Shown: positions 1 through 64,000 of the stretch, one piece after another
How the letters are laid out: each line of letters opens with the position of its first letter
Position numbering within the stretch: the first letter of the stretch is position 1
The notes under the pieces: generated by a model
The model's database searches: none
Told to the model about the DNA's origin: nothing
Seen by the model: the letters and a program-made list of their open reading frames with translations, nothing else
Made by a program: the position numbers and the translations under genes
Assembly: GCF_025751575.1 (NCBI RefSeq)
Contig: NZ_JAOWLA010000001.1
Location: 62,001 to 126,000, forward strand
Direction: 5' to 3'
Length of the DNA: 64,000 bases
Source: Albidovulum sediminicola
Lineage (GTDB): Bacteria; Pseudomonadota; Alphaproteobacteria; Rhodobacterales; Rhodobacteraceae

Positions 1-515
1 CGGTAGAGCCGCAGGACGGGCGTCGAAAGTTGGGCTTGCAAGGACTCGCCGGCGGCGGCGTCCGCGCAGGCCAGTGTCAGGGCGGTTGGCAGGCCGCGCG
101 CGATGTCGGCGGCGAAGCTCGGGCCGGTCAGGATTGCGACGGTTGCGCGCGGGCAGGCCGCCGCCACGATGGCCGTCGGTCCGCGGCCGGAGGTCAGGTC
201 GATCCCCTTGCAGCAGGCCACCAGTGCGCGCCCGTCAAGCACCGTGGCGTGGTCGCGCACGAAGCCGTCAAGGCGCTGCATGGGAACCGCCAGCAGCAGT
301 GTGCCCGCCCCGGAGAAATCGGCAAGCTGGTCCGAGACGGTGATATTGGCCGGCAGATCCGCCCCCGGCAGCCGCCGGTCGTTGCGCCCGGTCGCGCGCA
401 TGGTGGCCACATGATCGGGGTCACGCGACCAAAGCCCGACATGACCGCCGTTGCGCGCCAGCGCAATTGCCAGCGCCGTCCCGAAGGCGCCCGCGCCGAG
501 GACCGCCACGCTCAT
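1..515 (-). CDS. gpsA: Glycerol-3-phosphate dehydrogenase [NAD(P)+], 3' end cut off by window
   Basis: The N-terminal 171 residues are visible; the C-terminal half lies beyond base 1. The enzyme reduces dihydroxyacetone phosphate to sn-glycerol 3-phosphate for phospholipid synthesis in the cytoplasm. The start at 515 gives a classic Rossmann opening, [16 protein letters not shown], with GxGxxG near residues 7-12. Further in come LLAVP and a CCKGI segment typical of GpsA. The ATG overlaps the tsaD stop (shared TCAT on the plus strand at 512-515), so it is probably translated by coupling as the second gene of a tsaD-gpsA operon. Identity is firm; catalytic residues are not visible. Confidence 0.93.
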
Positions 516-1606
516 GCCTTGGCCCCCTTCTTGCCCGCGCCCAGCATCGGCGCGCTTTGCCGGTCGAGCGGCCAGCGCGGCCGCGCGGGCAGGTCGAGGC
601 CATCGCGAAGCCCGAGGCGGAACCGCTCGATGCCGGCCCAGGCAATCATCGCCGCGTTGTCGGTGCAAAGCGCCAGCGGCGGGGCGAGGAAGCGCACGCC
701 GCGGTCGCGCGCGACGCCCTCAAGCCCCGCGCGGATGGCGCGGTTCGCAGCCACCCCGCCCGCGACGGCAAAGGCGGGCGCTCGGGGCCGCTCTTGCAGG
801 TAAAGGTCCAGTGCGCGTGCCGACTTCGCCGCGAGGACCTCCACCACCGCCGCCTGAAACCCTGCGCAAAGGTCGGCGCGGTCCTGACGGGTCAGACCGC
901 CCTTCTCGGCCACCACGCTGTCGCGTGCCCGCAAAAGCGCGGTCTTCAGCCCCGAGAACGACAGGTCCACCCCGGGGCGATCCAGCAGCGGTCGCGGAAA
1001 AGCGAAGCGCGTGGCGTCGCCCGTGGCCGCCTCGGCCTCGACCGAGGGGCCGCCGGGTTGCGGCAGGCCCAGCAGCTTGGCCGTCTTGTCGAAGGCCTCG
1101 CCCGGCGCGTCGTCGATTGTTCCGCCGAGGCGGGTGAAGTCTTCGACCCCGCGCACCAGCAGGAACTGGCAATGCCCGCCCGAAACCAAGAGCATCAGGA
1201 AGGGAAAGGAAAGCCCGTCGGTCAGCCGCGGGGTCAGCGCGTGCCCGGCCAGGTGGTTGACCCCGATCAGCGGCAGACCCGCCGCGACAGAGATCGCCTT
1301 GGCGCACATCACCCCTGCCAGCACCCCGCCGATCAGCCCCGGTCCGGCCGTCACCGCGACCGCGTCGAGATCGGTAAGCGCAACGCCGGCCTCCGCCAGC
1401 GCACGCTCCACGCAGTGGTCGATCTGCTCGGCATGGGCGCGCGCGGCGATTTCCGGCACCACGCCGCCGAAGTCGGCATGGAGCGCCGTCTGCCCCTCCA
1501 CCACCGAGGACAGGATCACCGGCGCGCCATCCGTCAGGCGCACGACGGCGGCCGCGGTATCGTCGCAGCTGCTCTCAAGCCCGAGAATGGTGATCGTTTC
1601 GCCCAT
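512..1606 (-). CDS. tsaD: tRNA N6-adenosine threonylcarbamoyltransferase TsaD
   Basis: 364 aa. TsaD transfers the threonylcarbamoyl group to A37 of ANN-decoding tRNAs (t6A), working with TsaB and TsaE. The start at 1606 gives [17 protein letters not shown], the family's N-terminal signature. The metal-binding NHLAGH motif has His118 and His122, and a late [10 protein letters not shown] segment carries the conserved Asp. It is slightly longer than the E. coli protein (about 337 aa). An in-frame extension upstream to about 2026 is antisense to hemD and has no family match, so it was rejected. It is the first gene of the tsaD-gpsA pair and diverges from hemD. Confidence 0.95.
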
Positions 1607-1691
1607 GGTCCTGCCGGTTGCGCCCCTTGCCTCTGGCAGGTAACACCCAGACAGGCTCCAGACAATCCCGCGGGGCCGGAAGGGGGGCGCG

Positions 1692-2408
1692 ATTACCCGT
1701 CCGACGCTGATCCTGACACGCCCCGCCGCGCAGGCAGAGGCCTTTGCCCGCGCCTTCCGCGATCGCTTCGGGGAGGACTGGCCCGTCATCGCCTCCCCGC
1801 TCACCGAAACCCGGTACCTTGACGCGGCGATGGAGCTGACGGGCTGCACGGCGGTGATCTTCACCTCGGCCAATGCCGTCACCGGCTTCTGCCGCCTGAG
1901 CCCGAGGCGCGATCTGGAGGCACTTTGCGTCGGCGCGCGCACAGCCGAGGTCGCGCGCCGCGCGGGTTTCGCGGCCAGCGAAGGCCCCGGCGATGCGGAG
2001 GGGTTGGCCCGGCAGATCGTCACCAACGGCGGCCACCGTCGCCTTGTCTATCCGCACGGGGCGGAGATCGCCTTCGACATGGAAGGACAGCTTGCGAAGG
2101 CCGGGATCGATCTCGTTTCGACCATCGTTTACGATCAGGTTCCCTGCCGCGCGGATGACAGGCTTCTGGCAGCCCTGGGGGCGGGGACGCCGCTGCTGCT
2201 GCCGCTGTTTTCGCCCGCGTCGGCCCGCCGTGCGGCCGAGGTGATGGCAGGCGCCAGGGCGCCGCTTCTGGTTGCCGCGATGAGCGAGCGGGTGGCCAAG
2301 GCGGCCCTCGCGCTGGACCCGGCGGCAATGCGCATCGCCGCGCGCCCGGACGCCCCGGCGATGCTGGCGACGCTGGGTGCGCTGATTGCCGCATCCGGTT
2401 CGGCTTGA
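1692..2408 (+). CDS. hemD: Uroporphyrinogen-III synthase HemD, apparently with an ATT start
   Basis: About 238 aa. It cyclises hydroxymethylbilane to uroporphyrinogen III, the branch point for haem, chlorophyll and cobalamin. The frame opens with [19 protein letters not shown], matching the usual HemD opening (LLLTRP). Between the in-frame stop at 1641 and the ATG at 1830 there is no ATG, GTG or TTG. The best start is ATT at 1692, behind a purine-rich GGAAGGGGGG about 4 bases upstream. Starting at 1830 would remove about 46 residues, including the whole LTRP motif. Divergent from tsaD and followed by mic60 and hemY. The function is fairly sure; the start codon is inferred. Confidence 0.85.
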
Positions 2409-2477
2409 ATGCCTTAGCCGGTGGGGACTAGATTGAAGAATGCAGGCGAAAGCGCGCGCAGCGATCGGGAGGCTTGA

Positions 2478-3740
2478 GTGGCAAGAAAGAAGAACTCCGA
2501 AGATCCGGGCGATGCGCAGACGCCAGAGACGCCGGACATCGAAGACGCCGCGCCCGAGGCACCGACAGAAGCGCCCGGAGCCGTCGATGAGCCCATCGTC
2601 GAGGAACCAGCCGTTGAGGAGCCTGCTGCGGCCGATATGCCCGAAGAGCGGACCGAAGAAGCACAGGTTATCCCCGAACCGACCGGAAAACGCGGGGGTG
2701 GCGGTTGGGCCGGAACCGTCCTGGGCGGTGCTGTCGCCGCGGGACTGGGGTTTGCTGCGGCCTATTACGGGCTGCCGCAGGCGCAGCGCGGCCCGGATCT
2801 GCAACCGGATCTGACCGCCCTCAAGGCGCAGCTGGGGGCACAAGACGCCGACATGGCGGCGCTTGAAACCCGGGTCGGCGCGATCGCCCCAGGCGCCACG
2901 TCCGACGACCTTGCCGCCCTCGACGCGCGGGTAATGGCCGCCTTGGCGCAGGCCGAGGCCGCGCGTGGGGCCGTTGCGACAGAGCTTTCGGCACTCTCGC
3001 AACGCATCGACGGGTTCGAGGAACGCCTGGCCCTGATCGAACGCGCCCCGGTATCGGGCGACGGCGCCTCGGCGGCGGCGATCCAGTCCTTCGAGCGGGA
3101 GATTGCCACGCTCAGGGCCCAGATCGAGGGTCAGAAATCCGAAAGCGCGGCCATGGAGGCGCGTGTGGCCCAGATGGCCACGGAGGCCGAAAGCCGTCTT
3201 GGCGCGGCTGAGGAGGAGGCGTCGCGCATCCGCGCCGAGGCCGAAGCCGAGGCCCGGCACGGCCTGGCGCGCGCCGCGCTGAGCCACCTCAGGGCGGCGC
3301 TGGAAAGCGGCGCCGCGATCGACGGGGCGCTCTCTGACCTGGCAAGCGCCGGTGTCACCGTGCCGCCGGAACTGGGCGAGCAGGCGAAGGGCATCCCGAC
3401 AAGCCAGCTTCTTCAGACCCGGTTCGAAAGCGCGGCGCGGGACGCGCTCTCCGCGTCCTTGCGTGAAACCGCGGGCGAAGGCTGGCTTGACCGCGCGACC
3501 GCGTTCCTGCGCAGCCAGTCGGGCGCGCGCTCCCTGACGCCGCGGGCGGGCGACGATCCCGACGCCATCCTGTCGCGCGCCGAGGCGGCGCTCAAGGCCG
3601 GCGACATTGCCGGTGCGATTGATGAAATAAAGGCCCTGCCGGAGGCGGGGCAGACGGTCATGGCCGAATGGATCGGGCTGGCGGATCGGCGCAGATCGGC
3701 CCTCTCCGCTCTTTCGGCCCTGGCCCAGGACGTTGAGTGA
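2478..3740 (+). CDS. Mitofilin/Mic60-like membrane protein (COG4223 type)
   Basis: 420 aa, GTG start at 2478 preceded by GGGAGG. The first 75 residues are acidic and Pro/Glu-rich. One transmembrane segment follows at roughly residues 76-98 (GGWAGTVLGGAVAAGLGFAA and onward). A long Ala/Glu-rich coiled coil runs to about residue 270, followed by a compact C-terminal region resembling the mitofilin signature domain. Alphaproteobacterial Mic60 is known to shape intracytoplasmic membranes and to be encoded beside haem genes, as here between hemD and hemY. The large domain faces the periplasm by inference. Sequence divergence is high in this family, so the call leans on architecture and context. 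Confidence 0.8.
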   Translation: MARKKNSEDPGDAQTPETPDIEDAAPEAPTEAPGAVDEPIVEEPAVEEPAAADMPEERTEEAQVIPEPTGKRGGGGWAGTVLGGAVAAGLGFAAAYYGLPQAQRGPDLQPDLTALKAQLGAQDADMAALETRVGAIAPGATSDDLAALDARVMAALAQAEAARGAVATELSALSQRIDGFEERLALIERAPVSGDGASAAAIQSFEREIATLRAQIEGQKSESAAMEARVAQMATEAESRLGAAEEEASRIRAEAEAEARHGLARAALSHLRAALESGAAIDGALSDLASAGVTVPPELGEQAKGIPTSQLLQTRFESAARDALSASLRETAGEGWLDRATAFLRSQSGARSLTPRAGDDPDAILSRAEAALKAGDIAGAIDEIKALPEAGQTVMAEWIGLADRRRSALSALSALAQDVE

Positions 3741-3750
3741 GGCGCGCGCG

Positions 3751-5238
3751 ATGATCTGGTCCTTCATCAAGATCGTGGCTTTCGTGGCGCTGGTTGCGGT
3801 GCTGACGCTTCTGGCGGGCCGATTGGTCGATGAGGGCAGCGGCCTGCGTCTCATCATCGCCAATACCGAATTCTCCCTTGGCCCGCTTCAGGCCGCGATC
3901 GCCGCCGCCGTTCTGGTGCTCGCGGTCTGGATCGCGCTGAAGGTCCTGGGGCTGCTGGTCGCGACGCTGCGCTTCCTGAACGGCGACGAGACGGCGATCA
4001 GCCGCTATTTCAACCGCAACCGGGAACGCAAGGGCTTCGAGGCGCTGGCCGAGGGCATGATGGCCATTGCCTCCGGCGACGGGCGGGTGGCCCTGGCCAA
4101 GGCGGCGCGGGCCGAAAAATTCCTTGGCCGGCCCGAACTGACCAATCTGCTGTCGGCACAGGCGGCCGAGCTTGCCGGTGACACGCGCCGCGCGACGGCG
4201 ATCTACAAGCGGCTCCTGGCAGACGACCGGACCCGGTTCGTCGGCGTGCGTGGCCTGATGATGCAAAAGCTGGCCGAAGGCGATACCGACACCGCGATGA
4301 AGCTGGCCGAAAAGGCCTTCTCGCTCAATCCCCGCAACGAGGATGTGCAGAACACGCTCTTCCGGCTTCAGACCGGCTCCGGCGACTGGCGCGGCGCGCG
4401 CAGGCTTCTGAGCGCGAAGCACAAGCAGGGCCTCTTGCCGCGCGACGTTCACAGCCGCCGCGACGCCGTCCTGGCGCTTCAGGAAGCGCGGGAGGTCTTT
4501 GACGAAGAGGCCTCGATCGAGGCGCGGGAGGCTGCGATCGCCGCCAACAAGGCCTCGCCCGACCTGATCCCGGCGGCGGCCATGGCGGCGCGGGGCTATA
4601 TCGCCAAGGGCAAGCCGAAACTGGCGCAGCGGCTTCTGGTCAAGGCCTGGGGCGCGCAGCCGCATCCGGATCTGGCCGCGGCCTTTGCCGCCATCGCGCC
4701 CGACGAAACCCCGCAGCAGCGGCTGAAGCGATTCGAGCCGCTGATGGCGGCGCGACCGGATCATGAGGAAAGCCGGCTGCTGAAGGCCGAGTTGAACATC
4801 GCTGCCGAGGATTTCCCGGCCGCCCGCCGCGCGATGGGCGCGCTGGCGCAAGCGCATCCGACGGCCCGGACCCTCACCATCATGGCCGCGATCGAGCGCG
4901 GCGAGGGGTCGCCCGAAGCGGTGGTGCGCGGCTGGCTGGCGCGCGCCCTGACGGCAAGCCGCGGCCCCCAGTGGGTCTGCGACAACTGCCACAACATCGA
5001 GGCCGAATGGGCGCCTGTCTGCGGCAACTGCGGCGGCTTCGACACCTTCACCTGGCGTGAACCGCAAGAGCGGGGCGCCGGCATGTCGAGCGGCGCGGCA
5101 GTCCTGCCACTGATCGTCGGAGAACGCGCGGAGCGCCCGCCGGAAAGCGCCTCGTTCATCGCCCCGGTCGCGGACTACGTCATCGAAGATGAGGCGAGCG
5201 AAGCGGCGGATGATGGCGAGGAAGAAGACGAAAAATAG
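3751..5238 (+). CDS. hemY: HemY-type membrane TPR protein with C-terminal zinc ribbon
   Basis: 495 aa. The start is ATG 3751 (MIWSFIKIVAFVALVAVL) behind GTGAGG; an in-frame TTG at 3733 overlaps the previous gene and is less likely. Two N-terminal hydrophobic segments (about 1-22 and 44-68) are followed by TPR-like helices to about residue 400. Near residues 410-426 two CxxC pairs, CDNC and CGNC, form a rubredoxin-like zinc ribbon, then a Glu/Asp-rich tail. HemY is associated with late haem synthesis, but its exact role is unclear. The ribbon recalls LapB/YciM, a TPR protein with a metal-binding knuckle. Third gene of the hemD-mic60-hemY run, 10 bases after its neighbour. Confidence 0.88.
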   Translation: MIWSFIKIVAFVALVAVLTLLAGRLVDEGSGLRLIIANTEFSLGPLQAAIAAAVLVLAVWIALKVLGLLVATLRFLNGDETAISRYFNRNRERKGFEALAEGMMAIASGDGRVALAKAARAEKFLGRPELTNLLSAQAAELAGDTRRATAIYKRLLADDRTRFVGVRGLMMQKLAEGDTDTAMKLAEKAFSLNPRNEDVQNTLFRLQTGSGDWRGARRLLSAKHKQGLLPRDVHSRRDAVLALQEAREVFDEEASIEAREAAIAANKASPDLIPAAAMAARGYIAKGKPKLAQRLLVKAWGAQPHPDLAAAFAAIAPDETPQQRLKRFEPLMAARPDHEESRLLKAELNIAAEDFPAARRAMGALAQAHPTARTLTIMAAIERGEGSPEAVVRGWLARALTASRGPQWVCDNCHNIEAEWAPVCGNCGGFDTFTWREPQERGAGMSSGAAVLPLIVGERAERPPESASFIAPVADYVIEDEASEAADDGEEEDEK

Positions 5239-5346
5239 GGCTACACACTTCAGCGCGATGGTGCTATCAGCCCGCCCACGGTCCCGCCTAGCCTGCAAGC
5301 GCCGCGGGTCCCCACGTCACGAGGCCCATGCCTTGTGATGGAAAGT

Positions 5347-5422
5347 GCCGGTGTAGCTCAGCTGGTAGAGCACGTCATTCGTAATGATGGGGTCGGGGGT
5401 TCGAGTCCCTTCACCGGCACCA
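5347..5422 (+). tRNA. tRNA-Thr (anticodon CGU)
   Basis: 76 nt including an encoded CCA. The acceptor arm GCCGGTG (5347-5353) pairs with CACCGGC (5412-5418), discriminator A. The anticodon stem CGTCA/TGATG encloses loop TTCGTAA, so the anticodon is CGU, reading ACG. The T-loop is TTCGAGT. It lies 108 bases downstream of hemY and is followed at once by a hairpin terminator. Confidence 0.97.
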
Positions 5423-5430
5423 GTTCCAGC

Positions 5431-5469
5431 AAGAAAACCCCGTAGTCCTAATGGGTTACGGGGTTTCTT
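5431..5469 (+). terminator. Intrinsic terminator after tRNA-Thr
   Basis: AAGAAAACCCCGTA (5431-5444) is nearly the perfect complement of TACGGGGTTTCTT (5457-5469), with a 12-base loop and a short T-rich tail. It starts 8 bases after the tRNA CCA end. Confidence 0.85.
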
Positions 5470-5795
5470 GTTGGTATAATCCCTCTTCCGGTCCCTCTCT
5501 GGGCATTTGTGACCCCCTGAAAACAGGCTTTGGCGCGTTCAGGTCTCTTTCCTAAATCTTTGCAATAAGTTACACGATTCGTGAGGATGTGCGTTTTCCG
5601 GTTTCCGTCCGTTGACGGGATGGAAATGGGTCCGGAGTCAGATCAACCCAAAGCACGGATCGATGCATTTCAGGAAAGATCAGATCTCGCGTCGTTAAAG
5701 CACAAATGCCGCCGGGGCTGCCGACGGCATTTGCACCATTTACCGCGAAGGGCCGGGGCATTGCCCCGGCACCCCTGCATTGCCATTGGCCCGTC
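5470..5795. other. 326-base spacer without a convincing gene
   Basis: The part from about 5480 to 5700 is visibly less GC-rich than its surroundings, and short open frames on both strands lack ribosome sites or family-like sequence. A hairpin CAAATGCCG/CGGCATTTG sits at 5703-5733 and a second, strong one at 5752-5770. I saw no integrase remnant and no repeat of the tRNA 3' end here, so nothing directly supports an old integration site, although the position beside a tRNA allows it. Confidence 0.5.
5752..5770 (-). terminator. Hairpin downstream of clpB, probable terminator
   Basis: GCCGGGGC and GCCCCGGC form an 8-bp GC stem with a 3-base loop, 26 bases beyond the clpB stop on the minus strand. 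It is followed by CCTTCGC rather than a T-run, so it may need Rho or act only as an mRNA 3' stabiliser. Confidence 0.5.
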
Positions 5796-8411
5796 CTAGT
5801 GCAGAACCGCGTCCTCGGGCCTCGGCCGCGACGACTTCGACACCCGTTCGCCGACGATCAGCCCATCGGCCCCGGCGCTGACATGCACCGTGTCGCCGTC
5901 CCGAACATCGCCGGCCAGGATCATCTCGGCCAGCGGGTCCTGGAGGTGGCGCTGGATCACCCGCTTCAGCGGGCGGGCGCCAAAGACGGGATCGTAGCCT
6001 TCGTCGGCCAGCCAGGTCCGCGCCGCCGGGTCGAGGTCCATCGCGATCTTGCGCTGAGCCAGGCGCTTTTCGAGCCTCTGCAACTGGATCGTGACGATCC
6101 CGTCCATGTCGGCCCGCGTCAGCCGGTCGAAGATGATCTGGTCGTCCAGACGGTTCAGGAACTCGGGCCGGAAATGCGCCCGGACCGCATCCATGACATC
6201 GCGCCGCGCCTGGCCGCTGTCGGACCCTTCGGGCAGCTGGCTCAGCGCCTGGCTGCCAAGGTTCGAGGTCAGCACGATCAGTGTCTGCTTGAAATCGACC
6301 GTGCGGCCCTGCCCGTCGGTCAGGATGCCGTCATCGAGCACCTGCAACAGCACGTTGAAGACGTCGGGATGCGCCTTTTCGACCTCGTCGAACAGCACGA
6401 CCTGATAGGGCCGGCGCCGCACCGCCTCGGTCAGGGCCCCACCTTCGTCATAGCCGACATAGCCCGGAGGGGCGCCGATCAGGCGGGCGACCGAATGTTT
6501 CTCCATGAACTCCGACATGTCGATGCGCACCATCGCGTGTTCGTCGTCAAAGAGGTATTCAGCCAGCGCCTTGGTCAGTTCGGTCTTGCCGACGCCCGTG
6601 GGCCCGAGGAAGAGGAACGAGCCCAGCGGCCGGTTCTCGTCGTTGAGCCCCGCCCGGGCCCGCCGCACGGCGTTCGACACCGCGACCACGGCGGCGGATT
6701 GCCCGACCACGCGGCGGCCAAGCTCCTCCTCCATCTTCAGAAGCTTCTCGCGCTCGCCCTCCAGCATCTTCGAGGTGGGGATGCCGGTCCAGCGCTCGAC
6801 GACCTCGGCGATCTGTTCGGGACGCACGGCCTCCTCGACCATCAGCCCGTCTTCCTGCGCCTCGGCCTCGGCCAGTTTGCGCTCGATCTCCGGGATGCGG
6901 CCATACTGCAACTCGCCCGCACGGCCGAAGTTGCCTTCGCGCTTGGCGTGTTCCAGTTCATTGCGCGCCTGCTCCAGCTCGCCCTTCAGGGCCTGGGCCT
7001 GATTGAGCTTGTCGCGTTCGGCCTGCCACTTCGCCGTCATCTCGGCCGAGCGCTGCTGAAGGTCCGACAGTTCCTTTTCCAGCTTTTCCAACCGGTCGCG
7101 GGAGGCCGCGTCGTCTTCCTTCTTCAGCGCCTCGGCCTCGATCTGCTTTTGCAGGATCTCGCGGTCCAGCGCATCGAGTTCCTCGGGTTTCGAATCGACC
7201 TCCATCCGAAGCCGGGACGCGGCCTCGTCCACGAGGTCGATCGCCTTGTCGGGCAGGAAACGGTCGGTGATGTAGCGGTGCGACAGCGTCGCCGCCGCAA
7301 CAAGGGCAGAGTCCGAGATCCGCACGCCGTGGTGCAGTTCGTATTTCTCCTTGATGCCGCGCAGGATCGAAACGGTATCCTCGACCGTCGGTTCCTCGAC
7401 CATCACCGGCTGGAAGCGCCGGGCAAGGGCCGCGTCCTTCTCGATATACTTGCGGTATTCGTCCAGCGTGGTGGCGCCGACGCAGTGCAATTCACCCCGC
7501 GCGAGCGACGGCTTGATCAGGTTCGCCGCATCCATCGCCCCGTCGGTCTTGCCCGCGCCCACAAGCGTATGAAGCTCGTCGATGAAAAGCACGATCTCTC
7601 CGGCAGCGGCCTCGATTTCCTTCAGGATCGCCTTCAGGCGCTCCTCGAACTCGCCGCGGTACTTCGAACCCGCGATCAGCGCGCCCATGTCCAGCGCCAT
7701 CAGCTTCTTGTTGCGCAGGCTCTCGGGCACGTCGCCGTTGACGATGCGCAGCGCCAGGCCCTCGGCGATGGCAGTCTTGCCAACCCCGGGCTCGCCGATC
7801 AGGACCGGGTTGTTCTTGGTCCGGCGGGAAAGCACCTGCATGGTGCGGCGGATCTCCTCGTCGCGGCCGATGATCGGGTCGATCTTGCCCTCTTCGGCCA
7901 TGGCGGTCAGGTCGCGCGCATATTTCTTTAGCGCCTCGTAGCCTTCCTCGGCCGAAGCGGTGTCGGCGGTGCGCCCCTTGCGGATATCGTTGATCGCAGC
8001 GTTCAGCGCCTGCGCCGTGACGGCGCCCGCATCCAGCGCGTCCTTGGCGCGCGTGTTCACCATGGCGAGCGCCATCAGGATACGCTCGACCGGGACGAAG
8101 CTGTCGCCTGCTTTCTTGGCCAGCTTCTCGGCCTCGTCCAGCACGCGCACCAGCGAGGTGTCCACATAGACCTCGCCCGTGCCGCCCGAAATCTTGGGCT
8201 GCTTGGCGACCGCGGCCTCGACCGCCTCGGTCACACGCTCGGGCGCGCCGCCCGCGCGGCGGATCAGGTTGGCCGACAGCCCCTGTTCGTCATCCATGAA
8301 CGCCTTGAGAAGATGCTCTGGCATCACGCGCTGATGCCCCTCGCGCATCGCGATGGTCTGGGCGGCCTGAAGGAAACCGCGCGACCGTTCCGTGAACTTT
8401 TCCATGTTCAT
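5796..8411 (-). CDS. clpB: ATP-dependent chaperone ClpB (Hsp100)
   Basis: 871 aa. Cytoplasmic disaggregase that works with DnaK. The start at 8411 ([13 protein letters not shown]) is chosen because AGGAG lies 7 bases upstream; the second Met follows at residue 3. Visible parts: N-terminal Clp repeat ([16 protein letters not shown]), AAA-1 with Walker A GEPGVGKT and [12 protein letters not shown], a long middle coiled coil (about 405-525), AAA-2 with GPTGVGKT and LFDEVEKAH, and a ClpB small C-terminal domain. Transcribed alone from a candidate RpoH promoter at 8484-8512. Confidence 0.97.
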
Positions 8412-8483
8412 CGGCACACTCCTATACAAAGCACCCATCCGTCGGCGCCCGCTTTGCGGCACACCTTCCTGGGCCTGAAGTTT

Positions 8484-8512
8484 ACTTGGGGAGGCAGACC
8501 GGCCCCATCAAG
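8484..8512 (-). promoter_or_regulatory. Candidate RpoH (sigma-32) promoter of clpB
   Basis: Read on the minus strand: CTTG (8512-8509), 17 bases, then CCCCAAGT (8491-8484). The CTTG-N17-CCCC pattern fits alphaproteobacterial heat-shock promoters. Predicted transcription start is near 8477, leaving a leader of about 65 bases before clpB, a classic member of this regulon. Confidence 0.6.
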
Positions 8513-8634
8513 TACTTCGCGCGAAGGAACTTCCACGGAGTTGGCCGGAAAATTTCGCCCGGGATCTCATTCCGTGAACCGGATGGTAACCCTGCGCGGC
8601 GATGCTGGGCGCAAATCAGGACCGGAGGTCGATG

Positions 8635-8796
8635 ATGCCCAGCCTTGCCCAATCCGCCCTTGCCACGTGCCGGGCTCTCGCGCACCGGGGATCGCGGTTC
8701 GGCGGCACGCAACTGCTAGCCATTGCCTGGCAATCGCGCCTTCACGTTCCCCGGCGGCGACCGGGACTGTTCGGCAGCCTGCGCAGGATCGCGTGA
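8635..8796 (+). CDS. Unrecognised small basic protein (53 aa)
   Basis: Starts MPSLAQSALATCRALAHRG at 8635, 6 bases after GGAGG at 8624-8628; the ATG at 8632 is too close to that site. The protein is Arg-rich (about nine Arg in the second half), has no signal peptide and no motif I know. Its stop overlaps the next start (TGATG), which argues for a two-gene unit. The codon pattern is less GC3-biased than in neighbours, so reality rests on the ribosome site and the coupling. Confidence 0.45.
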   Translation: MPSLAQSALATCRALAHRGSRFGGTQLLAIAWQSRLHVPRRRPGLFGSLRRIA

Positions 8797-9050
8797 TGCG
8801 CATTCTTTCGGCCCGAATCGTCCATGCGCGAAGGGTCCCGGCCTCCGATCGGATCGAGGCGCTGGTCCGGCTGCTGAGCGAGCCCCGGCCCGGCGCCGAC
8901 ATCGAGCGGGTGGAGGTCGCGGTCACCGCACCGGCACGGGCACGGGATGCGGCGCCTTTGCGGGCGCGCCTGCTGGCGGCGGCGAAACTGGCCTATGCCA
9001 TCGATCCGGGTCTTTACCGCAGCCCCTGCCGCGCGTCCCGCGCCGCCTGA
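8796..9050 (+). CDS. Unrecognised small protein (84 aa)
   Basis: Begins MRILSARIVHARRVPASDRI at 8796, sharing the A of the preceding TGA stop. Codons are strongly G/C-ending, as in true genes of this window. Mixed alpha/beta composition, no membrane segment or signal peptide, no family recognised. The last 37 bases overlap the 3' end of the convergent cutC gene. Possibly a small regulator or metabolic accessory protein, but nothing in the sequence decides this. Confidence 0.5.
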   Translation: MRILSARIVHARRVPASDRIEALVRLLSEPRPGADIERVEVAVTAPARARDAAPLRARLLAAAKLAYAIDPGLYRSPCRASRAA

Positions 9051-9760
9051 GCACGCGCCATCGCGGCCTTGAGCGCGCGGACGCGCTCGGCGCTGGTGTG
9101 GCGCGGCTCCGGCGGCCCGAACCCGAGGGCGGCGGCCCGGGGATCGAGCGGAACCGGCAGGGCGCAGGAACTGTGGACCTCCTCAACCGGCAAACACTCA
9201 AGGAGGGCGCCAACCGTTTGCTCACTGATCCCAGCGCCCGGCAGGACCGCGATCCGCCCCGCCGCCGCGCGGCATGTCGCGGCCAGCGCCAGGGTCCCTT
9301 CGGATGCAAGAACCGCCCCGCCGGAACTCAGGATGCGGTCAAACCCCATGGCGACGGCGGTTTCCACGGCCTCTTCGCGGTCGGGAACCAGGTCGAACAC
9401 ACGGTTGAGCGTTGCACTCATGGTCCCCGCGGCCTCACGCAGGCGGGACAGGACGGCGCGATCCAGCCGCCCGTCTGGCAGCGCCGCCCCCAGAACAACT
9501 CCGGCCAGCCCCGCCTGCCGCGCCCAGCGCACATCGGCCAGCATCGCCTCCACATCACCAGCCGCGAACCGGAAGTCGCCCGGCCGCGCGCGAATCAGCG
9601 CATGCACCGGGATCGGCAAATCCGCCGCCCGCGCCATCTGCCCGGCAGACGGCGTCAGCCCTCCGAGCGCCAGCGCGGCACAAAGCTCGATCCGGTCCGC
9701 GCCCCCCTCGACGGCGGCACGCATCCCCTCATCGCTGTCCACGCAGACTTCGAGCCTCAT
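9014..9760 (-). CDS. cutC: CutC family protein (copper homeostasis / TIM barrel)
   Basis: 248 aa, start at 9760 with GAGGGGGA upstream. The N-terminus MRLEVCVDSDEGMRAAVEGG followed by GADRIELCAALALGGLTPS is the CutC signature, and later PGAGIS and VHSS match the family's barrel. CutC was named for copper tolerance in E. coli, but the biochemical role is unsettled. Divergent from pyrF across 70 bases. An upstream in-frame extension to 9883 lacks family sequence. Confidence 0.9.
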   Translation of the reverse strand: MRLEVCVDSDEGMRAAVEGGADRIELCAALALGGLTPSAGQMARAADLPIPVHALIRARPGDFRFAAGDVEAMLADVRWARQAGLAGVVLGAALPDGRLDRAVLSRLREAAGTMSATLNRVFDLVPDREEAVETAVAMGFDRILSSGGAVLASEGTLALAATCRAAAGRIAVLPGAGISEQTVGALLECLPVEEVHSSCALPVPLDPRAAALGFGPPEPRHTSAERVRALKAAMARAQAARDARQGLR

Positions 9761-9830
9761 TCCCCCTCCGGCTCCCTTGACAGCGGCGCCCCGCCGCCTC
9801 AAACCCCCGCAAACCGCAAGGGAGAGGCCC

Positions 9831-10553
9831 ATGACCCCGTCCGATGACCGCCTGATCGTCGCGCTCGACGTCGCGAATGCCATCGAAGGGCTCGCACTCG
9901 CCGACAGGCTGGGCGATTCCGTCAGTTTCTACAAGATCGGGCTCGGCATGCTGACGGGCGGCGGGCTGGCGCTGGCCAACGAGTTGAAGCAGGACCGCGG
10001 CAAGCGGATCTTCCTCGACATGAAGCTTTTCGACATTGGCGCGACGGTCGAGGCGGCGGTGCGCGGGATCGCGCAGTTCGACCTCGATTTCCTGACCGTC
10101 CATGGCGACCCCCATGTGGTGCGCGCGGCCAAGCAAGGGGCGGCGGCCAAGGATCTGAAGATCCTGGCGGTGACGATCCTGACCTCGCTTGACCGGGCCG
10201 ACCTCGACGCGGGGCTGATCGTGCCGGGCGACCTGCGCAGCATCGTGATCGAGCGCGCGGCGCGGGCCTTCGCGGCCGGGGCGGATGGCGTCATCTGCAG
10301 CCCAAACGAGGCTGTGGCGATCCGCGCGCTGCCCGAGGCCGCCGGCCGCCTGATCGTCACCCCCGGGGTCCGCCCTGCGGGCGCCGAGCTTGGCGATCAG
10401 AAACGCGTCGCGACCCCCGCGCAGGCGGTTGCCGATGGCGCCGACCACATTGTCGTCGGCCGCCCGATCTGGCGCGCGCCCGACCCGCGCGCGGCGGCCG
10501 AGGCGGTGATCTCGGAACTTGCCTCGCCCCAGGCGCAGCGGCCGAACCGCTAG
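9831..10553 (+). CDS. pyrF: Orotidine 5'-phosphate decarboxylase
   Basis: 240 aa, start ATG 9831 behind GGGAGAGG. Catalyses the last step of UMP synthesis. The catalytic DxKxxD tetrad is FLDMKLFDIG (Asp63, Lys65, Asp68); late barrel motifs PGVRPAG and HIVVGRPI bind phosphate. Its TAG stop shares bases with the stop of the convergent permease gene (CTAG at 10550-10553). Longer upstream reading is antisense to cutC. Confidence 0.96.
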   Translation: MTPSDDRLIVALDVANAIEGLALADRLGDSVSFYKIGLGMLTGGGLALANELKQDRGKRIFLDMKLFDIGATVEAAVRGIAQFDLDFLTVHGDPHVVRAAKQGAAAKDLKILAVTILTSLDRADLDAGLIVPGDLRSIVIERAARAFAAGADGVICSPNEAVAIRALPEAAGRLIVTPGVRPAGAELGDQKRVATPAQAVADGADHIVVGRPIWRAPDPRAAAEAVISELASPQAQRPNR

Positions 10554-11308
10554 ACCATCTGCCAAAGAAGCCGTGCCGCGAGCGCGCCCGAGGTCACGAC
10601 CAGCAACGGCTTGATGATCCGCGCGCCGCGCCGCATCGCCACATGTGCCCCCAGGCGCGCCCCGGCGATCTGCGCCAGCCCCATGGCCAGGCCCAGACCC
10701 CAAAGCGGTGCGCCCTGTGCCGCGAAGGCGACCAGCCCGCCGAGGTTCGAGGCGAAGTTCAGAAGCTTCGTGTGGGCGGTCGCGCGCAGGACCCCGTAAC
10801 CCGCCAGCGTCACGAAGCCGATCATGTAGAAGGACCCCGCCCCCGGGCCGATGAGCCCGTCATAGGCGGCGATCCAAGGCACCACGCCCAGCGTGAACAT
10901 CGCGGGCGCGATCCGCTCCGCCCGGTCCAGATCGCCAAGGCCGGGCTTCACCGCAAAGAACACGGCGATCCCGATCAGCACGACGGGTAGCGCCATGCGC
11001 AGGCCCTCGGTCGGAACAAGCCCGGCCAGAAACGCCCCCGCCATGCCGCAACCGAAAGCGACGGCCGCCGCGCGGATCTGCCGGCGCAGGTTCACATGGC
11101 CCGCGCGGGCGTAGCTGAGCGCGGCGGTCGCCGCGCCGAAGACGCCCTGAACCTTGTTGGTCGACAGCGCCTCAAGCGGCGAAAGACCCGCCAGCATCAG
11201 CGCAGGCACGGTGATCAGCCCGCCGCCGCCCGCGATCGCATCGACGAAACCCGCGAGAAAGGCCGCCGCCACCAGCAGCGCGGCCAGTTCCACCGAAAGT
11301 TCGAACAT
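10550..11308 (-). CDS. TauE/SafE family membrane permease
   Basis: 252 aa, about seven to eight hydrophobic segments. The N-terminal GFVDAIAGGGGLITVPALM is the TauE/SafE signature, with LSTNKVQGVFG after it. These proteins export sulfite, sulfoacetate or other organic anions; the substrate here is unknown. It follows serB with a single base between stop and start (TGA-G-ATG), so it is likely translationally coupled to serB. Confidence 0.88.
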   Translation of the reverse strand: MFELSVELAALLVAAAFLAGFVDAIAGGGGLITVPALMLAGLSPLEALSTNKVQGVFGAATAALSYARAGHVNLRRQIRAAAVAFGCGMAGAFLAGLVPTEGLRMALPVVLIGIAVFFAVKPGLGDLDRAERIAPAMFTLGVVPWIAAYDGLIGPGAGSFYMIGFVTLAGYGVLRATAHTKLLNFASNLGGLVAFAAQGAPLWGLGLAMGLAQIAGARLGAHVAMRRGARIIKPLLVVTSGALAARLLWQMV

Positions 11309-11309
11309 C

Positions 11310-12182
11310 TCAGGCGAACTCGTTCGCCGAATAGCCCTGGATATAGAGAAGCGCGGTCAGGTCGCCGTGGTTGATGCGGATATCGCATTGGGCCGCGACC
11401 GAGGGCTTGGCGTGCAGCGCCACGCCGGCCCCGGCAAGGTGCAGCATCCCCAGGTCGTTCGCCCCGTCGCCGACGGCCATGACCGCATCGTGGCCGATGC
11501 CCAGCCGGGCCGAGATGTCCTTGAGCGCGGCGATCTTGGCCTCGCGCCCCAGGATCGGGCGGGCCACATCGCCGGTCAGCGCGCCGCCCTCGGCCAGAAG
11601 CGTGTTGGCGCGATGCTCGTCAAAGCCCAGTGCCGCCGCGACCGCCGTGGTGAAGGCGGTGAACCCACCGGAAACCAGCGCCGCGTAACCGCCGTTCGCC
11701 TTCATGGTCACGATCAGTTCGCGCCCCCCGGGGGTGAAGGTGATGCGCTCGGCCAGCACCTGGCCGATCACGCTTTCGGGCAGACCCTTCAGAAGGCCGA
11801 CCCGTTCGATCAGCGCGCCCTCGAAATCCAGCTCGCCATTCATCGCGCGCGCCGTGATCTCGGCCACGCGCGGGCCGACGCCCGCCATGTCGGCCAGTTC
11901 ATCGATGCATTCCTGACCGATCATGGTCGAATCCATGTCCGCCAGCAGCATCTGCTTGCGCCGCCCCTCGGCGTTCTGCACGACGAGGTCCACCCCGATC
12001 CCCTGAAGCCCCTGCCAGACGTCCCACCGGTTGGCCGGAACCTCGGCCACCGCGAATTCGGCGGCGATGCCGGGACTAAGCCACTGCGCCTCGCCCCCGC
12101 CCCAGGCATCGCGCAGCGCCTCCACCGCGCTGCGCTCCAGATTGGCCCGGCTGGGGTTTGCAAGAAGGGTGGCGATGAACAT
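11310..12182 (-). CDS. serB: Phosphoserine phosphatase SerB
   Basis: 290 aa, start at 12182 ([15 protein letters not shown]). HAD-superfamily enzyme that makes L-serine from phosphoserine. Motif I is [13 protein letters not shown] with the nucleophile Asp82 and Asp84, motif II is [10 protein letters not shown], motif IV is [13 protein letters not shown]. The first 75 residues form an ACT-like N-terminal domain. It diverges from serC-serA, so all three steps of the phosphorylated serine pathway are here. Confidence 0.96.
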
Positions 12183-12251
12183 GGGTCTGTTTCCGATAGT
12201 GGACGGCGGGCGTCGCAAATTGTGTCTCAAGCGGCGCTTTAGGGCAGTTTT

Positions 12252-12336
12252 CCCGCTTGCGCCAGACCCGGTGCCCGAATATCGCTTGCGGCGGGACACC
12301 CCTCCCCAACGAGGGGCGACTATCTGGAAGGATACC
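12252..12336 (+). promoter_or_regulatory. Structured leader of serC-serA, candidate serC RNA motif
   Basis: Directly before serC lies hairpin CCCCTC-CCCAAC-GAGGGG (12299-12316), 10 bases before the ribosome site GGAAGGA (12326-12332). An outer pairing CCCGC (12252-12256) with GCGGG (12291-12295) is possible. A conserved serC RNA element of unknown ligand has been described upstream of alphaproteobacterial serC-serA operons. Location and hairpins fit, but I could not align to its consensus. Confidence 0.4.
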
Positions 12337-13494
<1,158 letters not shown>

Positions 13495-13546
13495 AGGGTC
13501 GCCCCCTCTCCTCCCGAATTGACTGCATATCAAGGAGCCGACTGAC

Positions 13547-15142
13547 ATGGCACCCAAAGTTCTCGTATCCGACAAGCTCAGCGAAACCGCCGTCCAGATC
13601 TTCCGCGACCGCGGGGTCGAGGTCGATTACCTGCCGGACCTCGGCAAGGACAAGGACAAGTTCCTTGAGGTGATCGGCCAGTATGACGGCCTCGCCATCC
13701 GCTCGGCCACCAAGGTCAGCGACAAGGTCCTGGCCGCGGCGACCAACCTCAAGGTCATCGGCCGGGCGGGGATCGGCGTCGACAACGTCGACATCCCGGC
13801 GGCCTCCAAGCGCGGCGTGATCGTGATGAACACGCCCTTCGGCAACTCCGTCACCACCGCCGAACATGCCATCGCGATGATGTTCGCCGTGGCCCGGCAG
13901 TTGCCCGAGGCCAGTGCCTCGACCCATGAGGGCAAGTGGGAAAAGAACCGCTTCATGGGGGTGGAGCTTTTCAACAAGACGCTGGGCGTAATTGGCGCGG
14001 GCAACATCGGCTCGATCGTCTGCGACCGGGCGCTGGGGCTCCACATGAAGGTCGCCGCCTACGATCCCTTCCTAAGCGACGAACGCGCCAAGCAGATGGG
14101 CGTGGCCAAGGTCGAACTGGACGAATTGCTGGCGCGGGCGGATTTCATCACGCTCCACGTTCCGCTGACCGACAAGACCCGCAACATCCTCTCGCGTGAG
14201 GCCATCGCCAAGACCAAGAAAGGCGTGCGCATCATCAACTGCGCCCGTGGCGGCCTTGTGGACGAAGCCGCGCTGGCCGAGGCACTGCAATCGGGCCAGG
14301 TCGCCGGCGCCGCCTTCGACGTGTTCGAGGTCGAGCCGGCCACCGCCTCGCCGCTCTTCCACCTGCCGAATGTCGTGGTGACGCCGCACCTGGGCGCCTC
14401 GACCACCGAAGCGCAGGAAAACGTGGCGCTTCAAGTGGCCGAACAGATGTCGGACTACCTCTTGACCGGCGCGGTCCAGAACGCGCTCAACATGCCGTCG
14501 GTCACGGCCGAAGAGGCCGCCGTCATGGGCCCCTGGCTGAAGCTTGCCGATCACCTGGGCGCCTTCGCCGGGCAGATGACCGATGAGCCGATCAAGGCCA
14601 TCAACGTGCTTTACGACGGTACGGTCGCGGCGATGAACCTGCAGGCGCTGAACTGCGCGGCGATCGCGGGGATCATGAAGGCGCAGAACCCCGACGTGAA
14701 CCTCGTCTCCGCCCCGGTGATCGCGCGGGAACGCGGCATCCAGATCTCGACCACGCGGCAGGAGAAAAGCGGCGTCTTCGACGGCTACATCAAGCTGACG
14801 GTCGTGACCGACAAGCGCGACCGCTCCATCGCGGGCACGGTGTTTTCGGACGGCAAGCCGCGCTTCATCCAGATCAAGGGCATCAACATCGACGCCGAGA
14901 TCGGGGCGCACATGCTTTACACCACCAACGATGACGTGCCGGGCATCATCGGCACGCTCGGCCAGACGATGGGCGAGGCCGGCGTGAACATCGCCAACTT
15001 CACCCTTGGACGGTCGGGCGTCGGCAAGGACGCGATCGCCCTTCTCTACCTTGACGAAGAGCCCGCCCCCGCGGTGATCAAGGCGCTGGAGTCCACCGGC
15101 AAGTTCACCCAGGTCCGGCCGCTGAACTTCAACGTGGCCTGA
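13547..15142 (+). CDS. serA: D-3-phosphoglycerate dehydrogenase SerA
   Basis: 531 aa. Oxidises 3-phosphoglycerate to 3-phosphohydroxypyruvate, the committing step of serine synthesis. The NAD motif GVIGAGNIG lies at 147-155; catalytic segments CARGGLVDE (Arg) and TPHLGAST (His) follow. The length and C-terminus show the long form with an intervening domain (about 315-450) and an ACT domain (about 455-531, VPGIIGTLGQTMGEAGVNIA) that usually senses serine. Ends the serC-serA operon, with a strong terminator 14 bases after the stop. Confidence 0.97.
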   Translation: MAPKVLVSDKLSETAVQIFRDRGVEVDYLPDLGKDKDKFLEVIGQYDGLAIRSATKVSDKVLAAATNLKVIGRAGIGVDNVDIPAASKRGVIVMNTPFGNSVTTAEHAIAMMFAVARQLPEASASTHEGKWEKNRFMGVELFNKTLGVIGAGNIGSIVCDRALGLHMKVAAYDPFLSDERAKQMGVAKVELDELLARADFITLHVPLTDKTRNILSREAIAKTKKGVRIINCARGGLVDEAALAEALQSGQVAGAAFDVFEVEPATASPLFHLPNVVVTPHLGASTTEAQENVALQVAEQMSDYLLTGAVQNALNMPSVTAEEAAVMGPWLKLADHLGAFAGQMTDEPIKAINVLYDGTVAAMNLQALNCAAIAGIMKAQNPDVNLVSAPVIARERGIQISTTRQEKSGVFDGYIKLTVVTDKRDRSIAGTVFSDGKPRFIQIKGINIDAEIGAHMLYTTNDDVPGIIGTLGQTMGEAGVNIANFTLGRSGVGKDAIALLYLDEEPAPAVIKALESTGKFTQVRPLNFNVA

Positions 15143-15156
15143 CCGCGGCACATCAA

Positions 15157-15196
15157 AGACGGGGCTGGCGGACAAAACGGCCTGCCAGCCCCGTCT
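15157..15196 (+). terminator. Intrinsic terminator of serC-serA
   Basis: AGACGGGGCTGGC (15157-15169) pairs perfectly with GCCAGCCCCGTCT (15184-15196), 14-base loop, followed by TCTGCCC. The 13-bp stem is the strongest hairpin in this part of the window. Confidence 0.85.
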
Positions 15197-15295
15197 TCTG
15201 CCCAAAAACGACGTGAACAGGTCGCCGTGAACCCAGTCGGGGCCGATGCTCTCAGGCAAATTCCGCGCTGCTGAATTCTGCCGCCGGGGGCCCCC

Positions 15296-15895
15296 ATGAA
15301 TCATCCTGACTTCGACGCTCTGCTGCGCGCCCTTGCCGATGTCTATCTAGCCGAGGGGCGCGAGGCGGCCGATCGCACCGCGCAGGCCCTGACGACCACG
15401 CCCGCGCCGGCGGCCTTCCTGCCACAGGACCCTTGCGCACTTGACGCGATGATGCGCGACCTGCTCGCGAGCTCGGCGCACCCCGCCGCGGCCGCGATCC
15501 TTGCCGCCCAAAGCCTCATTCCCTGGGGGACCAACCCGGTGGCCGACCGGATGAGCGAAACCGCCGCCGCCATCTGCGCGGTGACCACCTTGATGGGACC
15601 GGAAGGGCCGATTCCCGCGCCCGACCTCCGGCTCGGCCTCTTCTACCAGCGGCCCGATACCTATTACGCGCTTCACAACCACGACGCCGACGAAACCTAT
15701 GTCATCCTGGCGGGCAGCGCGCTTTGGACCGCAGGCGACGACATCCGGGTGCGCGGACCGGGCGACTATATCCACCACCCGAGCCTGATGCCCCACGCCT
15801 TCCGGACCGGGAAGGAGGGCGTGCTTGCGCTCTGGCGCTGGAGCGGCGATGTGAACACGCATTCCTACGCCTTCTTGCCGGATGCCGCCGCCTGA
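15296..15895 (+). CDS. Cupin protein of the DMSP lyase family (DddQ-like)
   Basis: 199 aa. Residues 115-185 form a single cupin: motif 1 fits G(X)5HXH(X)3E(X)6G with His127, His129, Glu133, Tyr135 and Gly140; motif 2 contributes His160/161 and His167. DMSP lyases of the DddQ/DddL group split dimethylsulfoniopropionate into DMS and acrylate. From memory, DddQ uses Tyr120, His125, Tyr131, His163 and Trp178; here Tyr124, His129, Tyr135, His167 and Trp182 have the same spacing. The length equals DddQ (about 200 aa). No DMSP transporter or acrylate genes adjoin it, and non-lyase relatives exist, so the substrate is open. Confidence 0.65.
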   Translation: MNHPDFDALLRALADVYLAEGREAADRTAQALTTTPAPAAFLPQDPCALDAMMRDLLASSAHPAAAAILAAQSLIPWGTNPVADRMSETAAAICAVTTLMGPEGPIPAPDLRLGLFYQRPDTYYALHNHDADETYVILAGSALWTAGDDIRVRGPGDYIHHPSLMPHAFRTGKEGVLALWRWSGDVNTHSYAFLPDAAA

Positions 15896-15970
15896 AGACC
15901 GTAGCGGGAACGCTGCGTTGCAGCCCCTGTCGCACCGGGCTAGGGTCCGGGGCGAAAAGGGGGCCAAGAC

Positions 15971-16708
15971 ATGCGAACCTATGTGATCGGCGATATTCAC
16001 GGCCACCGCGACAAGCTTCAGGCGGCGCACCGGCTGATTGCGAAAGACCGTGCCGAGCAAGGCGATGCGAATGCCCCGGTCGTGCATCTGGGCGATCTGG
16101 TCGATCGCGGCCCCGACAGCCGGGGGGTGGTGGATTGCCTGCTGGCGGGGCTGGAACATGGCGAGCCCTGGGTGGTGCTGAAGGGCAACCATGACCGGAT
16201 GTTTTCGGGTTTTCTCGACGATCCCGACTACCACGACCCCGGCCTGCGCGCGGAACTGAACTGGACCCACCCGCGCCTGGGCGGGGCGGAAACGCTGGCC
16301 TCCTACGGGGTGACCGGCGTGGGCGAGACGTTCCTGTCCGACATCGCGGCGCAGGCGCGGCTCAAGGTTCCCGTTGCGCATCGCGATTTCCTCGCGGGGC
16401 TTGAGACCTCCTTCGCGCGGGGCCAGGCGCTCTTCGTTCACGCGGGCATCCGTCCGGGTGTTCCGGTTGAGCGGCAGACGGAAACCGACCTGGTCTGGAT
16501 TCGCGCGCCCTTTCTTGAGGATACACGCGATCACGGGGTGCTTGTCGTGCATGGCCATACCCCGGTCGAGCAGGTCACCCACTATGGCAACCGGCTGAAC
16601 GTCGACACCGGCGCGGGGTATGGCAAGGCGCTTTCGGCCATCGTGGTCGAGGGCCAAGTGGCCTGGCTTCTGACGCCACGGGGCCGTGTGCCGCTACGTC
16701 ACGAATAA
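15971..16708 (+). CDS. Serine/threonine-type metallophosphatase (ApaH/PP2A-like)
   Basis: 245 aa. All three calcineurin-type metal motifs are present: GDIHGH (residues 7-12), [10 protein letters not shown] (about 41-50) and KGNHD (about 75-79), with late His residues in HAGI and HGHTP. Bacterial relatives dephosphorylate proteins or cleave dinucleoside polyphosphates. It stands alone, 75 bases after the cupin gene, with no partner kinase adjacent. The exact substrate cannot be read from sequence. Confidence 0.88.
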
Positions 16709-16749
16709 CCCCGCTTTACCCGGACCTGCCCGCGTGCTTGCCTGCGGGC

Positions 16750-17310
16750 ATGAGCCGGATCGCCCGCCCCTACTGGATCGTCGTCGCCATCCTGGCCCTG
16801 ACCGGCCTCTGGCTCCTCTGGGCCGGGCGGGTGCCGATCTGCGAATGCGGCTATGTGAAGCTCTGGCACGGCCAGACGATGAGCTCGGAGAATTCCCAGC
16901 ATCTGACGGACTGGTACACGCCCTCGCATATCCTGCACGGCATCCTGTTCTACGCGGCGCTCTGGCTCTTCGCGCGGCGCATGTCTTTCGGCTGGCGCCT
17001 GGTGATCGCCACGCTGATCGAGGCCGCATGGGAGATCGTCGAGAACTCCGCCTGGATCATCGAACGCTACCGGGCGGTCACGATCTCGCTCGACTATTAC
17101 GGCGACAGCGTGATCAACACGCTCGCCGACATCATGGCCATGGTGCTGGGGTTTTACCTGGCGCGGGCGCTGCCGGTCTGGGCGAGCGTCCTGATCGTCA
17201 TCGGGTTCGAGGCGCTGACCATGTGGGTGATCCGCGACGGGCTCGCCCTCAACATCCTGATGCTGCTTTACCCGCTTGAGGCCGTGCGGGACTGGCAAGG
17301 CGGGCTTTGA
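16750..17310 (+). CDS. DUF2585/UPF0314 family inner-membrane protein
   Basis: 186 aa from ATG 16750 ([19 protein letters not shown]). About five hydrophobic segments. A conserved CECGYVKLW and [20 protein letters not shown] stretch and the [10 protein letters not shown] segment are typical of this uncharacterised alphaproteobacterial family. An in-frame TTG 12 bases earlier is possible. Function unknown; nothing in the neighbourhood defines it. Confidence 0.8.
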
Positions 17311-17393
17311 AGGCCGGGCTAAACCTGTCGGGTTAAACCTTGTTTCACGCCTTTGACCCATCCTGCCCGGGATGCGCGGGGCGGAGGCTTGGG

Positions 17394-19529
17394 GTGAACA
17401 TCGCGGACAAGCTTGTCAGGGAAACCCGGGCCCGGCTGGCGGCCGAACGCCTGCTGGAACAGAAGAAGCGCGAACTGTTCGCGGCCAACGAACAGCTCGC
17501 GCAACACGCGCTCAACCTGTCAGACCAGATCGTCGAGCAACGCAGCTCCCTTGAAACCGCCCATTCCGAAATGCGGATCGCCCGGAACCGGCTCTGGGAC
17601 GCGCTCGACACGATTCGCGACGGCTTCGCGCTTTTCGACGGCGACCTGCGGCTTGTGGTCGCGAACCGCGCCTATCTCGCTCCGTTCGAGGGGGTCGAGG
17701 GGGTCGGCCCGGGCACCAGCTACGACGCGCTCTTGCGGACGCTGGCCGAAGGCGGCATCGCGGACTTGGAGGGGATGGACGCCGACGACTGGCGCCACGA
17801 CATGACCGCCCGCATGGTGCGCGAGGTCATCGCGCCCCGGGAGATCCGGCTCCTGAGCGGGCATCGCATCCGCCTGCTCGACCGGCGCTGCGACTCGGGC
17901 GACCTGGTGAGCCTTGCACAGAACATCACCCGCGCGACCGAACGGGAGGCCGAACTGCGCGACGCGCGCCAGAAGGCAGAGGCCGCAAGCCGCGCGAAGT
18001 CGACCTTCCTCGCCAACATGAGCCATGAACTGCGCACCCCCATGAACGGGATCGTGGGCATGGCGGAACTGCTTTGCGAAACGGCGCTGACCGACGAACA
18101 GCGGCTATATGCCGAAACCATCCGCTCCTCCGGCGCGGCGCTGCTCTCGATCATCAACGACATCCTCGACTATTCCAAGGCCGAGGCACAGCGATTGCGC
18201 CTGGAGGCGAAGCCCTTCGACCTCGAACATTGCCTGCATGAGGTGATGCTGCTGCTGGAACCCTCGGCGCGCGACAAGGGCCTTCGTCTGATGGTCGATT
18301 TCGACATGTTCCTGCCCACCCGCTATCTTACCGACCCGGGCCGGTTCCGGCAGATCCTCACCAACCTGATCGGCAACGCGGTGAAGTTCACCGAAAGCGG
18401 GCATGTGCTGATGCGCGTGGTCGGTATGGCCCTGGAGGGCAACGATTACGAAGTGCATGTGACGGTGGAGGACACGGGCATCGGCATCGCCGAAGAGCAC
18501 CTCGACCACATCTTCGGTGAGTTCAACCAGGTCGAGGATCAGTCGAACCGCAAGTTCGAGGGCAGCGGTCTCGGCCTTGCGATCACCCGCCAGCTGGTCG
18601 GGCTGATGGGCGGGTCGGTCTGGGTCGATAGCGAGCTTGGGCAGGGGACCTGCTTCGGCTTCAAGCTGACGCTGAGGGCCGCGGAGCCCATCGTCGTCGA
18701 TCATCCCGACCGCCCGATCCTTCTGCGCTCGGCCCTCGTGGTGGATGAACTGCCGATGAACCGGAAGATCATCGAGCGGCAGTTGCAGACCTATGGGTTG
18801 ACCGTCACCCACTGCCGATCGGCGGCCGAGGCCCTGGCGGCCTTCGGCGGCGGCACCGGCATCGACCTCGTGCTGATCGACGAACACATCGCCCCCGTCG
18901 CTGGGCAGCCGCTGTGCGCCGCGCTCCGTGCCGCCGGGCCCAAGGTGCCACTGCTCGGTCTTTTCGCGGACCCCGCCGCGCAGGGCCTGGACCTGCCCTA
19001 TGCTGGGCGGCTGCAAAAGCCCGTCCTGCGCAGCGAGCTTTACCATCACCTGCGCGCACTCTCAGTGTCGCGGGCGGCGGATCTCTCCCACGAGGCAACC
19101 GACTGCGGGGGCCGATCGGGCCGTCGGATGCGGGTCCTGGTGGCGGAGGACAATCGCACCAACCAGCTCGTGTTCACCAAGATGGTGCAGGGCTTCGACA
19201 TCGAGCTTGAGTTGGCGGCCAACGGGCGGGAGGCCGTCGCACTTTGGCAAAGATTCCGCCCCGACGTGATCTTCATGGACATCTCCATGCCCGAGGTCGA
19301 CGGGCGGGAGGCGACCCGGAGCATCCGTGCCCAGGAACGGGGCACCGGCGCCCATGTGCCCATCATCGCCCTCACCGCCCAGGCGCTCGACGGGGAGGAA
19401 ACGGCCAGCTGCCCGGACGGGATCGACCGATACCTGAAAAAGCCGCTGCAGAAGATCACGCTGGCCGCGACATTGGCAGCCTTCCGTCCGGACGGCACCG
19501 CCGATCCGGTGCCGGGCAATCCCGCCTAA
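17394..19529 (+). CDS. Soluble hybrid histidine kinase with two receiver domains
   Basis: 711 aa, GTG 17394 with GGAGG 6 bases upstream (an in-frame TTG at 17340 lacks one). Order: N-terminal coiled coil (1-65), PAS (about 68-180), HisKA with H-box MSHELRTPMNG (His near 206), HATPase with N-box NLIGNAVKF, DTGIGIA and GSGLGLA, a first receiver (about 440-560) that keeps Asp in DLVLID and Lys in LQKP but lacks the usual Thr/Ser, and a canonical second receiver (AEDN, FMDISMPEVDG, LTAQ, KKP). No membrane segment, so it senses a cytoplasmic signal. An orphan; the Hpt protein at 30.5 kb is a possible partner. Confidence 0.92.
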   Translation: MNIADKLVRETRARLAAERLLEQKKRELFAANEQLAQHALNLSDQIVEQRSSLETAHSEMRIARNRLWDALDTIRDGFALFDGDLRLVVANRAYLAPFEGVEGVGPGTSYDALLRTLAEGGIADLEGMDADDWRHDMTARMVREVIAPREIRLLSGHRIRLLDRRCDSGDLVSLAQNITRATEREAELRDARQKAEAASRAKSTFLANMSHELRTPMNGIVGMAELLCETALTDEQRLYAETIRSSGAALLSIINDILDYSKAEAQRLRLEAKPFDLEHCLHEVMLLLEPSARDKGLRLMVDFDMFLPTRYLTDPGRFRQILTNLIGNAVKFTESGHVLMRVVGMALEGNDYEVHVTVEDTGIGIAEEHLDHIFGEFNQVEDQSNRKFEGSGLGLAITRQLVGLMGGSVWVDSELGQGTCFGFKLTLRAAEPIVVDHPDRPILLRSALVVDELPMNRKIIERQLQTYGLTVTHCRSAAEALAAFGGGTGIDLVLIDEHIAPVAGQPLCAALRAAGPKVPLLGLFADPAAQGLDLPYAGRLQKPVLRSELYHHLRALSVSRAADLSHEATDCGGRSGRRMRVLVAEDNRTNQLVFTKMVQGFDIELELAANGREAVALWQRFRPDVIFMDISMPEVDGREATRSIRAQERGTGAHVPIIALTAQALDGEETASCPDGIDRYLKKPLQKITLAATLAAFRPDGTADPVPGNPA

Positions 19530-21568
19530 CCGTCCCAGAGAACCGCGAGGAAGGCCTCGGCGAAGCGGTCGGCCTTCTGCGCGCCCATGCCGCCGATGCG
19601 CTCAAGCTCATCCCGGGTGCGGGGGCGGCTTTCGGCGATGCGGGCCAGGGTCGCGGGGTTGCAGGTCAGGAACTTGCCTGTGCCGTCAGTGCCGCGCGAC
19701 AGATCCTGCTGCGCCATCATCAGCCGGTCGAAGACGCCGCCCTCGGCGCGCCCGGCCATGCGCCGCCGCGCCGGATGGGGCGCGGCATCCGGGGCGCCGG
19801 TGATCACCTCAAGAAACGCGCGGCCGTAGCTTTCCAGCTTCTTGGCGCCGACGCCGCTGATCCGCGCCATCGCGTCCAGCGTTTCGGGCCGACGCTCTGC
19901 CATCTCGATCAGGGTGCGATCGGGGAAGATCACATAGGCGGGGACGCGGGCGACCTCCGCCAGCGCGCGCCGCTTGGCCTTCAGCGCGGAGAGAAGCGGC
20001 GCGTCCTCCTCCGAGACCAATGCGCGCGCCACGGGGCCTGAGGGCGCGCGGATCGTATCGCGGCGCAGGGTGATCCCGGCCTCGCCGCGCAGGATCGGAC
20101 GGGCGGCGTCGGTCATGCGCAGCGCACCGTGGCGTTCGGGATCGGGCCGGACCAGATCGTGGCCCAGCATCTGCCGGAAGATCGCCTGCCACTCCGCCTT
20201 GCCCCGATCCCGCCCGACGCCGAAGGTCGGCAAGGCATCGTGCCCGCGTTCGCGCACCTTGTCGGTCGCCTGCCCGGTGAGGATGTCGATCAGATGCCCC
20301 GCGCCAAAACTTTCGCCCGACCGGAGTACCGCGGAGAGCGCCTTGCGCACCGCCTCGGTCCCGTCGAAGAGGTCAGGCGGGCTGTCGCAAAGGTCGCAGG
20401 CCCCGCAGGGTTCGGCCTCTTCGCCGAAATAGGACAGAAGCCTGCGGCGGCGGCAGCAGGTCGCCTCCGCCAGGCCAAGAAGCGCGTTCAACCGCGCATG
20501 ATCGGCCGCCTTGCGCTCTGGCGGGGCGAGGCCCTCGTCGATCTGTGCCCGTCGCAGGCGAATATCGTCGGGGCCGTAAAGCGTCAGCGTCTCGGCGGGC
20601 GCCCCGTCGCGACCGGCGCGGCCGATTTCCTGGTAATAGGCCTCGATCGATTTCGGCAGGTCGGCATGTGCCACCCAGCGGATGTCCGGTTTGTCGATGC
20701 CCATGCCGAAGGCGACGGTCGCCACCACGATCAGCCCGTCCTCGCGCTGAAAACGCGCCTCGACCTCGCGCCGGTCGTCGGGCTCCATGCCCCCGTGGTA
20801 GTGGCAGGCGACATGCCCGGCCTCGCGCAGCGCCTGGGCCAGGGTTTCGGTCTTGGCGCGCGTTCCGCAATAGACGATGCCGGACTGGCCCCGGCGGGCA
20901 GCGGCGAAGTCGAGGATCTGCCGCCGTGGCTGGTTCTTGACCGCGAAGGCGAGGTGAATGTTCGGCCGGTCGAAGCCGCGCAGGAAGGTTTCGGGCGACG
21001 TGCCGTCGAAAAGCCGCGTGACGATCTCGGCGCGCGTCTCCTCGTCGGCGGTGGCGGTGAAGGCGGCCAGCGGCACGCCCAGCGCACGGCGTAGTTCGCC
21101 GATCCTCAGGTAATCGGGGCGGAAGTCGTGGCCCCATTGGCTGACGCAATGCGCCTCATCGACCGCGATCAGTCGGGTGCCAATCCGGCGGAGAAGTGGC
21201 AGCGTGCCACCAGAGGCAAGCCGTTCGGGCGCCATGTAAAGAAGCTTCAGCCGCCCGTCGTCCAGAGCGGCGAAGACTTCCTCCGTCTCCGCCTCGGTAT
21301 TGCCGGAGGTCAGCGCCCCCGCCTCGACCCCGGTTTCGCGGAGTGCCCGCACCTGGTCGCGCATCAGCGCGATAAGGGGCGAGATGACGACCGTCACCCC
21401 GTCCCCCAAGAGCGCGGGCAACTGGTAGCAGAGAGACTTGCCGCCGCCCGTCGGCATGATGGCAAGCGTGTTGCGCCCCGCGGCCACTGCCTCGACAATC
21501 TCTGCCTGGCCGGGGCGGAAGCCCGAGAATCCGAAGACGGAGGAAAGGATCTCCTCGGCGCGCTGCAT
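19526..21568 (-). CDS. recQ: ATP-dependent DNA helicase RecQ
   Basis: 680 aa, start at 21568. 3'-5' helicase of recombination and fork repair. Motif I MPTGGGKSLCYQ, motif II AVDEAHCVSQWGHDFRP (DEAH plus aromatic-rich loop), motif VI QEIGRAGRDG, then a zinc-binding region with CCRRR and CGACDLCD, the RQC domain, and two HRDC-like helical domains (about 515-590 and 605-680, each with a GVGAKK/GMGAQK turn). It is longer than E. coli RecQ (609 aa) because of the second HRDC. Its stop overlaps that of the convergent kinase gene. Confidence 0.97.
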   Translation of the reverse strand: MQRAEEILSSVFGFSGFRPGQAEIVEAVAAGRNTLAIMPTGGGKSLCYQLPALLGDGVTVVISPLIALMRDQVRALRETGVEAGALTSGNTEAETEEVFAALDDGRLKLLYMAPERLASGGTLPLLRRIGTRLIAVDEAHCVSQWGHDFRPDYLRIGELRRALGVPLAAFTATADEETRAEIVTRLFDGTSPETFLRGFDRPNIHLAFAVKNQPRRQILDFAAARRGQSGIVYCGTRAKTETLAQALREAGHVACHYHGGMEPDDRREVEARFQREDGLIVVATVAFGMGIDKPDIRWVAHADLPKSIEAYYQEIGRAGRDGAPAETLTLYGPDDIRLRRAQIDEGLAPPERKAADHARLNALLGLAEATCCRRRRLLSYFGEEAEPCGACDLCDSPPDLFDGTEAVRKALSAVLRSGESFGAGHLIDILTGQATDKVRERGHDALPTFGVGRDRGKAEWQAIFRQMLGHDLVRPDPERHGALRMTDAARPILRGEAGITLRRDTIRAPSGPVARALVSEEDAPLLSALKAKRRALAEVARVPAYVIFPDRTLIEMAERRPETLDAMARISGVGAKKLESYGRAFLEVITGAPDAAPHPARRRMAGRAEGGVFDRLMMAQQDLSRGTDGTGKFLTCNPATLARIAESRPRTRDELERIGGMGAQKADRFAEAFLAVLWDG

Positions 21569-21630
21569 CGTTGCTCTTGTCTCTGCTCGTTGTCCCGGAC
21601 CCTTTCACGAAGGGCCGGGCGCGGCAAGGT

Positions 21631-21924
21631 TCAGTAGCCGTAGAAGAGGCCCGCGTTGTTCTGAAGCACGATGCGAATGGCGATCAGCGCGATGAAGGCC
21701 GCGAGCGGCGCAAGGTCAAAGCCCGGCGTGCGCGGCAGGAAGCGCCGGATCGGGGCATAGATCGGCTCCAGCATACCGTTCAGACCGTACCAGATCTGCG
21801 CCACAAGGGGCTGGCGGGTGTTGAGCACCTGGAAGCTGATCAGCCAGGACATGATGATATGCGCGATCATGACGAACCAGACCACGTCAAGGATCAGCGT
21901 CAGGATGTCATAAAGCGACTTCAT
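21631..21924 (-). CDS. YggT family membrane protein
   Basis: 97 aa, start at 21924 behind GGAGG. Two hydrophobic segments (about 5-30 and 70-92) around a loop LEPIYAPIRRFLPRTPGFDLAPL, the family signature. YggT proteins are linked to osmotic tolerance and membrane or division proteins; the mechanism is unknown. It lies 62 bases upstream of recQ on the same strand. Confidence 0.9.
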   Translation of the reverse strand: MKSLYDILTLILDVVWFVMIAHIIMSWLISFQVLNTRQPLVAQIWYGLNGMLEPIYAPIRRFLPRTPGFDLAPLAAFIALIAIRIVLQNNAGLFYGY

Positions 21925-22057
21925 CGGGCCTCCGGTAATTCAGGGTCGGACCACAGGTAAGCGGTCGCCGCCCGGGGCGCAACCATCTAACGCAACGTCG
22001 GGGTTGACCTTCCCCGGCGGCAGGGCGCCCATGCGCCAACGCCTTGCAGGAGCCGCC

Positions 22058-22588
22058 ATGTATCCCTTCGTCCGCATGTTCAAGGAAAACTTCCTGGCCC
22101 GCCGCGCCGCGCCGCTTGGGCTGACGGAAACGCATGTTTCCCATCACATCTGCTGGCCCTGGGACCTGGACCCCTGGGTCGAGTTGAACAACGGCCGCAC
22201 GCTGACGCTTTTTGACCTGGGCCGTCTGCCGCTGGCGATCCGCACCGGCTTGATCGGGGTTCTGGCGACAAATGGCTGGGGTATCACGGTCGCGGGCAAC
22301 ACGCTGCGCTACCGCCGCCGTGTCCGCATGTTCGACCGGCTGGAGATGCACAGCCGCTGCATCGGCTGGGACGCGCGCTTCTTCTACATGGAACAAAGCA
22401 TGTGGCGGGGGGACGACTGCACCAGCCACATGCTGCTGCGCTCGGCCATCACCTCCGCCAGCGGCATCGTCCCGCCGGCACAGGTGCTCTCGGCGATGGG
22501 TCATGGGGTGGACAGCCCCGATCTGCCGGGCTGGGTCACCGCCTGGATCGAGGCCGACGCACAGCGCCCCTGGCCGCCCGTGCGCTGA
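22058..22588 (+). CDS. Thioesterase-like hotdog-fold protein
   Basis: 176 aa from ATG 22058, with CAGGAG 5 bases upstream; earlier in-frame starts (22004, 22031) lack a site. The segment WPWDLDPWVELNNGRTLTLFDLGR is typical of the THEM6/4HBT-like acyl-CoA thioesterase group (a D-x-N-x-H region with Asn/Gly variation). No signal peptide. The substrate is unknown; it probably hydrolyses an acyl thioester or only keeps the fold. Followed after 79 bases by an MFS transporter. Confidence 0.75.
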   Translation: MYPFVRMFKENFLARRAAPLGLTETHVSHHICWPWDLDPWVELNNGRTLTLFDLGRLPLAIRTGLIGVLATNGWGITVAGNTLRYRRRVRMFDRLEMHSRCIGWDARFFYMEQSMWRGDDCTSHMLLRSAITSASGIVPPAQVLSAMGHGVDSPDLPGWVTAWIEADAQRPWPPVR

Positions 22589-22667
22589 GCCGGGCTTACT
22601 CTGAGCCGCCTTGCGCCCCCCGGCCTTTTCGGGCTTCATCAGGAAAAACCAATGGGGCGCAGCAGGC

Positions 22668-24023
22668 ATGGCCGTTTCGGCACGCAAACGCATCTGGGGC
22701 TGGTTCTTCTTCGACTGGGCCAGCCAGCCCTACAGCACGCTTCTGTTGACCTTCATCTTCGCGCCCTATTTTGCCGAGGTCGCGCGCGCCCATTTCACCG
22801 CCGCCGGCGCAGGCCCGCAAGCCGCGGCGGCCCAAGCCCAAGCCTATTGGACCGGCGGGTTGACGGCCGCCGGGATCGTGATCGCGATCCTCGCGCCGAT
22901 CCTTGGTGCGGTCGCGGACGGCAGCGGCAACCGCATGGGATGGATCCGCGGGTTCTCGGGGCTCTACATCCTCGCGGCCTTCGCGCTCTGGTGGACGGGC
23001 GCCACGGGCGGTCTTTTCTGGCCGGTGGTGTTCTTCGGCCTTGGCCTGATCGCGATGGAGTTCGCGACGATCTTCACCAACGCGCTGATGCCGCATCTGG
23101 CGGTGCGCGAAGAGCTTGGCCGTGTTTCGGGGTCGGGCTTCGCCTTCGGTTATGCGGGGGGTGTGCTGGCGCTGTTCCTGGTGCTGGGCTTCTTCGCCGA
23201 GAACGCCGAAACCGGGCGCACCTTCCTGAAGATCCCGCCGGTCCTCGGCCTCGACCCGGCGCTCAGGGAGGGGACGCGCGCCGTCGGCCCCTTCACCGCG
23301 ATCTGGTACGCGCTTTTCATGATCCCCTTCTTCCTCTGGGTGGCTGAGCCGCTTCGGCCCAAGACCCATCCCGCCCGCCGGGCGCTGGCCCGGCTTTGGG
23401 ACAGCCTGAAGGCGCTGCCGCGGCGCAGGAGCCTTGCGGCCTACCTTGCCTCCTCGATGTTCTACCGCGATGCGCTGAACGCGATCTATGGGCTGGGCGG
23501 GGCCTTCGCCTCGAACGTGCTGGGCTGGAGCGTCACGCAAAGCGGCACCTTCGGCGTCATCGCGGCGATCACGGCGGCGGCGGCCTGCTGGGCGGGGGGG
23601 CGGCTTGACGGCCGACTGGGGCCCAAGCCGGTCATCATCGGGTGCATCCTGGTCCTGATCGCGGTTTGCGTGACACTGATGGGCCTGTCGCGCGACACCC
23701 TCTTCGGCGTCGCCCTGGCCGAAGGATCGGCCCTGCCGGACCAGATCTTCTACCTTTGCGGCGCGCTGATCGGGGCGGCGGGCGGCGTGCTCCAGGCCTC
23801 CAGCCGGACGCTGATGGTCTATCATGCCGACCCTGACCGCGCGGCCGAGGCCTTCGGGCTTTACGGGCTCTCGGGCAAGGCGACGAGCTTTCTGGCCCCG
23901 GCGCTGATCACGGCGGCCACGGCGATGACGGGCAGCGCCCGGCTTGGCATCGCGCCGCTCATCCCGCTTCTGGGCCTGGGTCTTGTCCTGCTGATCTGGG
24001 TCGCCCCGAAAGGAGACCGCTGA
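22668..24023 (+). CDS. MFS transporter, UMF1/Atg22-like family
   Basis: 451 aa, about 12 transmembrane segments. Start ATG 22668 (MAVSARKRIWGWFFFDWASQ); WGWFFFDWASQPYST is the family's N-terminal signature. Atg22 relatives export amino acids from vacuoles, and bacterial members are largely uncharacterised. Its stop overlaps the mepA start (TGATG at 24021-24025), suggesting co-translation with a murein enzyme, so transport of a peptidoglycan fragment or amino acid is a fair guess only. Confidence 0.88.
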   Translation: MAVSARKRIWGWFFFDWASQPYSTLLLTFIFAPYFAEVARAHFTAAGAGPQAAAAQAQAYWTGGLTAAGIVIAILAPILGAVADGSGNRMGWIRGFSGLYILAAFALWWTGATGGLFWPVVFFGLGLIAMEFATIFTNALMPHLAVREELGRVSGSGFAFGYAGGVLALFLVLGFFAENAETGRTFLKIPPVLGLDPALREGTRAVGPFTAIWYALFMIPFFLWVAEPLRPKTHPARRALARLWDSLKALPRRRSLAAYLASSMFYRDALNAIYGLGGAFASNVLGWSVTQSGTFGVIAAITAAAACWAGGRLDGRLGPKPVIIGCILVLIAVCVTLMGLSRDTLFGVALAEGSALPDQIFYLCGALIGAAGGVLQASSRTLMVYHADPDRAAEAFGLYGLSGKATSFLAPALITAATAMTGSARLGIAPLIPLLGLGLVLLIWVAPKGDR

Positions 24024-24913
24024 TGTTTCGCACCGCTATCCTGCTTCTTGCGCTTCTTGCGGCCGCGCCTGCGGATGCCCAGGACCTTGCCAACCAGCTT
24101 TTCGGGGCCAAGCGCGCGGCTGCGGCCCTGCCGCCGGAACCGATCGGTTCCTATGCCAAGGGCTGCGGCGCCGGCATGGTCCAACTGCCCGAAACCGGGC
24201 CGACCTGGCAGGCGATGCGCCTGTCGCGCAACCGCAACTGGGGCCAGCCGGAGCTTGTCGCCTATATTGAAGACCTGTCGCAGGCCGCGCAATCCGTCGG
24301 CTGGCCCGGCCTTTACATCGGCGACATGTCCCAGCCGCGCGGCGGGCCGATGACCTCTGGCCACGCCAGCCACCAGATCGGGCTCGACGCCGACATCTGG
24401 ATGCTGCCGCCGCGCCGGCTGACCCTGTCGGCGGCGGAGCGGGAAAAGATCAGCTCCGTCTCGGTCCGGACCGACGACCAGACCCGGATCAACGGCAACT
24501 GGACGCCCGCGCATGGCGCGCTTTTGCGGCTGGCGGCCTCCGATCCGCGGGTGGACCGCATCTTCGTCGCCGCGGCGGTCAAGATCGAGCTCTGCCGGAC
24601 CGCCACCAAGGGCGACAAGGGTTGGCTCCAGAAGATCCGCCCGCTTTATGGGCACAACACCCATTTCCACGTCCGCCTGAAATGCCCCAAGGGCGCGCGC
24701 TATTGTGAGACCCAGAAACCCACCGTGGCCGAGCTTTCCAAGGGTGGCGACGGTTGCGACGAAAGCCTGAACTGGTGGGTGACGACCTATCTTGAAGAGC
24801 TGAAGAAGCCCCCCAGCAAGGAAAAGCCCAAGGGCAAGCGCAAGAAAACCGCGCGCGAATTCACGATGTCGGACCTGCCAAAGCAATGCGCGCTCGTGCT
24901 CTCCTCGGACTGA
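24023..24913 (+). CDS. mepA: Penicillin-insensitive murein endopeptidase MepA
   Basis: 296 aa. Cleaves D-Ala-meso-DAP crosslinks in peptidoglycan. A signal peptide ends near residue 19 (LAAAPADA-QD). The LAS metallopeptidase zinc motifs are visible: SGHASHQIGLDADIWM (His and Asp ligands) and YGHNTHFHVRL (His). The C-terminus is Lys/Pro-rich. Starts within the stop of the MFS gene and overlaps the next gene by 28 bases, forming a tight three-gene unit. Confidence 0.95.
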   Translation: MFRTAILLLALLAAAPADAQDLANQLFGAKRAAAALPPEPIGSYAKGCGAGMVQLPETGPTWQAMRLSRNRNWGQPELVAYIEDLSQAAQSVGWPGLYIGDMSQPRGGPMTSGHASHQIGLDADIWMLPPRRLTLSAAEREKISSVSVRTDDQTRINGNWTPAHGALLRLAASDPRVDRIFVAAAVKIELCRTATKGDKGWLQKIRPLYGHNTHFHVRLKCPKGARYCETQKPTVAELSKGGDGCDESLNWWVTTYLEELKKPPSKEKPKGKRKKTAREFTMSDLPKQCALVLSSD

Positions 24914-25767
24914 GCGGGGCGCTTGCGGTCCTGGCGGCGCCGCTGCAGGCCGCCCCCCGCGCCGACCTGCTGGGGGCCTTCGTCTGGCGGCACGACGATC
25001 CGGACTTCGGCGGCCTGTCGTCGCTTGAGCTTGCCGCCGACGGCCTGGGTTTCCTGACCGCCTCGGACCGGGGACGGCTCTTCACCGGGCAGTTCGAGCG
25101 GGACGCGACGGGCCGGGTCATCGGTGCCCGGATCGAGAGGTCTTTCCCGCTGCGTGATCCGGAGGGTGCCCCCCTTGACGACAGCGACGCCGATTCCGAG
25201 GGCCTGGCCGTGCTGCCCGACGAGACGATCGTCGTAAGCTTCGAGGAGGACCACCGGCTGTCCTTCCAGCCGCGCCCCGACGCGCCCGCCAGGATCCGAC
25301 CTGCCCCCGCGCTTTCGCTCGACTGGTGGGAAAACCAGGGGATGGAGGCGCTCGCCGCGGCGCCCGACGGGACGCTCTGGGCGCTGGCCGAGGGCGCGGT
25401 CGGGGGCGTACATGCGGTGCTGCGCTTAGCCGAAGGCGCCTGGCAGACACCCCTGGCGCTTCCGGCTGAGGGCGGCTGGCATCCCGTCGGCGCCGATTTC
25501 GGACCGGACGGGCGGCTTTATCTGCTGGAACGCGACTTCTGGCCCTTCATCGGATTCATGACGCGGGTGCTGCGCTTCGATCTGAGCGATGCGGGTCTTT
25601 CGCCCGCCACCGTCCTCTTCGAGACCCGCGCGGGCGCGTTCGACAACCTTGAGGGGCTGGCCGCCTGGCGGGACAGCACGGGCGCGATCCGCCTCACGCT
25701 GGTCTCGGACGACAACTTCCTTCCCGTTCAGAAGACCGAGATCGTGGACCTGCGGATCACGGAATGA
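24886..25767 (+). CDS. Esterase-like activity of phytase family protein
   Basis: 293 aa. An N-terminal signal peptide (ALLGLSGALAVLAAPLQAAP) directs it to the periplasm. Repeating beta-propeller-like blades carry FGGLSSLELA, SEGLAVLPD, NQGMEALAAAPDG and DNLEGLAAW, matching the phytase-like esterase family (PF13449). Its start overlaps mepA by 28 bases, so expression is linked. The substrate is unknown. Confidence 0.85.
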   Translation: MRARALLGLSGALAVLAAPLQAAPRADLLGAFVWRHDDPDFGGLSSLELAADGLGFLTASDRGRLFTGQFERDATGRVIGARIERSFPLRDPEGAPLDDSDADSEGLAVLPDETIVVSFEEDHRLSFQPRPDAPARIRPAPALSLDWWENQGMEALAAAPDGTLWALAEGAVGGVHAVLRLAEGAWQTPLALPAEGGWHPVGADFGPDGRLYLLERDFWPFIGFMTRVLRFDLSDAGLSPATVLFETRAGAFDNLEGLAAWRDSTGAIRLTLVSDDNFLPVQKTEIVDLRITE

Positions 25768-25768
25768 C

Positions 25769-25797
25769 TTGACCGCCGCGCCTTGGGCACATAAAGC
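25769..25797 (+). promoter_or_regulatory. Candidate sigma-70 promoter of the queuosine transporter gene
   Basis: TTGACC (25769-25774) and ATAAAG (25791-25796) are 16 bases apart, just after the preceding stop. Predicted transcription would start near 25803 and give a leader of about 55 bases holding the preQ1-like aptamer. Confidence 0.4.
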
Positions 25798-25820
25798 CCG
25801 CCCGTTCCGGATGGGCCGGG

Positions 25821-25853
25821 ACCAAGTCTCCGCGACCTTGTAAAAAACGGACC
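25821..25853 (+). promoter_or_regulatory. Probable preQ1-I riboswitch, translational type
   Basis: Stem P1 is CAAG (25823-25826) with CTTG (25837-25840), enclosing a 10-base loop TCTCCGCGAC. The A-rich strand TAAAAAA (25841-25847) follows, then CGGA (25848-25851), which can pair with TCCG of the loop to close an H-type pseudoknot. This is the preQ1-I plan: a loop beginning UC and ending AC, then an A-rich L3, then P2. The P2 strand contains the only Shine-Dalgarno-like GGA, 6 bases before the ATG at 25858, so ligand binding should hide it. The downstream gene transports a queuosine precursor, the expected target. Confidence 0.6.
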
Positions 25854-25857
25854 AGTC

Positions 25858-26481
25858 ATGACCCGCAATCTGATCCCTGGCATTCTCGCCATGGCCGCCA
25901 TCGTGGTGGCCTCGAACATCCTCGTGCAGTTCCTTTTCGGCCAATGGCTGACCTGGGGCGCCTTCACCTACCCCTTCGCCTTCCTCGTGACCGACCTGAC
26001 CAACCGCCTTCAGGGCGCCGCCGCCGCCCGCAAGGTCGTCGTCGCGGGCTTCGTCATCGGCCTGATCTGCTCGCTCATCGGCAGCCAGATCATGGGCGAG
26101 TTCGGCCCCCTGGTCACGCTGCGCGTTGCCATCGGCTCGGCGCTGGCGTTCCTGCTCGCGCAGCTTCTCGACATCAGCGTCTTCAATCGCCTGCGCGAGG
26201 GAAGCTGGTGGCGCGCGCCGCTCGTCTCGACGCTCGCGGGCTCGTCCCTCGACACCGCGCTGTTCTTCACGGTGGCATTTTCGGCGTCTCTTGCGTTCAT
26301 CGACCCGGCGACCGACGTGAGCTGGGCGGGCGAAACGCTGCCGCTGATGGGCGTCGGCCCGATGGTCCCGCTCTGGGTTTCGCTCGGCTTCGCCGACTGG
26401 CTGGTGAAATTGTCTTTGGCGGCTGTCGCATTGGTGCCATTCCGCATGATTGTCGGAAAATTGACCGCAAAGCTTGCGTGA
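25858..26481 (+). CDS. Queuosine precursor transporter (YhhQ/COG1738 family)
   Basis: 207 aa, six hydrophobic segments. FAFLVTDLTNRLQG and the LREGSWWRAPLVSTLAGSSLDTALFFTVAF region are YhhQ-family signatures. It imports preQ0/preQ1 (or queuine) for tRNA queuosine. The upstream leader has a preQ1-like aptamer covering its ribosome site, which fits feedback control by the imported base. Confidence 0.92.
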   Translation: MTRNLIPGILAMAAIVVASNILVQFLFGQWLTWGAFTYPFAFLVTDLTNRLQGAAAARKVVVAGFVIGLICSLIGSQIMGEFGPLVTLRVAIGSALAFLLAQLLDISVFNRLREGSWWRAPLVSTLAGSSLDTALFFTVAFSASLAFIDPATDVSWAGETLPLMGVGPMVPLWVSLGFADWLVKLSLAAVALVPFRMIVGKLTAKLA

Positions 26482-26536
26482 AAGGTTTTGACAAACACAA
26501 AATCTGTGGCAGCCTGTGGATAACGGCAACCCAGCG

Positions 26537-26552
26537 AAAGGAGGTGATCCAG
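26537..26552 (+). promoter_or_regulatory. 16-base exact complement of the 16S rRNA 3' end (extreme Shine-Dalgarno)
   Basis: AAAGGAGGTGATCCAG is the reverse complement of the usual alphaproteobacterial 16S 3' terminus CTGGATCACCTCCTTT. Ordinary ribosome sites in this window match 4 to 7 bases. Read on the plus strand it lies with ideal spacing before GTG 26552. A TTGACA box at 26488-26493 lies upstream without a clear -10 partner. Confidence 0.7.
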
Positions 26553-26608
26553 TGTCTAGAGTGATATTGGAGAGAGGTGTCAGGACAGTAATGGAGGCCG
26601 TGGCCTGA
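26552..26608 (+). CDS. 18-residue open frame, possible leader peptide of arfB
   Basis: GTG start, peptide VSRVILERGVRTVMEAVA, stop TGA 26606-26608. GGAGG lies 7 bases before the GTG within a 16-base match to the anti-Shine-Dalgarno, so initiation should be very efficient. No run of one amino acid is present, so classic amino-acid attenuation is unlikely. After the stop come small inverted repeats and a terminator hairpin before arfB. It may be a translated leader or a ribosome-binding RNA whose peptide does not matter. Confidence 0.45.
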   Translation: MSRVILERGVRTVMEAVA

Positions 26609-26690
26609 GGGCAAACCCGAAGGTTTCAACCCATGACTGGGCCATGCCGAACACCGGCACCCTAACTGGTCCATCTCCTTAGATCTCGGA

Positions 26691-26718
26691 GGGCCGCTCC
26701 AACCCGGAGCGGCCCTTT
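26691..26718 (+). terminator. Intrinsic terminator between the short frame and arfB
   Basis: GGGCCGCTCC (26691-26700), loop AACCC, GGAGCGGCCC (26706-26715), then TTTCCGTTTCC. The 10-bp perfect stem ends 55 bases before the arfB start, so it could end a small RNA or attenuate arfB. Confidence 0.75.
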
Positions 26719-26773
26719 CCGTTTCCGGCCGCCACCCTTGACCCCGGGCCGCCAAGCGCCCAGAACGCCCCGC

Positions 26774-27193
26774 ATGCTCTGGATCAATGACACCATCGCT
26801 ATCGCCGACTGGGAGCTGAGCGAAAGCTTCATCCGGGCCTCCGGCCCCGGCGGGCAGAACGTGAACAAGGTGTCGAGCGCGGTCGAGTTGCGCTTTGAGG
26901 CGGAGCGCAGCCCGAACCTGACGGCGCCGGTCAAGACCCGGCTGAAACGTCTGGCGGGCCGTCGCTGGACCGAAGGCGGCGCAATCGTGATCCGGGCCGA
27001 GGAAAGCCGGAGCCAGGCCCAGAACCGGGAAATCGCGCGCGAACGTCTTGCCGAGCTGATCCGCCAGGCGCTGATCGCCCCCAAAAGGCGTATCGCGACC
27101 AAGCCGACGCTGGGCAGCCAGCGCCGCAGGCTTCAGGCGAAAAGCGAACGCAGCGCCGTCAAGGCGCTGCGTGGCAAGGTCGAGGACGAATAG
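26774..27193 (+). CDS. arfB: Alternative ribosome-rescue factor ArfB (YaeJ-type peptidyl-tRNA hydrolase)
   Basis: 139 aa. The catalytic GGQ is in RASGPGGQNVNKVSSAVELRF (about residues 23-43). The C-terminal tail is strongly basic (Lys/Arg from about 100 to 135), as needed to enter the empty mRNA channel of stalled ribosomes. It lacks the long N-terminal domain of RF1/RF2. There is no recognisable ribosome site before ATG 26774, in contrast to the perfect site of the short frame upstream. Convergent with argG, one base between stops. Confidence 0.95.
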   Translation: MLWINDTIAIADWELSESFIRASGPGGQNVNKVSSAVELRFEAERSPNLTAPVKTRLKRLAGRRWTEGGAIVIRAEESRSQAQNREIARERLAELIRQALIAPKRRIATKPTLGSQRRRLQAKSERSAVKALRGKVEDE

Positions 27194-27194
27194 T

Positions 27195-28421
27195 TCAGCC
27201 CTTGACGCGTTCGTTCCGCGTGGCGATCAACTTCAGGCGCAGCGCGTTCAGCCGGATGAAGCCCGCCGCGTCCTTCTGGTCGTAGGCGCCGGCGTCCTCC
27301 TCGAAGGTCACATGTTTTTCGCTGTAAAGCGAATGATCCGACCGGCGCGCGACGGTGCGGGCGGAACCCTTGTAAAGCTTCACGCGAACGGTGCCGGAGA
27401 CATGCTCCTGGCTCTTGTCGATCAGCGCCTGGAGCATCTCGCGCTCCGGGCTGAACCAGAAGCCATTGTAGATCAGCTCCGCGTAGCGCGGCATGATCGA
27501 GTCCTTCAGGTGGCCCGCGCCTGCGTCCAGCGTGATCTGCTCGATGCCGCGATGCGCCTCCAGCAGGATCGTCCCGCCGGGCGTCTCGTAGACGCCGCGC
27601 GACTTCATGCCGACGAAGCGGTTTTCCACGAGGTCGAGGATGCCGACGCCATGCTTGCCGCCCAGCTCGTTGAGCTTGGTCAGGATCGTCGCCGGGCTCA
27701 TCGCCGCGCCGTTGATGGCAACCGCGTCACCCTTTTCGAAGGTGATCTCCACGAATTCCGGCGTATCGGGGGCGTCCTCGGGCCGGGTGATGCGCTGCAG
27801 GACGTATTCGGGCGCCTCCTCGGCCGGGTTTTCCAGAACCTTGCCTTCGGAGGAGGTGTGCAGAAGGTTCGCGTCGACCGAGAACGGCGCCTCGCCGCGC
27901 TTGTCCTTGGCGATCGGGATCTGGTTCGCCTCGGCGAATTCCAGAAGCTTGGTGCGGCTGGTCAGATCCCATTCCCGCCAGGGAGCGATCACCTTGATAT
28001 GAGGGTTCAGCGCATAGGCCGAAAGCTCGAACCGGACCTGGTCGTTGCCCTTGCCGGTCGCGCCGTGGGCCACCGCATCGGCGCCGGTCATCTCCGCGAT
28101 TTCCACCAGCCGCTTGGAGATCAGCGGCCGCGCGATCGAGGTGCCCAGCAGGTAGAGCCCTTCGTAAAGCGCGTTGGCGCGGAACATCGGGAAAACGAAA
28201 TCGCGCACGAATTCCTCGCGCACGTCCTCGATATGGATGTTCTCGGGCTTGATCCCCAGAAGCTCGGCCTTCTTGCGGGCGGGGTCAAGCTCCTCGCCCT
28301 GACCGAGGTCGGCGGTGAAGGTCACGACTTCGCAGCCGTATTCGGTCTGAAGCCATTTCAGGATGATCGAGGTATCGAGACCGCCGGAATAGGCAAGGAC
28401 GACTTTCTTCGGGGCAGACAT
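27195..28421 (-). CDS. argG: Argininosuccinate synthase
   Basis: 408 aa. Joins citrulline and aspartate with ATP in arginine synthesis. The PP-loop [12 protein letters not shown] lies near residues 7-18; [13 protein letters not shown] and [14 protein letters not shown] are further family blocks. The start at 28421 has GAGG 7 bases upstream, embedded in a hairpin (28424-28456). Single gene; argJ of the same pathway lies at 56-57.5 kb. Confidence 0.97.
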
Positions 28422-28423
28422 GG

Positions 28424-28456
28424 GGCAGCCTCATTCAATGAGTCAATTCGGCTGCC
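28424..28456 (-). promoter_or_regulatory. Hairpin over the argG ribosome-binding site
   Basis: On the minus strand GGCAGCC (28456-28450) pairs with GGCTGCC (28430-28424), ending two bases before the argG ATG. The loop holds a second small palindrome TCATTGAATGA (28441-28431). The only Shine-Dalgarno-like GAGG overlaps the 3' arm, so the fold could limit initiation. No known arginine riboswitch matches. Confidence 0.4.
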
Positions 28457-28515
28457 GTTTATTGGGTTTCCGCGTGCCGGGCAAGGGCGGAGGGCCGCAG
28501 AATGCCAAACAGCGG

Positions 28516-29085
28516 TCAGGCGCTGATGCCGAGCACCGTTCGGATCAGTTCCACCGCCTCCGGAGAAAGGGTGCGCCCGTTGGAGGCCGCAGCCAGCGCA
28601 ATCGCCTCGTTCTCGATCGCGGCATTCAGCACCGTCTTATCGATGTCGCCCTGATCGTAAGCGGCCTGCGCCTCGATCGTCGCTTCGGCGGCGGCAAGAT
28701 AGGTGCGGTAGCGCCCGATCTGGCTGCGCTTGCTGGCCCGCGCCAGCGCCGAGGAATCCGCGATGACCGCCTCCAGCGCCTTCAACTCCGAGGCCAGCAG
28801 TCCATAGTTCGCGGTGACAGAGATCTTGATGGACTGGACCGACGCGGCCTTCGCCTTGCCCTTGGCCTTTCCGTTGTTCCCGTTGCTGCCCTTGCCGTTG
28901 CCACCAGCATTCCCGCCGCCGTTACCACCCCCGTTTCCGCCGCCGTTTCCGCCGCCGTTGCCGCCATCGTTCTTCGCATAGGCGGCATCGAGGCCGGCCA
29001 GCGAGGCGATCGGAGCAAGCGGGCCGCCAAGCAGGGCCGCGATGGCAAGCGCCGTGAAGAGGGTCTTTGGAAGTCCAGCAGACAT
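28516..29085 (-). CDS. Secreted protein with Gly-Asn repeat, function unknown
   Basis: 189 aa, start at 29085. A signal peptide (ALAIAALLGGPLAPIASLAGLDAAYA) ends near residue 35. Residues about 38-64 are a GGGN repeat, followed by a Lys/Gly/Asn patch and then a helical C-terminal domain of about 115 residues (SIKISVTANYGLLASELKALEA onwards). Such proteins occur in Rhodobacteraceae, but I know no function. The low-complexity tract looks like a flexible linker. Divergent from ilvA over about 200 bases. Confidence 0.8.
   Translation of the reverse strand: MSAGLPKTLFTALAIAALLGGPLAPIASLAGLDAAYAKNDGGNGGGNGGGNGGGNGGGNAGGNGKGSNGNNGKAKGKAKAASVQSIKISVTANYGLLASELKALEAVIADSSALARASKRSQIGRYRTYLAAAEATIEAQAAYDQGDIDKTVLNAAIENEAIALAAASNGRTLSPEAVELIRTVLGISA
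28912..28967 (-). repeat. Tandem 12-base GGGN-coding repeat
   Basis: About four and a half imperfect copies of a 12-base unit (plus strand CCGCCGTTTCCG and variants) encode Gly-Gly-Gly-Asn. Third positions vary between units, so the tract is not freshly expanded, but slippage could change its length. Confidence 0.7.
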
Positions 29086-29292
29086 GGTATCCACCGATGG
29101 TGCGCCCGGAGGGGCAAATTGGTTGATTTCCCCTGAATGAAGCCAGAGCGACTTGTCAAAAATAAGGCAAAGTCGGGCCAACCATCGGCGCTTCGCAAGA
29201 TCGCACGTCGCTGCGCATCCCCGATCGGGCTTGACATCGCCGCCACCGGATGCGGCAAAGGGCGCGCTTTTCGCCATTCGGGATACCGGACC

Positions 29293-30540
29293 GTGACCTC
29301 CTTTACCGATCGTGCCGTCGAAACGGCCAATTCCCTGCGCGCCTTGTTTCCCGAGACGCCCCTGCAGTTGAACGTTCACCTTTCGCAGCGCTACGGGGCC
29401 GAGGTCTTCCTCAAACGGGAGGACCTGACACCGGTGCGCAGCTACAAGCTGCGCGGCGCCTTCAACGCGATGCGCAAGGTTCTGGCGCGCGACCCGGGCC
29501 AGCGGCATTTCGTCTGTGCCTCGGCAGGCAATCACGCGCAGGGCGTGGCCTATGCCTGCCGCCATTTCGGCGTGTCCGGCACCGTCTTCATGCCCGTCAC
29601 CACACCGCAACAGAAGATCGACAAGACCCGCGCCTTTGGCGAGGGCAATATCGAGATTCGCCTGACCGGCGACTATTTCGACCAGACGCTGGCGGCCGCG
29701 CAGACCTATTGCCGGGATGTCGGCGCCTGGTTCCTCTCGCCCTTCGACGACGAGGACGTGATCGAGGGTCAGGCGAGCGTCGGGGTGGAGATCCTGGACC
29801 AGCTCGGCCGCGCGCCGGATCTCGTGATCCTGCCCGTGGGGGGCGGGGGCCTCTCGGCAGGCGTCACCTCCTACCTGCGGGACGCCGCGCCGGCCACGCA
29901 GATCCGCTATGTCGAGCCTGCGGGCGGGGCGAGCCTTGCCGCCGCCATTGTCGCGGGTGCCCCGGTCACGCTGAAACGGATCAACAGCTTCGTCGATGGC
30001 GCGGCGGTCGCGCGCGTCGGCGCGCTGACCTTCGAGCGCCTGAAAGGCGCCAGGCCCGAACAGGTTCTGGCCGCCCCGGAAGACCGCATCTGCATCACGA
30101 TGCTGGAGATGCTGAACGTCGAAGGCATCGTTCTGGAACCCGCCGGGGCCTTGTCCGTCGATGTGCTGCCCGAGCTTGCCGAGGAGATCGCCGGCAAGAC
30201 GGTGGTCTGCGTGACTTCGGGCGGCAACTTCGACTTCGAGCGCCTGCCCGAGGTCAAGGAACGCGCCCAGCGCTTCGCAGGGCTGAAGAAATATTTCATC
30301 CTGCGCATGCCGCAGCGCCCTGGCGCCCTGCGGGAATTCCTGGAAATGCTAGGCCCGGACGACGATATCGCCCGCTTTGAGTATCTGAAGAAGTCGGCGC
30401 GCAACTTCGGTTCCGTCCTGATCGGGATCGAAACCAACGCGGCGGAGAATTTTGTCCGGTTCTGCGAAAAGCTTGACGCGGCGGCCTTTGTCTACCGTGA
30501 CATCACCGAGGACGAAACGCTCGCCGAATTCCTGATCTAG
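29293..30540 (+). CDS. ilvA: Threonine ammonia-lyase IlvA
   Basis: 415 aa from GTG 29293 (TSFTDRAVETANSLRALFPETPL after the start). PLP enzyme deaminating threonine to 2-oxobutyrate, entry to isoleucine. The PLP lysine is in RSYKLRGAFNAM; SAGNHAQGVA and the glycine loop PVGGGGLSAG are canonical. The last 85 residues form one ACT-like domain (RMPQRPGALREFLEMLG), shorter than the two-domain enterobacterial enzyme. A longer in-frame start at 29137 has no family-like sequence. Its stop overlaps the Hpt gene. Confidence 0.94.
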   Translation: MTSFTDRAVETANSLRALFPETPLQLNVHLSQRYGAEVFLKREDLTPVRSYKLRGAFNAMRKVLARDPGQRHFVCASAGNHAQGVAYACRHFGVSGTVFMPVTTPQQKIDKTRAFGEGNIEIRLTGDYFDQTLAAAQTYCRDVGAWFLSPFDDEDVIEGQASVGVEILDQLGRAPDLVILPVGGGGLSAGVTSYLRDAAPATQIRYVEPAGGASLAAAIVAGAPVTLKRINSFVDGAAVARVGALTFERLKGARPEQVLAAPEDRICITMLEMLNVEGIVLEPAGALSVDVLPELAEEIAGKTVVCVTSGGNFDFERLPEVKERAQRFAGLKKYFILRMPQRPGALREFLEMLGPDDDIARFEYLKKSARNFGSVLIGIETNAAENFVRFCEKLDAAAFVYRDITEDETLAEFLI

Positions 30541-30881
30541 GCGACCGAGCTTCGCCCCGCCTCCGACGCAAGACCCGCCATGAAGGCGGCCCGCGATCGC
30601 ACGTAGATTTCGATCACCGCGCCGATATCGACAGCGGCCGCTTCGCCGTGGGCGGCCTGACGCTCGCCTTCCTGGCAGATGGCGCCGAAATCGACGAATC
30701 CGAGGTTCCAGGCGCCGCCCTTGAGGAAGTGCAGGTCCTGCTCGAAATGCCGCGGCTCTGGGCTGGCGCGCAGGCGCGCGATCACGGATTCCACCTCGTC
30801 GAGGAAAAGCTCCACGACCTCGTCGAAGCTTTCATCCCCTATCTCAGCCCTGAGGCTGCTCACCCGTGCCCAGTCGATCAT
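30537..30881 (-). CDS. Hpt (histidine phosphotransfer) domain protein
   Basis: 114 aa from ATG 30881 (MIDWARVSSLRAEIGDESFDE). The four-helix Hpt domain fills the protein; the phosphorylatable His is in LHFLKGGAWNLGF, matching H-x-x-K-G. It diverges across about 145 bases from a receiver-phosphatase gene, which points to a phosphorelay between the two. The C-terminal end overlaps the ilvA stop by 4 bases. Confidence 0.88.
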   Translation of the reverse strand: MIDWARVSSLRAEIGDESFDEVVELFLDEVESVIARLRASPEPRHFEQDLHFLKGGAWNLGFVDFGAICQEGERQAAHGEAAAVDIGAVIEIYVRSRAAFMAGLASEAGRSSVA

Positions 30882-31025
30882 CGCACCCGCCCCTTCGCTT
30901 CCCCGCGTCAAGGGTAGCAACGCAGGTGTTGATGCCCGGTTAACGATCGGAGGCCAAAGGCGATTCAGCCCGCGTTAACGCGGCGGCGGTTAGGCTCGGG
31001 GCCGCATTAGACGCCTGGTCCTTTC

Positions 31026-32306
31026 GTGAATTCAGCCCTTCCACAGACAGCACGCGGCGTTTCGGTGGCCGCTTCTTCCGCCGCGACGGCACGCCGGATT
31101 CTGGTCGTCGATGACAGCCGCGTGCAGCGCAAGATCCTGGCAAGCCAGATCGCCCGCGCGGGCCATGACGTCATCGAGGCCAGTTCCGCCGAGGAGGCGC
31201 TGGAGATCTGTCGCGCCGGGGCGCCGGATCTCGTGATCTCGGACTGGATGATGTCCGGGATGAGCGGGCTGGACTTTTGCCGGTCCCTGCGCGCGCTGCC
31301 CTCGGACAGCTACGTCTATTTCATCCTGCTGACGTCCAAGACCGAGACGGCCGAGGTGGCGCTGGGCCTCGACATCGGGGCTGACGACTTCCTCACGAAG
31401 CCCGTGTCAGGCGACGAGCTCAGGGCCCGCATCGTCGCGGGCGAGCGGATCCTTCGCATGGAACGCGAACTGAAGGACAAGAACCGCCTTCTGGAAACGA
31501 CGTTGGGCAAGCTTCAGCTGCTTTATGATTCGATCGACCGCGACCTGATCGAGGCGCGAAAGCTTCAGCAAAGCCTGGTGCGGGAACGCTTCCGCCGGTT
31601 CGGCCCGGCCGAGGTGACCTTGCTGCTGCGTCCCTCGGGTCACGTTGGCGGCGACCTTGTGGGCTTCTTCCAGATCGCGGAGGGGCGGATTGGCGTCTTT
31701 TCGATCGACGTCTCGGGCCATGGGATCACCTCGGCGTTGATGACCGCGCGGCTCGCGGGCTTCCTGTCGGGAAACACGCCCGAACAGAACCTCGCGCTTG
31801 TGCCGGCAGAAAGGGGCTATGGTGCGCGGCCTCCGGGGGAGCTTGCCGGGCTCCTGAACCGGATCGTCCTGCGCGAAATGCAGACCGAGACCTACTTCAC
31901 GCTCGCCTATGCCGACATCGACCTGGTCACAGGCCGCGTCGGGCTGGTCCAGGCCGGGCATCCGCACCCCGCCGTCCAGCGCCGCGATGGCCGGGTGGAG
32001 TTCGTGGGCGCGGGCGGCCTTCCCATCGGCCTGATCGAATGCGCGGGCTATGAGACGACCGAACTCGCGCTTGCGCCGGGGGACCGGCTGTTCCTGATGT
32101 CCGACGGGATCTCTGAGGCACCGGGGCCGGATGGCGGCCAGCTTGGGCCCGGCGGCCTGGCCGAGATCCTGACGGCCTGCCGCAACCTTCGCGGCGATGC
32201 GTTCATGGCATCGCTGATGATGCGGCTCGAAGCCTGTTCGGACGGGGAGTTCCCGGACGACGTGTCGGGTGCCCTGATCGAGTTCGTGGGCCGCGCTCAG
32301 CCCTGA
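31026..32306 (+). CDS. Receiver-PP2C (SpoIIE-type) fused response regulator phosphatase, RbaY-like
   Basis: 426 aa, GTG start at 31026. Receiver at about 25-140: ILVVDDS, Asp in LVISDWMM, LTSK, LTKPVS. A coiled-coil linker (about 140-185) leads to a SpoIIE-type PP2C domain with GGDLVGFF, SIDVSGHGI, QAGHPHP and SDGISEA (metal aspartates present). Such proteins dephosphorylate a STAS anti-anti-sigma factor when the receiver is phosphorylated. The architecture equals RbaY of Rhodobacter capsulatus, which affects gene-transfer-agent production. No STAS or anti-sigma kinase gene is nearby. Confidence 0.9.
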   Translation: MNSALPQTARGVSVAASSAATARRILVVDDSRVQRKILASQIARAGHDVIEASSAEEALEICRAGAPDLVISDWMMSGMSGLDFCRSLRALPSDSYVYFILLTSKTETAEVALGLDIGADDFLTKPVSGDELRARIVAGERILRMERELKDKNRLLETTLGKLQLLYDSIDRDLIEARKLQQSLVRERFRRFGPAEVTLLLRPSGHVGGDLVGFFQIAEGRIGVFSIDVSGHGITSALMTARLAGFLSGNTPEQNLALVPAERGYGARPPGELAGLLNRIVLREMQTETYFTLAYADIDLVTGRVGLVQAGHPHPAVQRRDGRVEFVGAGGLPIGLIECAGYETTELALAPGDRLFLMSDGISEAPGPDGGQLGPGGLAEILTACRNLRGDAFMASLMMRLEACSDGEFPDDVSGALIEFVGRAQP

Positions 32307-32746
32307 GCGCGCCCGATTGCCCGCGCAAGGAAGTGGCGGTCGCCCTCGTTGTCCAGGATGCGGACGGCGTCGCGGGCGGGCACCCACAGCGCCTGGTGGC
32401 CGGGCTCCAGCGGCGGGCCAAGGCGCCGGACCGGGCGGGCGAGGTAGATGGTGCAGAGCTTCTCGGCCCATTTGTCGTATTCGGGCATGTAGGTGAAGCG
32501 GCGGAAGGCCCCCAGCCGGCGCGGCGCGGCCATCGACCAGCCGGTCTCCTCATAGACCTCCCGGTGAAGGGCGCGCAGCGGCGATTCGCCGGGGTCCACG
32601 CCGCCGCCGGGCAGCTGGAATTCGGGCTCCGGTTCGGCCTGATGCGTGATCAGCACGTCCCCGCCGAGCGCCAGGACCGCGTAAACACCGTGCCGGATGC
32701 GATATTTCTGATCGGCCCGTACCGCTTCGCCGAAACGCCTGATCAT
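32297..32746 (-). CDS. Nudix hydrolase
   Basis: 149 aa from 32746 (MIRRFGEAVRADQKYRIRHG), AAGGGGGC upstream. The Nudix box is GGGVDPGESPLRALHREVYEETGW, complete with the REVYEE metal site. The rest resembles general NUDIX proteins; substrate unknown. Its 3' end overlaps the convergent regulator gene by 10 bases, and it diverges from hslO. Confidence 0.87.
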   Translation of the reverse strand: MIRRFGEAVRADQKYRIRHGVYAVLALGGDVLITHQAEPEPEFQLPGGGVDPGESPLRALHREVYEETGWSMAAPRRLGAFRRFTYMPEYDKWAEKLCTIYLARPVRRLGPPLEPGHQALWVPARDAVRILDNEGDRHFLARAIGRAQG

Positions 32747-32822
32747 GCCCGCCCCCTTGGCGCACAGGTTGCCGTCCCCATATGGAAGCGGTATGCCAAG
32801 GCCTCGGCCAAAAGGAAACCCC

Positions 32823-33824
32823 ATGACAAGCCTGTCGCAGATCGTCTGGGACGATACAGTCCTGCCTTTTCAACTCGACCGCTCCGATATCCGGGGACGG
32901 GTCGCGCGCCTTGACGGGGTGCTCGAAAGGGTGCTGAGCCAGCATGACTACCCCGCCGCCGTCGAGGCGCTGGTGGCAGAAGCGGCGCTTTTGACCGCGC
33001 TCATCGGCCAGACGATCAAGCTCAGGTGGAAGCTCTCGCTCCAGATCCGGGGCGACGGCCCGATCCGCATCATCGCGACCGATTACTACGCCCCCGCAAG
33101 CGACGGCGCCCCGGCGCGGATCCGCGGCTGGGCCAGTTTCGACGCCGAACGCGTCGTGCCCGATGGCCATGCCTTCAGCCAGATCGGCAAGGGCTATTTC
33201 GCGATCCTGATCGACCAGGGCGCGGGCAATGTGCCCTACCAGGGGATTACGCCGATCGCCGGCAGGTCGCTGGCGGCCTGCGCCGAGACCTATTTCGCGC
33301 AGTCCGAACAGCTGCCCACGCGGTTTTCGCTGGCCTTCGGCCGGTCGCGTCTGCCGGGGCAGGACGAACACTGGCGTGGCGGCGGCGTGATGCTTCAGCA
33401 CATGCCCAAGGCCTCACCGCTGGTCGCGCGCGACGATGCGACGGGCGAGGGCGGCCTGCTGGCGGCGCGCGACATCCTTGAGGGCGAAGAGGGCGACAAC
33501 TGGAACCGGGCCAACCTGCTGCTCGACACTGTCGAGGAGCTGGAACTGATCGGCCCCTCGGTCCAGCCCACCGACCTTCTGGTCCGGCTGTTCCATGAGG
33601 AGGGGCCGCGGGTCTTCGACGCGCAGGCGGTCCAGTTCGGCTGCACCTGCTCGGCCGACAAGGTCCGCGAAAGCCTGTCGATCTATTCGGCCAAGGACAT
33701 CGCGCATATGACCACGAACGAGGGGATCGTGACGGCGGACTGCCAGTTCTGCGGCGCGCATTACGAGTTCGATCCCACAACCCTGGGGTTCGAGGCGCAG
33801 GAGCGTCGGGATGACAACGCCTGA
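32823..33824 (+). CDS. hslO: Redox-regulated chaperone Hsp33
   Basis: 333 aa from ATG 32823, AAGGAAA upstream. Holdase activated by oxidation. The C-terminal zinc site shows CTCS (about 280) and CQFCG (about 311), the CxC/CxxC pattern that forms disulfides under oxidative stress. Family blocks GRSLAACAETYFAQSEQLPT and GGVMLQHMP are clear. Overlaps the following Nudix gene by 14 bases; that gene, cca and possibly more follow in one operon. Confidence 0.96.
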   Translation: MTSLSQIVWDDTVLPFQLDRSDIRGRVARLDGVLERVLSQHDYPAAVEALVAEAALLTALIGQTIKLRWKLSLQIRGDGPIRIIATDYYAPASDGAPARIRGWASFDAERVVPDGHAFSQIGKGYFAILIDQGAGNVPYQGITPIAGRSLAACAETYFAQSEQLPTRFSLAFGRSRLPGQDEHWRGGGVMLQHMPKASPLVARDDATGEGGLLAARDILEGEEGDNWNRANLLLDTVEELELIGPSVQPTDLLVRLFHEEGPRVFDAQAVQFGCTCSADKVRESLSIYSAKDIAHMTTNEGIVTADCQFCGAHYEFDPTTLGFEAQERRDDNA

Positions 33825-34413
33825 CCCCTTGCCCGGTCTTGTGGCCGCACTCGGGATGCCGGGGCGGCCGACATCCGACTATGACCTCAACCCCGGAACG
33901 GTCTTGCCGGAGGGGCGGCTGCTGAAACCGGCGGCCGTCCTCGTGCCGTTTCAGGCCGGGCCGTCCGGGCCCGAGATCATCCTGACCAAGCGCGCCTCGC
34001 ATCTGAAGCACCACGCGGGGCAGATCGCCTTTCCCGGCGGCAAGGTCGATGCGACCGATGCCGGGCCCGTGGACGCCGCGCTGCGCGAGGCGCAAGAGGA
34101 GATCGGCCTGGCGCGCGGCAACGTGGCGGTGCTGGGCACGACCGAGGCCCATGAAACGGTTACCGGGTTCACGGTGACGCCGGTCCTGGGGCGCATCCTT
34201 GCCCCCTTCGATCCGCGACCCGAGGCCGGCGAGGTCGAGGAGGTCTTTGCGGTGCCGCTTGCGCATCTGGCCGATCGGGCGAATTACCGCATCGAGGGGC
34301 GTCGCTGGCGCGGCCAGTGGCGGCGCTATTACGCGGTCCCCTACGGCCCCTATTACATCTGGGGCGCGACCGCGCGTATCCTGCGCGCGCTGGCAGACCG
34401 GCTGGACACATGA
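33811..34413 (+). CDS. Nudix CoA pyrophosphatase (NudL/PCD1-like)
   Basis: 200 aa. The Nudix box GGKVDATDAGPVDAALREAQEEIGL is preceded by LKHHAGQIAFPGG, the UPF0035/CoA-binding signature of coenzyme A diphosphatases, which split CoA into 3',5'-ADP and 4'-phosphopantetheine. Starts inside the 3' end of hslO and ends 7 bases before the cca start, at a duplicated 11-base sequence. Confidence 0.92.
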   Translation: MTTPDPLPGLVAALGMPGRPTSDYDLNPGTVLPEGRLLKPAAVLVPFQAGPSGPEIILTKRASHLKHHAGQIAFPGGKVDATDAGPVDAALREAQEEIGLARGNVAVLGTTEAHETVTGFTVTPVLGRILAPFDPRPEAGEVEEVFAVPLAHLADRANYRIEGRRWRGQWRRYYAVPYGPYYIWGATARILRALADRLDT

Positions 34414-34429
34414 GGATCACATGAGGATC
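34408..34429 (+). repeat. Tandem 11-base duplication at the cca start
   Basis: ACATGAGGATC occurs twice head to tail. In the first copy ATGA overlaps the Nudix stop; the second copy carries the real cca ATG at 34421. The first copy's GAGG then sits 5 bases upstream of that ATG and serves as its ribosome site. Confidence 0.85.
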
Positions 34430-35563
34430 AGCGGCGACTGGTTCGAGGCGGCGCATGTGCAGCGCGTCCTGGCCCTGCTGAGCGACGCGGGGCATCAGGC
34501 CTATGTGGTCGGCGGCTGCGTGCGCAACGCGCTGCTGTCACAGCCGGTCGCGGATATCGACATCTCCACCGATGCCGTGCCCGAACGTGTCGTGGATCTG
34601 GCGCGGGCCGCGGGGCTCAAGGCGGTCCCGACCGGGATCGAGCATGGCACCATCACCGTCGTGGCCGATGGCGTGGGCCATGAGGTCACGACCTTCCGCC
34701 GCGACGTGGAAACCGACGGGCGGCGCGCGGTGGTGGCCTATTCCACCCGGATCGAGGAGGACGCGGCACGGCGCGACTTCACCATGAACGCGCTTTACGC
34801 CGACGCCTCGGGCCGGGTTATCGACCCGATGGGCGGTCTGGAGGATCTGAAGGCCCGGCGCGTGCGCTTCGTGGGGGATGCCGACCAGCGCATCCGCGAG
34901 GACTACCTGCGCATCCTCCGGTTCTTTCGCTTTCATGCCTGGTACGGCGACGCGGACGAGGGGCTGGACCCCGCGGGATATGCCGCCTGCGCGGCCAATG
35001 CGGCGGGAATGGAGGCGCTTTCGCGCGAACGGATCGGGCATGAGATGCGCCGGCTTCTGGCCGCGCCCGATCCGTCCCAGGCCGTGGCGGCCATGCAGGC
35101 CGCGGGCATCCTGGCGCTGGTCCTGCCCGGCGCCGACGCGCGGGCACTGGCGCCGCTGGTGCATCTGGAACCGCCCTATGCGCCGGACTGGCTGCGCCGC
35201 CTGATGGTGCTGGGCGCCGCAGGTCCGGAAGAACGGCTCCGGCTTTCCCGGGCCGAGGCGCGGCGGATCGAGCTGCTCCGTTCGGCCCTGTCGGGCGCGG
35301 AACCCCCGGCGGTGACCGCCTACCGCAGCGGCGCGGAAATCGCCCGTGACGCGGTCCTGATCACCTCAGCATCGCTGGGCCAGCCGCCGCCCGCCGGGTG
35401 GGAGGATGCGGTTGCAAAAGGCGCGGGCGCGGTCTTTCCGCTCAGGGCGGCGGACTTAATGCCCGCCTATTCCGGCCCGGACCTCGGCGCACGTCTGCGC
35501 GCGCTGGAGGACCGATGGATCGCCTCCGGGTTCGAATTGTCACGGGAACAATTGCTGGCTTGA
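34421..35563 (+). CDS. cca: CCA tRNA nucleotidyltransferase
   Basis: 380 aa from ATG 34421 (MRISGDWFEAAHVQRVL). Class II polymerase: YVVGGCVRNALL and the metal aspartates in VADIDIST, then RRDFTMNALYAD and REDYLRILRFFRFHA. It is the alphaproteobacterial short type without an HD domain. It adds or repairs tRNA 3' CCA ends. A different reading start within the preceding gene is out of frame. Confidence 0.95.
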   Translation: MRISGDWFEAAHVQRVLALLSDAGHQAYVVGGCVRNALLSQPVADIDISTDAVPERVVDLARAAGLKAVPTGIEHGTITVVADGVGHEVTTFRRDVETDGRRAVVAYSTRIEEDAARRDFTMNALYADASGRVIDPMGGLEDLKARRVRFVGDADQRIREDYLRILRFFRFHAWYGDADEGLDPAGYAACAANAAGMEALSRERIGHEMRRLLAAPDPSQAVAAMQAAGILALVLPGADARALAPLVHLEPPYAPDWLRRLMVLGAAGPEERLRLSRAEARRIELLRSALSGAEPPAVTAYRSGAEIARDAVLITSASLGQPPPAGWEDAVAKGAGAVFPLRAADLMPAYSGPDLGARLRALEDRWIASGFELSREQLLA

Positions 35564-35618
35564 AGCTTTCCGCCCACCCGACAACACTTTGCCTTCCGAT
35601 CCTGGTCCGAGTCTTGCG

Positions 35619-36215
35619 ATGACACCCGAAACCTTCCTTGCCCTTCTTGCGCTCGCCGCCGGGACGCTGTTCACGCCGGGGCCCAACAACGCGATGCTGG
35701 CGGCCTCCGGGGCCACTTTCGGCTTTCGCCGGACGGTTCCACACCTGCTGGGCGTTGCGATCGGCTTTCCCGCGATGGTGCTGATCGTCGGACTCGCGTT
35801 GGGAGGCCTCTTCCAGACAAGCACCATCATCCAGGAAACGCTGCGCTGGGGCGGGGCTGCGCTTCTGCTGTGGATCGCCTGGAAGATCGCGCTGTCGGGC
35901 CGGGTCTCGGTCGGGCGCGGGTCGGGCCGTCCGATGGGATTTCCCGCCGCCGCGGCGTTCCAGTGGATCAACCCCAAGGCCTGGGTCATGGCGATTGCCG
36001 CGACCTCCCAATTCGTGACCGGCCCGGCACCGGCTTTCGCGGCCGCCGTCGTCGCGCTGACGTTCCTTTGCGGCGGGCTGATGTCATCGGCGACCTGGAC
36101 GCTTGCCGGCCAGGCGATCGCGCGCTTCATGACCTCCCCCGCCCGGCGGCGGATCTTTAACCTGAGTATGGCGGGGCTGATCGTTCTGTCCGTCGCGCAA
36201 CTTCTCTGGCACTGA
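35619..36215 (+). CDS. LysE family exporter (RhtB-type)
   Basis: 198 aa from ATG 35619, six hydrophobic segments. TPGPNNAMLAASGATFGFRRTVPHLLG is the LysE/RhtB signature, and FQWINPKAWVMA is the second conserved loop. Probably exports an amino acid or related metabolite; the substrate cannot be read. Follows cca by 55 bases and precedes the ABC pair. Confidence 0.9.
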   Translation: MTPETFLALLALAAGTLFTPGPNNAMLAASGATFGFRRTVPHLLGVAIGFPAMVLIVGLALGGLFQTSTIIQETLRWGGAALLLWIAWKIALSGRVSVGRGSGRPMGFPAAAAFQWINPKAWVMAIAATSQFVTGPAPAFAAAVVALTFLCGGLMSSATWTLAGQAIARFMTSPARRRIFNLSMAGLIVLSVAQLLWH

Positions 36216-36272
36216 CATTTCCCTTTCGCCCGCCTCGGGATATACCGGGAGGGACTTCGAAAAGGCTGTTTC

Positions 36273-38129
36273 ATGTTCCGGTTCTTCGAGAACCTTGTTG
36301 ATCCCTATGTGGCCTACGAGGAAAAGGATGCGCCCCCGCGCCGCCTGCTTGCCTTCCTGCGCGATTACGCCCGGCCGTTCCGCAAGGTCTTCGCCGCCGC
36401 CATCGCGGTCAAGGTCGTGACCGCCCTGACCGAGGTCGGGCTTCTGTGGTACATGGGGCGGATCGTGGACTTTCTGGCGGGCGAGGAGCCGCGCGCGGCG
36501 CTGGCGGCGCATTGGATGGAACTGACCGCCGCCGCCGTCTTCGTCCTGGTCCTGCGCCCTTTCATAGCAGGTCTGGACGTGGCGCTTCTGCACAACACCA
36601 TCGTGCCGAACCTGCGCACGCTGGTCAGCTGGCGGGCGCATCGGCACATCCTGCGCCAGCCGGTCGGCTGGTTCGAGAACGACTTCGCCGGGCGCATCGC
36701 GAACCGGGTCATGCAGACCCCCCCGGCAACCAGCGATGCGGTCTTCCAGCTTCTGGACGCCCTGGCCTTCGCCTTCACGACCTTCCTGGGGTCGGTCGCG
36801 CTTTTGTCGGCGGTCGACGCGCGGCTGATGGTGCCGCTGGTGGTCTGGTTCCTGGGCTATGTGCTTTTGCTGCGCGTTTCGGTATCGCGCGTCGCACCGG
36901 CGGCGCAGGCAGCCTCGGGCGCGCGCTCGGCGGTGACGGGGCGGATCGTGGACAGCTATGCCAATATCCATTCCGTCAAGCTCTTCGCCCATGACGACCG
37001 CGAAATCGCCTATGCCGGAGAGGCGATCGAGAACGCGCGGATCGCGCTGCAGCGGGAAATGCGCATCATCACGCGGATGGACATTCTGCTGACCGCGCTG
37101 AACGGGGCGCTGATCGTGGGGCTTTCGGCGCTGGCGGTCTGGCTCTGGTACGCCGGCACGGCCAGTATCGGGATCGTCGCGGTCGCGACGGCCATGGCGC
37201 TCAGGCTCAACAACATGACCTACTGGATCATGTGGGCCTCGACCGCGCTGGTGCAGGCATTGGGCACCGTCGCCGAGGGGATGGAGACCATCGCCCAACC
37301 GATCGGCCTGGTGGACCGCGCCGGTGCGCGCGCGCTTGACCTGCGCGAGGGGCGGATCGAAATCCAGGGTCTCAGCCATCACTACGGGCGCGGGTCGGGC
37401 GGGCTTGCGGCGATCGACCTGACCATCCGGCCCGGCGAAAAGGTCGGGATCGTCGGGCGCTCCGGCGCGGGCAAGTCGACGCTGGTCAAGCTTCTGTTGC
37501 GTTTCTACGACGCCGAGGCGGGCACGATCCGGATCGACGGGCAGGACATCGCCTGCCTCACACAGGCCAGCCTGCGGCGCCATATCGGGATGGTGCAGCA
37601 GGAAACCAGCCTCCTGCACCGCTCGGTGCGCGACAACATCCTTTACGGGCGCCCCGAGGCAACCGAGGCCGAGATGATCGAGGCCGCCAAACGCGCCGAG
37701 GCGCATGAGTTCATCGAGGCCCTGCGCGACCCTGCCGGGCACGGCGGCTACGATGCGCAGGTCGGTGAGCGCGGCGTGAAGCTTTCGGGCGGCCAGCGCC
37801 AGCGGATCGCGCTGGCGCGGGTGATCCTGAAGGACGCCCCGATCCTTGTGCTGGACGAAGCGACATCGGCGCTCGACAGCGAGGTCGAGGCCGCGATCCA
37901 GAACACGCTATATGGCGTGATGGAGGGCAAGACCGTCATCGCCATCGCACATCGCCTCTCCACCATCGCGCGGATGGACCGTATCGTGGTTCTGGAAGAC
38001 GGCAGGGTTGCGGAAGAGGGCAGCCATGCCCAGCTTCTGGCCATGAAGGGACTTTACGCACGCTTCTGGGACCGCCAGTCGGGTGGCTTCATCGGCCTGG
38101 ACGATCACAACGAAGGGACGGCGGGATGA
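36273..38129 (+). CDS. ABC exporter half-transporter (membrane plus ATPase), first of pair
   Basis: 618 aa. Six transmembrane helices (about 30-320) then an ATPase: Walker A GRSGAGKST, Q-loop VQQETSLLHRSV, signature LSGGQRQRIALAR, Walker B ILVLDEATSALD, H-loop AHRLST. Catalytic residues look complete. The stop overlaps the next start (ATGA at 38126-38129), and the neighbour is a paralogue, so a heterodimer is likely. Possible cargoes are lipids, peptides or drugs; nothing here distinguishes them. Confidence 0.93.
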   Translation: MFRFFENLVDPYVAYEEKDAPPRRLLAFLRDYARPFRKVFAAAIAVKVVTALTEVGLLWYMGRIVDFLAGEEPRAALAAHWMELTAAAVFVLVLRPFIAGLDVALLHNTIVPNLRTLVSWRAHRHILRQPVGWFENDFAGRIANRVMQTPPATSDAVFQLLDALAFAFTTFLGSVALLSAVDARLMVPLVVWFLGYVLLLRVSVSRVAPAAQAASGARSAVTGRIVDSYANIHSVKLFAHDDREIAYAGEAIENARIALQREMRIITRMDILLTALNGALIVGLSALAVWLWYAGTASIGIVAVATAMALRLNNMTYWIMWASTALVQALGTVAEGMETIAQPIGLVDRAGARALDLREGRIEIQGLSHHYGRGSGGLAAIDLTIRPGEKVGIVGRSGAGKSTLVKLLLRFYDAEAGTIRIDGQDIACLTQASLRRHIGMVQQETSLLHRSVRDNILYGRPEATEAEMIEAAKRAEAHEFIEALRDPAGHGGYDAQVGERGVKLSGGQRQRIALARVILKDAPILVLDEATSALDSEVEAAIQNTLYGVMEGKTVIAIAHRLSTIARMDRIVVLEDGRVAEEGSHAQLLAMKGLYARFWDRQSGGFIGLDDHNEGTAG

Positions 38130-39961
38130 AGCTGGCCACATTGTTCGATGCCTTCGCGCCCGCGGACGGGGCGCCGCCGAACCGGCTTCTGCCGTTCTTC
38201 GGCTGGTGCCTGTCGGGGTCCTGGCCAACGCTGATGCTCGCCGCCGCAGCCTCTTCGGTCGCCGGCGTGATGGAGGTCGTCACCGCCTTCTTCCTGGGCC
38301 AGGTCATCGACGCGGCCAATGCCTCGGGGCCGGAGAGCTTCTTGACCGACAACATCTGGATGATCGCCGGGATCGTGGTCTTCTTCGTGATCCTGCGGCC
38401 GCTCGCGTTCGGGGCGTCCTCGGCGGCGAACTCCATCGCGGTCGGGCCGAACCTGACGCCACTCGTGCTGTCGCGGCTGCACCGCTGGACGATGGGGCAG
38501 GCGGTCACCTTCTTCGACAACGACTTCGCAGGACGCATCGCGCAAAAGCAGATGCAGACCGCCCGCGCCGTCACCGATGTCGCGACCGAATTCATCAACA
38601 CGGTGTGCTTCGCGCTCGCCTCGCTCATCGGGTCGGCGATCTTCCTCCTGGCAATCGACTTCTGGGGCGCGCTCTCGCTCTGCGTCTGGATTCTGGCCTA
38701 TGCCGGGCTGATCCGCTTCTTCATTCCACGCGTCCGGGTGAACTCCGCCGCGCGGGCAGGGGCGCGGGCCATGGTCTCGGGCCAGGTCGTGGACACGATC
38801 ACCAACATCAAGACGGTCAAGCTTTTCGCCCATGCGGAGCATGAGGACCGCGCGGCGCTCTCGGCCATGCGCGTCTTCCGCGAACGCGCGCTGGAGTTTG
38901 GCGTGATCTCCGCCTGGTTCCGGCTGGCGCTGATGACGCTGGCCGGATCGCTGCCGGTGATCCTGGTGGGCGGGACGCTGGTGCTGTGGAGCCATGGGCA
39001 GGCCACCGCCGGCGACATCGCGGCCTCTGGTGCCATCGCGATCCGCATCGCACAGATGACCGGCTGGGTCAGCTTCACGCTGATGGCGATCTATTCGAAC
39101 GTGGGCGAGGTCGAGGACGGGATGCGGACGCTCACGCCGCCCCATACCCTGACCGACGCGCCGGGCGCGGTCACGCTGCCGCGCTCGACCGGCGAGGTCA
39201 CCTTCGACCATGTGAGCTTCGCCTATGGCCGCCGGATCGGCGGGGTCGAGGATATCTGCCTGAAGATCCGGCCGGGGGAAAAGATCGGCATCGTCGGCGC
39301 TTCGGGCGCGGGCAAGTCGACGCTGGTCGCCTTGCTTCTGCGGCTTTACGACACCGAAAAGGGCCAGGTTCTGGTCGATGGCCAGGATGTACGCACGGTC
39401 ACGCAAGAAAGTCTGCGCCGGCAGATCGGGATGGTCACGCAGGAAACCGCGATGTTCAACCGGTCCGCGCGCGAAAACATCCTCTACGGCCGGCCCGACG
39501 CGACCGAGGAGGAGATCGTCGCCGCGGCCAAGGCCGCAGAGGCGGACGAGTTCATCACCACCTTGATCGATCACAAGGGCAAGACGGGCTATGACGCCCA
39601 ACTGGGCGAACGCGGCGTGCGGCTTTCGGGCGGGCAGCGGCAACGGATCGCGCTCGCCCGCGCCTTCCTGAAGGATGCCCCGATCCTGGTCCTGGATGAG
39701 GCGACCTCGGCGCTCGACAGCGAGGTCGAGGCGCAGATCCAGGAGGCGTTGAACCGGGTGATGCGGGGCAAGACGGTGCTGGCCATCGCGCACCGGCTTT
39801 CGACCATCGCGGCGATGGACCGGATCATCGTCCTTGACCGCGGCCGCATCGTCGAGGTTGGCAGCCACGACAGCCTTCTGGCGCGCGGGGGGCTTTACGC
39901 GCGCTACTGGAACCGGCAATCCGGTGGTTTCATCGGAACCGAGGAGGAGGCAGCGGAGTGA
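38126..39961 (+). CDS. ABC exporter half-transporter (membrane plus ATPase), second of pair
   Basis: 611 aa, clearly homologous to the upstream half (NDFAGRIAQKQMQT against NDFAGRIANRVMQT). Walker A GASGAGKST, Q-loop VTQETAMFNRSA, signature LSGGQRQRIALAR and Walker B ILVLDEATSALD are all intact, so this is not the degenerate-site type of heterodimer. Couples to the next gene through GTGA at 39958-39961. Confidence 0.93.
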   Translation: MKLATLFDAFAPADGAPPNRLLPFFGWCLSGSWPTLMLAAAASSVAGVMEVVTAFFLGQVIDAANASGPESFLTDNIWMIAGIVVFFVILRPLAFGASSAANSIAVGPNLTPLVLSRLHRWTMGQAVTFFDNDFAGRIAQKQMQTARAVTDVATEFINTVCFALASLIGSAIFLLAIDFWGALSLCVWILAYAGLIRFFIPRVRVNSAARAGARAMVSGQVVDTITNIKTVKLFAHAEHEDRAALSAMRVFRERALEFGVISAWFRLALMTLAGSLPVILVGGTLVLWSHGQATAGDIAASGAIAIRIAQMTGWVSFTLMAIYSNVGEVEDGMRTLTPPHTLTDAPGAVTLPRSTGEVTFDHVSFAYGRRIGGVEDICLKIRPGEKIGIVGASGAGKSTLVALLLRLYDTEKGQVLVDGQDVRTVTQESLRRQIGMVTQETAMFNRSARENILYGRPDATEEEIVAAAKAAEADEFITTLIDHKGKTGYDAQLGERGVRLSGGQRQRIALARAFLKDAPILVLDEATSALDSEVEAQIQEALNRVMRGKTVLAIAHRLSTIAAMDRIIVLDRGRIVEVGSHDSLLARGGLYARYWNRQSGGFIGTEEEAAE

Positions 39962-41184
39962 AGCTGACGGTCGAACGCCTGGGCCATCTGGGCGACGGCA
40001 TCGCTGCGGGCCCGGTCTTCGTCGCGGGCGCATTACCCGGCGAGGTTGTCGAGGGCGAGGTCGCGGAGGGTCGCATGGCAGCGCCCCGCATCCTGACGCC
40101 CTCGGCGGACCGGGTGAAGCCCGCCTGCCCGCATTACCGCGCCTGCGGCGGGTGCAGCCTGATGCATGCCACCGACGATTTCGTCGCGCGGTGGAAGACC
40201 GAAGTCGTGCGCACCGCGCTGGAGGGGCAGGGCCTCGACGCCCCGATCCGGGGCATCGTGACCTCTCCGCCGCGCTCGCGCCGCCGTGCCGCGCTGTCGG
40301 GACGGCGGTTGAAGAAGGGGGTTGTGGTGGGGTTCCACGGCCGCAGCTCCGACACCGTCGCCGCGATCCCCGAATGCCGGTTGCTGCGGCCGGAGATTCT
40401 GGCCGCGATCCCGGCGATGGAGGAGGTCACGGTCGCAGGGGCCTCCCGCAAGGGGGAACTGTCACTGACCGCGACGCTGACCGAGGGCGGAATCGACCTG
40501 GCCGTCAGCGGCGGCAAACCGATGGACCCGGATCTTTTCGCAGCACTTGCCGCGATCGCCGGGACGGCCGGCTTCGCCCGCCTGACCTGGGAGGGGGAGA
40601 CCGTCATCTCCGCCCGCCCGGCCCTGCAACGCTTCGGCCGCGCGCGCGTCGCGCCGCCCGCCGGCGGATTTCTTCAGGCGACGGGCGAGGGCGAGGCGGC
40701 ACTGCTCGCGCTCGTGACGGAGGCGATCGGACCCGCGCGGCGGATCGCGGACCTTTTCGCGGGCTCCGGCACCTTCGCGCTGCCGCTTCTGGAGCGCGCC
40801 GAGGTCCATGCCGTCGAGGGGGAGGCCCCAGCCATCGCGGCGCTGACGGCGGCCTGGCGCCAGGCCGAAGGCCTGCGCCGCCTGACGGCGGAGACGCGGG
40901 ACCTGTTCCGCCGTCCGCTGATGCCCGATGAGCTGGCCGCCTTCGACGCCGTGGTGATCGACCCGCCCCGCGCGGGGGCCGAAGCTGAGGCGGCGGAGAT
41001 CGCGAAATCCGCCGTTCCGGTGATCGCGGCGGTGTCCTGCAACCCGGTGACCTTCGCCCGCGACGCACGAATCATGGTGGCGGGCGGCTACGCCATCGAC
41101 TGGGTCGAAGTGGTCGATCAGTTCCGCTGGTCGCCGCATGTGGAGCTTGTGGCCCGACTGTCACGGCCCGGCGGTCGGATGTAG
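39958..41184 (+). CDS. RNA uridine C5-methyltransferase (TrmA/RlmD-like), Fe-S type
   Basis: 408 aa, GTG start overlapping the previous stop. An N-terminal TRAM-like segment (VERLGHLGDGIA...GEVVEGEV) is followed by Cys residues CPHYRACGGC, the 4Fe-4S pattern, with PECR adding a fourth. SAM motif IADLFAGSGTFALPL, then DPPRAG and the nucleophile Cys in VSCNPVTFARD. It methylates a uridine in 23S rRNA or tRNA; which one is uncertain. Sharing an operon with an ABC exporter is common in this group but unexplained. Confidence 0.92.
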   Translation: MKLTVERLGHLGDGIAAGPVFVAGALPGEVVEGEVAEGRMAAPRILTPSADRVKPACPHYRACGGCSLMHATDDFVARWKTEVVRTALEGQGLDAPIRGIVTSPPRSRRRAALSGRRLKKGVVVGFHGRSSDTVAAIPECRLLRPEILAAIPAMEEVTVAGASRKGELSLTATLTEGGIDLAVSGGKPMDPDLFAALAAIAGTAGFARLTWEGETVISARPALQRFGRARVAPPAGGFLQATGEGEAALLALVTEAIGPARRIADLFAGSGTFALPLLERAEVHAVEGEAPAIAALTAAWRQAEGLRRLTAETRDLFRRPLMPDELAAFDAVVIDPPRAGAEAEAAEIAKSAVPVIAAVSCNPVTFARDARIMVAGGYAIDWVEVVDQFRWSPHVELVARLSRPGGRM

Positions 41185-41258
41185 GCGGAAATTTGCGCAC
41201 TTCCCGGCACATCGCAACGGGTGTATCACGCAGGAAAACATCTGAGGCAGGACAGACG

Positions 41259-41756
41259 ATGAAGGCTATCGGTGCAGGCTTGGCGGTCGTTGCGGCAATG
41301 ACCCTGTCGGCCTGTGAGAAACCCAAGTTCCGCAGCTATGACGGCCCGGAGGTCACGCAGATCCTGGTACTGAAGGACAAGCGGACCATGTACCTTCTGA
41401 ACGGCAACCGCCCGCTGAAGACCTATGAGGTGGCGCTGGGCGGCGATCCCGTTGGCGACAAGAAGATCGAGGGCGACATGAAGACGCCTGAGGGCGCCTA
41501 TGTCATCAACCGCCGCAACCCCAATTCCGCCTATCACCTGTCGCTCGGTATCTCTTATCCCAATGCACGGGACGTGGAGGAGGCGAAGGCGCTGGGCAAG
41601 CCACCCGGCGGCGACATCTTCATTCACGGCCGCGCGGGCAAGAACCGCGGCACCAGCCCGGACTGGACCGCCGGCTGCATCGCGGTCACCGACGATGAGA
41701 TCGAGGAAGTCTATTCCATGGTCCGGACCGGAACCCCGATCTACATCGCACCATGA
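41259..41756 (+). CDS. L,D-transpeptidase lipoprotein (YkuD domain)
   Basis: 165 aa from ATG 41259. Lipobox LSAC-E predicts lipidation at Cys 19. The YkuD domain fills the rest, with catalytic IHGRAGKNRGTSPDWTAGC (His and Cys). Such enzymes make 3-3 crosslinks or attach proteins to peptidoglycan. Ends at a strong bidirectional terminator shared with the convergent CAP gene. Confidence 0.92.
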   Translation: MKAIGAGLAVVAAMTLSACEKPKFRSYDGPEVTQILVLKDKRTMYLLNGNRPLKTYEVALGGDPVGDKKIEGDMKTPEGAYVINRRNPNSAYHLSLGISYPNARDVEEAKALGKPPGGDIFIHGRAGKNRGTSPDWTAGCIAVTDDEIEEVYSMVRTGTPIYIAP

Positions 41757-41784
41757 AAAAGGCGGCCAGTGGCCGCCTTTCTTT
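41756..41784. terminator. Bidirectional intrinsic terminator
   Basis: AAAAA-GGCGGCC-AGT-GGCCGCC-TTTCTTTT: a perfect 7-bp GC stem flanked by A-run and T-run, so it works for the L,D-transpeptidase gene on the plus strand and the CAP gene on the minus strand. Confidence 0.88.
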
Positions 41785-41792
41785 TCAATCTC

Positions 41793-42302
41793 CTAGACGC
41801 CGGTCACCAGCGTCCACCAAAGCTTTCCGCCCGGTTCCTGGAACCAGGCGAAACCGACTTGCCGCGCCGCCGGATCAAGGACCACGGCGCGGGTGTCGGG
41901 CACGTCCATCCAGGCCGAAAGCGTCTCGATCTCGGTCTCGTAGGTCTCGGAGATGTTTTCGCCGAGCAGCTGGCCCGCATAGCCCGAACGGCGGACCCGT
42001 TCGACCGGGGAGGATCCGTCGGAGCCGAAATGCCAGGGGCGGTTCTGGACCGACATGTCGCGCGAATGGGTCGCGGCGGCGGCCGTCAGCTCGGCGTTCA
42101 GCGCCAGCGGCGGCACCCCGGCGGCGGCACGCAGCGTGTTGATCGAGTCAACCATTGAATAGGTCACACGCGAGTCGTCCGCGGCCTTGATCAGATAGAC
42201 CTTCGGCAGCGGCTTGCCGTCCGGGCCGCGCTGCACCGGCGGCGGCGTACAAGCGGAAAGCAACAGGATCGCGATTGGAATAAGTCCGAGTGGACGTATC
42301 AT
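41793..42302 (-). CDS. CAP-domain (SCP/PR1) lipoprotein
   Basis: 169 aa. Lipobox LLSAC-T at residues 14-18. CAP features: SINTLRAAAGVPPLALNAELTAAAATHSRDM, then GENISET and the DPAARQVGFAW segment. Bacterial CAP proteins are envelope-associated with unclear activity. It sits between two L,D-transpeptidases, which suggests a cell-wall role by context only. Confidence 0.88.
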   Translation of the reverse strand: MIRPLGLIPIAILLLSACTPPPVQRGPDGKPLPKVYLIKAADDSRVTYSMVDSINTLRAAAGVPPLALNAELTAAAATHSRDMSVQNRPWHFGSDGSSPVERVRRSGYAGQLLGENISETYETEIETLSAWMDVPDTRAVVLDPAARQVGFAWFQEPGGKLWWTLVTGV

Positions 42303-42505
42303 CTGGGTGGTTCCCTGGTTCTACGGTCCCCTTCTTTACAGGCTCCGCCCCGGCGCTTCAAACCACATCTGCAGCGATCGGCGGATAGCCGACGACGACG
42401 CTGTCTGGGTCGCTGACAGGGGCGTGAGTTGCCGAACACCGAAAGCAAGAGTAGGTTCCCGCGCATCCCGGCGCCCCGAGGCGCCCAACCACCAAGGAGA
42501 CCGAC

Positions 42506-43111
42506 ATGAGCTCCGATAAGCTAGGCAGGCTTGATCGACGCAGCTTTCTGGGCGCCGCCGCGTTTCTGGGCGCCGTGGCCGCTACCCCCGTGCGCGCGCA
42601 GTTCGGCGCCGAGACGACCGAATATGAGTCCGACCCGTCCTCGAACTTCCGCCGCAACATCTCCAGCTTCCGCGCGCTGGACTGGCGGCCGTATTTCGAC
42701 AACACCCGCGGCGGCGCGATCCTGGTGGACATCACCTCGCGCGCGCTGCACTTCTGGTCCGAGGACCAGTCGACCTACCGCCTCTTTCCGACCAGCGTGC
42801 CGCTGACCGAGGACCTGACCCGGCGCGGCCGCACCCAGATCGTGAAGAAGGTCGTCGGCCCCGAATGGCGCCCGACGCCCGCGATGCGCGAACGCAATCC
42901 GGAATGGCCGGAATACGTACCGCCGGGCCCCGACAACCCGCTGGGGACCCACGCGCTCTACCTTTCGTGGGAGTTCTACCGGATCCACGGAACCCATGAC
43001 ACGCGCAAGATCGGGCGTCGGTCCTCGAACGGCTGCGTGGGCCTCTACAACGAGCACATAGCGGAACTTTTCGGGCTGACGAAAATCGGTACGCAGGTGT
43101 TGCTTATTTGA
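42506..43111 (+). CDS. L,D-transpeptidase with Tat signal
   Basis: 201 aa. The N-terminus has a twin-arginine signal DRRSFLGAAAFLGAVAATPVRA, cleaved near residue 31. YkuD domain with catalytic IHGTHDTRKIGRRSSNGCVGLYN. Second such enzyme within 1.3 kb; the Tat route is unusual compared with the lipoprotein partner. ATG 42506 has AAGGAG upstream. Confidence 0.92.
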   Translation: MSSDKLGRLDRRSFLGAAAFLGAVAATPVRAQFGAETTEYESDPSSNFRRNISSFRALDWRPYFDNTRGGAILVDITSRALHFWSEDQSTYRLFPTSVPLTEDLTRRGRTQIVKKVVGPEWRPTPAMRERNPEWPEYVPPGPDNPLGTHALYLSWEFYRIHGTHDTRKIGRRSSNGCVGLYNEHIAELFGLTKIGTQVLLI

Positions 43112-43153
43112 CGACAGGCCTGAAAGCTTTGTGCTCACTGCATGAGGGGCGTT

Positions 43154-43214
43154 GCAAAATTTTGCCCTTTTGAGTTAGTGAGCGATGCGAGGTACTGAAT
43201 GAATGCCCGGGCAT
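43154..43214. promoter_or_regulatory. Two perfect 12-base palindromes upstream of the small secreted peptide gene
   Basis: GCAAAATTTTGC lies at 43154-43165 and ATGCCCGGGCAT at 43203-43214. They are dyads without a loop, so DNA-binding sites are more likely than RNA hairpins. No regulator can be named. Confidence 0.4.
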
Positions 43215-43254
43215 CCTCATGAAAACTGCGCCGGGTGAACTTGGAGACTCTCAA

Positions 43255-43434
43255 ATGAAAAAGCTTGCTCTTGCTGCTGCCCTCTCGATCGCCGCGACCT
43301 CCGCGTTCGCTGGCGGCATGGCTGAACCCGTCATGGAACCGGCTCCGGTTGTCGAGGAAGCTTCCTCGTCGGCTGGCGGCATCATCGTTCCGCTGCTGCT
43401 CCTGGTCCTCGTTGCCGCTGCGGCTTCGAACTGA
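43255..43434 (+). CDS. Small secreted/membrane peptide (59 aa), conserved type
   Basis: Start ATG 43255, GGAGA upstream. A signal peptide MKKLALAAALSIAATSAFAGG is followed by a Glu/Pro/Val linker and a C-terminal hydrophobic segment GGIIVPLLLLVLVAAAASN. Two hydrophobic ends with a short acidic middle: either a tail-anchored periplasmic peptide or a membrane peptide. Good codon bias, its own promoter region and a strong terminator suggest an abundant monocistronic product. Function unknown. Confidence 0.82.
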   Translation: MKKLALAAALSIAATSAFAGGMAEPVMEPAPVVEEASSSAGGIIVPLLLLVLVAAAASN

Positions 43435-43452
43435 TCCGGAAAGCTATCAGGA

Positions 43453-43489
43453 AAAGGGCGGTGGTACTCCACCGCCCTTTTTCTTTTTT
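43453..43489. terminator. Strong intrinsic terminator between the peptide gene and hemH
   Basis: AAAGGGCGGTGG (43453-43464), TACT loop, CCACCGCCCTTT (43469-43480), then TTCTTTTTT. The A-run before the stem also makes it usable from hemH on the minus strand. Confidence 0.92.
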
Positions 43490-43503
43490 CGGGCCCAGCT
43501 TTT

Positions 43504-44568
43504 TCAGGCCCAACCCGCAAGGTTGTCACCGATGACAGCCATCAGCGCATCGATATGCGCCGCGTCGTCGTTGAGGCATGGGATATAGGTGAAGCTTTCG
43601 CCCCCGGCGTGCTCGAACGCCTCGCGAATCTCTCCCTGAATCTCCTCAAGCGTTTCGATGCAGTCGGCCGAGAACGCCGGCGAGATGACGGCGATGCGCT
43701 TCTTGCCAGCTTTCGCCAAAGCGGCGACGTGCTGAACCGTGTAGGGGCGCAGCCATTCCTCGCGGCCGAAGACCGACTGGAAGGTCGTGTCGATCGCATC
43801 CGCGCCCCATCCCAGCCTTTCGCGCAGCAGGCGCGATGTCTTCTGGCACTGGCAATGGTAGGGGTCGCCTTCCATCAGGTAGCGTTTCGGCATGCCGTGG
43901 TAAGAGGCGACGAGCACGTCGGGGCGATGGTCAAGGGCGCCATAGGCCCGCTCGACCGACTGCGCCAGCGCCTCGATATAAAGCGGGTGATCGAAATATT
44001 CCGGCGCCACACGCACGGCGGGCTGGCGCTTTTCCTTCATCAGCGCGCGGAACAGTTGGTCATTGGCGGTGGCCGAGGTCGCCCCTGCATATTGCGGATA
44101 GAGCGGCAGGAATAGAAGCCGTTCGCAGCCCGCCTCAACCATCCGGCGCAGCACGCTTTCGGTGGAGGGGTTGCCGTAGCGCATGCAGAACTCGACCATC
44201 ACCTCGGCACCGTAGCGGGTGGCCACGGCGGCGCGAAGCTTCTCGACCTGCGCCTTGGTGATCGTCATCAGCGGGCTTTCCCCCGCCTCGTGATTCCAGA
44301 TCGACTTGTAGTTCGCGCCTGAGGTGAAGGGCCGCTTACTCAGGATGATCAGTTGCAGAAGCGGCTGCCACTTCCAGGCCGGGAAATCGATCACCCGCTT
44401 GTCGGACAGGAACTCCCCCAGGTAGCGCCGCATCGACCAGTAGTCGTAATTGTCCGGCGTCCCGAGGTTCGCGACCAGGATGCCGATCCGGCGGCGCGGT
44501 TGGGGCGGATGGTCCTTGGGTGCATGTGCCAGGCGGCCTTCACCGGGCCGGTCGATTGTCGCGGTCAT
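43504..44568 (-). CDS. hemH: Ferrochelatase
   Basis: 354 aa, start at 44568 (MTATIDRPGEGRLAHAPKD), AAGGGAA upstream. Inserts iron into protoporphyrin IX. Family blocks: ILVANLGTPD, the catalytic His in VASYHGMPKRYL, and PAFSADCIETLEEI with the conserved Glu. It has an N-terminal Pro/Arg-rich extension of about 28 residues before the first strand. Ends against a shared terminator. Confidence 0.96.
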   Translation of the reverse strand: MTATIDRPGEGRLAHAPKDHPPQPRRRIGILVANLGTPDNYDYWSMRRYLGEFLSDKRVIDFPAWKWQPLLQLIILSKRPFTSGANYKSIWNHEAGESPLMTITKAQVEKLRAAVATRYGAEVMVEFCMRYGNPSTESVLRRMVEAGCERLLFLPLYPQYAGATSATANDQLFRALMKEKRQPAVRVAPEYFDHPLYIEALAQSVERAYGALDHRPDVLVASYHGMPKRYLMEGDPYHCQCQKTSRLLRERLGWGADAIDTTFQSVFGREEWLRPYTVQHVAALAKAGKKRIAVISPAFSADCIETLEEIQGEIREAFEHAGGESFTYIPCLNDDAAHIDALMAVIGDNLAGWA

Positions 44569-44619
44569 CGGGTTCCCTTCCTGTCGCTCGGCTCGGAGAT
44601 AATCGGTTTTCCGGCCGCG

Positions 44620-45450
44620 TCAAACCTTCTTGGCGCCGTTGTCGCCGCCAATGCCCAGCGCCTCGGACAGTCTTTGCACCGCCGATCCGGGCCGCAGGGG
44701 CTTTTGCTGGCTTTCGTGCGGCGCCCAGCCGGTCAGAAAGATCATCTCGAAGGTCGCGCGGATGCGGTCGTCGTCCGCCGGAAAGGTCTCGGCGTAAAGG
44801 CGGGCGGCCTCGGGGAAGAGCGCCCGGCCAGGCCAGCGCCGGCTGCGGGCGGCAAGCGCGTTGCCCTCCCCCATCGCGCGCAGGTCCGCGATCAGGTGAA
44901 AGGCCGTGCGGTAAGTCACGGTCTTGACCGCCGAATCGGCGACCGGAAGTGCGAAGCCGGCACGTTGCAGCAGTCCGCCAAGATCCCGGATCTCGGCCAT
45001 CGGCAGCACACGCAGCGAAAGCCCGCCGCTTGCGCGGGACTCGGCCTCCGCCAGGACCGCGCGCAACTCGCTCAGGCTGCGGCCGCCGAAGAGGACCGCC
45101 ATGAAGAGCCCGTCGGGGCTTAACGCGCGGCGGCACTGCACAAGCTGGCCCACCGGGTCGTTGGCCCAATGAAGCCCGAAGGCATGGATGACAAGGTCAT
45201 GCGCGCCCGGTTCCACCTGAAGCAGGTCGGCATCCGCGACGCGCGGCACGCCCGGCCAGAGGCTTTGCCAGGGTTCGGCGAAACCGCTCACGATCAGCGG
45301 TTTCGTAAACCGTCTGTTAACCTCGCCCAGCCTTTCCTTGATCTCGTCGGCTGCCTCTTCCTGGAGGAACAGCTCCGCACCCTGCCTCAGGGCGCGGGCG
45401 CGGTTGCGGGCCAGGGCGGCGGCATCGGTCATCAGGGGTGGCGTCTGCAT
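44620..45450 (-). CDS. NDUFAF5/BioC-like methyltransferase homologue lacking SAM motif I
   Basis: 276 aa. The middle and C-terminus follow NDUFAF5 closely: HDLVIHAFGLHWANDPVGQL, ALSPDGLFMAVLFGGRSLSELR, DLGGLLQRAGFALP, LRAMGEGNAL, FLTGWAPHESQQKPLRPGSA. But the region that should hold the DLGCGxG SAM loop is shortened and reads RRFTKPLIVSGFAEPWQSLWP, with no glycine-rich motif. It may bind SAM atypically or have another role. NDUFAF5 assists complex I assembly. Divergent from comF with only 22 bases between starts. Confidence 0.82.
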   Translation of the reverse strand: MQTPPLMTDAAALARNRARALRQGAELFLQEEAADEIKERLGEVNRRFTKPLIVSGFAEPWQSLWPGVPRVADADLLQVEPGAHDLVIHAFGLHWANDPVGQLVQCRRALSPDGLFMAVLFGGRSLSELRAVLAEAESRASGGLSLRVLPMAEIRDLGGLLQRAGFALPVADSAVKTVTYRTAFHLIADLRAMGEGNALAARSRRWPGRALFPEAARLYAETFPADDDRIRATFEMIFLTGWAPHESQQKPLRPGSAVQRLSEALGIGGDNGAKKV

Positions 45451-45472
45451 GGCGCGACCCTAGGGGTTCCCT

Positions 45473-46195
45473 ATGGGATTGCAAGATCTGGCAAGCCTGG
45501 TGTTTCCGCCGCAATGCCTGAACTGCGGCGCCGCCACGGCCGAGCCCTTCGGCCTCTGCGGCGCCTGCTGGCGCGAAACGCCGTTCATCACCGGGCTGGT
45601 CTGCGACCGGTGCGGCACACCGCTCGTAGGCGAGGATCAGGGCCACGCGGAATATTGCGACGACTGCCTGGCCCTTGCGCGGCCCTGGGCGCGCGGGCGG
45701 GCCGCGATCCTTTACAAGGATCTGGGACGCAGCTTCGTGCTGGCGCTGAAACACGCTGACCGGCTTGACCTCGTGCGCCCGATGGCGGCCTGGCTGGAGC
45801 GCGCGGCGCGACCGATCCTCTCCCCCGGCATGCTGGTCGCGCCGGTCCCGCTGCACTGGTCGCGTCTCATCCGCCGGCGCTACAACCAGTCCGCGCTCCT
45901 CTCGCGCGCCCTGGCGTCGCGCGCAGGGCTTGAGCATTGCCCCGACCTCCTGATCCGGCGGCGCCGCACGCCGTCGCAGGACCATCGCGACCGTGACGCG
46001 CGATTCGCCAACCTCGCGGGCGCGATCGCCACCCATCCCCGGCGCAGCGCTCGGCTTGTTGGCCGCCCTGTCCTTCTGGTCGATGATGTGATGACTTCGG
46101 GCGCGACCTTCGCGGCGGCGGCGGAGGCCTGCCTTGCAGCCGGCGCAACAGAGGTCTGCATTCTTGCTGTGGCACGAGTTGCGAAGGATGCCTAG
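45473..46195 (+). CDS. comF: ComF family phosphoribosyltransferase-like protein
   Basis: 240 aa. N-terminal double zinc ribbon with Cys pairs CLNC, CGAC, CDRC and CDDC (residues about 15-65). C-terminal PRTase domain with VPLHWSRLIRRRYNQS and the PRPP loop VLLVDDVMTSGAT. ComF is tied to DNA uptake in naturally competent bacteria, but homologues are common elsewhere. Followed 36 bases later by grxC, so probably an operon comF-grxC-nitrilase-marR. Confidence 0.92.
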   Translation: MGLQDLASLVFPPQCLNCGAATAEPFGLCGACWRETPFITGLVCDRCGTPLVGEDQGHAEYCDDCLALARPWARGRAAILYKDLGRSFVLALKHADRLDLVRPMAAWLERAARPILSPGMLVAPVPLHWSRLIRRRYNQSALLSRALASRAGLEHCPDLLIRRRRTPSQDHRDRDARFANLAGAIATHPRRSARLVGRPVLLVDDVMTSGATFAAAAEACLAAGATEVCILAVARVAKDA

Positions 46196-46231
46196 ATCCC
46201 TATAGTTGCGCCAAACTCAGGCAGGAAACCC

Positions 46232-46489
46232 ATGGCCGTTATCGAGATCTATACGACCCCGTTTTGCCCCTACTGCGTCGCGGCAAAGCGGCTTTTGACC
46301 CACAAGGGTGTGAGCTACAATGAAACTGATGTCTCGGGTCAGCCCGAGTTGCGCGAAAAGATGATGATCCGTGCAGGCGGGCGCCGCACGGTGCCGCAGA
46401 TTTTCATCAATGGCCGCCATGTCGGCGGATCGGACGATATTCATGCGCTGGACTACCGCGGCCAGCTTGACGAGCTTCTGGCGAGCTGA
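46232..46489 (+). CDS. grxC: Glutaredoxin 3
   Basis: 85 aa. Active site TPFCPYCVAAK with CPYC at residues 11-14; RRTVPQIFINGRHVGGSDD carries the cis-Pro and glutathione-binding GG. Standard length for the family. Stop is 3 bases before the nitrilase start. Confidence 0.97.
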   Translation: MAVIEIYTTPFCPYCVAAKRLLTHKGVSYNETDVSGQPELREKMMIRAGGRRTVPQIFINGRHVGGSDDIHALDYRGQLDELLAS

Positions 46490-46492
46490 GGC

Positions 46493-47323
46493 ATGAAAGT
46501 CGGCCTCGTCCAGCTGTGTTCCTCCGACCGGCCCGATGAAAATCTGGCCGCGACGCGGACGCTGGTGCGCGAGGCCGCCGCGAAGGGCGCGTCCTTCATC
46601 CTGACGCCGGAGGTGACGAACTGCGTTTCCTCCGACCGCGCACATCAGGAGGCGGTGCTTCGGACCGAGGAGGCAGATGAAACGCTTGCCGGGCTTGTGG
46701 CAGAGGCGCGGGCGCTTGGTGTCTGGCTCCTGATCGGGTCGCTCGCGCTCAGGACCAGGGATGCTGACGGGCGGTTTGCGAATCGTTCGTTCCTGGTCGG
46801 GCCGGACGGGGCAATCGTCGCGCGCTATGACAAGATCCACATGTTCGACGTGAACGTCTCGGAGACCGAGCAGTACCGCGAATCGGCGGGCTACCGTCCG
46901 GGCACGCGCGCGGTCATGACGACGACACCATTCGCTAAGATCGGCATGACGGTCTGCTATGACCTGCGGTTCCCCGCGCTTTACCGCCGGTTGGCGCAGG
47001 CGGGGGCGGAGATCCTGACGGTCCCGGCCGCGTTCAACGACACGACCGGGGCGGCGCATTGGGAAAGCCTGCTGCGCGCGCGCGCCATCGAAAACGGCGC
47101 CTTCGTCCTCGCACCCGCGCAAAGCGGAAGCCACGCGGCCCACAACGGGCGGCCCCGCCGCACCTGGGGCCATTCCATGGTCGTCGCCCCCTGGGGCGAG
47201 GTCCTGGCGGATGGCGGAACCGATGTCGGCGTCACCCTGGCCGATATCGACCTGGCCGCGGTCGCACGGGCGCGCCACCGGGTGCCTTCACTCACCCACG
47301 ACCGCGCCTTCGAGGGGCCCTGA
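46493..47323 (+). CDS. Carbon-nitrogen hydrolase (nitrilase superfamily, Nit1-like)
   Basis: 276 aa. The Glu-Lys-Cys triad is visible: Glu in ILTPEVTNCV, Lys in ARYDKIHMFDV, Cys in MTVCYDLRFPALYR. YDKIHMFDV and AAFNDTTGAAHWE are typical of the Nit1/Nit2 branch that hydrolyses deaminated glutathione or omega-amides, which fits its place directly after glutaredoxin. Ends one base before the MarR gene. Confidence 0.92.
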   Translation: MKVGLVQLCSSDRPDENLAATRTLVREAAAKGASFILTPEVTNCVSSDRAHQEAVLRTEEADETLAGLVAEARALGVWLLIGSLALRTRDADGRFANRSFLVGPDGAIVARYDKIHMFDVNVSETEQYRESAGYRPGTRAVMTTTPFAKIGMTVCYDLRFPALYRRLAQAGAEILTVPAAFNDTTGAAHWESLLRARAIENGAFVLAPAQSGSHAAHNGRPRRTWGHSMVVAPWGEVLADGGTDVGVTLADIDLAAVARARHRVPSLTHDRAFEGP

Positions 47324-47324
47324 G

Positions 47325-47768
47325 ATGGCGGACCCGAACGAACCCCTCGCCATCGCGCTCTTCTCGGAGGTCTTCATGGCCGACCAGTTGGCGCGCAACC
47401 GCATTTCCCGGGCGCTGCCCAAGGGGATGGAGCTGTCGCATTTCTCGGTCCTGAACCATCTTGCCAACCTCGCTGAGGAACGGACGCCAGCGCAGCTCGC
47501 GGATTCGTTCCATGTGACGCGCGGGGCCATGACCAACACGCTGGCGAAGCTCGAATGGGCCGGCCACATCCACATCCGGCCCGACTGGGACGATGCCCGG
47601 CGCAAGTTCGTCTCACTCAGCCCCGCGGGGCGGTCGGCGCGCGACGCGGCCCTTGCCTCCATCGCGCCGATCCTGACGGATCTGGTGCGAGCGATCGGCC
47701 AGGACAAGGTCCGCACCGTGATTCCGGTGCTGCGCGAACTGCGGGTCCGTCTGGGCGCCGGCAGCTAA
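47325..47768 (+). CDS. MarR family transcriptional regulator
   Basis: 147 aa from ATG 47325. Winged-helix region: LSHFSVLNHLANLAEERTPAQLADSFHVTRGAMTNTLAKLEWAGHI, with the wing DWDDARRKFVSLSPAGR. Lacks obvious redox cysteines. Coupled to the nitrilase gene (one-base gap). Convergent with ubiG. Its targets are unknown; no palindromic site stands out upstream of comF. Confidence 0.92.
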   Translation: MADPNEPLAIALFSEVFMADQLARNRISRALPKGMELSHFSVLNHLANLAEERTPAQLADSFHVTRGAMTNTLAKLEWAGHIHIRPDWDDARRKFVSLSPAGRSARDAALASIAPILTDLVRAIGQDKVRTVIPVLRELRVRLGAGS

Positions 47769-47781
47769 GGCAGGGTTGCGC

Positions 47782-48525
47782 TCAGCTCCGCCGGGCGGCC
47801 ATGACGTAGTTCACCGAAAGGTCGCGGTCCGAGATCGACCACTGCCAGCTGATCGGGTTGAAGGCGAAGCCCTTGCGGTCAAGGGGCGCGACCCCGGCCC
47901 CGCGCAAGAGCGCGGCAAGCTCGTCGGGGGTGATGAACTTTGCCCAGTCATGCGTGCCCTTCGGAAGCCAGCGCATCACCCATTCCGCGCCAACGATCGC
48001 GGCCATGAAGCTCTTGGTGTTGCGGTTGATGGTCGAGGCGATCATCAGCCCGCCGGGTTTCAGGAGCGCGCGGCAGGTGGCCAGGAACGCCGCCGGGTCG
48101 GCAACATGCTCCACCACCTCCATGCAAAGCACGATGTCGAAGGCCTCGCCCGCCGCCGCCATCGCCTCGGCGGTGGTGTGGCGGTAGTCGATCGCCAGGC
48201 CCTGAGCCTCGGCATGAAGCCGGGCGACCGGGATGTTGCGCTCGGCGGCGTCGGCGCCGACGACCTCGGCGCCAAGCCGCGCCATGGGTTCCGACAGAAG
48301 CCCGCCGCCGCAGCCGATATCGAGAAGCCTTAGGCCCGCGAAGGGCAGGGCCGTGGCAAGGTCGCGCCCGAACTCCGCCGCGATCTGGCGGGTGATGTAG
48401 TCAAGCCGCACCGGATTCATCATGTGCAGCGGCTTGAACTTGCCGTGCGGGTCCCACCATTCCGCCGCCATCGCCTCGAACTTGGCGACTTCGGCGGGAT
48501 CGACGGTACTGGCAGCGCTTTGCAT
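47782..48525 (-). CDS. ubiG: Ubiquinone biosynthesis O-methyltransferase UbiG
   Basis: 247 aa from 48525 ([20 protein letters not shown]), GGAG upstream. Carries out both O-methylations of ubiquinone synthesis. SAM motif [26 protein letters not shown]; the N-terminal [25 protein letters not shown] and [12 protein letters not shown] are UbiG signatures. An upstream extension to 48627 would overlap pip and lacks family sequence. Confidence 0.96.
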
Positions 48526-48589
48526 CGGTTGCTCCGGTCTTGTTCGCCCCCCATGGCGGGGCGCCTCGTTTGCGGTATATAGTTGAAGC

Positions 48590-49558
48590 ATGGATCGGTC
48601 CGCAGGGCAAAAGCGCACAGACGCCAATCTTTATTTGCAGGTCGAACCCTTCGACCGGCGCTATCTGGACGTCGGCGACGGCCACCGCATCTATGTCGAG
48701 CAATCCGGCCAGCCCAACGGCCTGCCGGTCCTGGTGCTGCACGGCGGGCCCGGTGGCGGCTCCTCACCCGCGATGCGCCGGTTCTTCGACCCTTCGGTGT
48801 TCCGCGTCGTGCTTTTCGACCAGCGCGGCTGCGGGCGCTCCGAACCCCACGCCTCGGTCGAGGCCAACACGACCTGGCACCTTGTCGCGGATATCGAGCG
48901 GATCCGGCAGACGCTGGGGATCGACCGCTGGATCGTCTTCGGCGGAAGCTGGGGCGCGACGCTAGGGCTGATCTACGCGCAGGCGCATCCCGAGCGTGTG
49001 ATGCACCTTGTCCTGCGCGGGGTCTTCCTGATGACTCAGGCAGAGCTAGACTGGTTCTACGGCGGCGGCGCCGGGGCCTTCTGGCCCGATCTCTGGCAAC
49101 GCTTCGCGGGCATGATCCCCGAGGACGAACAGGGCGACCTCATCGCTGCCTATCACAAGCGGCTGTTTTCAGGGAACTACGCCGAGGAGGCGCGCTTTGG
49201 CCGCGCCTGGTCGGGCTGGGAAAACGCCCTTGCGAGCATCGGCAGCGGCGGCTGCGCCGGTGACGCGCCCTCAGATTACGCCCGCGCCTTCGCCCGGCTG
49301 GAAAACCACTACTTCGTCAATCACGGCTTCCTGGAAACCGACGGCCAGATCCTGCGCGACCTGCCGCGCATGCGCGACATCCCCGGCACCATCGTGCAGG
49401 GGCGCTACGACATGATCTGCCCGCCGGTCACCGCCTGGTCGCTGGCCCAGGTCTGGCGGCGGGCGGCGCTGCGCATGATCCCGGTCGCGGGCCACGCCCT
49501 GTCGGAGCCGGGGATCAGTTCCGAGCTTGTCCGGGTGATGGACGGGCTGAGGGGATGA
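48590..49558 (+). CDS. pip: Prolyl aminopeptidase
   Basis: 322 aa alpha/beta hydrolase. Oxyanion [17 protein letters not shown], nucleophile Ser in [11 protein letters not shown], Asp in GRYDMICP and His in AGHALSEPG. Removes N-terminal proline from peptides. A TATATAG box at 48576-48582 lies only 8 bases before the ATG and there is no clear ribosome site, so a very short leader is possible. Stop overlaps tspO (ATGA). Confidence 0.95.
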
Positions 49559-50019
49559 GCAGCGGGGGGATCTTCGTGATCTTCCTCCTGGCCTGTGGCG
49601 CGGCGGCGGCAACCGGTGTGATCTTCAAGCCCGGTACGTGGTACGAGGCCCTGAAGAAGCCCGCTTGGACCCCGGCGAAATGGGTGTTTCCCGTCGTCTG
49701 GACCACGCTTTACATCCTGATGGCCTGGGCCGCGTCACGCATCGCTGTCCTGCCTGAGAACGGTGTCGCCATGGCGTTCTTCGCGGCGCAACTCGCGCTC
49801 AACACGCTTTGGACGCCGGTCTTCTTCGGCGCCCATCGCATCGGGCTTGGGCTTGTCGTGCTGGTGACATTGGTTGTGGTGGTCGCGCTGACTGTCCGGG
49901 CCTTCTTTGCGATCGACTGGATTGCGGGGTTCGTGATGCTTCCCTACCTGGCCTGGCTCGGTGTCGCGGCAGCGCTGAATTTCTGGATCTGGCGCCATAA
50001 CGGCCGCGCCGTTTCATAA
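49555..50019 (+). CDS. tspO: TspO/MBR family tryptophan-rich sensory protein
   Basis: 154 aa, five transmembrane segments. Signature stretches: FKPGTWYEALKKPAWTPAKWVFPVVWTTLYILM and AAQLALNTLWTPVFFGAHRIG, aligning well with the Rhodobacter sphaeroides protein. TspO binds porphyrins and, in Rhodobacter, tunes photosynthesis gene expression with oxygen. It is coupled to pip through ATGA, a metabolically odd pair. Confidence 0.95.
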   Translation: MSSGGIFVIFLLACGAAAATGVIFKPGTWYEALKKPAWTPAKWVFPVVWTTLYILMAWAASRIAVLPENGVAMAFFAAQLALNTLWTPVFFGAHRIGLGLVVLVTLVVVVALTVRAFFAIDWIAGFVMLPYLAWLGVAAALNFWIWRHNGRAVS

Positions 50020-50022
50020 CGC

Positions 50023-50051
50023 TTGCAGACTCGCCCGCCTTACCGTATATC
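50023..50051 (+). promoter_or_regulatory. Sigma-70 promoter of the rimP-nusA-infB operon
   Basis: TTGCAG (50023-50028), a 17-base spacer, then TATATC (50046-50051). The predicted start near 50058 leaves a leader of about 85 bases with a terminator hairpin. The box begins 4 bases after the tspO stop. Confidence 0.65.
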
Positions 50052-50105
50052 CGCGTCAACAGCGGCGTTTCGGGGTCCAAACTCGAAACCCACCGGGAAA
50101 GATCG

Positions 50106-50128
50106 ACGGGCCGCAGGGCCCGTTTTTT
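50106..50128 (+). terminator. Leader terminator/attenuator before rimP
   Basis: ACGGGCC (50106-50112), a 4-base loop, GGCCCGT (50117-50123), directly followed by a run of six T (50123-50128). It sits between the promoter and the rimP ATG (50143), so readthrough must be regulated or partial. NusA, encoded in the operon, stimulates intrinsic termination, giving a plausible feedback loop. Confidence 0.75.
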
Positions 50129-50142
50129 GTTGCTTGGAAGCC

Positions 50143-50712
50143 ATGACAGACCTGATCGCGAAAACCGCCATCGACCGCCGCCTGGCCGAGATCGTGACCC
50201 CGACCATCGAGGGTCTGGGATTCGAGCTTGTGCGCATCCGGCTGATGGGCGGCAATACCAAGACGCTCCAGATCATGGCCGACCGGCCCGAGGGCGGCAT
50301 CGACGTGGATGACTGCGGCCGCATCTCGGTCGCCGTTTCGGCGGCCCTCGATGTCGAGGACCCGATCGAGGACGCCTATCATCTTGAGGTCTCCTCGCCC
50401 GGGATCGACCGGCCGCTGACCCGGCTGAAGGATTTCGAGGCCTGGAAGGGCTACGAGGCCAAGATCGAGACCTCGGAACTCATCGACGGGCGCAAGCGCT
50501 TCAAGGGCCAGATCGCGGGAACCGAGGGCGACGAGGTTCTGATCGAGATCGAAGAAGGCACCATCGGGCTCAAGTTCGACTGGCTTTCCGACGCGAAGCT
50601 CGTGCTGACCGACGAGCTGATCACAGAAATGCTGCGGCAGAAGAAGGCGCAGCCCGCGCCCGACGGCTCGCAGTTCGACGACATCGAAGAAGAGACTTCC
50701 GAGGAGGAGTGA
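50143..50712 (+). CDS. rimP: Ribosome maturation factor RimP
   Basis: 189 aa from ATG 50143 ([20 protein letters not shown]). Needed for 30S assembly. Blocks [37 protein letters not shown] and [16 protein letters not shown] are the family signature. The last 15 residues are very acidic. One base separates its stop from the nusA ATG. Confidence 0.97.
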
Positions 50713-50713
50713 C

Positions 50714-52330
50714 ATGGCGATTACCTCTGCCAACCAGCTCGAGCTTCTGCAGACAGCCGAGGCGGTCGCGCGGGAAAAGATGATCGACCCGGATCTGGTG
50801 ATCCAGGCGATGGAAGAGAGCCTCGCCCGTGCGGCGAAGTCCCGCTACGGCTCCGAAATGGACATCCGCGTGAGCATCGACCGCAAGACCGGTCGGGCGA
50901 GCTTCACCCGTGTGCGCACGGTGGTCGAGGATGACGCGGTGGAGAACTACCAGGCGCAGCTGACCGTCCAGCAGGCCAAGCAATACATGGCCGACCCGCA
51001 GGTCGGGGACGAGATCGTGGACGAGGTTCCCCCGGTCGATCTGGGCCGCATCGCCGCGCAATCGGCCAAGCAGGTCATCCTGCAGAAGGTCCGTGAGGCC
51101 GAGCGCGACCGCCAGTTCGAGGAATTCAAGGACCGCAAGGGCTCGATCATCAACGGCGTGGTCAAGCGCGAGGAATACGGCAACATCATCGTCGACATTG
51201 GCCGGGGCGAAGCGATCCTGCGCCGGAACGAGAAGATCGGCCGCGAAAGCTACCGCCCGAACGACCGCATCCGCGCCTATATCAAGGACGTGCGCCGCGA
51301 AGCCCGTGGCCCGCAGGTCTTCCTCAGCCGCACCGATCCGCAGTTCATGGCCGAGCTCTTCAAGATGGAAGTGCCGGAAATCTACGACGGCATCATCGAG
51401 ATCAAGGCCGTGGCCCGCGATCCGGGCAGCCGCGCCAAGATCGGCGTGATCTCCTACGACAACTCGATCGACCCGGTCGGCGCCTGCGTCGGCATGCGCG
51501 GCAGCCGCGTCCAGGCCGTCGTGAACGAGCTTCAGGGCGAGAAGATCGACATCATCCCGTGGAACGAGGATCAGGCGACCTTCCTGGTGAACGCGCTGCA
51601 GCCGGCCGAAGTCTCCAAGGTCGTCATCGACGAAGAGGGCGGCAAGATCGAGGTCGTGGTGCCGGACGAGCAGCTCTCGCTCGCCATCGGACGGCGGGGC
51701 CAGAACGTGCGCCTTGCCTCGCAGCTGACCGGGCTCGACATCGACATCCTGACCGAGGCCGAGGAAAGCGAACGCCGCCAGGCCGAGTTCGCCGAGCGCA
51801 CCAAGCTCTTCATGGAGGCGCTGGATCTGGACGAGTTCTTTGCCCAGCTGCTGGTCGCCGAAGGCTTCACCAGCCTCGAAGAGGTCGCCTATGTCGAACT
51901 TGACGAGCTTCTGTCGATCGAAGGCGTCGACGAGGGCACGGCCGAAGAGCTTCAGGCCCGCGCCCGCGACTTCATCGAAGAGCAGAACCGCAAGGCGCTC
52001 GAAACCGCCCGCGCGCTTGGCGTCGAGGACAGCCTGGTGCAATTCGAGGGCCTGACCCCGCAGATGATCGAGGCGCTGGCCAAGGACGGCGTCAAGACGC
52101 TGGAAGACTTCGCCACCTGCGCCGACTGGGAGCTGGCCGGCGGCTGGACGACCGTCAACGGCGAGCGCGTCAAGGACGAAGGCCTGCTGGAGAAGTTCGA
52201 CGTGAGCCTTGAGGAGGCCCAGCATCTGGTGATGACGGCGCGCATCCAGCTTGGCTGGGTCGATCCGGCGGAACTGGAAGCCGAAGCGGAAGCCCAGGAA
52301 GACGACGGCGAAGAGGAGGCCGAGGCCTGA
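50714..52330 (+). CDS. nusA: Transcription termination/antitermination factor NusA
   Basis: 538 aa. N-terminal RNA-polymerase domain (1-130), S1 domain (about 135-200, [21 protein letters not shown]), two KH domains ([15 protein letters not shown] and [16 protein letters not shown]), then two helix-hairpin-helix repeats (about 350-500) and an acidic tail. Works on pausing, termination and antitermination, and may control its own leader terminator at 50106-50128. Confidence 0.97.
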
Positions 52331-52349
52331 GCCTCGGGACGTGTGACGC

Positions 52350-52979
52350 ATGACCCGTGGGGGCACCGAGAAGACAAGGGACGAACCGGAACGGCGCTGC
52401 ATCGTCACGGGTGACGTGCAGCCAAAGGCCGGGCTTGTCCGCTTCGTCGTCTCGCCCGACGGGCAGGTGCTGCCCGACCTGGCTTCGAAACTGCCGGGAC
52501 GGGGCATCTGGGTGACGGCTGACCGGGGCGCGATCGTGAAAGCCGCCGCCAAGGGCCTTTTCGCCCGCGCGGCGCGCGCTCAGGTTACGGTTCCGCCCAA
52601 CCTTGCCGATATGGTCGAGGACGGGCTTGCCAAGCGGGTCGTCGAACTGGTCTCGCTGGCCCGCAAGGCCGGGCTGGCCGTCGCCGGGTTCGAGAAGGTG
52701 AAGGGTTGGCTCGCCGAAGGGCGGGCCAAGGTGCTGCTTCAGGCCTCTGACGGATCGGACCGGGGTAAGGGCAAGCTCTGGACACCGCAGGGGGGGCGGT
52801 GGTTCGGCTGCCTGACCTCCTCGGAGCTCGGTCTGGCATTCGGGCGGGATTATGTGATACACGGCGCGCTTGCGTCTGGCGGACTCAGCATCCGTGTTGT
52901 AGAGGAAGCCGCAAAGCTTGATGGCTTGCGGAAAAACGACGGCGGTTCGCCCGCCGGAAAGGAAACGAAGTCGGCATGA
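52350..52979 (+). CDS. RNA-binding protein: YlxR (DUF448) fused to L7Ae-like domain
   Basis: 209 aa. Residues 15-60 are a YlxR domain ([36 protein letters not shown]). Residues about 90-180 resemble ribosomal L7Ae ([40 protein letters not shown]). The fusion is usual in alphaproteobacteria at this nusA-infB position. YlxR proteins bind RNA or RNase P RNA. The stop overlaps infB (ATGA). Confidence 0.93.
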
Positions 52980-55507
52980 GCGATACAGACGGTAAAAAAC
53001 CTCTCGGCCTCGGTGGCGGTCGTCCCGGTCAGGTGAAGCAGAGCTTCAGCCATGGCCGCACGAAAAGCGTCGTGGTCGAGACGAAGCGCAAGCGCGTCGT
53101 CGTGCCGAAGCCCGGGGCCGCGCCTGCGGCCTCCGGCAAACCCGCCCTTGGCGGCGGCGATCCCTCGCGCCGCCCCGCCGGAATTTCCGACGCCGAGATG
53201 GAGCGCCGTCTGAAGGCCCTTCAGGCCGCAAAGGCCCGCGAGGTCGAGGAGGCCGAAGCCCGCGCCGCCGAAGAACGCGCGCGCGAGGAAGAGCGTGAGC
53301 GCCGCCGGGCCGAGGCCGAGGCGAAGGAACGCGAGGAGCGCGAGCGCGAGGAAGCGCTTCGCATGAAGGCCGAGGAAGACGAGCGCCGCGCCCGCGAGGC
53401 CGAGGCCCGCGCCGCCCGCAAGGAAGAGGTCCGCAAGCCCGCAGCAGCTGCCAAACCGGCGGCGCCGGCCGATCCGGCCGCGGCGGAAGCCGCCGCCGCG
53501 CGCGCCGCGACCAAGGGCGTGGCCGCCGTCGGCCCGCGCAAGACCGACCGCGAACGTGACGGAGCGGCCGACCGCGACAGCCGCAACCGCGGCGCCCGCG
53601 ATGAATCGCGCCGCGCCGGCAAGCTGACGCTGACCGAGGCGCTTTCGGGCGAAGGCGGTCGCCAGCGCTCGCTCGCCGCGATGAAGCGCAAGCAGGAAAA
53701 GGCGCGCCAGAAGGCCATGGGCTTCGGTCAGAAGGCCGAAAAGCAAAGCCGCGACGTGCAGCTGCCTGAGACCATCGTCGTCTCCGAACTTGCCAACCGC
53801 ATGGCCGAACGGGCCGCAGACGTGGTCAAGGCGCTCATGAAAATGGGCATGATGGTGACGATGAACCAGTCCATCGACGCCGACACCGCCGAGATCGTGA
53901 TCGAGGAATTCGGCCACCGCGCCGTGCGCGTCTCGGACGCGGACGTCGAACAGGTCATCGACACGGTCGAGGACAAGGACGAGGATCTTCTGCCGCGCCC
54001 GCCGATCGTGACCATCATGGGCCACGTCGACCACGGCAAGACCTCGCTGCTGGACGCGATCCGCAAGACCAACGTGGTCTCGGGCGAGGCCGGCGGCATC
54101 ACCCAGCACATCGGCGCCTACCAGGTCACGACACCGAACGGCAGCTTGGTGACGTTCCTCGACACGCCGGGCCACGCGGCCTTCACCTCGATGCGCGCCC
54201 GCGGCGCCCAGGTCACGGATATCGTGGTCCTGGTGGTTGCGGCCGACGATGCGGTCATGCCGCAGACCGTCGAGGCGATCAACCACGCCAAGGCCGCGAA
54301 GGTTCCGATGATCGTCGCGATCAACAAGTGCGACAAGCCCAGCGCGAACCCGCAGAAGGTCCGCACCGACCTGCTTCTGCATGAGGTCGTGGTCGAGGCG
54401 ATGTCGGGCGACGTGCAGGATGTCGAGGTTTCGGCGCTGACCGGCAAGGGCCTGAACGAGCTTCTGGACGCGATCGCGCTCCAGGCCGAGATCCTGGAGC
54501 TTAAGGCCAACCCCGAACGGGCGGCCTCCGGCGCCGTGATCGAGGCGAAGCTTGACGTCGGCCGCGGCCCCGTCGCGACCGTCCTCGTCCAGAACGGCAC
54601 CCTGCGTCAGGGCGATATCTTCGTCGTCGGCGAACAGTGGGGCAAGGTCCGTGCGCTTCTCAACGACAGGGGTGAGCGCGTTCAGGACGCCGGCCCCTCG
54701 GTCCCGGTCGAGGTTCTGGGCCTGAACGGCACGCCCGAGGCCGGCGACGTTCTGAACGTCGTCGAAACCGAAGCCCAGGCGCGCGAGATCGCGGAATACC
54801 GGATCCAGGCCGCCAAGGACAAGCGCGCCGCCGCCGGCGCCGCGACCACGCTGGAACAGCTGATGGCCAAGGCCAAGGCGGACGAAAGCGTCGCCGAACT
54901 GCCGATCCTCGTGAAAGCGGATGTGCAGGGCTCGGCCGAGGCGATCGTCCAGGCGATGGAAAAGATCGGCAACGACGAGGTTCGCGTGCGCGTCCTGCAC
55001 TACGGTGTCGGCGCGATCACCGAAAGCGACATCGGCCTGGCGGAAGCCTCCGGTGCGCCGGTCATCGGCTTCAACGTCCGCGCCAACGCCCCCGCGCGCA
55101 ATGCCGCCAACCAGAAGGGCGTGGAGATCCGGTATTACTCGATCATCTACGACCTGGTTGATGACATCAAGGCGGCGGCCTCGGGCCTGCTGAAGGCCGA
55201 GGTGCGCGAAAACTTCATCGGTTATGCCAAGATCCTCGAAGTCTTCAAGGTTTCGGGCGTCGGCAAGGTCGCCGGCTGCCTCGTCACCGAGGGCGTCGCG
55301 CGCCGTTCGGCCGGCGTGCGCCTTCTGCGCGACAACGTCGTCATCCACGAGGGCACGCTCAAGACGCTCAAGCGCTTCAAGGATGAGGTCAAGGAAGTGC
55401 AGTCGGGCCAGGAATGCGGCATGGCGTTCGAGAGCTACGACGACGTCCGCAAGGACGACGTCATCGAGATCTTCGAGCGTGAGGAGGTTGAGCGCAAGCT
55501 CAGCTGA
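52976..55507 (+). CDS. infB: Translation initiation factor IF-2
   Basis: 843 aa. A long charged N-terminal region of Arg/Glu/Ala repeats (about 70-250) precedes the IF2_N-like part. The GTPase starts near 340: G1 [10 protein letters not shown]2 [11 protein letters not shown]3 DTPGHAAF, G4 NKCD. Domains II-IV follow, with the C-terminal fMet-tRNA binding region ending [20 protein letters not shown]. Last gene of the rimP operon, with a strong terminator 24 bases after the stop. Confidence 0.98.
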
Positions 55508-55531
55508 CGGATCCGACCGAGGAACAAGGAA

Positions 55532-55558
55532 AAGGCCGCCCCTTCAGGCGGCCTTTTT
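55532..55558 (+). terminator. Intrinsic terminator of the rimP-infB operon
   Basis: AAGGCCGCC (55532-55540), loop CCTTCA, GGCGGCCTT (55547-55555), T-run. The loop contains the stop codon (minus strand TGA at 55546-55544) of the convergent 45-aa gene, so that gene's 3' end is built into the hairpin. Confidence 0.92.
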
Positions 55559-55681
55559 TGATACCGGGTATCCTTCGTAGATCTTGTTGCCGACGCGGAT
55601 CTGGATCTTCCCGTCGGACAACTCCCGTTCAAAGGTTCCTTGAACCTGAACGCAACTTCCGATGACGATTGTCCTCAGCAT
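55544..55681 (-). CDS. Small conserved-looking protein, 45 aa
   Basis: Start at 55681 (MLRTIVIGSCVQVQGTFERE), ending GYPVSKKAA. GGGGAGA lies about 8 bases upstream of the ATG. The sequence has alternating hydrophobic strands (KIQIRVGNKIYEGYPV) as in a small beta barrel. I recall similar unnamed short proteins in Rhodobacteraceae but no function. Codon use is ordinary. Its last codons lie inside the infB terminator. Confidence 0.7.
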   Translation of the reverse strand: MLRTIVIGSCVQVQGTFERELSDGKIQIRVGNKIYEGYPVSKKAA

Positions 55682-55770
55682 TGCCCCGTCTCCCCTGGTT
55701 GGGCTGCTGTCTATCTGTCTCGATTCGTTGCCTGTTTAACTCGAGTGATAAAATTTCTGCCATATTTCGG

Positions 55771-55806
55771 GTCATTTTGGAAACAAAATGACTCATGGCA
55801 TGCCAT
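55771..55806. promoter_or_regulatory. Two adjacent palindromes in an AT-rich spacer
   Basis: GTCATTTTG-GAAA-CAAAATGAC (55771-55792) is a 9-bp hairpin with a GAAA tetraloop; ATGGCATGCCAT (55795-55806) is a perfect dyad. They lie between mutT and the 45-aa gene in a stretch clearly richer in A/T than its surroundings. Either operators or the mutT transcript end; there is no T-run. Confidence 0.45.
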
Positions 55807-55813
55807 CACCCTG

Positions 55814-56215
55814 TCAGAGCCAGTCGCGCAGGATCGGGATCAGCGGCAGATCGGCAGGCGGCATGGGGTAGTTGCGCAGGTCCTGCGCGCGCACCCATGC
55901 AAGCTTCTGACCTTCGTTCGCCTGTGGGATGCCCTGCCATTTGCGGCAGGCAAAAAGCGGCATCAGCAGGTGGAAATCCTCATAGGCGTGGCTGGCGAAG
56001 GTCAGGGGCGCCAGACAGCTTTTCCAGGTGTCGATGCCCAGTTCCTCATGCAGCTCCCGGATCAGCGCGGCCTCGGGGCTTTCGCCGGGCTCGACCTTGC
56101 CGCCGGGAAATTCCCACAGGCCGGCCAATGACTTGCCCTCCGGGCGCTGCGCAAGCAGAACCCGCCCATCCGCGTCGATCAGCGCGACGGCCGAAACCAG
56201 AATGACGCGCGTCAC
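55814..56215 (-). CDS. mutT: 8-oxo-dGTP diphosphatase MutT
   Basis: 133 aa. Nudix box GGKVEPGESPEAALIRELHEELGI, with LLAQRPEGKSLAGLWEFPGG before it, the MutT signature. Removes oxidised guanine nucleotides. Its start overlaps the argJ stop by 4 bases, so it is the last gene of ppiC-argJ-mutT. Confidence 0.95.
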   Translation of the reverse strand: MTRVILVSAVALIDADGRVLLAQRPEGKSLAGLWEFPGGKVEPGESPEAALIRELHEELGIDTWKSCLAPLTFASHAYEDFHLLMPLFACRKWQGIPQANEGQKLAWVRAQDLRNYPMPPADLPLIPILRDWL

Positions 56216-57573
56216 GACCGGTAGTCGGCGTTGATGTCGATGTAGCGATGCGTCAGGTCGCAGGTCCAGACGCTCTTGGCCGCCTTGCCAAGGCCCAGAT
56301 CGACATGGATCAGAAGCTCCTGGCTCTTCATGTAGGCCGAGGCCGCTTCCTCGCTGTAATCAGGAACCCGCCAGCCCTTTTCCGCGACCAGCAGATCGCC
56401 GAACCGGATCGAGATCAGGTCCCGGTCGGCGCGCCCGCCGGACTTGCCGATGGCGGCAACGATGCGGCCCCAGTTGGCGTCCTGCCCCGCGATCGCGGTC
56501 TTGACCAGCGGTGAATTCGCGATGGCCATGGCGATCTTGTGGGCATCGGCGGCATCGGTGGCGCCGGTCACGCGCACCTCGACGAACTTGGTGGCGCCCT
56601 CGCCGTCCTTCACGACCTGATGCGCGAGGTCCATCATCACGCCGCGCAGGGCGGTCTCGAAGGCGCGGGCAACCTTGCCGCGCAGATCGGTGATCGGGGC
56701 CGCGTCCGACATGCCGGTCGCCGCGACGACGAGCGCGTCGGAGGTCGAGGTGTCGCTGTCCACGGTGATCGCGTTGAACGTGTCATCCACCTGGCGCGAC
56801 ACCATCTTCTGCAACGCCTTGGCCGAGATGGCGGCATCGGTGAAGACATAGACGAGCATCGTCGCCATGTCGGGCGCGATCATGCCCGAGCCCTTGGCGA
56901 TCCCGGCGATGCGGATCGTGCCGCCCTCGCCCGCGATCTCGGCCGCGGCGCCCTTGGGGAAAGTGTCGGTGGTCATGATCGCGCGGGCGGCCATCTCGAT
57001 CCCGCCCTCGTCCAGCGCGGCGGTCAGATCGGGTAGCTTCGCGATGATGCGGTCATGCGGCAGCGGCTCGCCAATCACGCCGGTCGAGGACGAGAGCACA
57101 CGCGACGCAGGCATGCCCAAGGCCGCCGCGACAGCGCCGGTCACGGCATCCACCGACGCCTGGCCAGCCTTGCCGGTAAAGGCGTTGGCATTGCCGGAGT
57201 TCACGACGATCGCCGCGCCCGCGTCGCTGTAGGGGGTGCCCTTGAGCTTCGCCTGGCAATCCAGGACGCAGGCCGCGCGGGTCGAGGACCGGGTAAACGC
57301 CCCCGCAAGCGCCGTGCCTGGGGCAAGCCGCGCGAGCATCACGTCGGTGCGCCCGGCATAGCGGACGCCGGCGGCGACGGCGGCGAACTCCACCCCAGCG
57401 ATCCGGGGCAGGGCGGGGAAACCGTCCTTGGGGGCGAGGGGGGAAACCGGGTTCGGGGCCTTGCCCGCCGGTGCCTCGACCTTGGCGGACTTCCTGACCT
57501 TCTTGCGCAGCTTCTGGACCTTTTCCTTCAGCTTCTTGAGATCGGCCTTCAGTTCCGCATCCTTCTTGGCCAT
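56212..57573 (-). CDS. argJ: Glutamate N-acetyltransferase / amino-acid acetyltransferase ArgJ with N-terminal extension
   Basis: 453 aa; the family is usually about 405-415. Transfers acetyl from acetylornithine to glutamate in the cyclic arginine pathway. The self-cleavage Thr is in SGMIAPDMATMLVYVFTD; RSSTRAACVLDCQ and VNSGNANAFTGKAG are family blocks. The first 40 residues are extra: a Lys-rich heptad stretch (MAKKDAELKADLKKLKEKVQ and onward) followed by PAGKAPNPVSPLAPKDGFPAL, where normal homology starts. A good ribosome site (GAGGGGGG) precedes the extended ATG. Confidence 0.95.
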   Translation of the reverse strand: MAKKDAELKADLKKLKEKVQKLRKKVRKSAKVEAPAGKAPNPVSPLAPKDGFPALPRIAGVEFAAVAAGVRYAGRTDVMLARLAPGTALAGAFTRSSTRAACVLDCQAKLKGTPYSDAGAAIVVNSGNANAFTGKAGQASVDAVTGAVAAALGMPASRVLSSSTGVIGEPLPHDRIIAKLPDLTAALDEGGIEMAARAIMTTDTFPKGAAAEIAGEGGTIRIAGIAKGSGMIAPDMATMLVYVFTDAAISAKALQKMVSRQVDDTFNAITVDSDTSTSDALVVAATGMSDAAPITDLRGKVARAFETALRGVMMDLAHQVVKDGEGATKFVEVRVTGATDAADAHKIAMAIANSPLVKTAIAGQDANWGRIVAAIGKSGGRADRDLISIRFGDLLVAEKGWRVPDYSEEAASAYMKSQELLIHVDLGLGKAAKSVWTCDLTHRYIDINADYRS

Positions 57574-57598
57574 GTCGGTCCCCCCCCTCAGCGCTTGG

Positions 57599-58441
57599 TC
57601 AGTTGTCGATCAGTGCGGTGTTCTTCAGGATCGCCGGGTCCATCCCCTCGACGTTCCGGGTCACTTCGGCGGTTTCGGTCAGTTGCGTGACCTGCGCCTC
57701 CACGGCCTTCTGCTGCAACTCGCCCGCCAGTTCGTCGCGGGTTTCCTCCAGCGTCGGCAGGGTGGCGGCGCGGGTCTCCATCAGCTTGATCACATGCCAG
57801 CCGAATTGCGTCTGCACCGGATCGGACAGCTCATCGGCTTTCAGCGCGACAACCGCGTCCTCGAAGGGCTTTACCATCATGCCAAGGCCGAACCAGCCCA
57901 GGTCGCCACCGTTCGGACCCGAGGGGCCGGTCGATTTTTCCGTGGCCAGTGCCGCGAAATCGGCGCCGCCGTCCAGCTCGGCCCGGATCGCCTTGGCCTC
58001 TTCCTCGGTCGCGACAAGGATATGGGCCGCGTGATACTCGGTGCCCGGATCGGCCTTGCCGTATTTCTCGTCATAAAGGGCCTGAAGCGCCTCATCCGTC
58101 ACGGCGGCATCGGCGATGTCGTTCAGCGCCTCGTTCGCGAGATAGGCCAGGCGCTGGTTCGCGATCGTCAGGCTGTCGCGCGGCGAGAGCGGCTCCGGCA
58201 CTTCCTGCGCAAGCGCGGTCTGCTGGATCAACTGTTCCAGAATGCCGTCGAAAAGCTGCTGGTCTTCCATCGACAGGTATTGCGCGGGCAGCGCCTCCCG
58301 CAGGGCGATCATCTGGCCAAGCGTGATGTCGGTACCATTCACGGTCGCCACCACGGTGTCGGCCACAGGCTCGTCGGCGGCCGCGGGGCCCACCAGGACC
58401 AGCGCCAGGGCCGCGGCCCAAAGTTTCGTCTGTTTCGACAT
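57599..58441 (-). CDS. Periplasmic parvulin-type peptidyl-prolyl isomerase
   Basis: 280 aa. Signal peptide ends near residue 22 (LWAAALALVLVGPAAA-DE). SurA-like N-terminal helices then a rotamase domain (about 133-230: HAAHILVATEEEAKAI, GGDLGWFGLGMMVKPFEDAV, TQFGWHVIKL). Helps fold outer-membrane proteins. First gene of the ppiC-argJ-mutT run and divergent from secA, which fits a secretion-linked role. Confidence 0.93.
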   Translation of the reverse strand: MSKQTKLWAAALALVLVGPAAADEPVADTVVATVNGTDITLGQMIALREALPAQYLSMEDQQLFDGILEQLIQQTALAQEVPEPLSPRDSLTIANQRLAYLANEALNDIADAAVTDEALQALYDEKYGKADPGTEYHAAHILVATEEEAKAIRAELDGGADFAALATEKSTGPSGPNGGDLGWFGLGMMVKPFEDAVVALKADELSDPVQTQFGWHVIKLMETRAATLPTLEETRDELAGELQQKAVEAQVTQLTETAEVTRNVEGMDPAILKNTALIDN

Positions 58442-58625
58442 CGTGATGCCTCCCGCTCGTGCCGCAAGACCCTGCGGCGTTGACTATCCCGCCTCAGCCC
58501 CTTACATCGCGTGGGGTCCTGCGGGGGCCGCGCCTGCCCAGGTTTCGTTGCACTTCTAGGCAACGCGAGGGGTGGCGGCAAGCCGCATTCGCAGGAACCG
58601 TCAGTCCTACCCGAGCGGAGAAAAT

Positions 58626-61343
58626 ATGCTGGGCCTCGGAACACTCACGAAGAAGGTCTTCGGCACGCCGAACGATCGCAAGGTCAAATCGGTTCGTCCG
58701 CTGGTCGCCAAGATCAACGCGCTGGAGCCCGAGTTTCAGAGCCTTTCCGACGACGGGCTGAAGGAAAAGACCCGCGAACTGCAGGAGCGCGTCCAAAACG
58801 GCGAAAGCCTGGACTCGGTGCTGCCCGAAGCCTTTGCGAACTGCCGCGAGGGCGCACGCCGGGCCTTGGGCCTGCGCGCCTTCGACGTGCAGCTGAAGGG
58901 CGGGATCTTCCTGCACCAGGGCAATATTTCCGAGATGAAGACCGGCGAGGGCAAGACGCTCGTCGCGACCTTCCCGGCCTATCTGAACGCGCTGACCGGG
59001 CGAGGCGTGCATATCGTCACGGTCAACGACTATCTGGCAAAACGCGACGCCGAATGGATGAGCAAGGTCTTCGGCGCGCTCGGCATGACCACGGGCGTGG
59101 TCTATCCCTTCCAGCCGGATCAGGAAAAGCGCGAGGCTTACCGCGCCGACATCACCTATGCGACCAACAACGAACTGGGCTTCGACTACCTTCGCGACAA
59201 CATGAAGGGCCGGATCGAGGACATGTCGCAGCGCGGTCACTATTTCGCGATCGTGGACGAGGTCGACTCCATCCTCATCGACGAGGCCCGCACGCCGCTG
59301 ATCATCTCGGGCCCCAGCCAGGATCGGTCAGAGCTTTACAAGACGCTCGACACCTTCATCCCGCGGCTGACCGAGGAACACTACACGCTGGATGAAAAGA
59401 CCCGCAACGCCACCTTCACCGAAGAGGGTAACGAGCTTCTTGAGAACATCCTCTGGGAAGCCGGGGTCCTGCCCGAGGGCCAGACCCTTTACGATCCGGA
59501 ATCCACGACGATCGTCCACCACGCCAACCAGGCGCTGCGGGCCCACAAGCTGTTCCAGAAGGACCAGCACTACATCGTTCGCGACGGCGAGATCATCCTG
59601 ATCGACGAATTCACCGGCCGCATGATGAAGGGCCGGCGCCTGTCGGACGGGCTCCACCAGGCGATCGAGGCCAAGGAAGGCGTCCAGATCCAGCCGGAGA
59701 ACGTCACGCTCGCCTCCGTCACCTTCCAGAACTACTTCCGCCTTTACGACAAGCTTGCCGGGATGACCGGCACCGCCGCGACCGAGGCCGAGGAGTTCAT
59801 GGAGATCTACAAGCTGGGCGTGGTCGAGGTTCCGACCAACCGCCCGGTCCAGCGGATCGACGATCACGACCAGGTCTTCCGCACGGCGCGCGAGAAATAC
59901 CTCGCCATCGTCGAGCGCATCCGGGAAGCCAATGCGAAGGGACAGCCGATCCTGGTGGGCACCACCTCGATCGAGAAGTCGGAAATGCTTTCGCACATGC
60001 TGACCAAGGAGGGCATCAAGCACGAGGTGCTGAACGCCCGCCAGCATGAACGCGAGGCCCTGATCGTTGCCGAGGCCGGCAAGCTTGGCGCCGTGACCAT
60101 CGCCACCAACATGGCTGGCCGCGGCACCGACATCCAGCTTGGCGGCAATGTCGAGATCAAGGTGATGCAGGCGCTGGCCGCCGATCCCGAAGCCCACCCC
60201 GACGAGGTGCGCGCCCGGATCGAGGCGGAACACGCCGACGAGAAGCAGAAGGTCCTGGACGCGGGCGGGCTTTACGTTCTGGCGACCGAGCGCCACGAAA
60301 GCCGCCGTATCGACAACCAGCTGCGCGGTCGCTCGGGCCGCCAGGGCGACCCCGGGCGGTCCTCCTTCTACCTCTCGCTTGAGGATGACCTGATGCGGAT
60401 CTTCGGGTCCGAGCGGCTCGACAAGGTTCTGTCCACGCTGGGCATGAAAGAGGGCGAGGCGATCATCCACCCTTGGGTGAACAAGTCGCTGGAACGCGCG
60501 CAGGCCAAGGTCGAGGGGCGCAACTTCGACATCCGCAAGCAGTTGCTGAAATTCGACGACACGATGAACGACCAGCGCAAGGCGATCTTTGGCCAGCGGC
60601 TGGAGATCATGCAGGCCGAGGACCTGGAAGACATCGTCCAGGACATGCGCCACCAGGTCATCGACGACCTGGTCGACGAATACCTGCCGCCCAAGTCCTA
60701 TGCCGAACAGTGGGATATCGACGGGCTTGCGAAGCGGTCGCTCGATGCGCTCGCGCTCGACCTGCCGCTGGCGGCCTGGGCGGAGGAAGAAGGCGTCGAC
60801 CAGGAGGTCATCCGCGAGCGGATGTATGAGGCCAGCGACAAGCTTGCCGCCGAGAAGTCCGAGGCCTTCGGCGCCGAGACCATGCGCCAGATCGAAAAGC
60901 AGTTCCTTCTGCAAACGATCGACGGCAAGTGGCGCGAGCACCTCGTCACGCTCGAACATCTGCGCTCGGTCGTGGGCTTCCGCGGCTATGCCCAGCGCGA
61001 CCCGCTGTCGGAATACAAGACCGAGGCCTTCGCGCTGTTCGAAAGCCTGCTCAACGGTCTACGCGTCGAGGTGACGGAGAAGCTTTCCAAGGTCCGGCCG
61101 CTGACCGAGGAGGAGCAGGCGGCGATGGTCCAGCAGATGGTCGCGGCCCAGCAGGCGCAGCGCGCGCCCGTGGAGGCACCTGCCCCGGAAGCAGCGCCCG
61201 CGCCCGCTCTTGCGACCGTCGGCGCCGGTGCTGCGGCGGGCTTCGTGGAAAGCGATCCGGCGACCTGGGGCAATCCCAGCCGCAACGATCCCTGCCCCTG
61301 CGGATCCGGCGAGAAGTTCAAGCACTGCCACGGCAAGCTCTGA
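58626..61343 (+). CDS. secA: Preprotein translocase ATPase SecA
   Basis: 905 aa from ATG 58626 ([20 protein letters not shown]). Walker [57 protein letters not shown]; the C-terminus carries the SecB/phospholipid-binding zinc motif [17 protein letters not shown] Pro/Ala-rich linker (about 850-885) precedes it. An upstream in-frame start at 58572 lacks homology. Standard length for the group. Confidence 0.98.
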
Positions 61344-61499
61344 GCGGTCCCCCCGCGCAGGCCCCGGGACAGCGCGTGCCGTCCGCCTGATTGGGCGGCG
61401 GCCCGCGCCGGTCTGTGTTATGATGAGTGCACGACGGACCTGTGGAGCCGCTTCCGGATTCGTGCGTTCCGTCCGTGTTAGGCTGCAAATGGAGGACCC

Positions 61500-61640
61500 A
61501 TGACCCGCAAGACTTTCACCGCCCTCGCTGCGCTGTCGATGATGGTGCTGAGCGCCTGCGAAACCGTGAAGGGCGCAGGCCGCGATATGCAGATCGCGGG
61601 CGAGGCCGTGGAGGGCACGGCCCGGGACGCGCAGTACTGA
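61500..61640 (+). CDS. Entericidin-type small lipoprotein
   Basis: 46 aa, ATG 61500 behind GGAGGACCC. MTRKTFTALAALSMMVLSAC-E: signal with lipobox LSAC, Cys at 20. The mature 27 residues ETVKGAGRDMQIAGEAVEGT resemble the EcnA/EcnB family, which have been described as a lysis toxin-antidote pair in enterobacteria. Here only one copy exists. A hairpin terminator follows 27 bases after the stop. Confidence 0.88.
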   Translation: MTRKTFTALAALSMMVLSACETVKGAGRDMQIAGEAVEGTARDAQY

Positions 61641-61666
61641 GCGCGCGACCAAGGCCATGCGCATGA

Positions 61667-61698
61667 CCGGCGGCAGGGAAACTCTGCCCCGGTTTTTT
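61667..61698 (+). terminator. Intrinsic terminator after the entericidin gene
   Basis: CCGGCGGCAG (61667-61676), loop GGAAACT, CTGCCCCGG (61684-61692) with one bulge, then six T (61693-61698). Confidence 0.85.
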
Positions 61699-61780
61699 CA
61701 CACCCGGTTCACAGCCATAAAAGAAAACTCCGGCCTGCGGGCCCGGGGTCTCCTCAAGCGCAGCGCGAGATACGCCCAGC

Positions 61781-61873
61781 TTACCTGAGGTTATCGGCGA
61801 CGTAATCCGTGAGGGCGGTGATCCTCGCATCGTCGTATTCGGGGCTGTCACTCGTGACGGCCCACTGATCCAT
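61781..61873 (-). CDS. Possible 30-aa frame or gene remnant downstream of ahcY
   Basis: MDQWAVTSDSPEYDDARITALTDYVADNLR reads like the C-terminal end of a larger protein. The frame is open upstream as far as the ahcY stop itself, but without a start codon except this ATG, and no ribosome site is seen. The tail ARITALTDYVADNL recalls C-terminal helices of small cytochromes c (with PGM before it), so it may be the relic of a lost gene. Evidence is weak. Confidence 0.3.
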   Translation of the reverse strand: MDQWAVTSDSPEYDDARITALTDYVADNLR

Positions 61874-61924
61874 GCCCGGCAGGAAATGGACCCCCGCCGA
61901 AACGGAGGTCCGCGAAAGGACCGC

Positions 61925-63319
<1,395 letters not shown>

Positions 63320-63349
63320 GTCCCAGCGTTCCCGAAAATCTCTTTGACG

Positions 63350-63369
63350 GGTCCCATACCACCGGGACC
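63350..63369 (-). promoter_or_regulatory. Inverted repeat in the ahcY leader
   Basis: GGTCCC (63369-63364 on the minus strand) pairs with GGGACC (63355-63350), 8-base loop, about 30 bases before the ahcY ATG. No T-run follows, so it is not a terminator. Role unknown. Confidence 0.35.
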
Positions 63370-63460
63370 GCCTGCGGGCAATCGCCGGGGCGGTTTCCCT
63401 CTCCCCGCCAGTTTACTTGGCCCCGACAAGCGCCTAGTCATCGCGGGAACGGAGGATCCC

Positions 63461-64000
63461 ATGGCCAAGACCCCACGCGCATGGCAAAGGATGCTGTCGG
63501 GCCGCAGGCTCGACCTTCTGGACCCGACCCCGATGGACATCGAGGTCGAGGACATCGCCCACGGGCTCGCCTTCGTCGCACGCTGGAACGGGCAGACCCT
63601 GGGCGACTGGCCCTATTCGGTGGCCGAGCATTCTCTTCTGGTCGAGGAGATCTTCGCCCGCCTCAATCCCGGCATCGCCCTGCGCTGGCGTTTGGCCGCA
63701 CTTTTGCATGATGCGCCGGAATATGTGATCGGAGACATGATCAGCCCGGTCAAAGCCGCGGTGGGGCCGGGTTACGGCGCACTCGACGATCGGCTGACGG
63801 CCGCGGTCCATCTGCGTTTCGGCCTGCCCGCCACGCTTCCCGGGCCGATCAAGAAGGAAATCAAGCGCGCGGATCGTATCTCTGCCTGGCACGAGGCGGT
63901 GAAGATCGCGGGCTTTACCGATGGCGAGGCCACGAAGCTCTTCGGCGGGCCGGAATTGCCGCTGACCGGGCCGGTCGAAATCCTGCTGCGTCCCCCGGTC
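63461..64000 (+). CDS. HD-domain hydrolase (YfbR-like), 3' end beyond window
   Basis: 180 residues visible, still open at base 64000. Start ATG 63461 with GGAGG 5 bases upstream. HD motifs: VAEHSLLVEEIF (His), LAALLHDAPEYVIGDMISPVK (His-Asp), and a later KRADRISAWHEA (Asp), as in YfbR-type 5'-deoxynucleotidases. Divergent from ahcY; both touch nucleoside metabolism, though the substrate is not determined. Confidence 0.85.
   Translation, partial: MAKTPRAWQRMLSGRRLDLLDPTPMDIEVEDIAHGLAFVARWNGQTLGDWPYSVAEHSLLVEEIFARLNPGIALRWRLAALLHDAPEYVIGDMISPVKAAVGPGYGALDDRLTAAVHLRFGLPATLPGPIKKEIKRADRISAWHEAVKIAGFTDGEATKLFGGPELPLTGPVEILLRPPV

Follow-up and report, generated by a model that had tools for sequence, protein, structure and literature searches.

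Between a queuosine precursor transporter gene and arfB in Albidovulum sediminicola lies a stretch with a 16-base match to the 3′ end of 16S rRNA, and the question is what this stretch does. The initial annotation had taken it for a leader that senses 30S subunits and decides readthrough into arfB, with two alternatives: an independent small RNA, or a minus-strand RNA imitating the 16S tail. We analysed it in the window, i.e. the whole 64,000-nucleotide stretch of DNA under study, and in related genomes; the features are collected in Table 1. As annotated, the match is exact in position and complementarity, the 18-codon GTG frame starts at 26552 and stops at 26608, a terminator with a 10-bp stem lies at 26691-26718, and the arfB start, ATG 26774, has no visible Shine–Dalgarno sequence (SD).

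Table 1. Positions in the window of the small RNA, its parts and the adjoining genes.
Feature	Position	Strand	Basis or remark
Queuosine precursor transporter gene, upstream	25858..26481	+	TIGR00697, 91.8 bits (cut-off 51)
Promoter-like block: TTGACA 26488-26493, 16-nt spacer, CAGCCT 26510-26515	26488..26515	+	By eye
Putative RNA	26522..26722	+	5′ end estimated, 3′ end given by the terminator
Extended SD GAAAGGAGGTGATCCAG	26536..26552	+	Complementary to the 16S 3′ tail
Start-codon hairpin	26548..26571	+	26548-26556 paired with 26563-26571; fold and pair counts
sORF: GTG start, 18 codons VSRVILERGVRTVMEAVA, TGA stop	26552..26608	+	Reading frame
Anti-SD-like box CATCTCCTT	26672..26680	+	Predicted partner of SD 26538-26546
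Intrinsic terminator, 10-bp stem, short T run	26691..26718	+	Sequence and fold
arfB, downstream, not part of the RNA	26774..27193	+	NCBIfam PRK09256, 184.7 bits (cut-off 100)

The start block AAAGGAGGTGATCCAG (26537-26552) is an exact 16-base complement of the 16S 3′ tail, and with G26536 included the complement extends to 17 bases of the tail ...CTGGATCACCTCCTTTCT; G26552 is shared, being both the last base of the 16S match and the first base of the GTG start. The 16S reference was the conserved 41-nt end, ending in this tail, which was compared with plasmid records: 217 records matched, 209 of them at 99% identity or more, and the 15 matches listed were all identical over the whole 41-nt query and all from Alphaproteobacteria, among them Rhodobacter sp. 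CZR27, Gemmobacter, Paracoccus and Azospirillum. When the genomes' own 16S was sought with the RF00177 profile, none of five genomes gave a match, versus 9 of 14 control genomes. The sequence AAAGGAGGTGATCC occurs a single time in the 4.13-Mb draft genome. Allowing up to two mismatches, AAGGAGGTGATCC was found at seven sites in the window (1.5 expected), the perfect version only once.

The SD was tallied in 43 loci fetched by similarity or by RF01867, L059 being excluded. An A-rich stretch followed by GGAGGTG is present in all 43, which is the tally's own search rule, and the following A, T, C and C are kept in 38, 41, 42 and 41 of the 43 loci, respectively. In a larger set of Rhodobacteraceae the SD tail was altered in 61 of 248 (57 with GTCC and four with CTTC instead of ATCC); even in this family, some members thus do not have the full match to 16S. 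The GTCC variant would retain a G–U pair with 16S. The near-constant region ends with GATCC, at what we take to be the junction of the single-stranded 16S tail with helix 45 (E. coli numbering), and past GATCC the bases follow an internal partner instead of 16S. A stray 16S fragment was considered and ruled out, as many lineages diverge from 16S past GATCC, where there is a start codon with its frame. For the minus-strand imitation of the 16S tail we see no support beyond its being the same bases reversed; the promoter-like block, the frame and the terminator are all on the plus strand.

Bases resembling the promoter-like block are also found upstream in genus relatives and in some family members; a sigma-70 scan found no site. 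We regard the block as the putative promoter of the RNA. At the other end, the terminator is built from GGGCCGCTCC (26691-26700), a loop (26701-26705) and GGAGCGGCCC (26706-26715), followed by TTT. A simple terminator scan, which looks for five T within eight bases, missed this stem for that reason.

In a permissive Rfam scan of the 451 bases from 26400 to 26850, the CC2171 family, RF01867, matched 26528-26716 with 37 bits and E 2.3e-6 (genome-wide E 5.0e-6). CC2171 is reportedly a Caulobacter small RNA, said to go back to Landt et al. in 2008. The alignment runs end to end (model 1-159), the conserved 5′ block of the model, GAAAGGAGGUGAUCCAGUGUCU, is identical in the window, and the model's terminal stem aligns with the window terminator. 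The RNA shares with CC2171/RF01867 the start block, a similar size, a 3′ stem at the terminator and a mostly single copy per genome. The RF01867 consensus, of type sRNA, differs in having a long-range stem, CAUUGUC/GACAAUG, from the early codons to the pre-terminator segment, whose positions are gaps in the window alignment, and in having neither an SD-complement helix nor a start hairpin. As this stem is absent and the match is below the gathering score of 75 bits, we do not file the RNA as a formal RF01867 member; judged by its sequence, it is a stand-alone small RNA gene and a divergent relative of the catalogued CC2171 family.

Two further RNA features of the window were seen. A serC leader RNA (RF00517) at 12289-12340 on the plus strand scores 72.4 bits, above its gathering score. 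ARAGORN reported a selenocysteine tRNA at 18630-18720 on the plus strand; in an Rfam scan of 18500-18850 no family reached E 0.5, and the tRNA is probably a false call.

Full-model RF01867 matches were found in 42 of 61 genomes, the window's included, within the window's family and in other families, and the gathering score was reached in one genome only. No match was seen in the other 19, among them G024, G033 and G034, which belong to the window's family and are nearly complete. Among 14 control genomes, Caulobacter vibrioides and Deinobacterium chartae gave matches, one of the two above the cut-off; the unexpected match in D. chartae indicates that single weak RF01867 matches can be false. 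Two genomes, G008 and G048, matched twice, and the second match of G008 (L059) has no SD block. The two copies of G048 (L023, L052) were of different types, one with 24 codons and the SD tail GATCG, the other Sphingomonadales-like with 18 codons. When 21 other genomes of the genus were searched with the DNA of 26482-26773, every one matched, at 83-94% identity over about 211-247 bases. The exact block GAAAGGAGGTGATCCNNTG was present in 44 of 289 genomes of the class (the window's included), once in each, and its reversed control in none; the start block is therefore not due to chance. By a manual count of rows, the exact start block occurred in 26 of 51 Alphaproteobacteria and in 0 of 149 other Pseudomonadota sampled. 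In named genomes, GAAAGGAGGTGATCCNNTGTC was found in at least 119 stretches, and of the 80 matches listed 76 have titles of alphaproteobacterial taxa, three say only "Proteobacteria" and one is a Gemmatimonadetes MAG. A plasmid search with the window RNA gave no match.

The loci were sorted into groups R, Z, S, M, B and O, which we defined by regular expressions on the peptides, R being the Rhodobacteraceae type and S the Sphingomonadales type; of the loci of the window's family that fall outside R, one is in S (L042) and three are in M (L056, L057, L058). The transporter gene lies upstream in all 40 R-type loci. Downstream and on the same strand, arfB follows within about 440 nt in 23 of the 40 and at about 1.1-1.5 kb in six; it was not found in the examined flank of the remaining 11, one of which (L161) has only 254 nt downstream. 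In the window's family, L042 and L057 have both neighbours, and L056 and L058 have neither in their flanks. In L139, a Hyphomonadaceae MAG, arfB is upstream on the other strand, and in the nine loci (eight genomes) of other families, L021-L025, L027, L046, L047 and L052, neither gene was seen within the examined flanks. These counts exclude a longest-ORF survey, which was noisy and picked wrong-frame ORFs. Since loci without arfB occur in the same genus as well as in other families, the RNA is, as far as synteny can tell, a gene of its own, INDEPENDENCE from arfB. In L105, L152 and L161, an arfB-like ATG could be discerned by eye 17-21 nt past the terminator stem, which makes some readthrough into arfB likely there. 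In some Rhizobiales-type loci (L080, L083, L150) the next downstream gene is yaiI-like (DUF188), as judged by eye from its first codons.

The reading frame behind the start block is kept, although the peptides differ widely between lineages. Its length is 18 codons in the R type (38 of 40 loci) and the S type (19 of 20), 14 codons in all five B loci and 18-39 codons in Z, M and O, except for L077 and L164. These two exceptions have 50 codons or more (the script's cut was at 50), with the same extended SD standing before signal-peptide-like proteins. Two origins are conceivable for them: reuse of the SD by itself, or growth of the sORF to a protein gene. The ratio pN/pS, determined on 70 sequences of the Rhodobacteraceae type only, was 0.89 for the sORF frame versus 0.60 and 0.76 for the other two frames, and these sequences had no third-position excess. 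For the R-type peptide we thus see no sign in the sequences of selection at the amino-acid level, including purifying selection as expected of a small protein gene. Of the 35 Z-type sequences, two have no complement of the SD and 33 have one; in 29 of these 33 its distance from the SD (50, 53, 56, 59 or 62 nt) has a common residue modulo 3. This spacing in steps of three suggests a frame held open for translation. The motifs SHCH and TWIVAS recur in Rhizobiales peptides, and the TWIVAS stretch is the SD complement itself. By eye, a small hairpin, GGnG-CARC-CYYC, was also seen to recur around the stop codon, in varying frame or past the stop (e.g. in L025, L047, L058, L084 and L093), and in Rhodobacteraceae a CAGC/CAGA version lies 3′ of the stop (by eye).

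The two bases after GATCC, namely the base before the start codon and the first base of the start codon (N1N2), occur as AG, GA, AA, TG, GG, CG, TA and AT. We looked for the own complement of each sequence, N2′N1′GG with G–U allowed at N2, in the sORF at 20-76 nt from the SD start, excluding sequences that do not fit AAAGGAGGTGNNCC plus start. Of the 178 sequences, 159 have it; after clustering at 75% identity it was present in 74 of 87 clusters and absent in 13. With N1N2 permuted among clusters the mean was 49.3, and 74 was reached in 0 of 5000 permutations, a comparison that controls relatedness only roughly, as does the clustering. Control intervals gave no excess (28 at 76-132 nt, permuted 31.0; 23 at 110-166 nt, permuted 28.1). 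When N1N2 was permuted only within groups, an excess persisted in most of them, the observed counts being 28 of 29 for Z (reached in 1 of 5000), 16 of 16 for R and S together (21 of 5000) and 12 of 14 for M (74 of 5000); for O it was not convincing (9 of 16; 364 of 5000).

In a second test the element was located by the invariant part of the SD only, at 40-76 nt, and sequences without AAAGGAGGTGATCC were excluded. N1 was paired in 35 of 53 sequences, the permuted mean being 22.2 and 35 being reached in none of 10000 permutations; the pairs were A-T (18), G-C (9), T-A (5), C-G (2) and T-G (1), and the 18 unpaired sequences include the Bradyrhizobium type. No distinct R (0 of 24) or S (0 of 4) sequence had N1 paired in this interval, and in the R type the N1N2 partner is nearer to the start. 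A change within one genus can be seen in Roseococcus, where CCAG goes with CCTGG in L099 and CCGG goes with CCCGG in L123. The complement element stands in differing reading frames between the groups (TGG ATC, GCG GAT, GGA TCG), which points to a constraint on the RNA.

The pairing was then scored on alignments. For Z (n = 35), the SD-complement helix together with the CAUUGUC/GACAAUG stem had 83.4% of cells paired (shuffles 80.9, 0 of 500) and a covariation score of 0.185 (shuffles 0.140, 0 of 500), with five pairs changed on both sides (35 of 500 shuffles) and 19 further pair types (13 of 500). When the structure was slid along the alignment, 28.5-46.2% of cells were paired and the score was at most 0.134. 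Four of the five both-side changes are in the long-range stem, which is 85.7% paired and changed at four of its seven pairs, and one is N1; the GGAGGU part of the helix is 75% paired and never changed on both sides. The subset of 31 sequences without L085, L101, L111 and L171 had the same score and was weaker on two measures (93 and 265 of 500). The helix and the long-range stem cross and would thus be mutually exclusive unless a pseudoknot forms. The start hairpin of the R type was scored on 45 distinct sequences, after L053 with its one-base deletion was dropped and identical 44-mers were collapsed. It had 95.3% of cells paired (shuffles 94.4, 2 of 500; slid 39.5-47.4%), both-side changes at two pairs (reached by 27 of 500 shuffles), 10 further pair types (153 of 500) and a covariation score reached by 2 of 500.

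The fold of 26522-26722 has a minimum free energy of -85.8 kcal/mol (z -3.5), and none of 200 shuffles was as low. In this fold 26548-26552 is paired with 26567-26571, which places the start codon inside a hairpin, and the SD at 26538-26546 pairs with the box at 26672-26680 with a probability of 0.77-0.87 per base. The duplex of the SD with a wider segment around the box reaches -20.0 kcal/mol (1 of 100 shuffles as low), and the terminator stem does not overlap this predicted lock. A box C[AGT][CT]CTCC is present in 63 of 69 R-type rows, a count that omits L053 and the ten loci L211-L220, which are of other types. The box mostly stays compatible with GGAGGTG although the adjacent bases vary. 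The base opposite the variable SD position is C for A (32 of 35) and C for G (26 of 26), so this helix has no covariation in the R type, where it is predicted from folding and from the presence of the box. An apparent compensation between SD and box, GGTGC with GCACC in L048, was rejected: L245 has the same SD change with CCACC, and the larger table has no covariation.

The mean predicted pairing of GGAGGUG was 0.65-0.69 in Z, M and O, where a plain fold leaves the SD just partly paired; S reached 0.80, B 0.89 and the R rows (n = 80, ten of them of other types) 0.90. Ranked against 100 shuffles, the duplex of the SD with downstream sequence came among the best five for 14 R sequences (n = 40), 14 Z (n = 35), 5 M (n = 22), 1 B (n = 5), 8 O (n = 20) and no S sequence (n = 20). 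In these 20 Sphingomonadales-type sequences SD-to-downstream pairing showed no excess (mean z 0.02), and most members have another stem, CAUGGUUCAGC with GCUGACCAUG. For naked RNA, with the ribosome ignored, opening the SD and start would cost 14.7 kcal/mol; a 16S-type tail would gain -25.7 kcal/mol on this SD versus -10.1 on a common 7-nt SD. These values suggest a reason for the length of the SD, since an ordinary one could not break the lock.

The reading that we prefer, and to which we give about an even chance, is that of a stand-alone, mRNA-like small RNA whose translation start is shut by its own structure and opened by free 30S subunits. Its independence, its conservation, the pairing and covariation at the start site and the loss of peptide identity with the frame kept are supported in silico; that it is transcribed, that 30S opens it and that its output is the open or closed state, or ribosome occupancy, rather than the peptide, is what we infer. 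In the window the start codon would be held in the short hairpin, with the SD paired to the anti-SD-like box just 5′ of the terminator; in many Rhizobiales and some other lineages a single 16S-tail-like element of the sORF (CTGGATC..GCCTCC) could cover both. The RNA would be closed when no 30S is free. With free 30S, the 16S tail would displace the lock by way of the long SD, which, being complementary to the whole free tail, can outcompete it, and translating ribosomes would then hold the RNA open. A near-constant SD beside bases that track an internal partner is what competition between 16S and an internal imitation predicts. The annotated role of anti-SD binding of 30S as the key event gains support from the start codon lying in a covarying hairpin and the SD being predicted to pair with an internal anti-SD-like element; its reading as an arfB-specific leader is not borne out. 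In a wider form, which we find rather doubtful, the RNA would be a class-wide switch with free 30S as its ligand, the SD being held by an internal imitation of the tail and translation reporting the supply of 30S.

Other explanations were weighed against this one. It is unlikely, in our estimate, that the RNA is a base-pairing riboregulator, in which the anti-SD-like element would be a seed blocking the ribosome sites of other mRNAs and the own SD a cap from which ribosome loading frees the seed. Anti-SD small RNAs are known in the class, as far as the accessible parts of the reports on SisA-D (PMC12559287) and on the RSs0680a type (PMC3927594) go, and a box that remains mostly GGAGGTG-compatible amid changing neighbours would suit such a role; however, the position of the element varies by lineage, the Sphingomonadales-type group has no excess, and the covariation between its base beside the start codon and the N1N2 of the same RNA is nothing that the binding of targets would call for. 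Such covarying pairs over the start would also bring no gain to an abundant decoy merely tying up initiating 30S subunits, and the exact block is found once per genome where present. The strength of the SD–tail duplex and the highly variable peptide fit a decoy, yet we consider this explanation very unlikely.

That the short peptide is the product of a structured small mRNA, with the lock as ordinary translational control, seems quite unlikely to us: the Z frame is kept by steps of three and SHCH and TWIVAS recur in Rhizobiales, but the R-type pN/pS and third positions speak against it, TWIVAS is the SD complement, and elsewhere this complement is in other frames. We put equally little trust as in the decoy in the reading of the initial annotation, a leader controlling arfB by readthrough according to 30S availability. 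It draws on the R-type loci with arfB close by and on L105, L152 and L161, where the ATG is too near the terminator for a promoter of its own below it; on the other hand, the RNA is also present where arfB is not its neighbour, both within the genus and in other families, and the terminator stem is outside the predicted lock. As a general function, an arfB leader is ruled out by synteny, the linkage not being general. What survives of that claim is a possible coupling by readthrough in some loci, and its arfB-specific part gives way to synteny and to the own promoter-like block and terminator; these, together with the arfB-free loci, favour the independent small RNA that had been listed as an alternative.

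Riboswitches that sequester the SD, such as SAM-II and preQ1, hide it by internal pairing until a ligand opens it. The preferred reading, a small RNA opened by 30S, differs from them in that the suggested ligand is 30S rather than a metabolite and that the message carries no long gene. Among small RNAs, SisA-D and the sponge CrfA of Caulobacter are likewise alphaproteobacterial and have an anti-SD signature, but SisA-D are four siblings acting on target mRNAs, and the accessible part of the report describes no sORF or extended SD for them (PMC12559287). The rnTrpL/peTrpL RNA of Sinorhizobium is small as well, and its translated frame is very short, at 14 codons; unlike the window RNA it has, according to the portion of the paper available, a leaderless start, acts as a trp attenuator and encodes a functional peptide (PMC10117765). 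In Staphylococcus aureus, extended SD motifs likewise pair beyond the usual length, but as far as the available text goes these are general translation starts in another phylum and not one locked RNA (PMC13009471).

In the accessible parts of the literature naming CC2171, only the Rfam 15 report and a list from Mesorhizobium huakuii, which includes an RF01867 candidate (PMC5596092), bear on it, and later work is possible. Of the 27 Caulobacter RNAs reported in 2008, only CrfA had been further characterised according to the available part of a 2018 paper (PMC5988900). Papers on 16S-tail mimics, on the dual-function RNAs of the class and on extended SDs do not describe the RNA or its lock in their titles or the opening of their abstracts. 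The RNA family itself is catalogued; the predicted locking of the start site inside the same RNA, with its covariation, is new here, the SD-complement lock not being part of the Rfam consensus.

Although it is found in several orders of a large class, the RNA has hardly been studied. It offers a case of double constraint, in which the SD is near-invariant and the bases next to it change together with an internal partner. We know of no RNA gauge of free ribosome subunits; if 30S opens this RNA, cells would have one.
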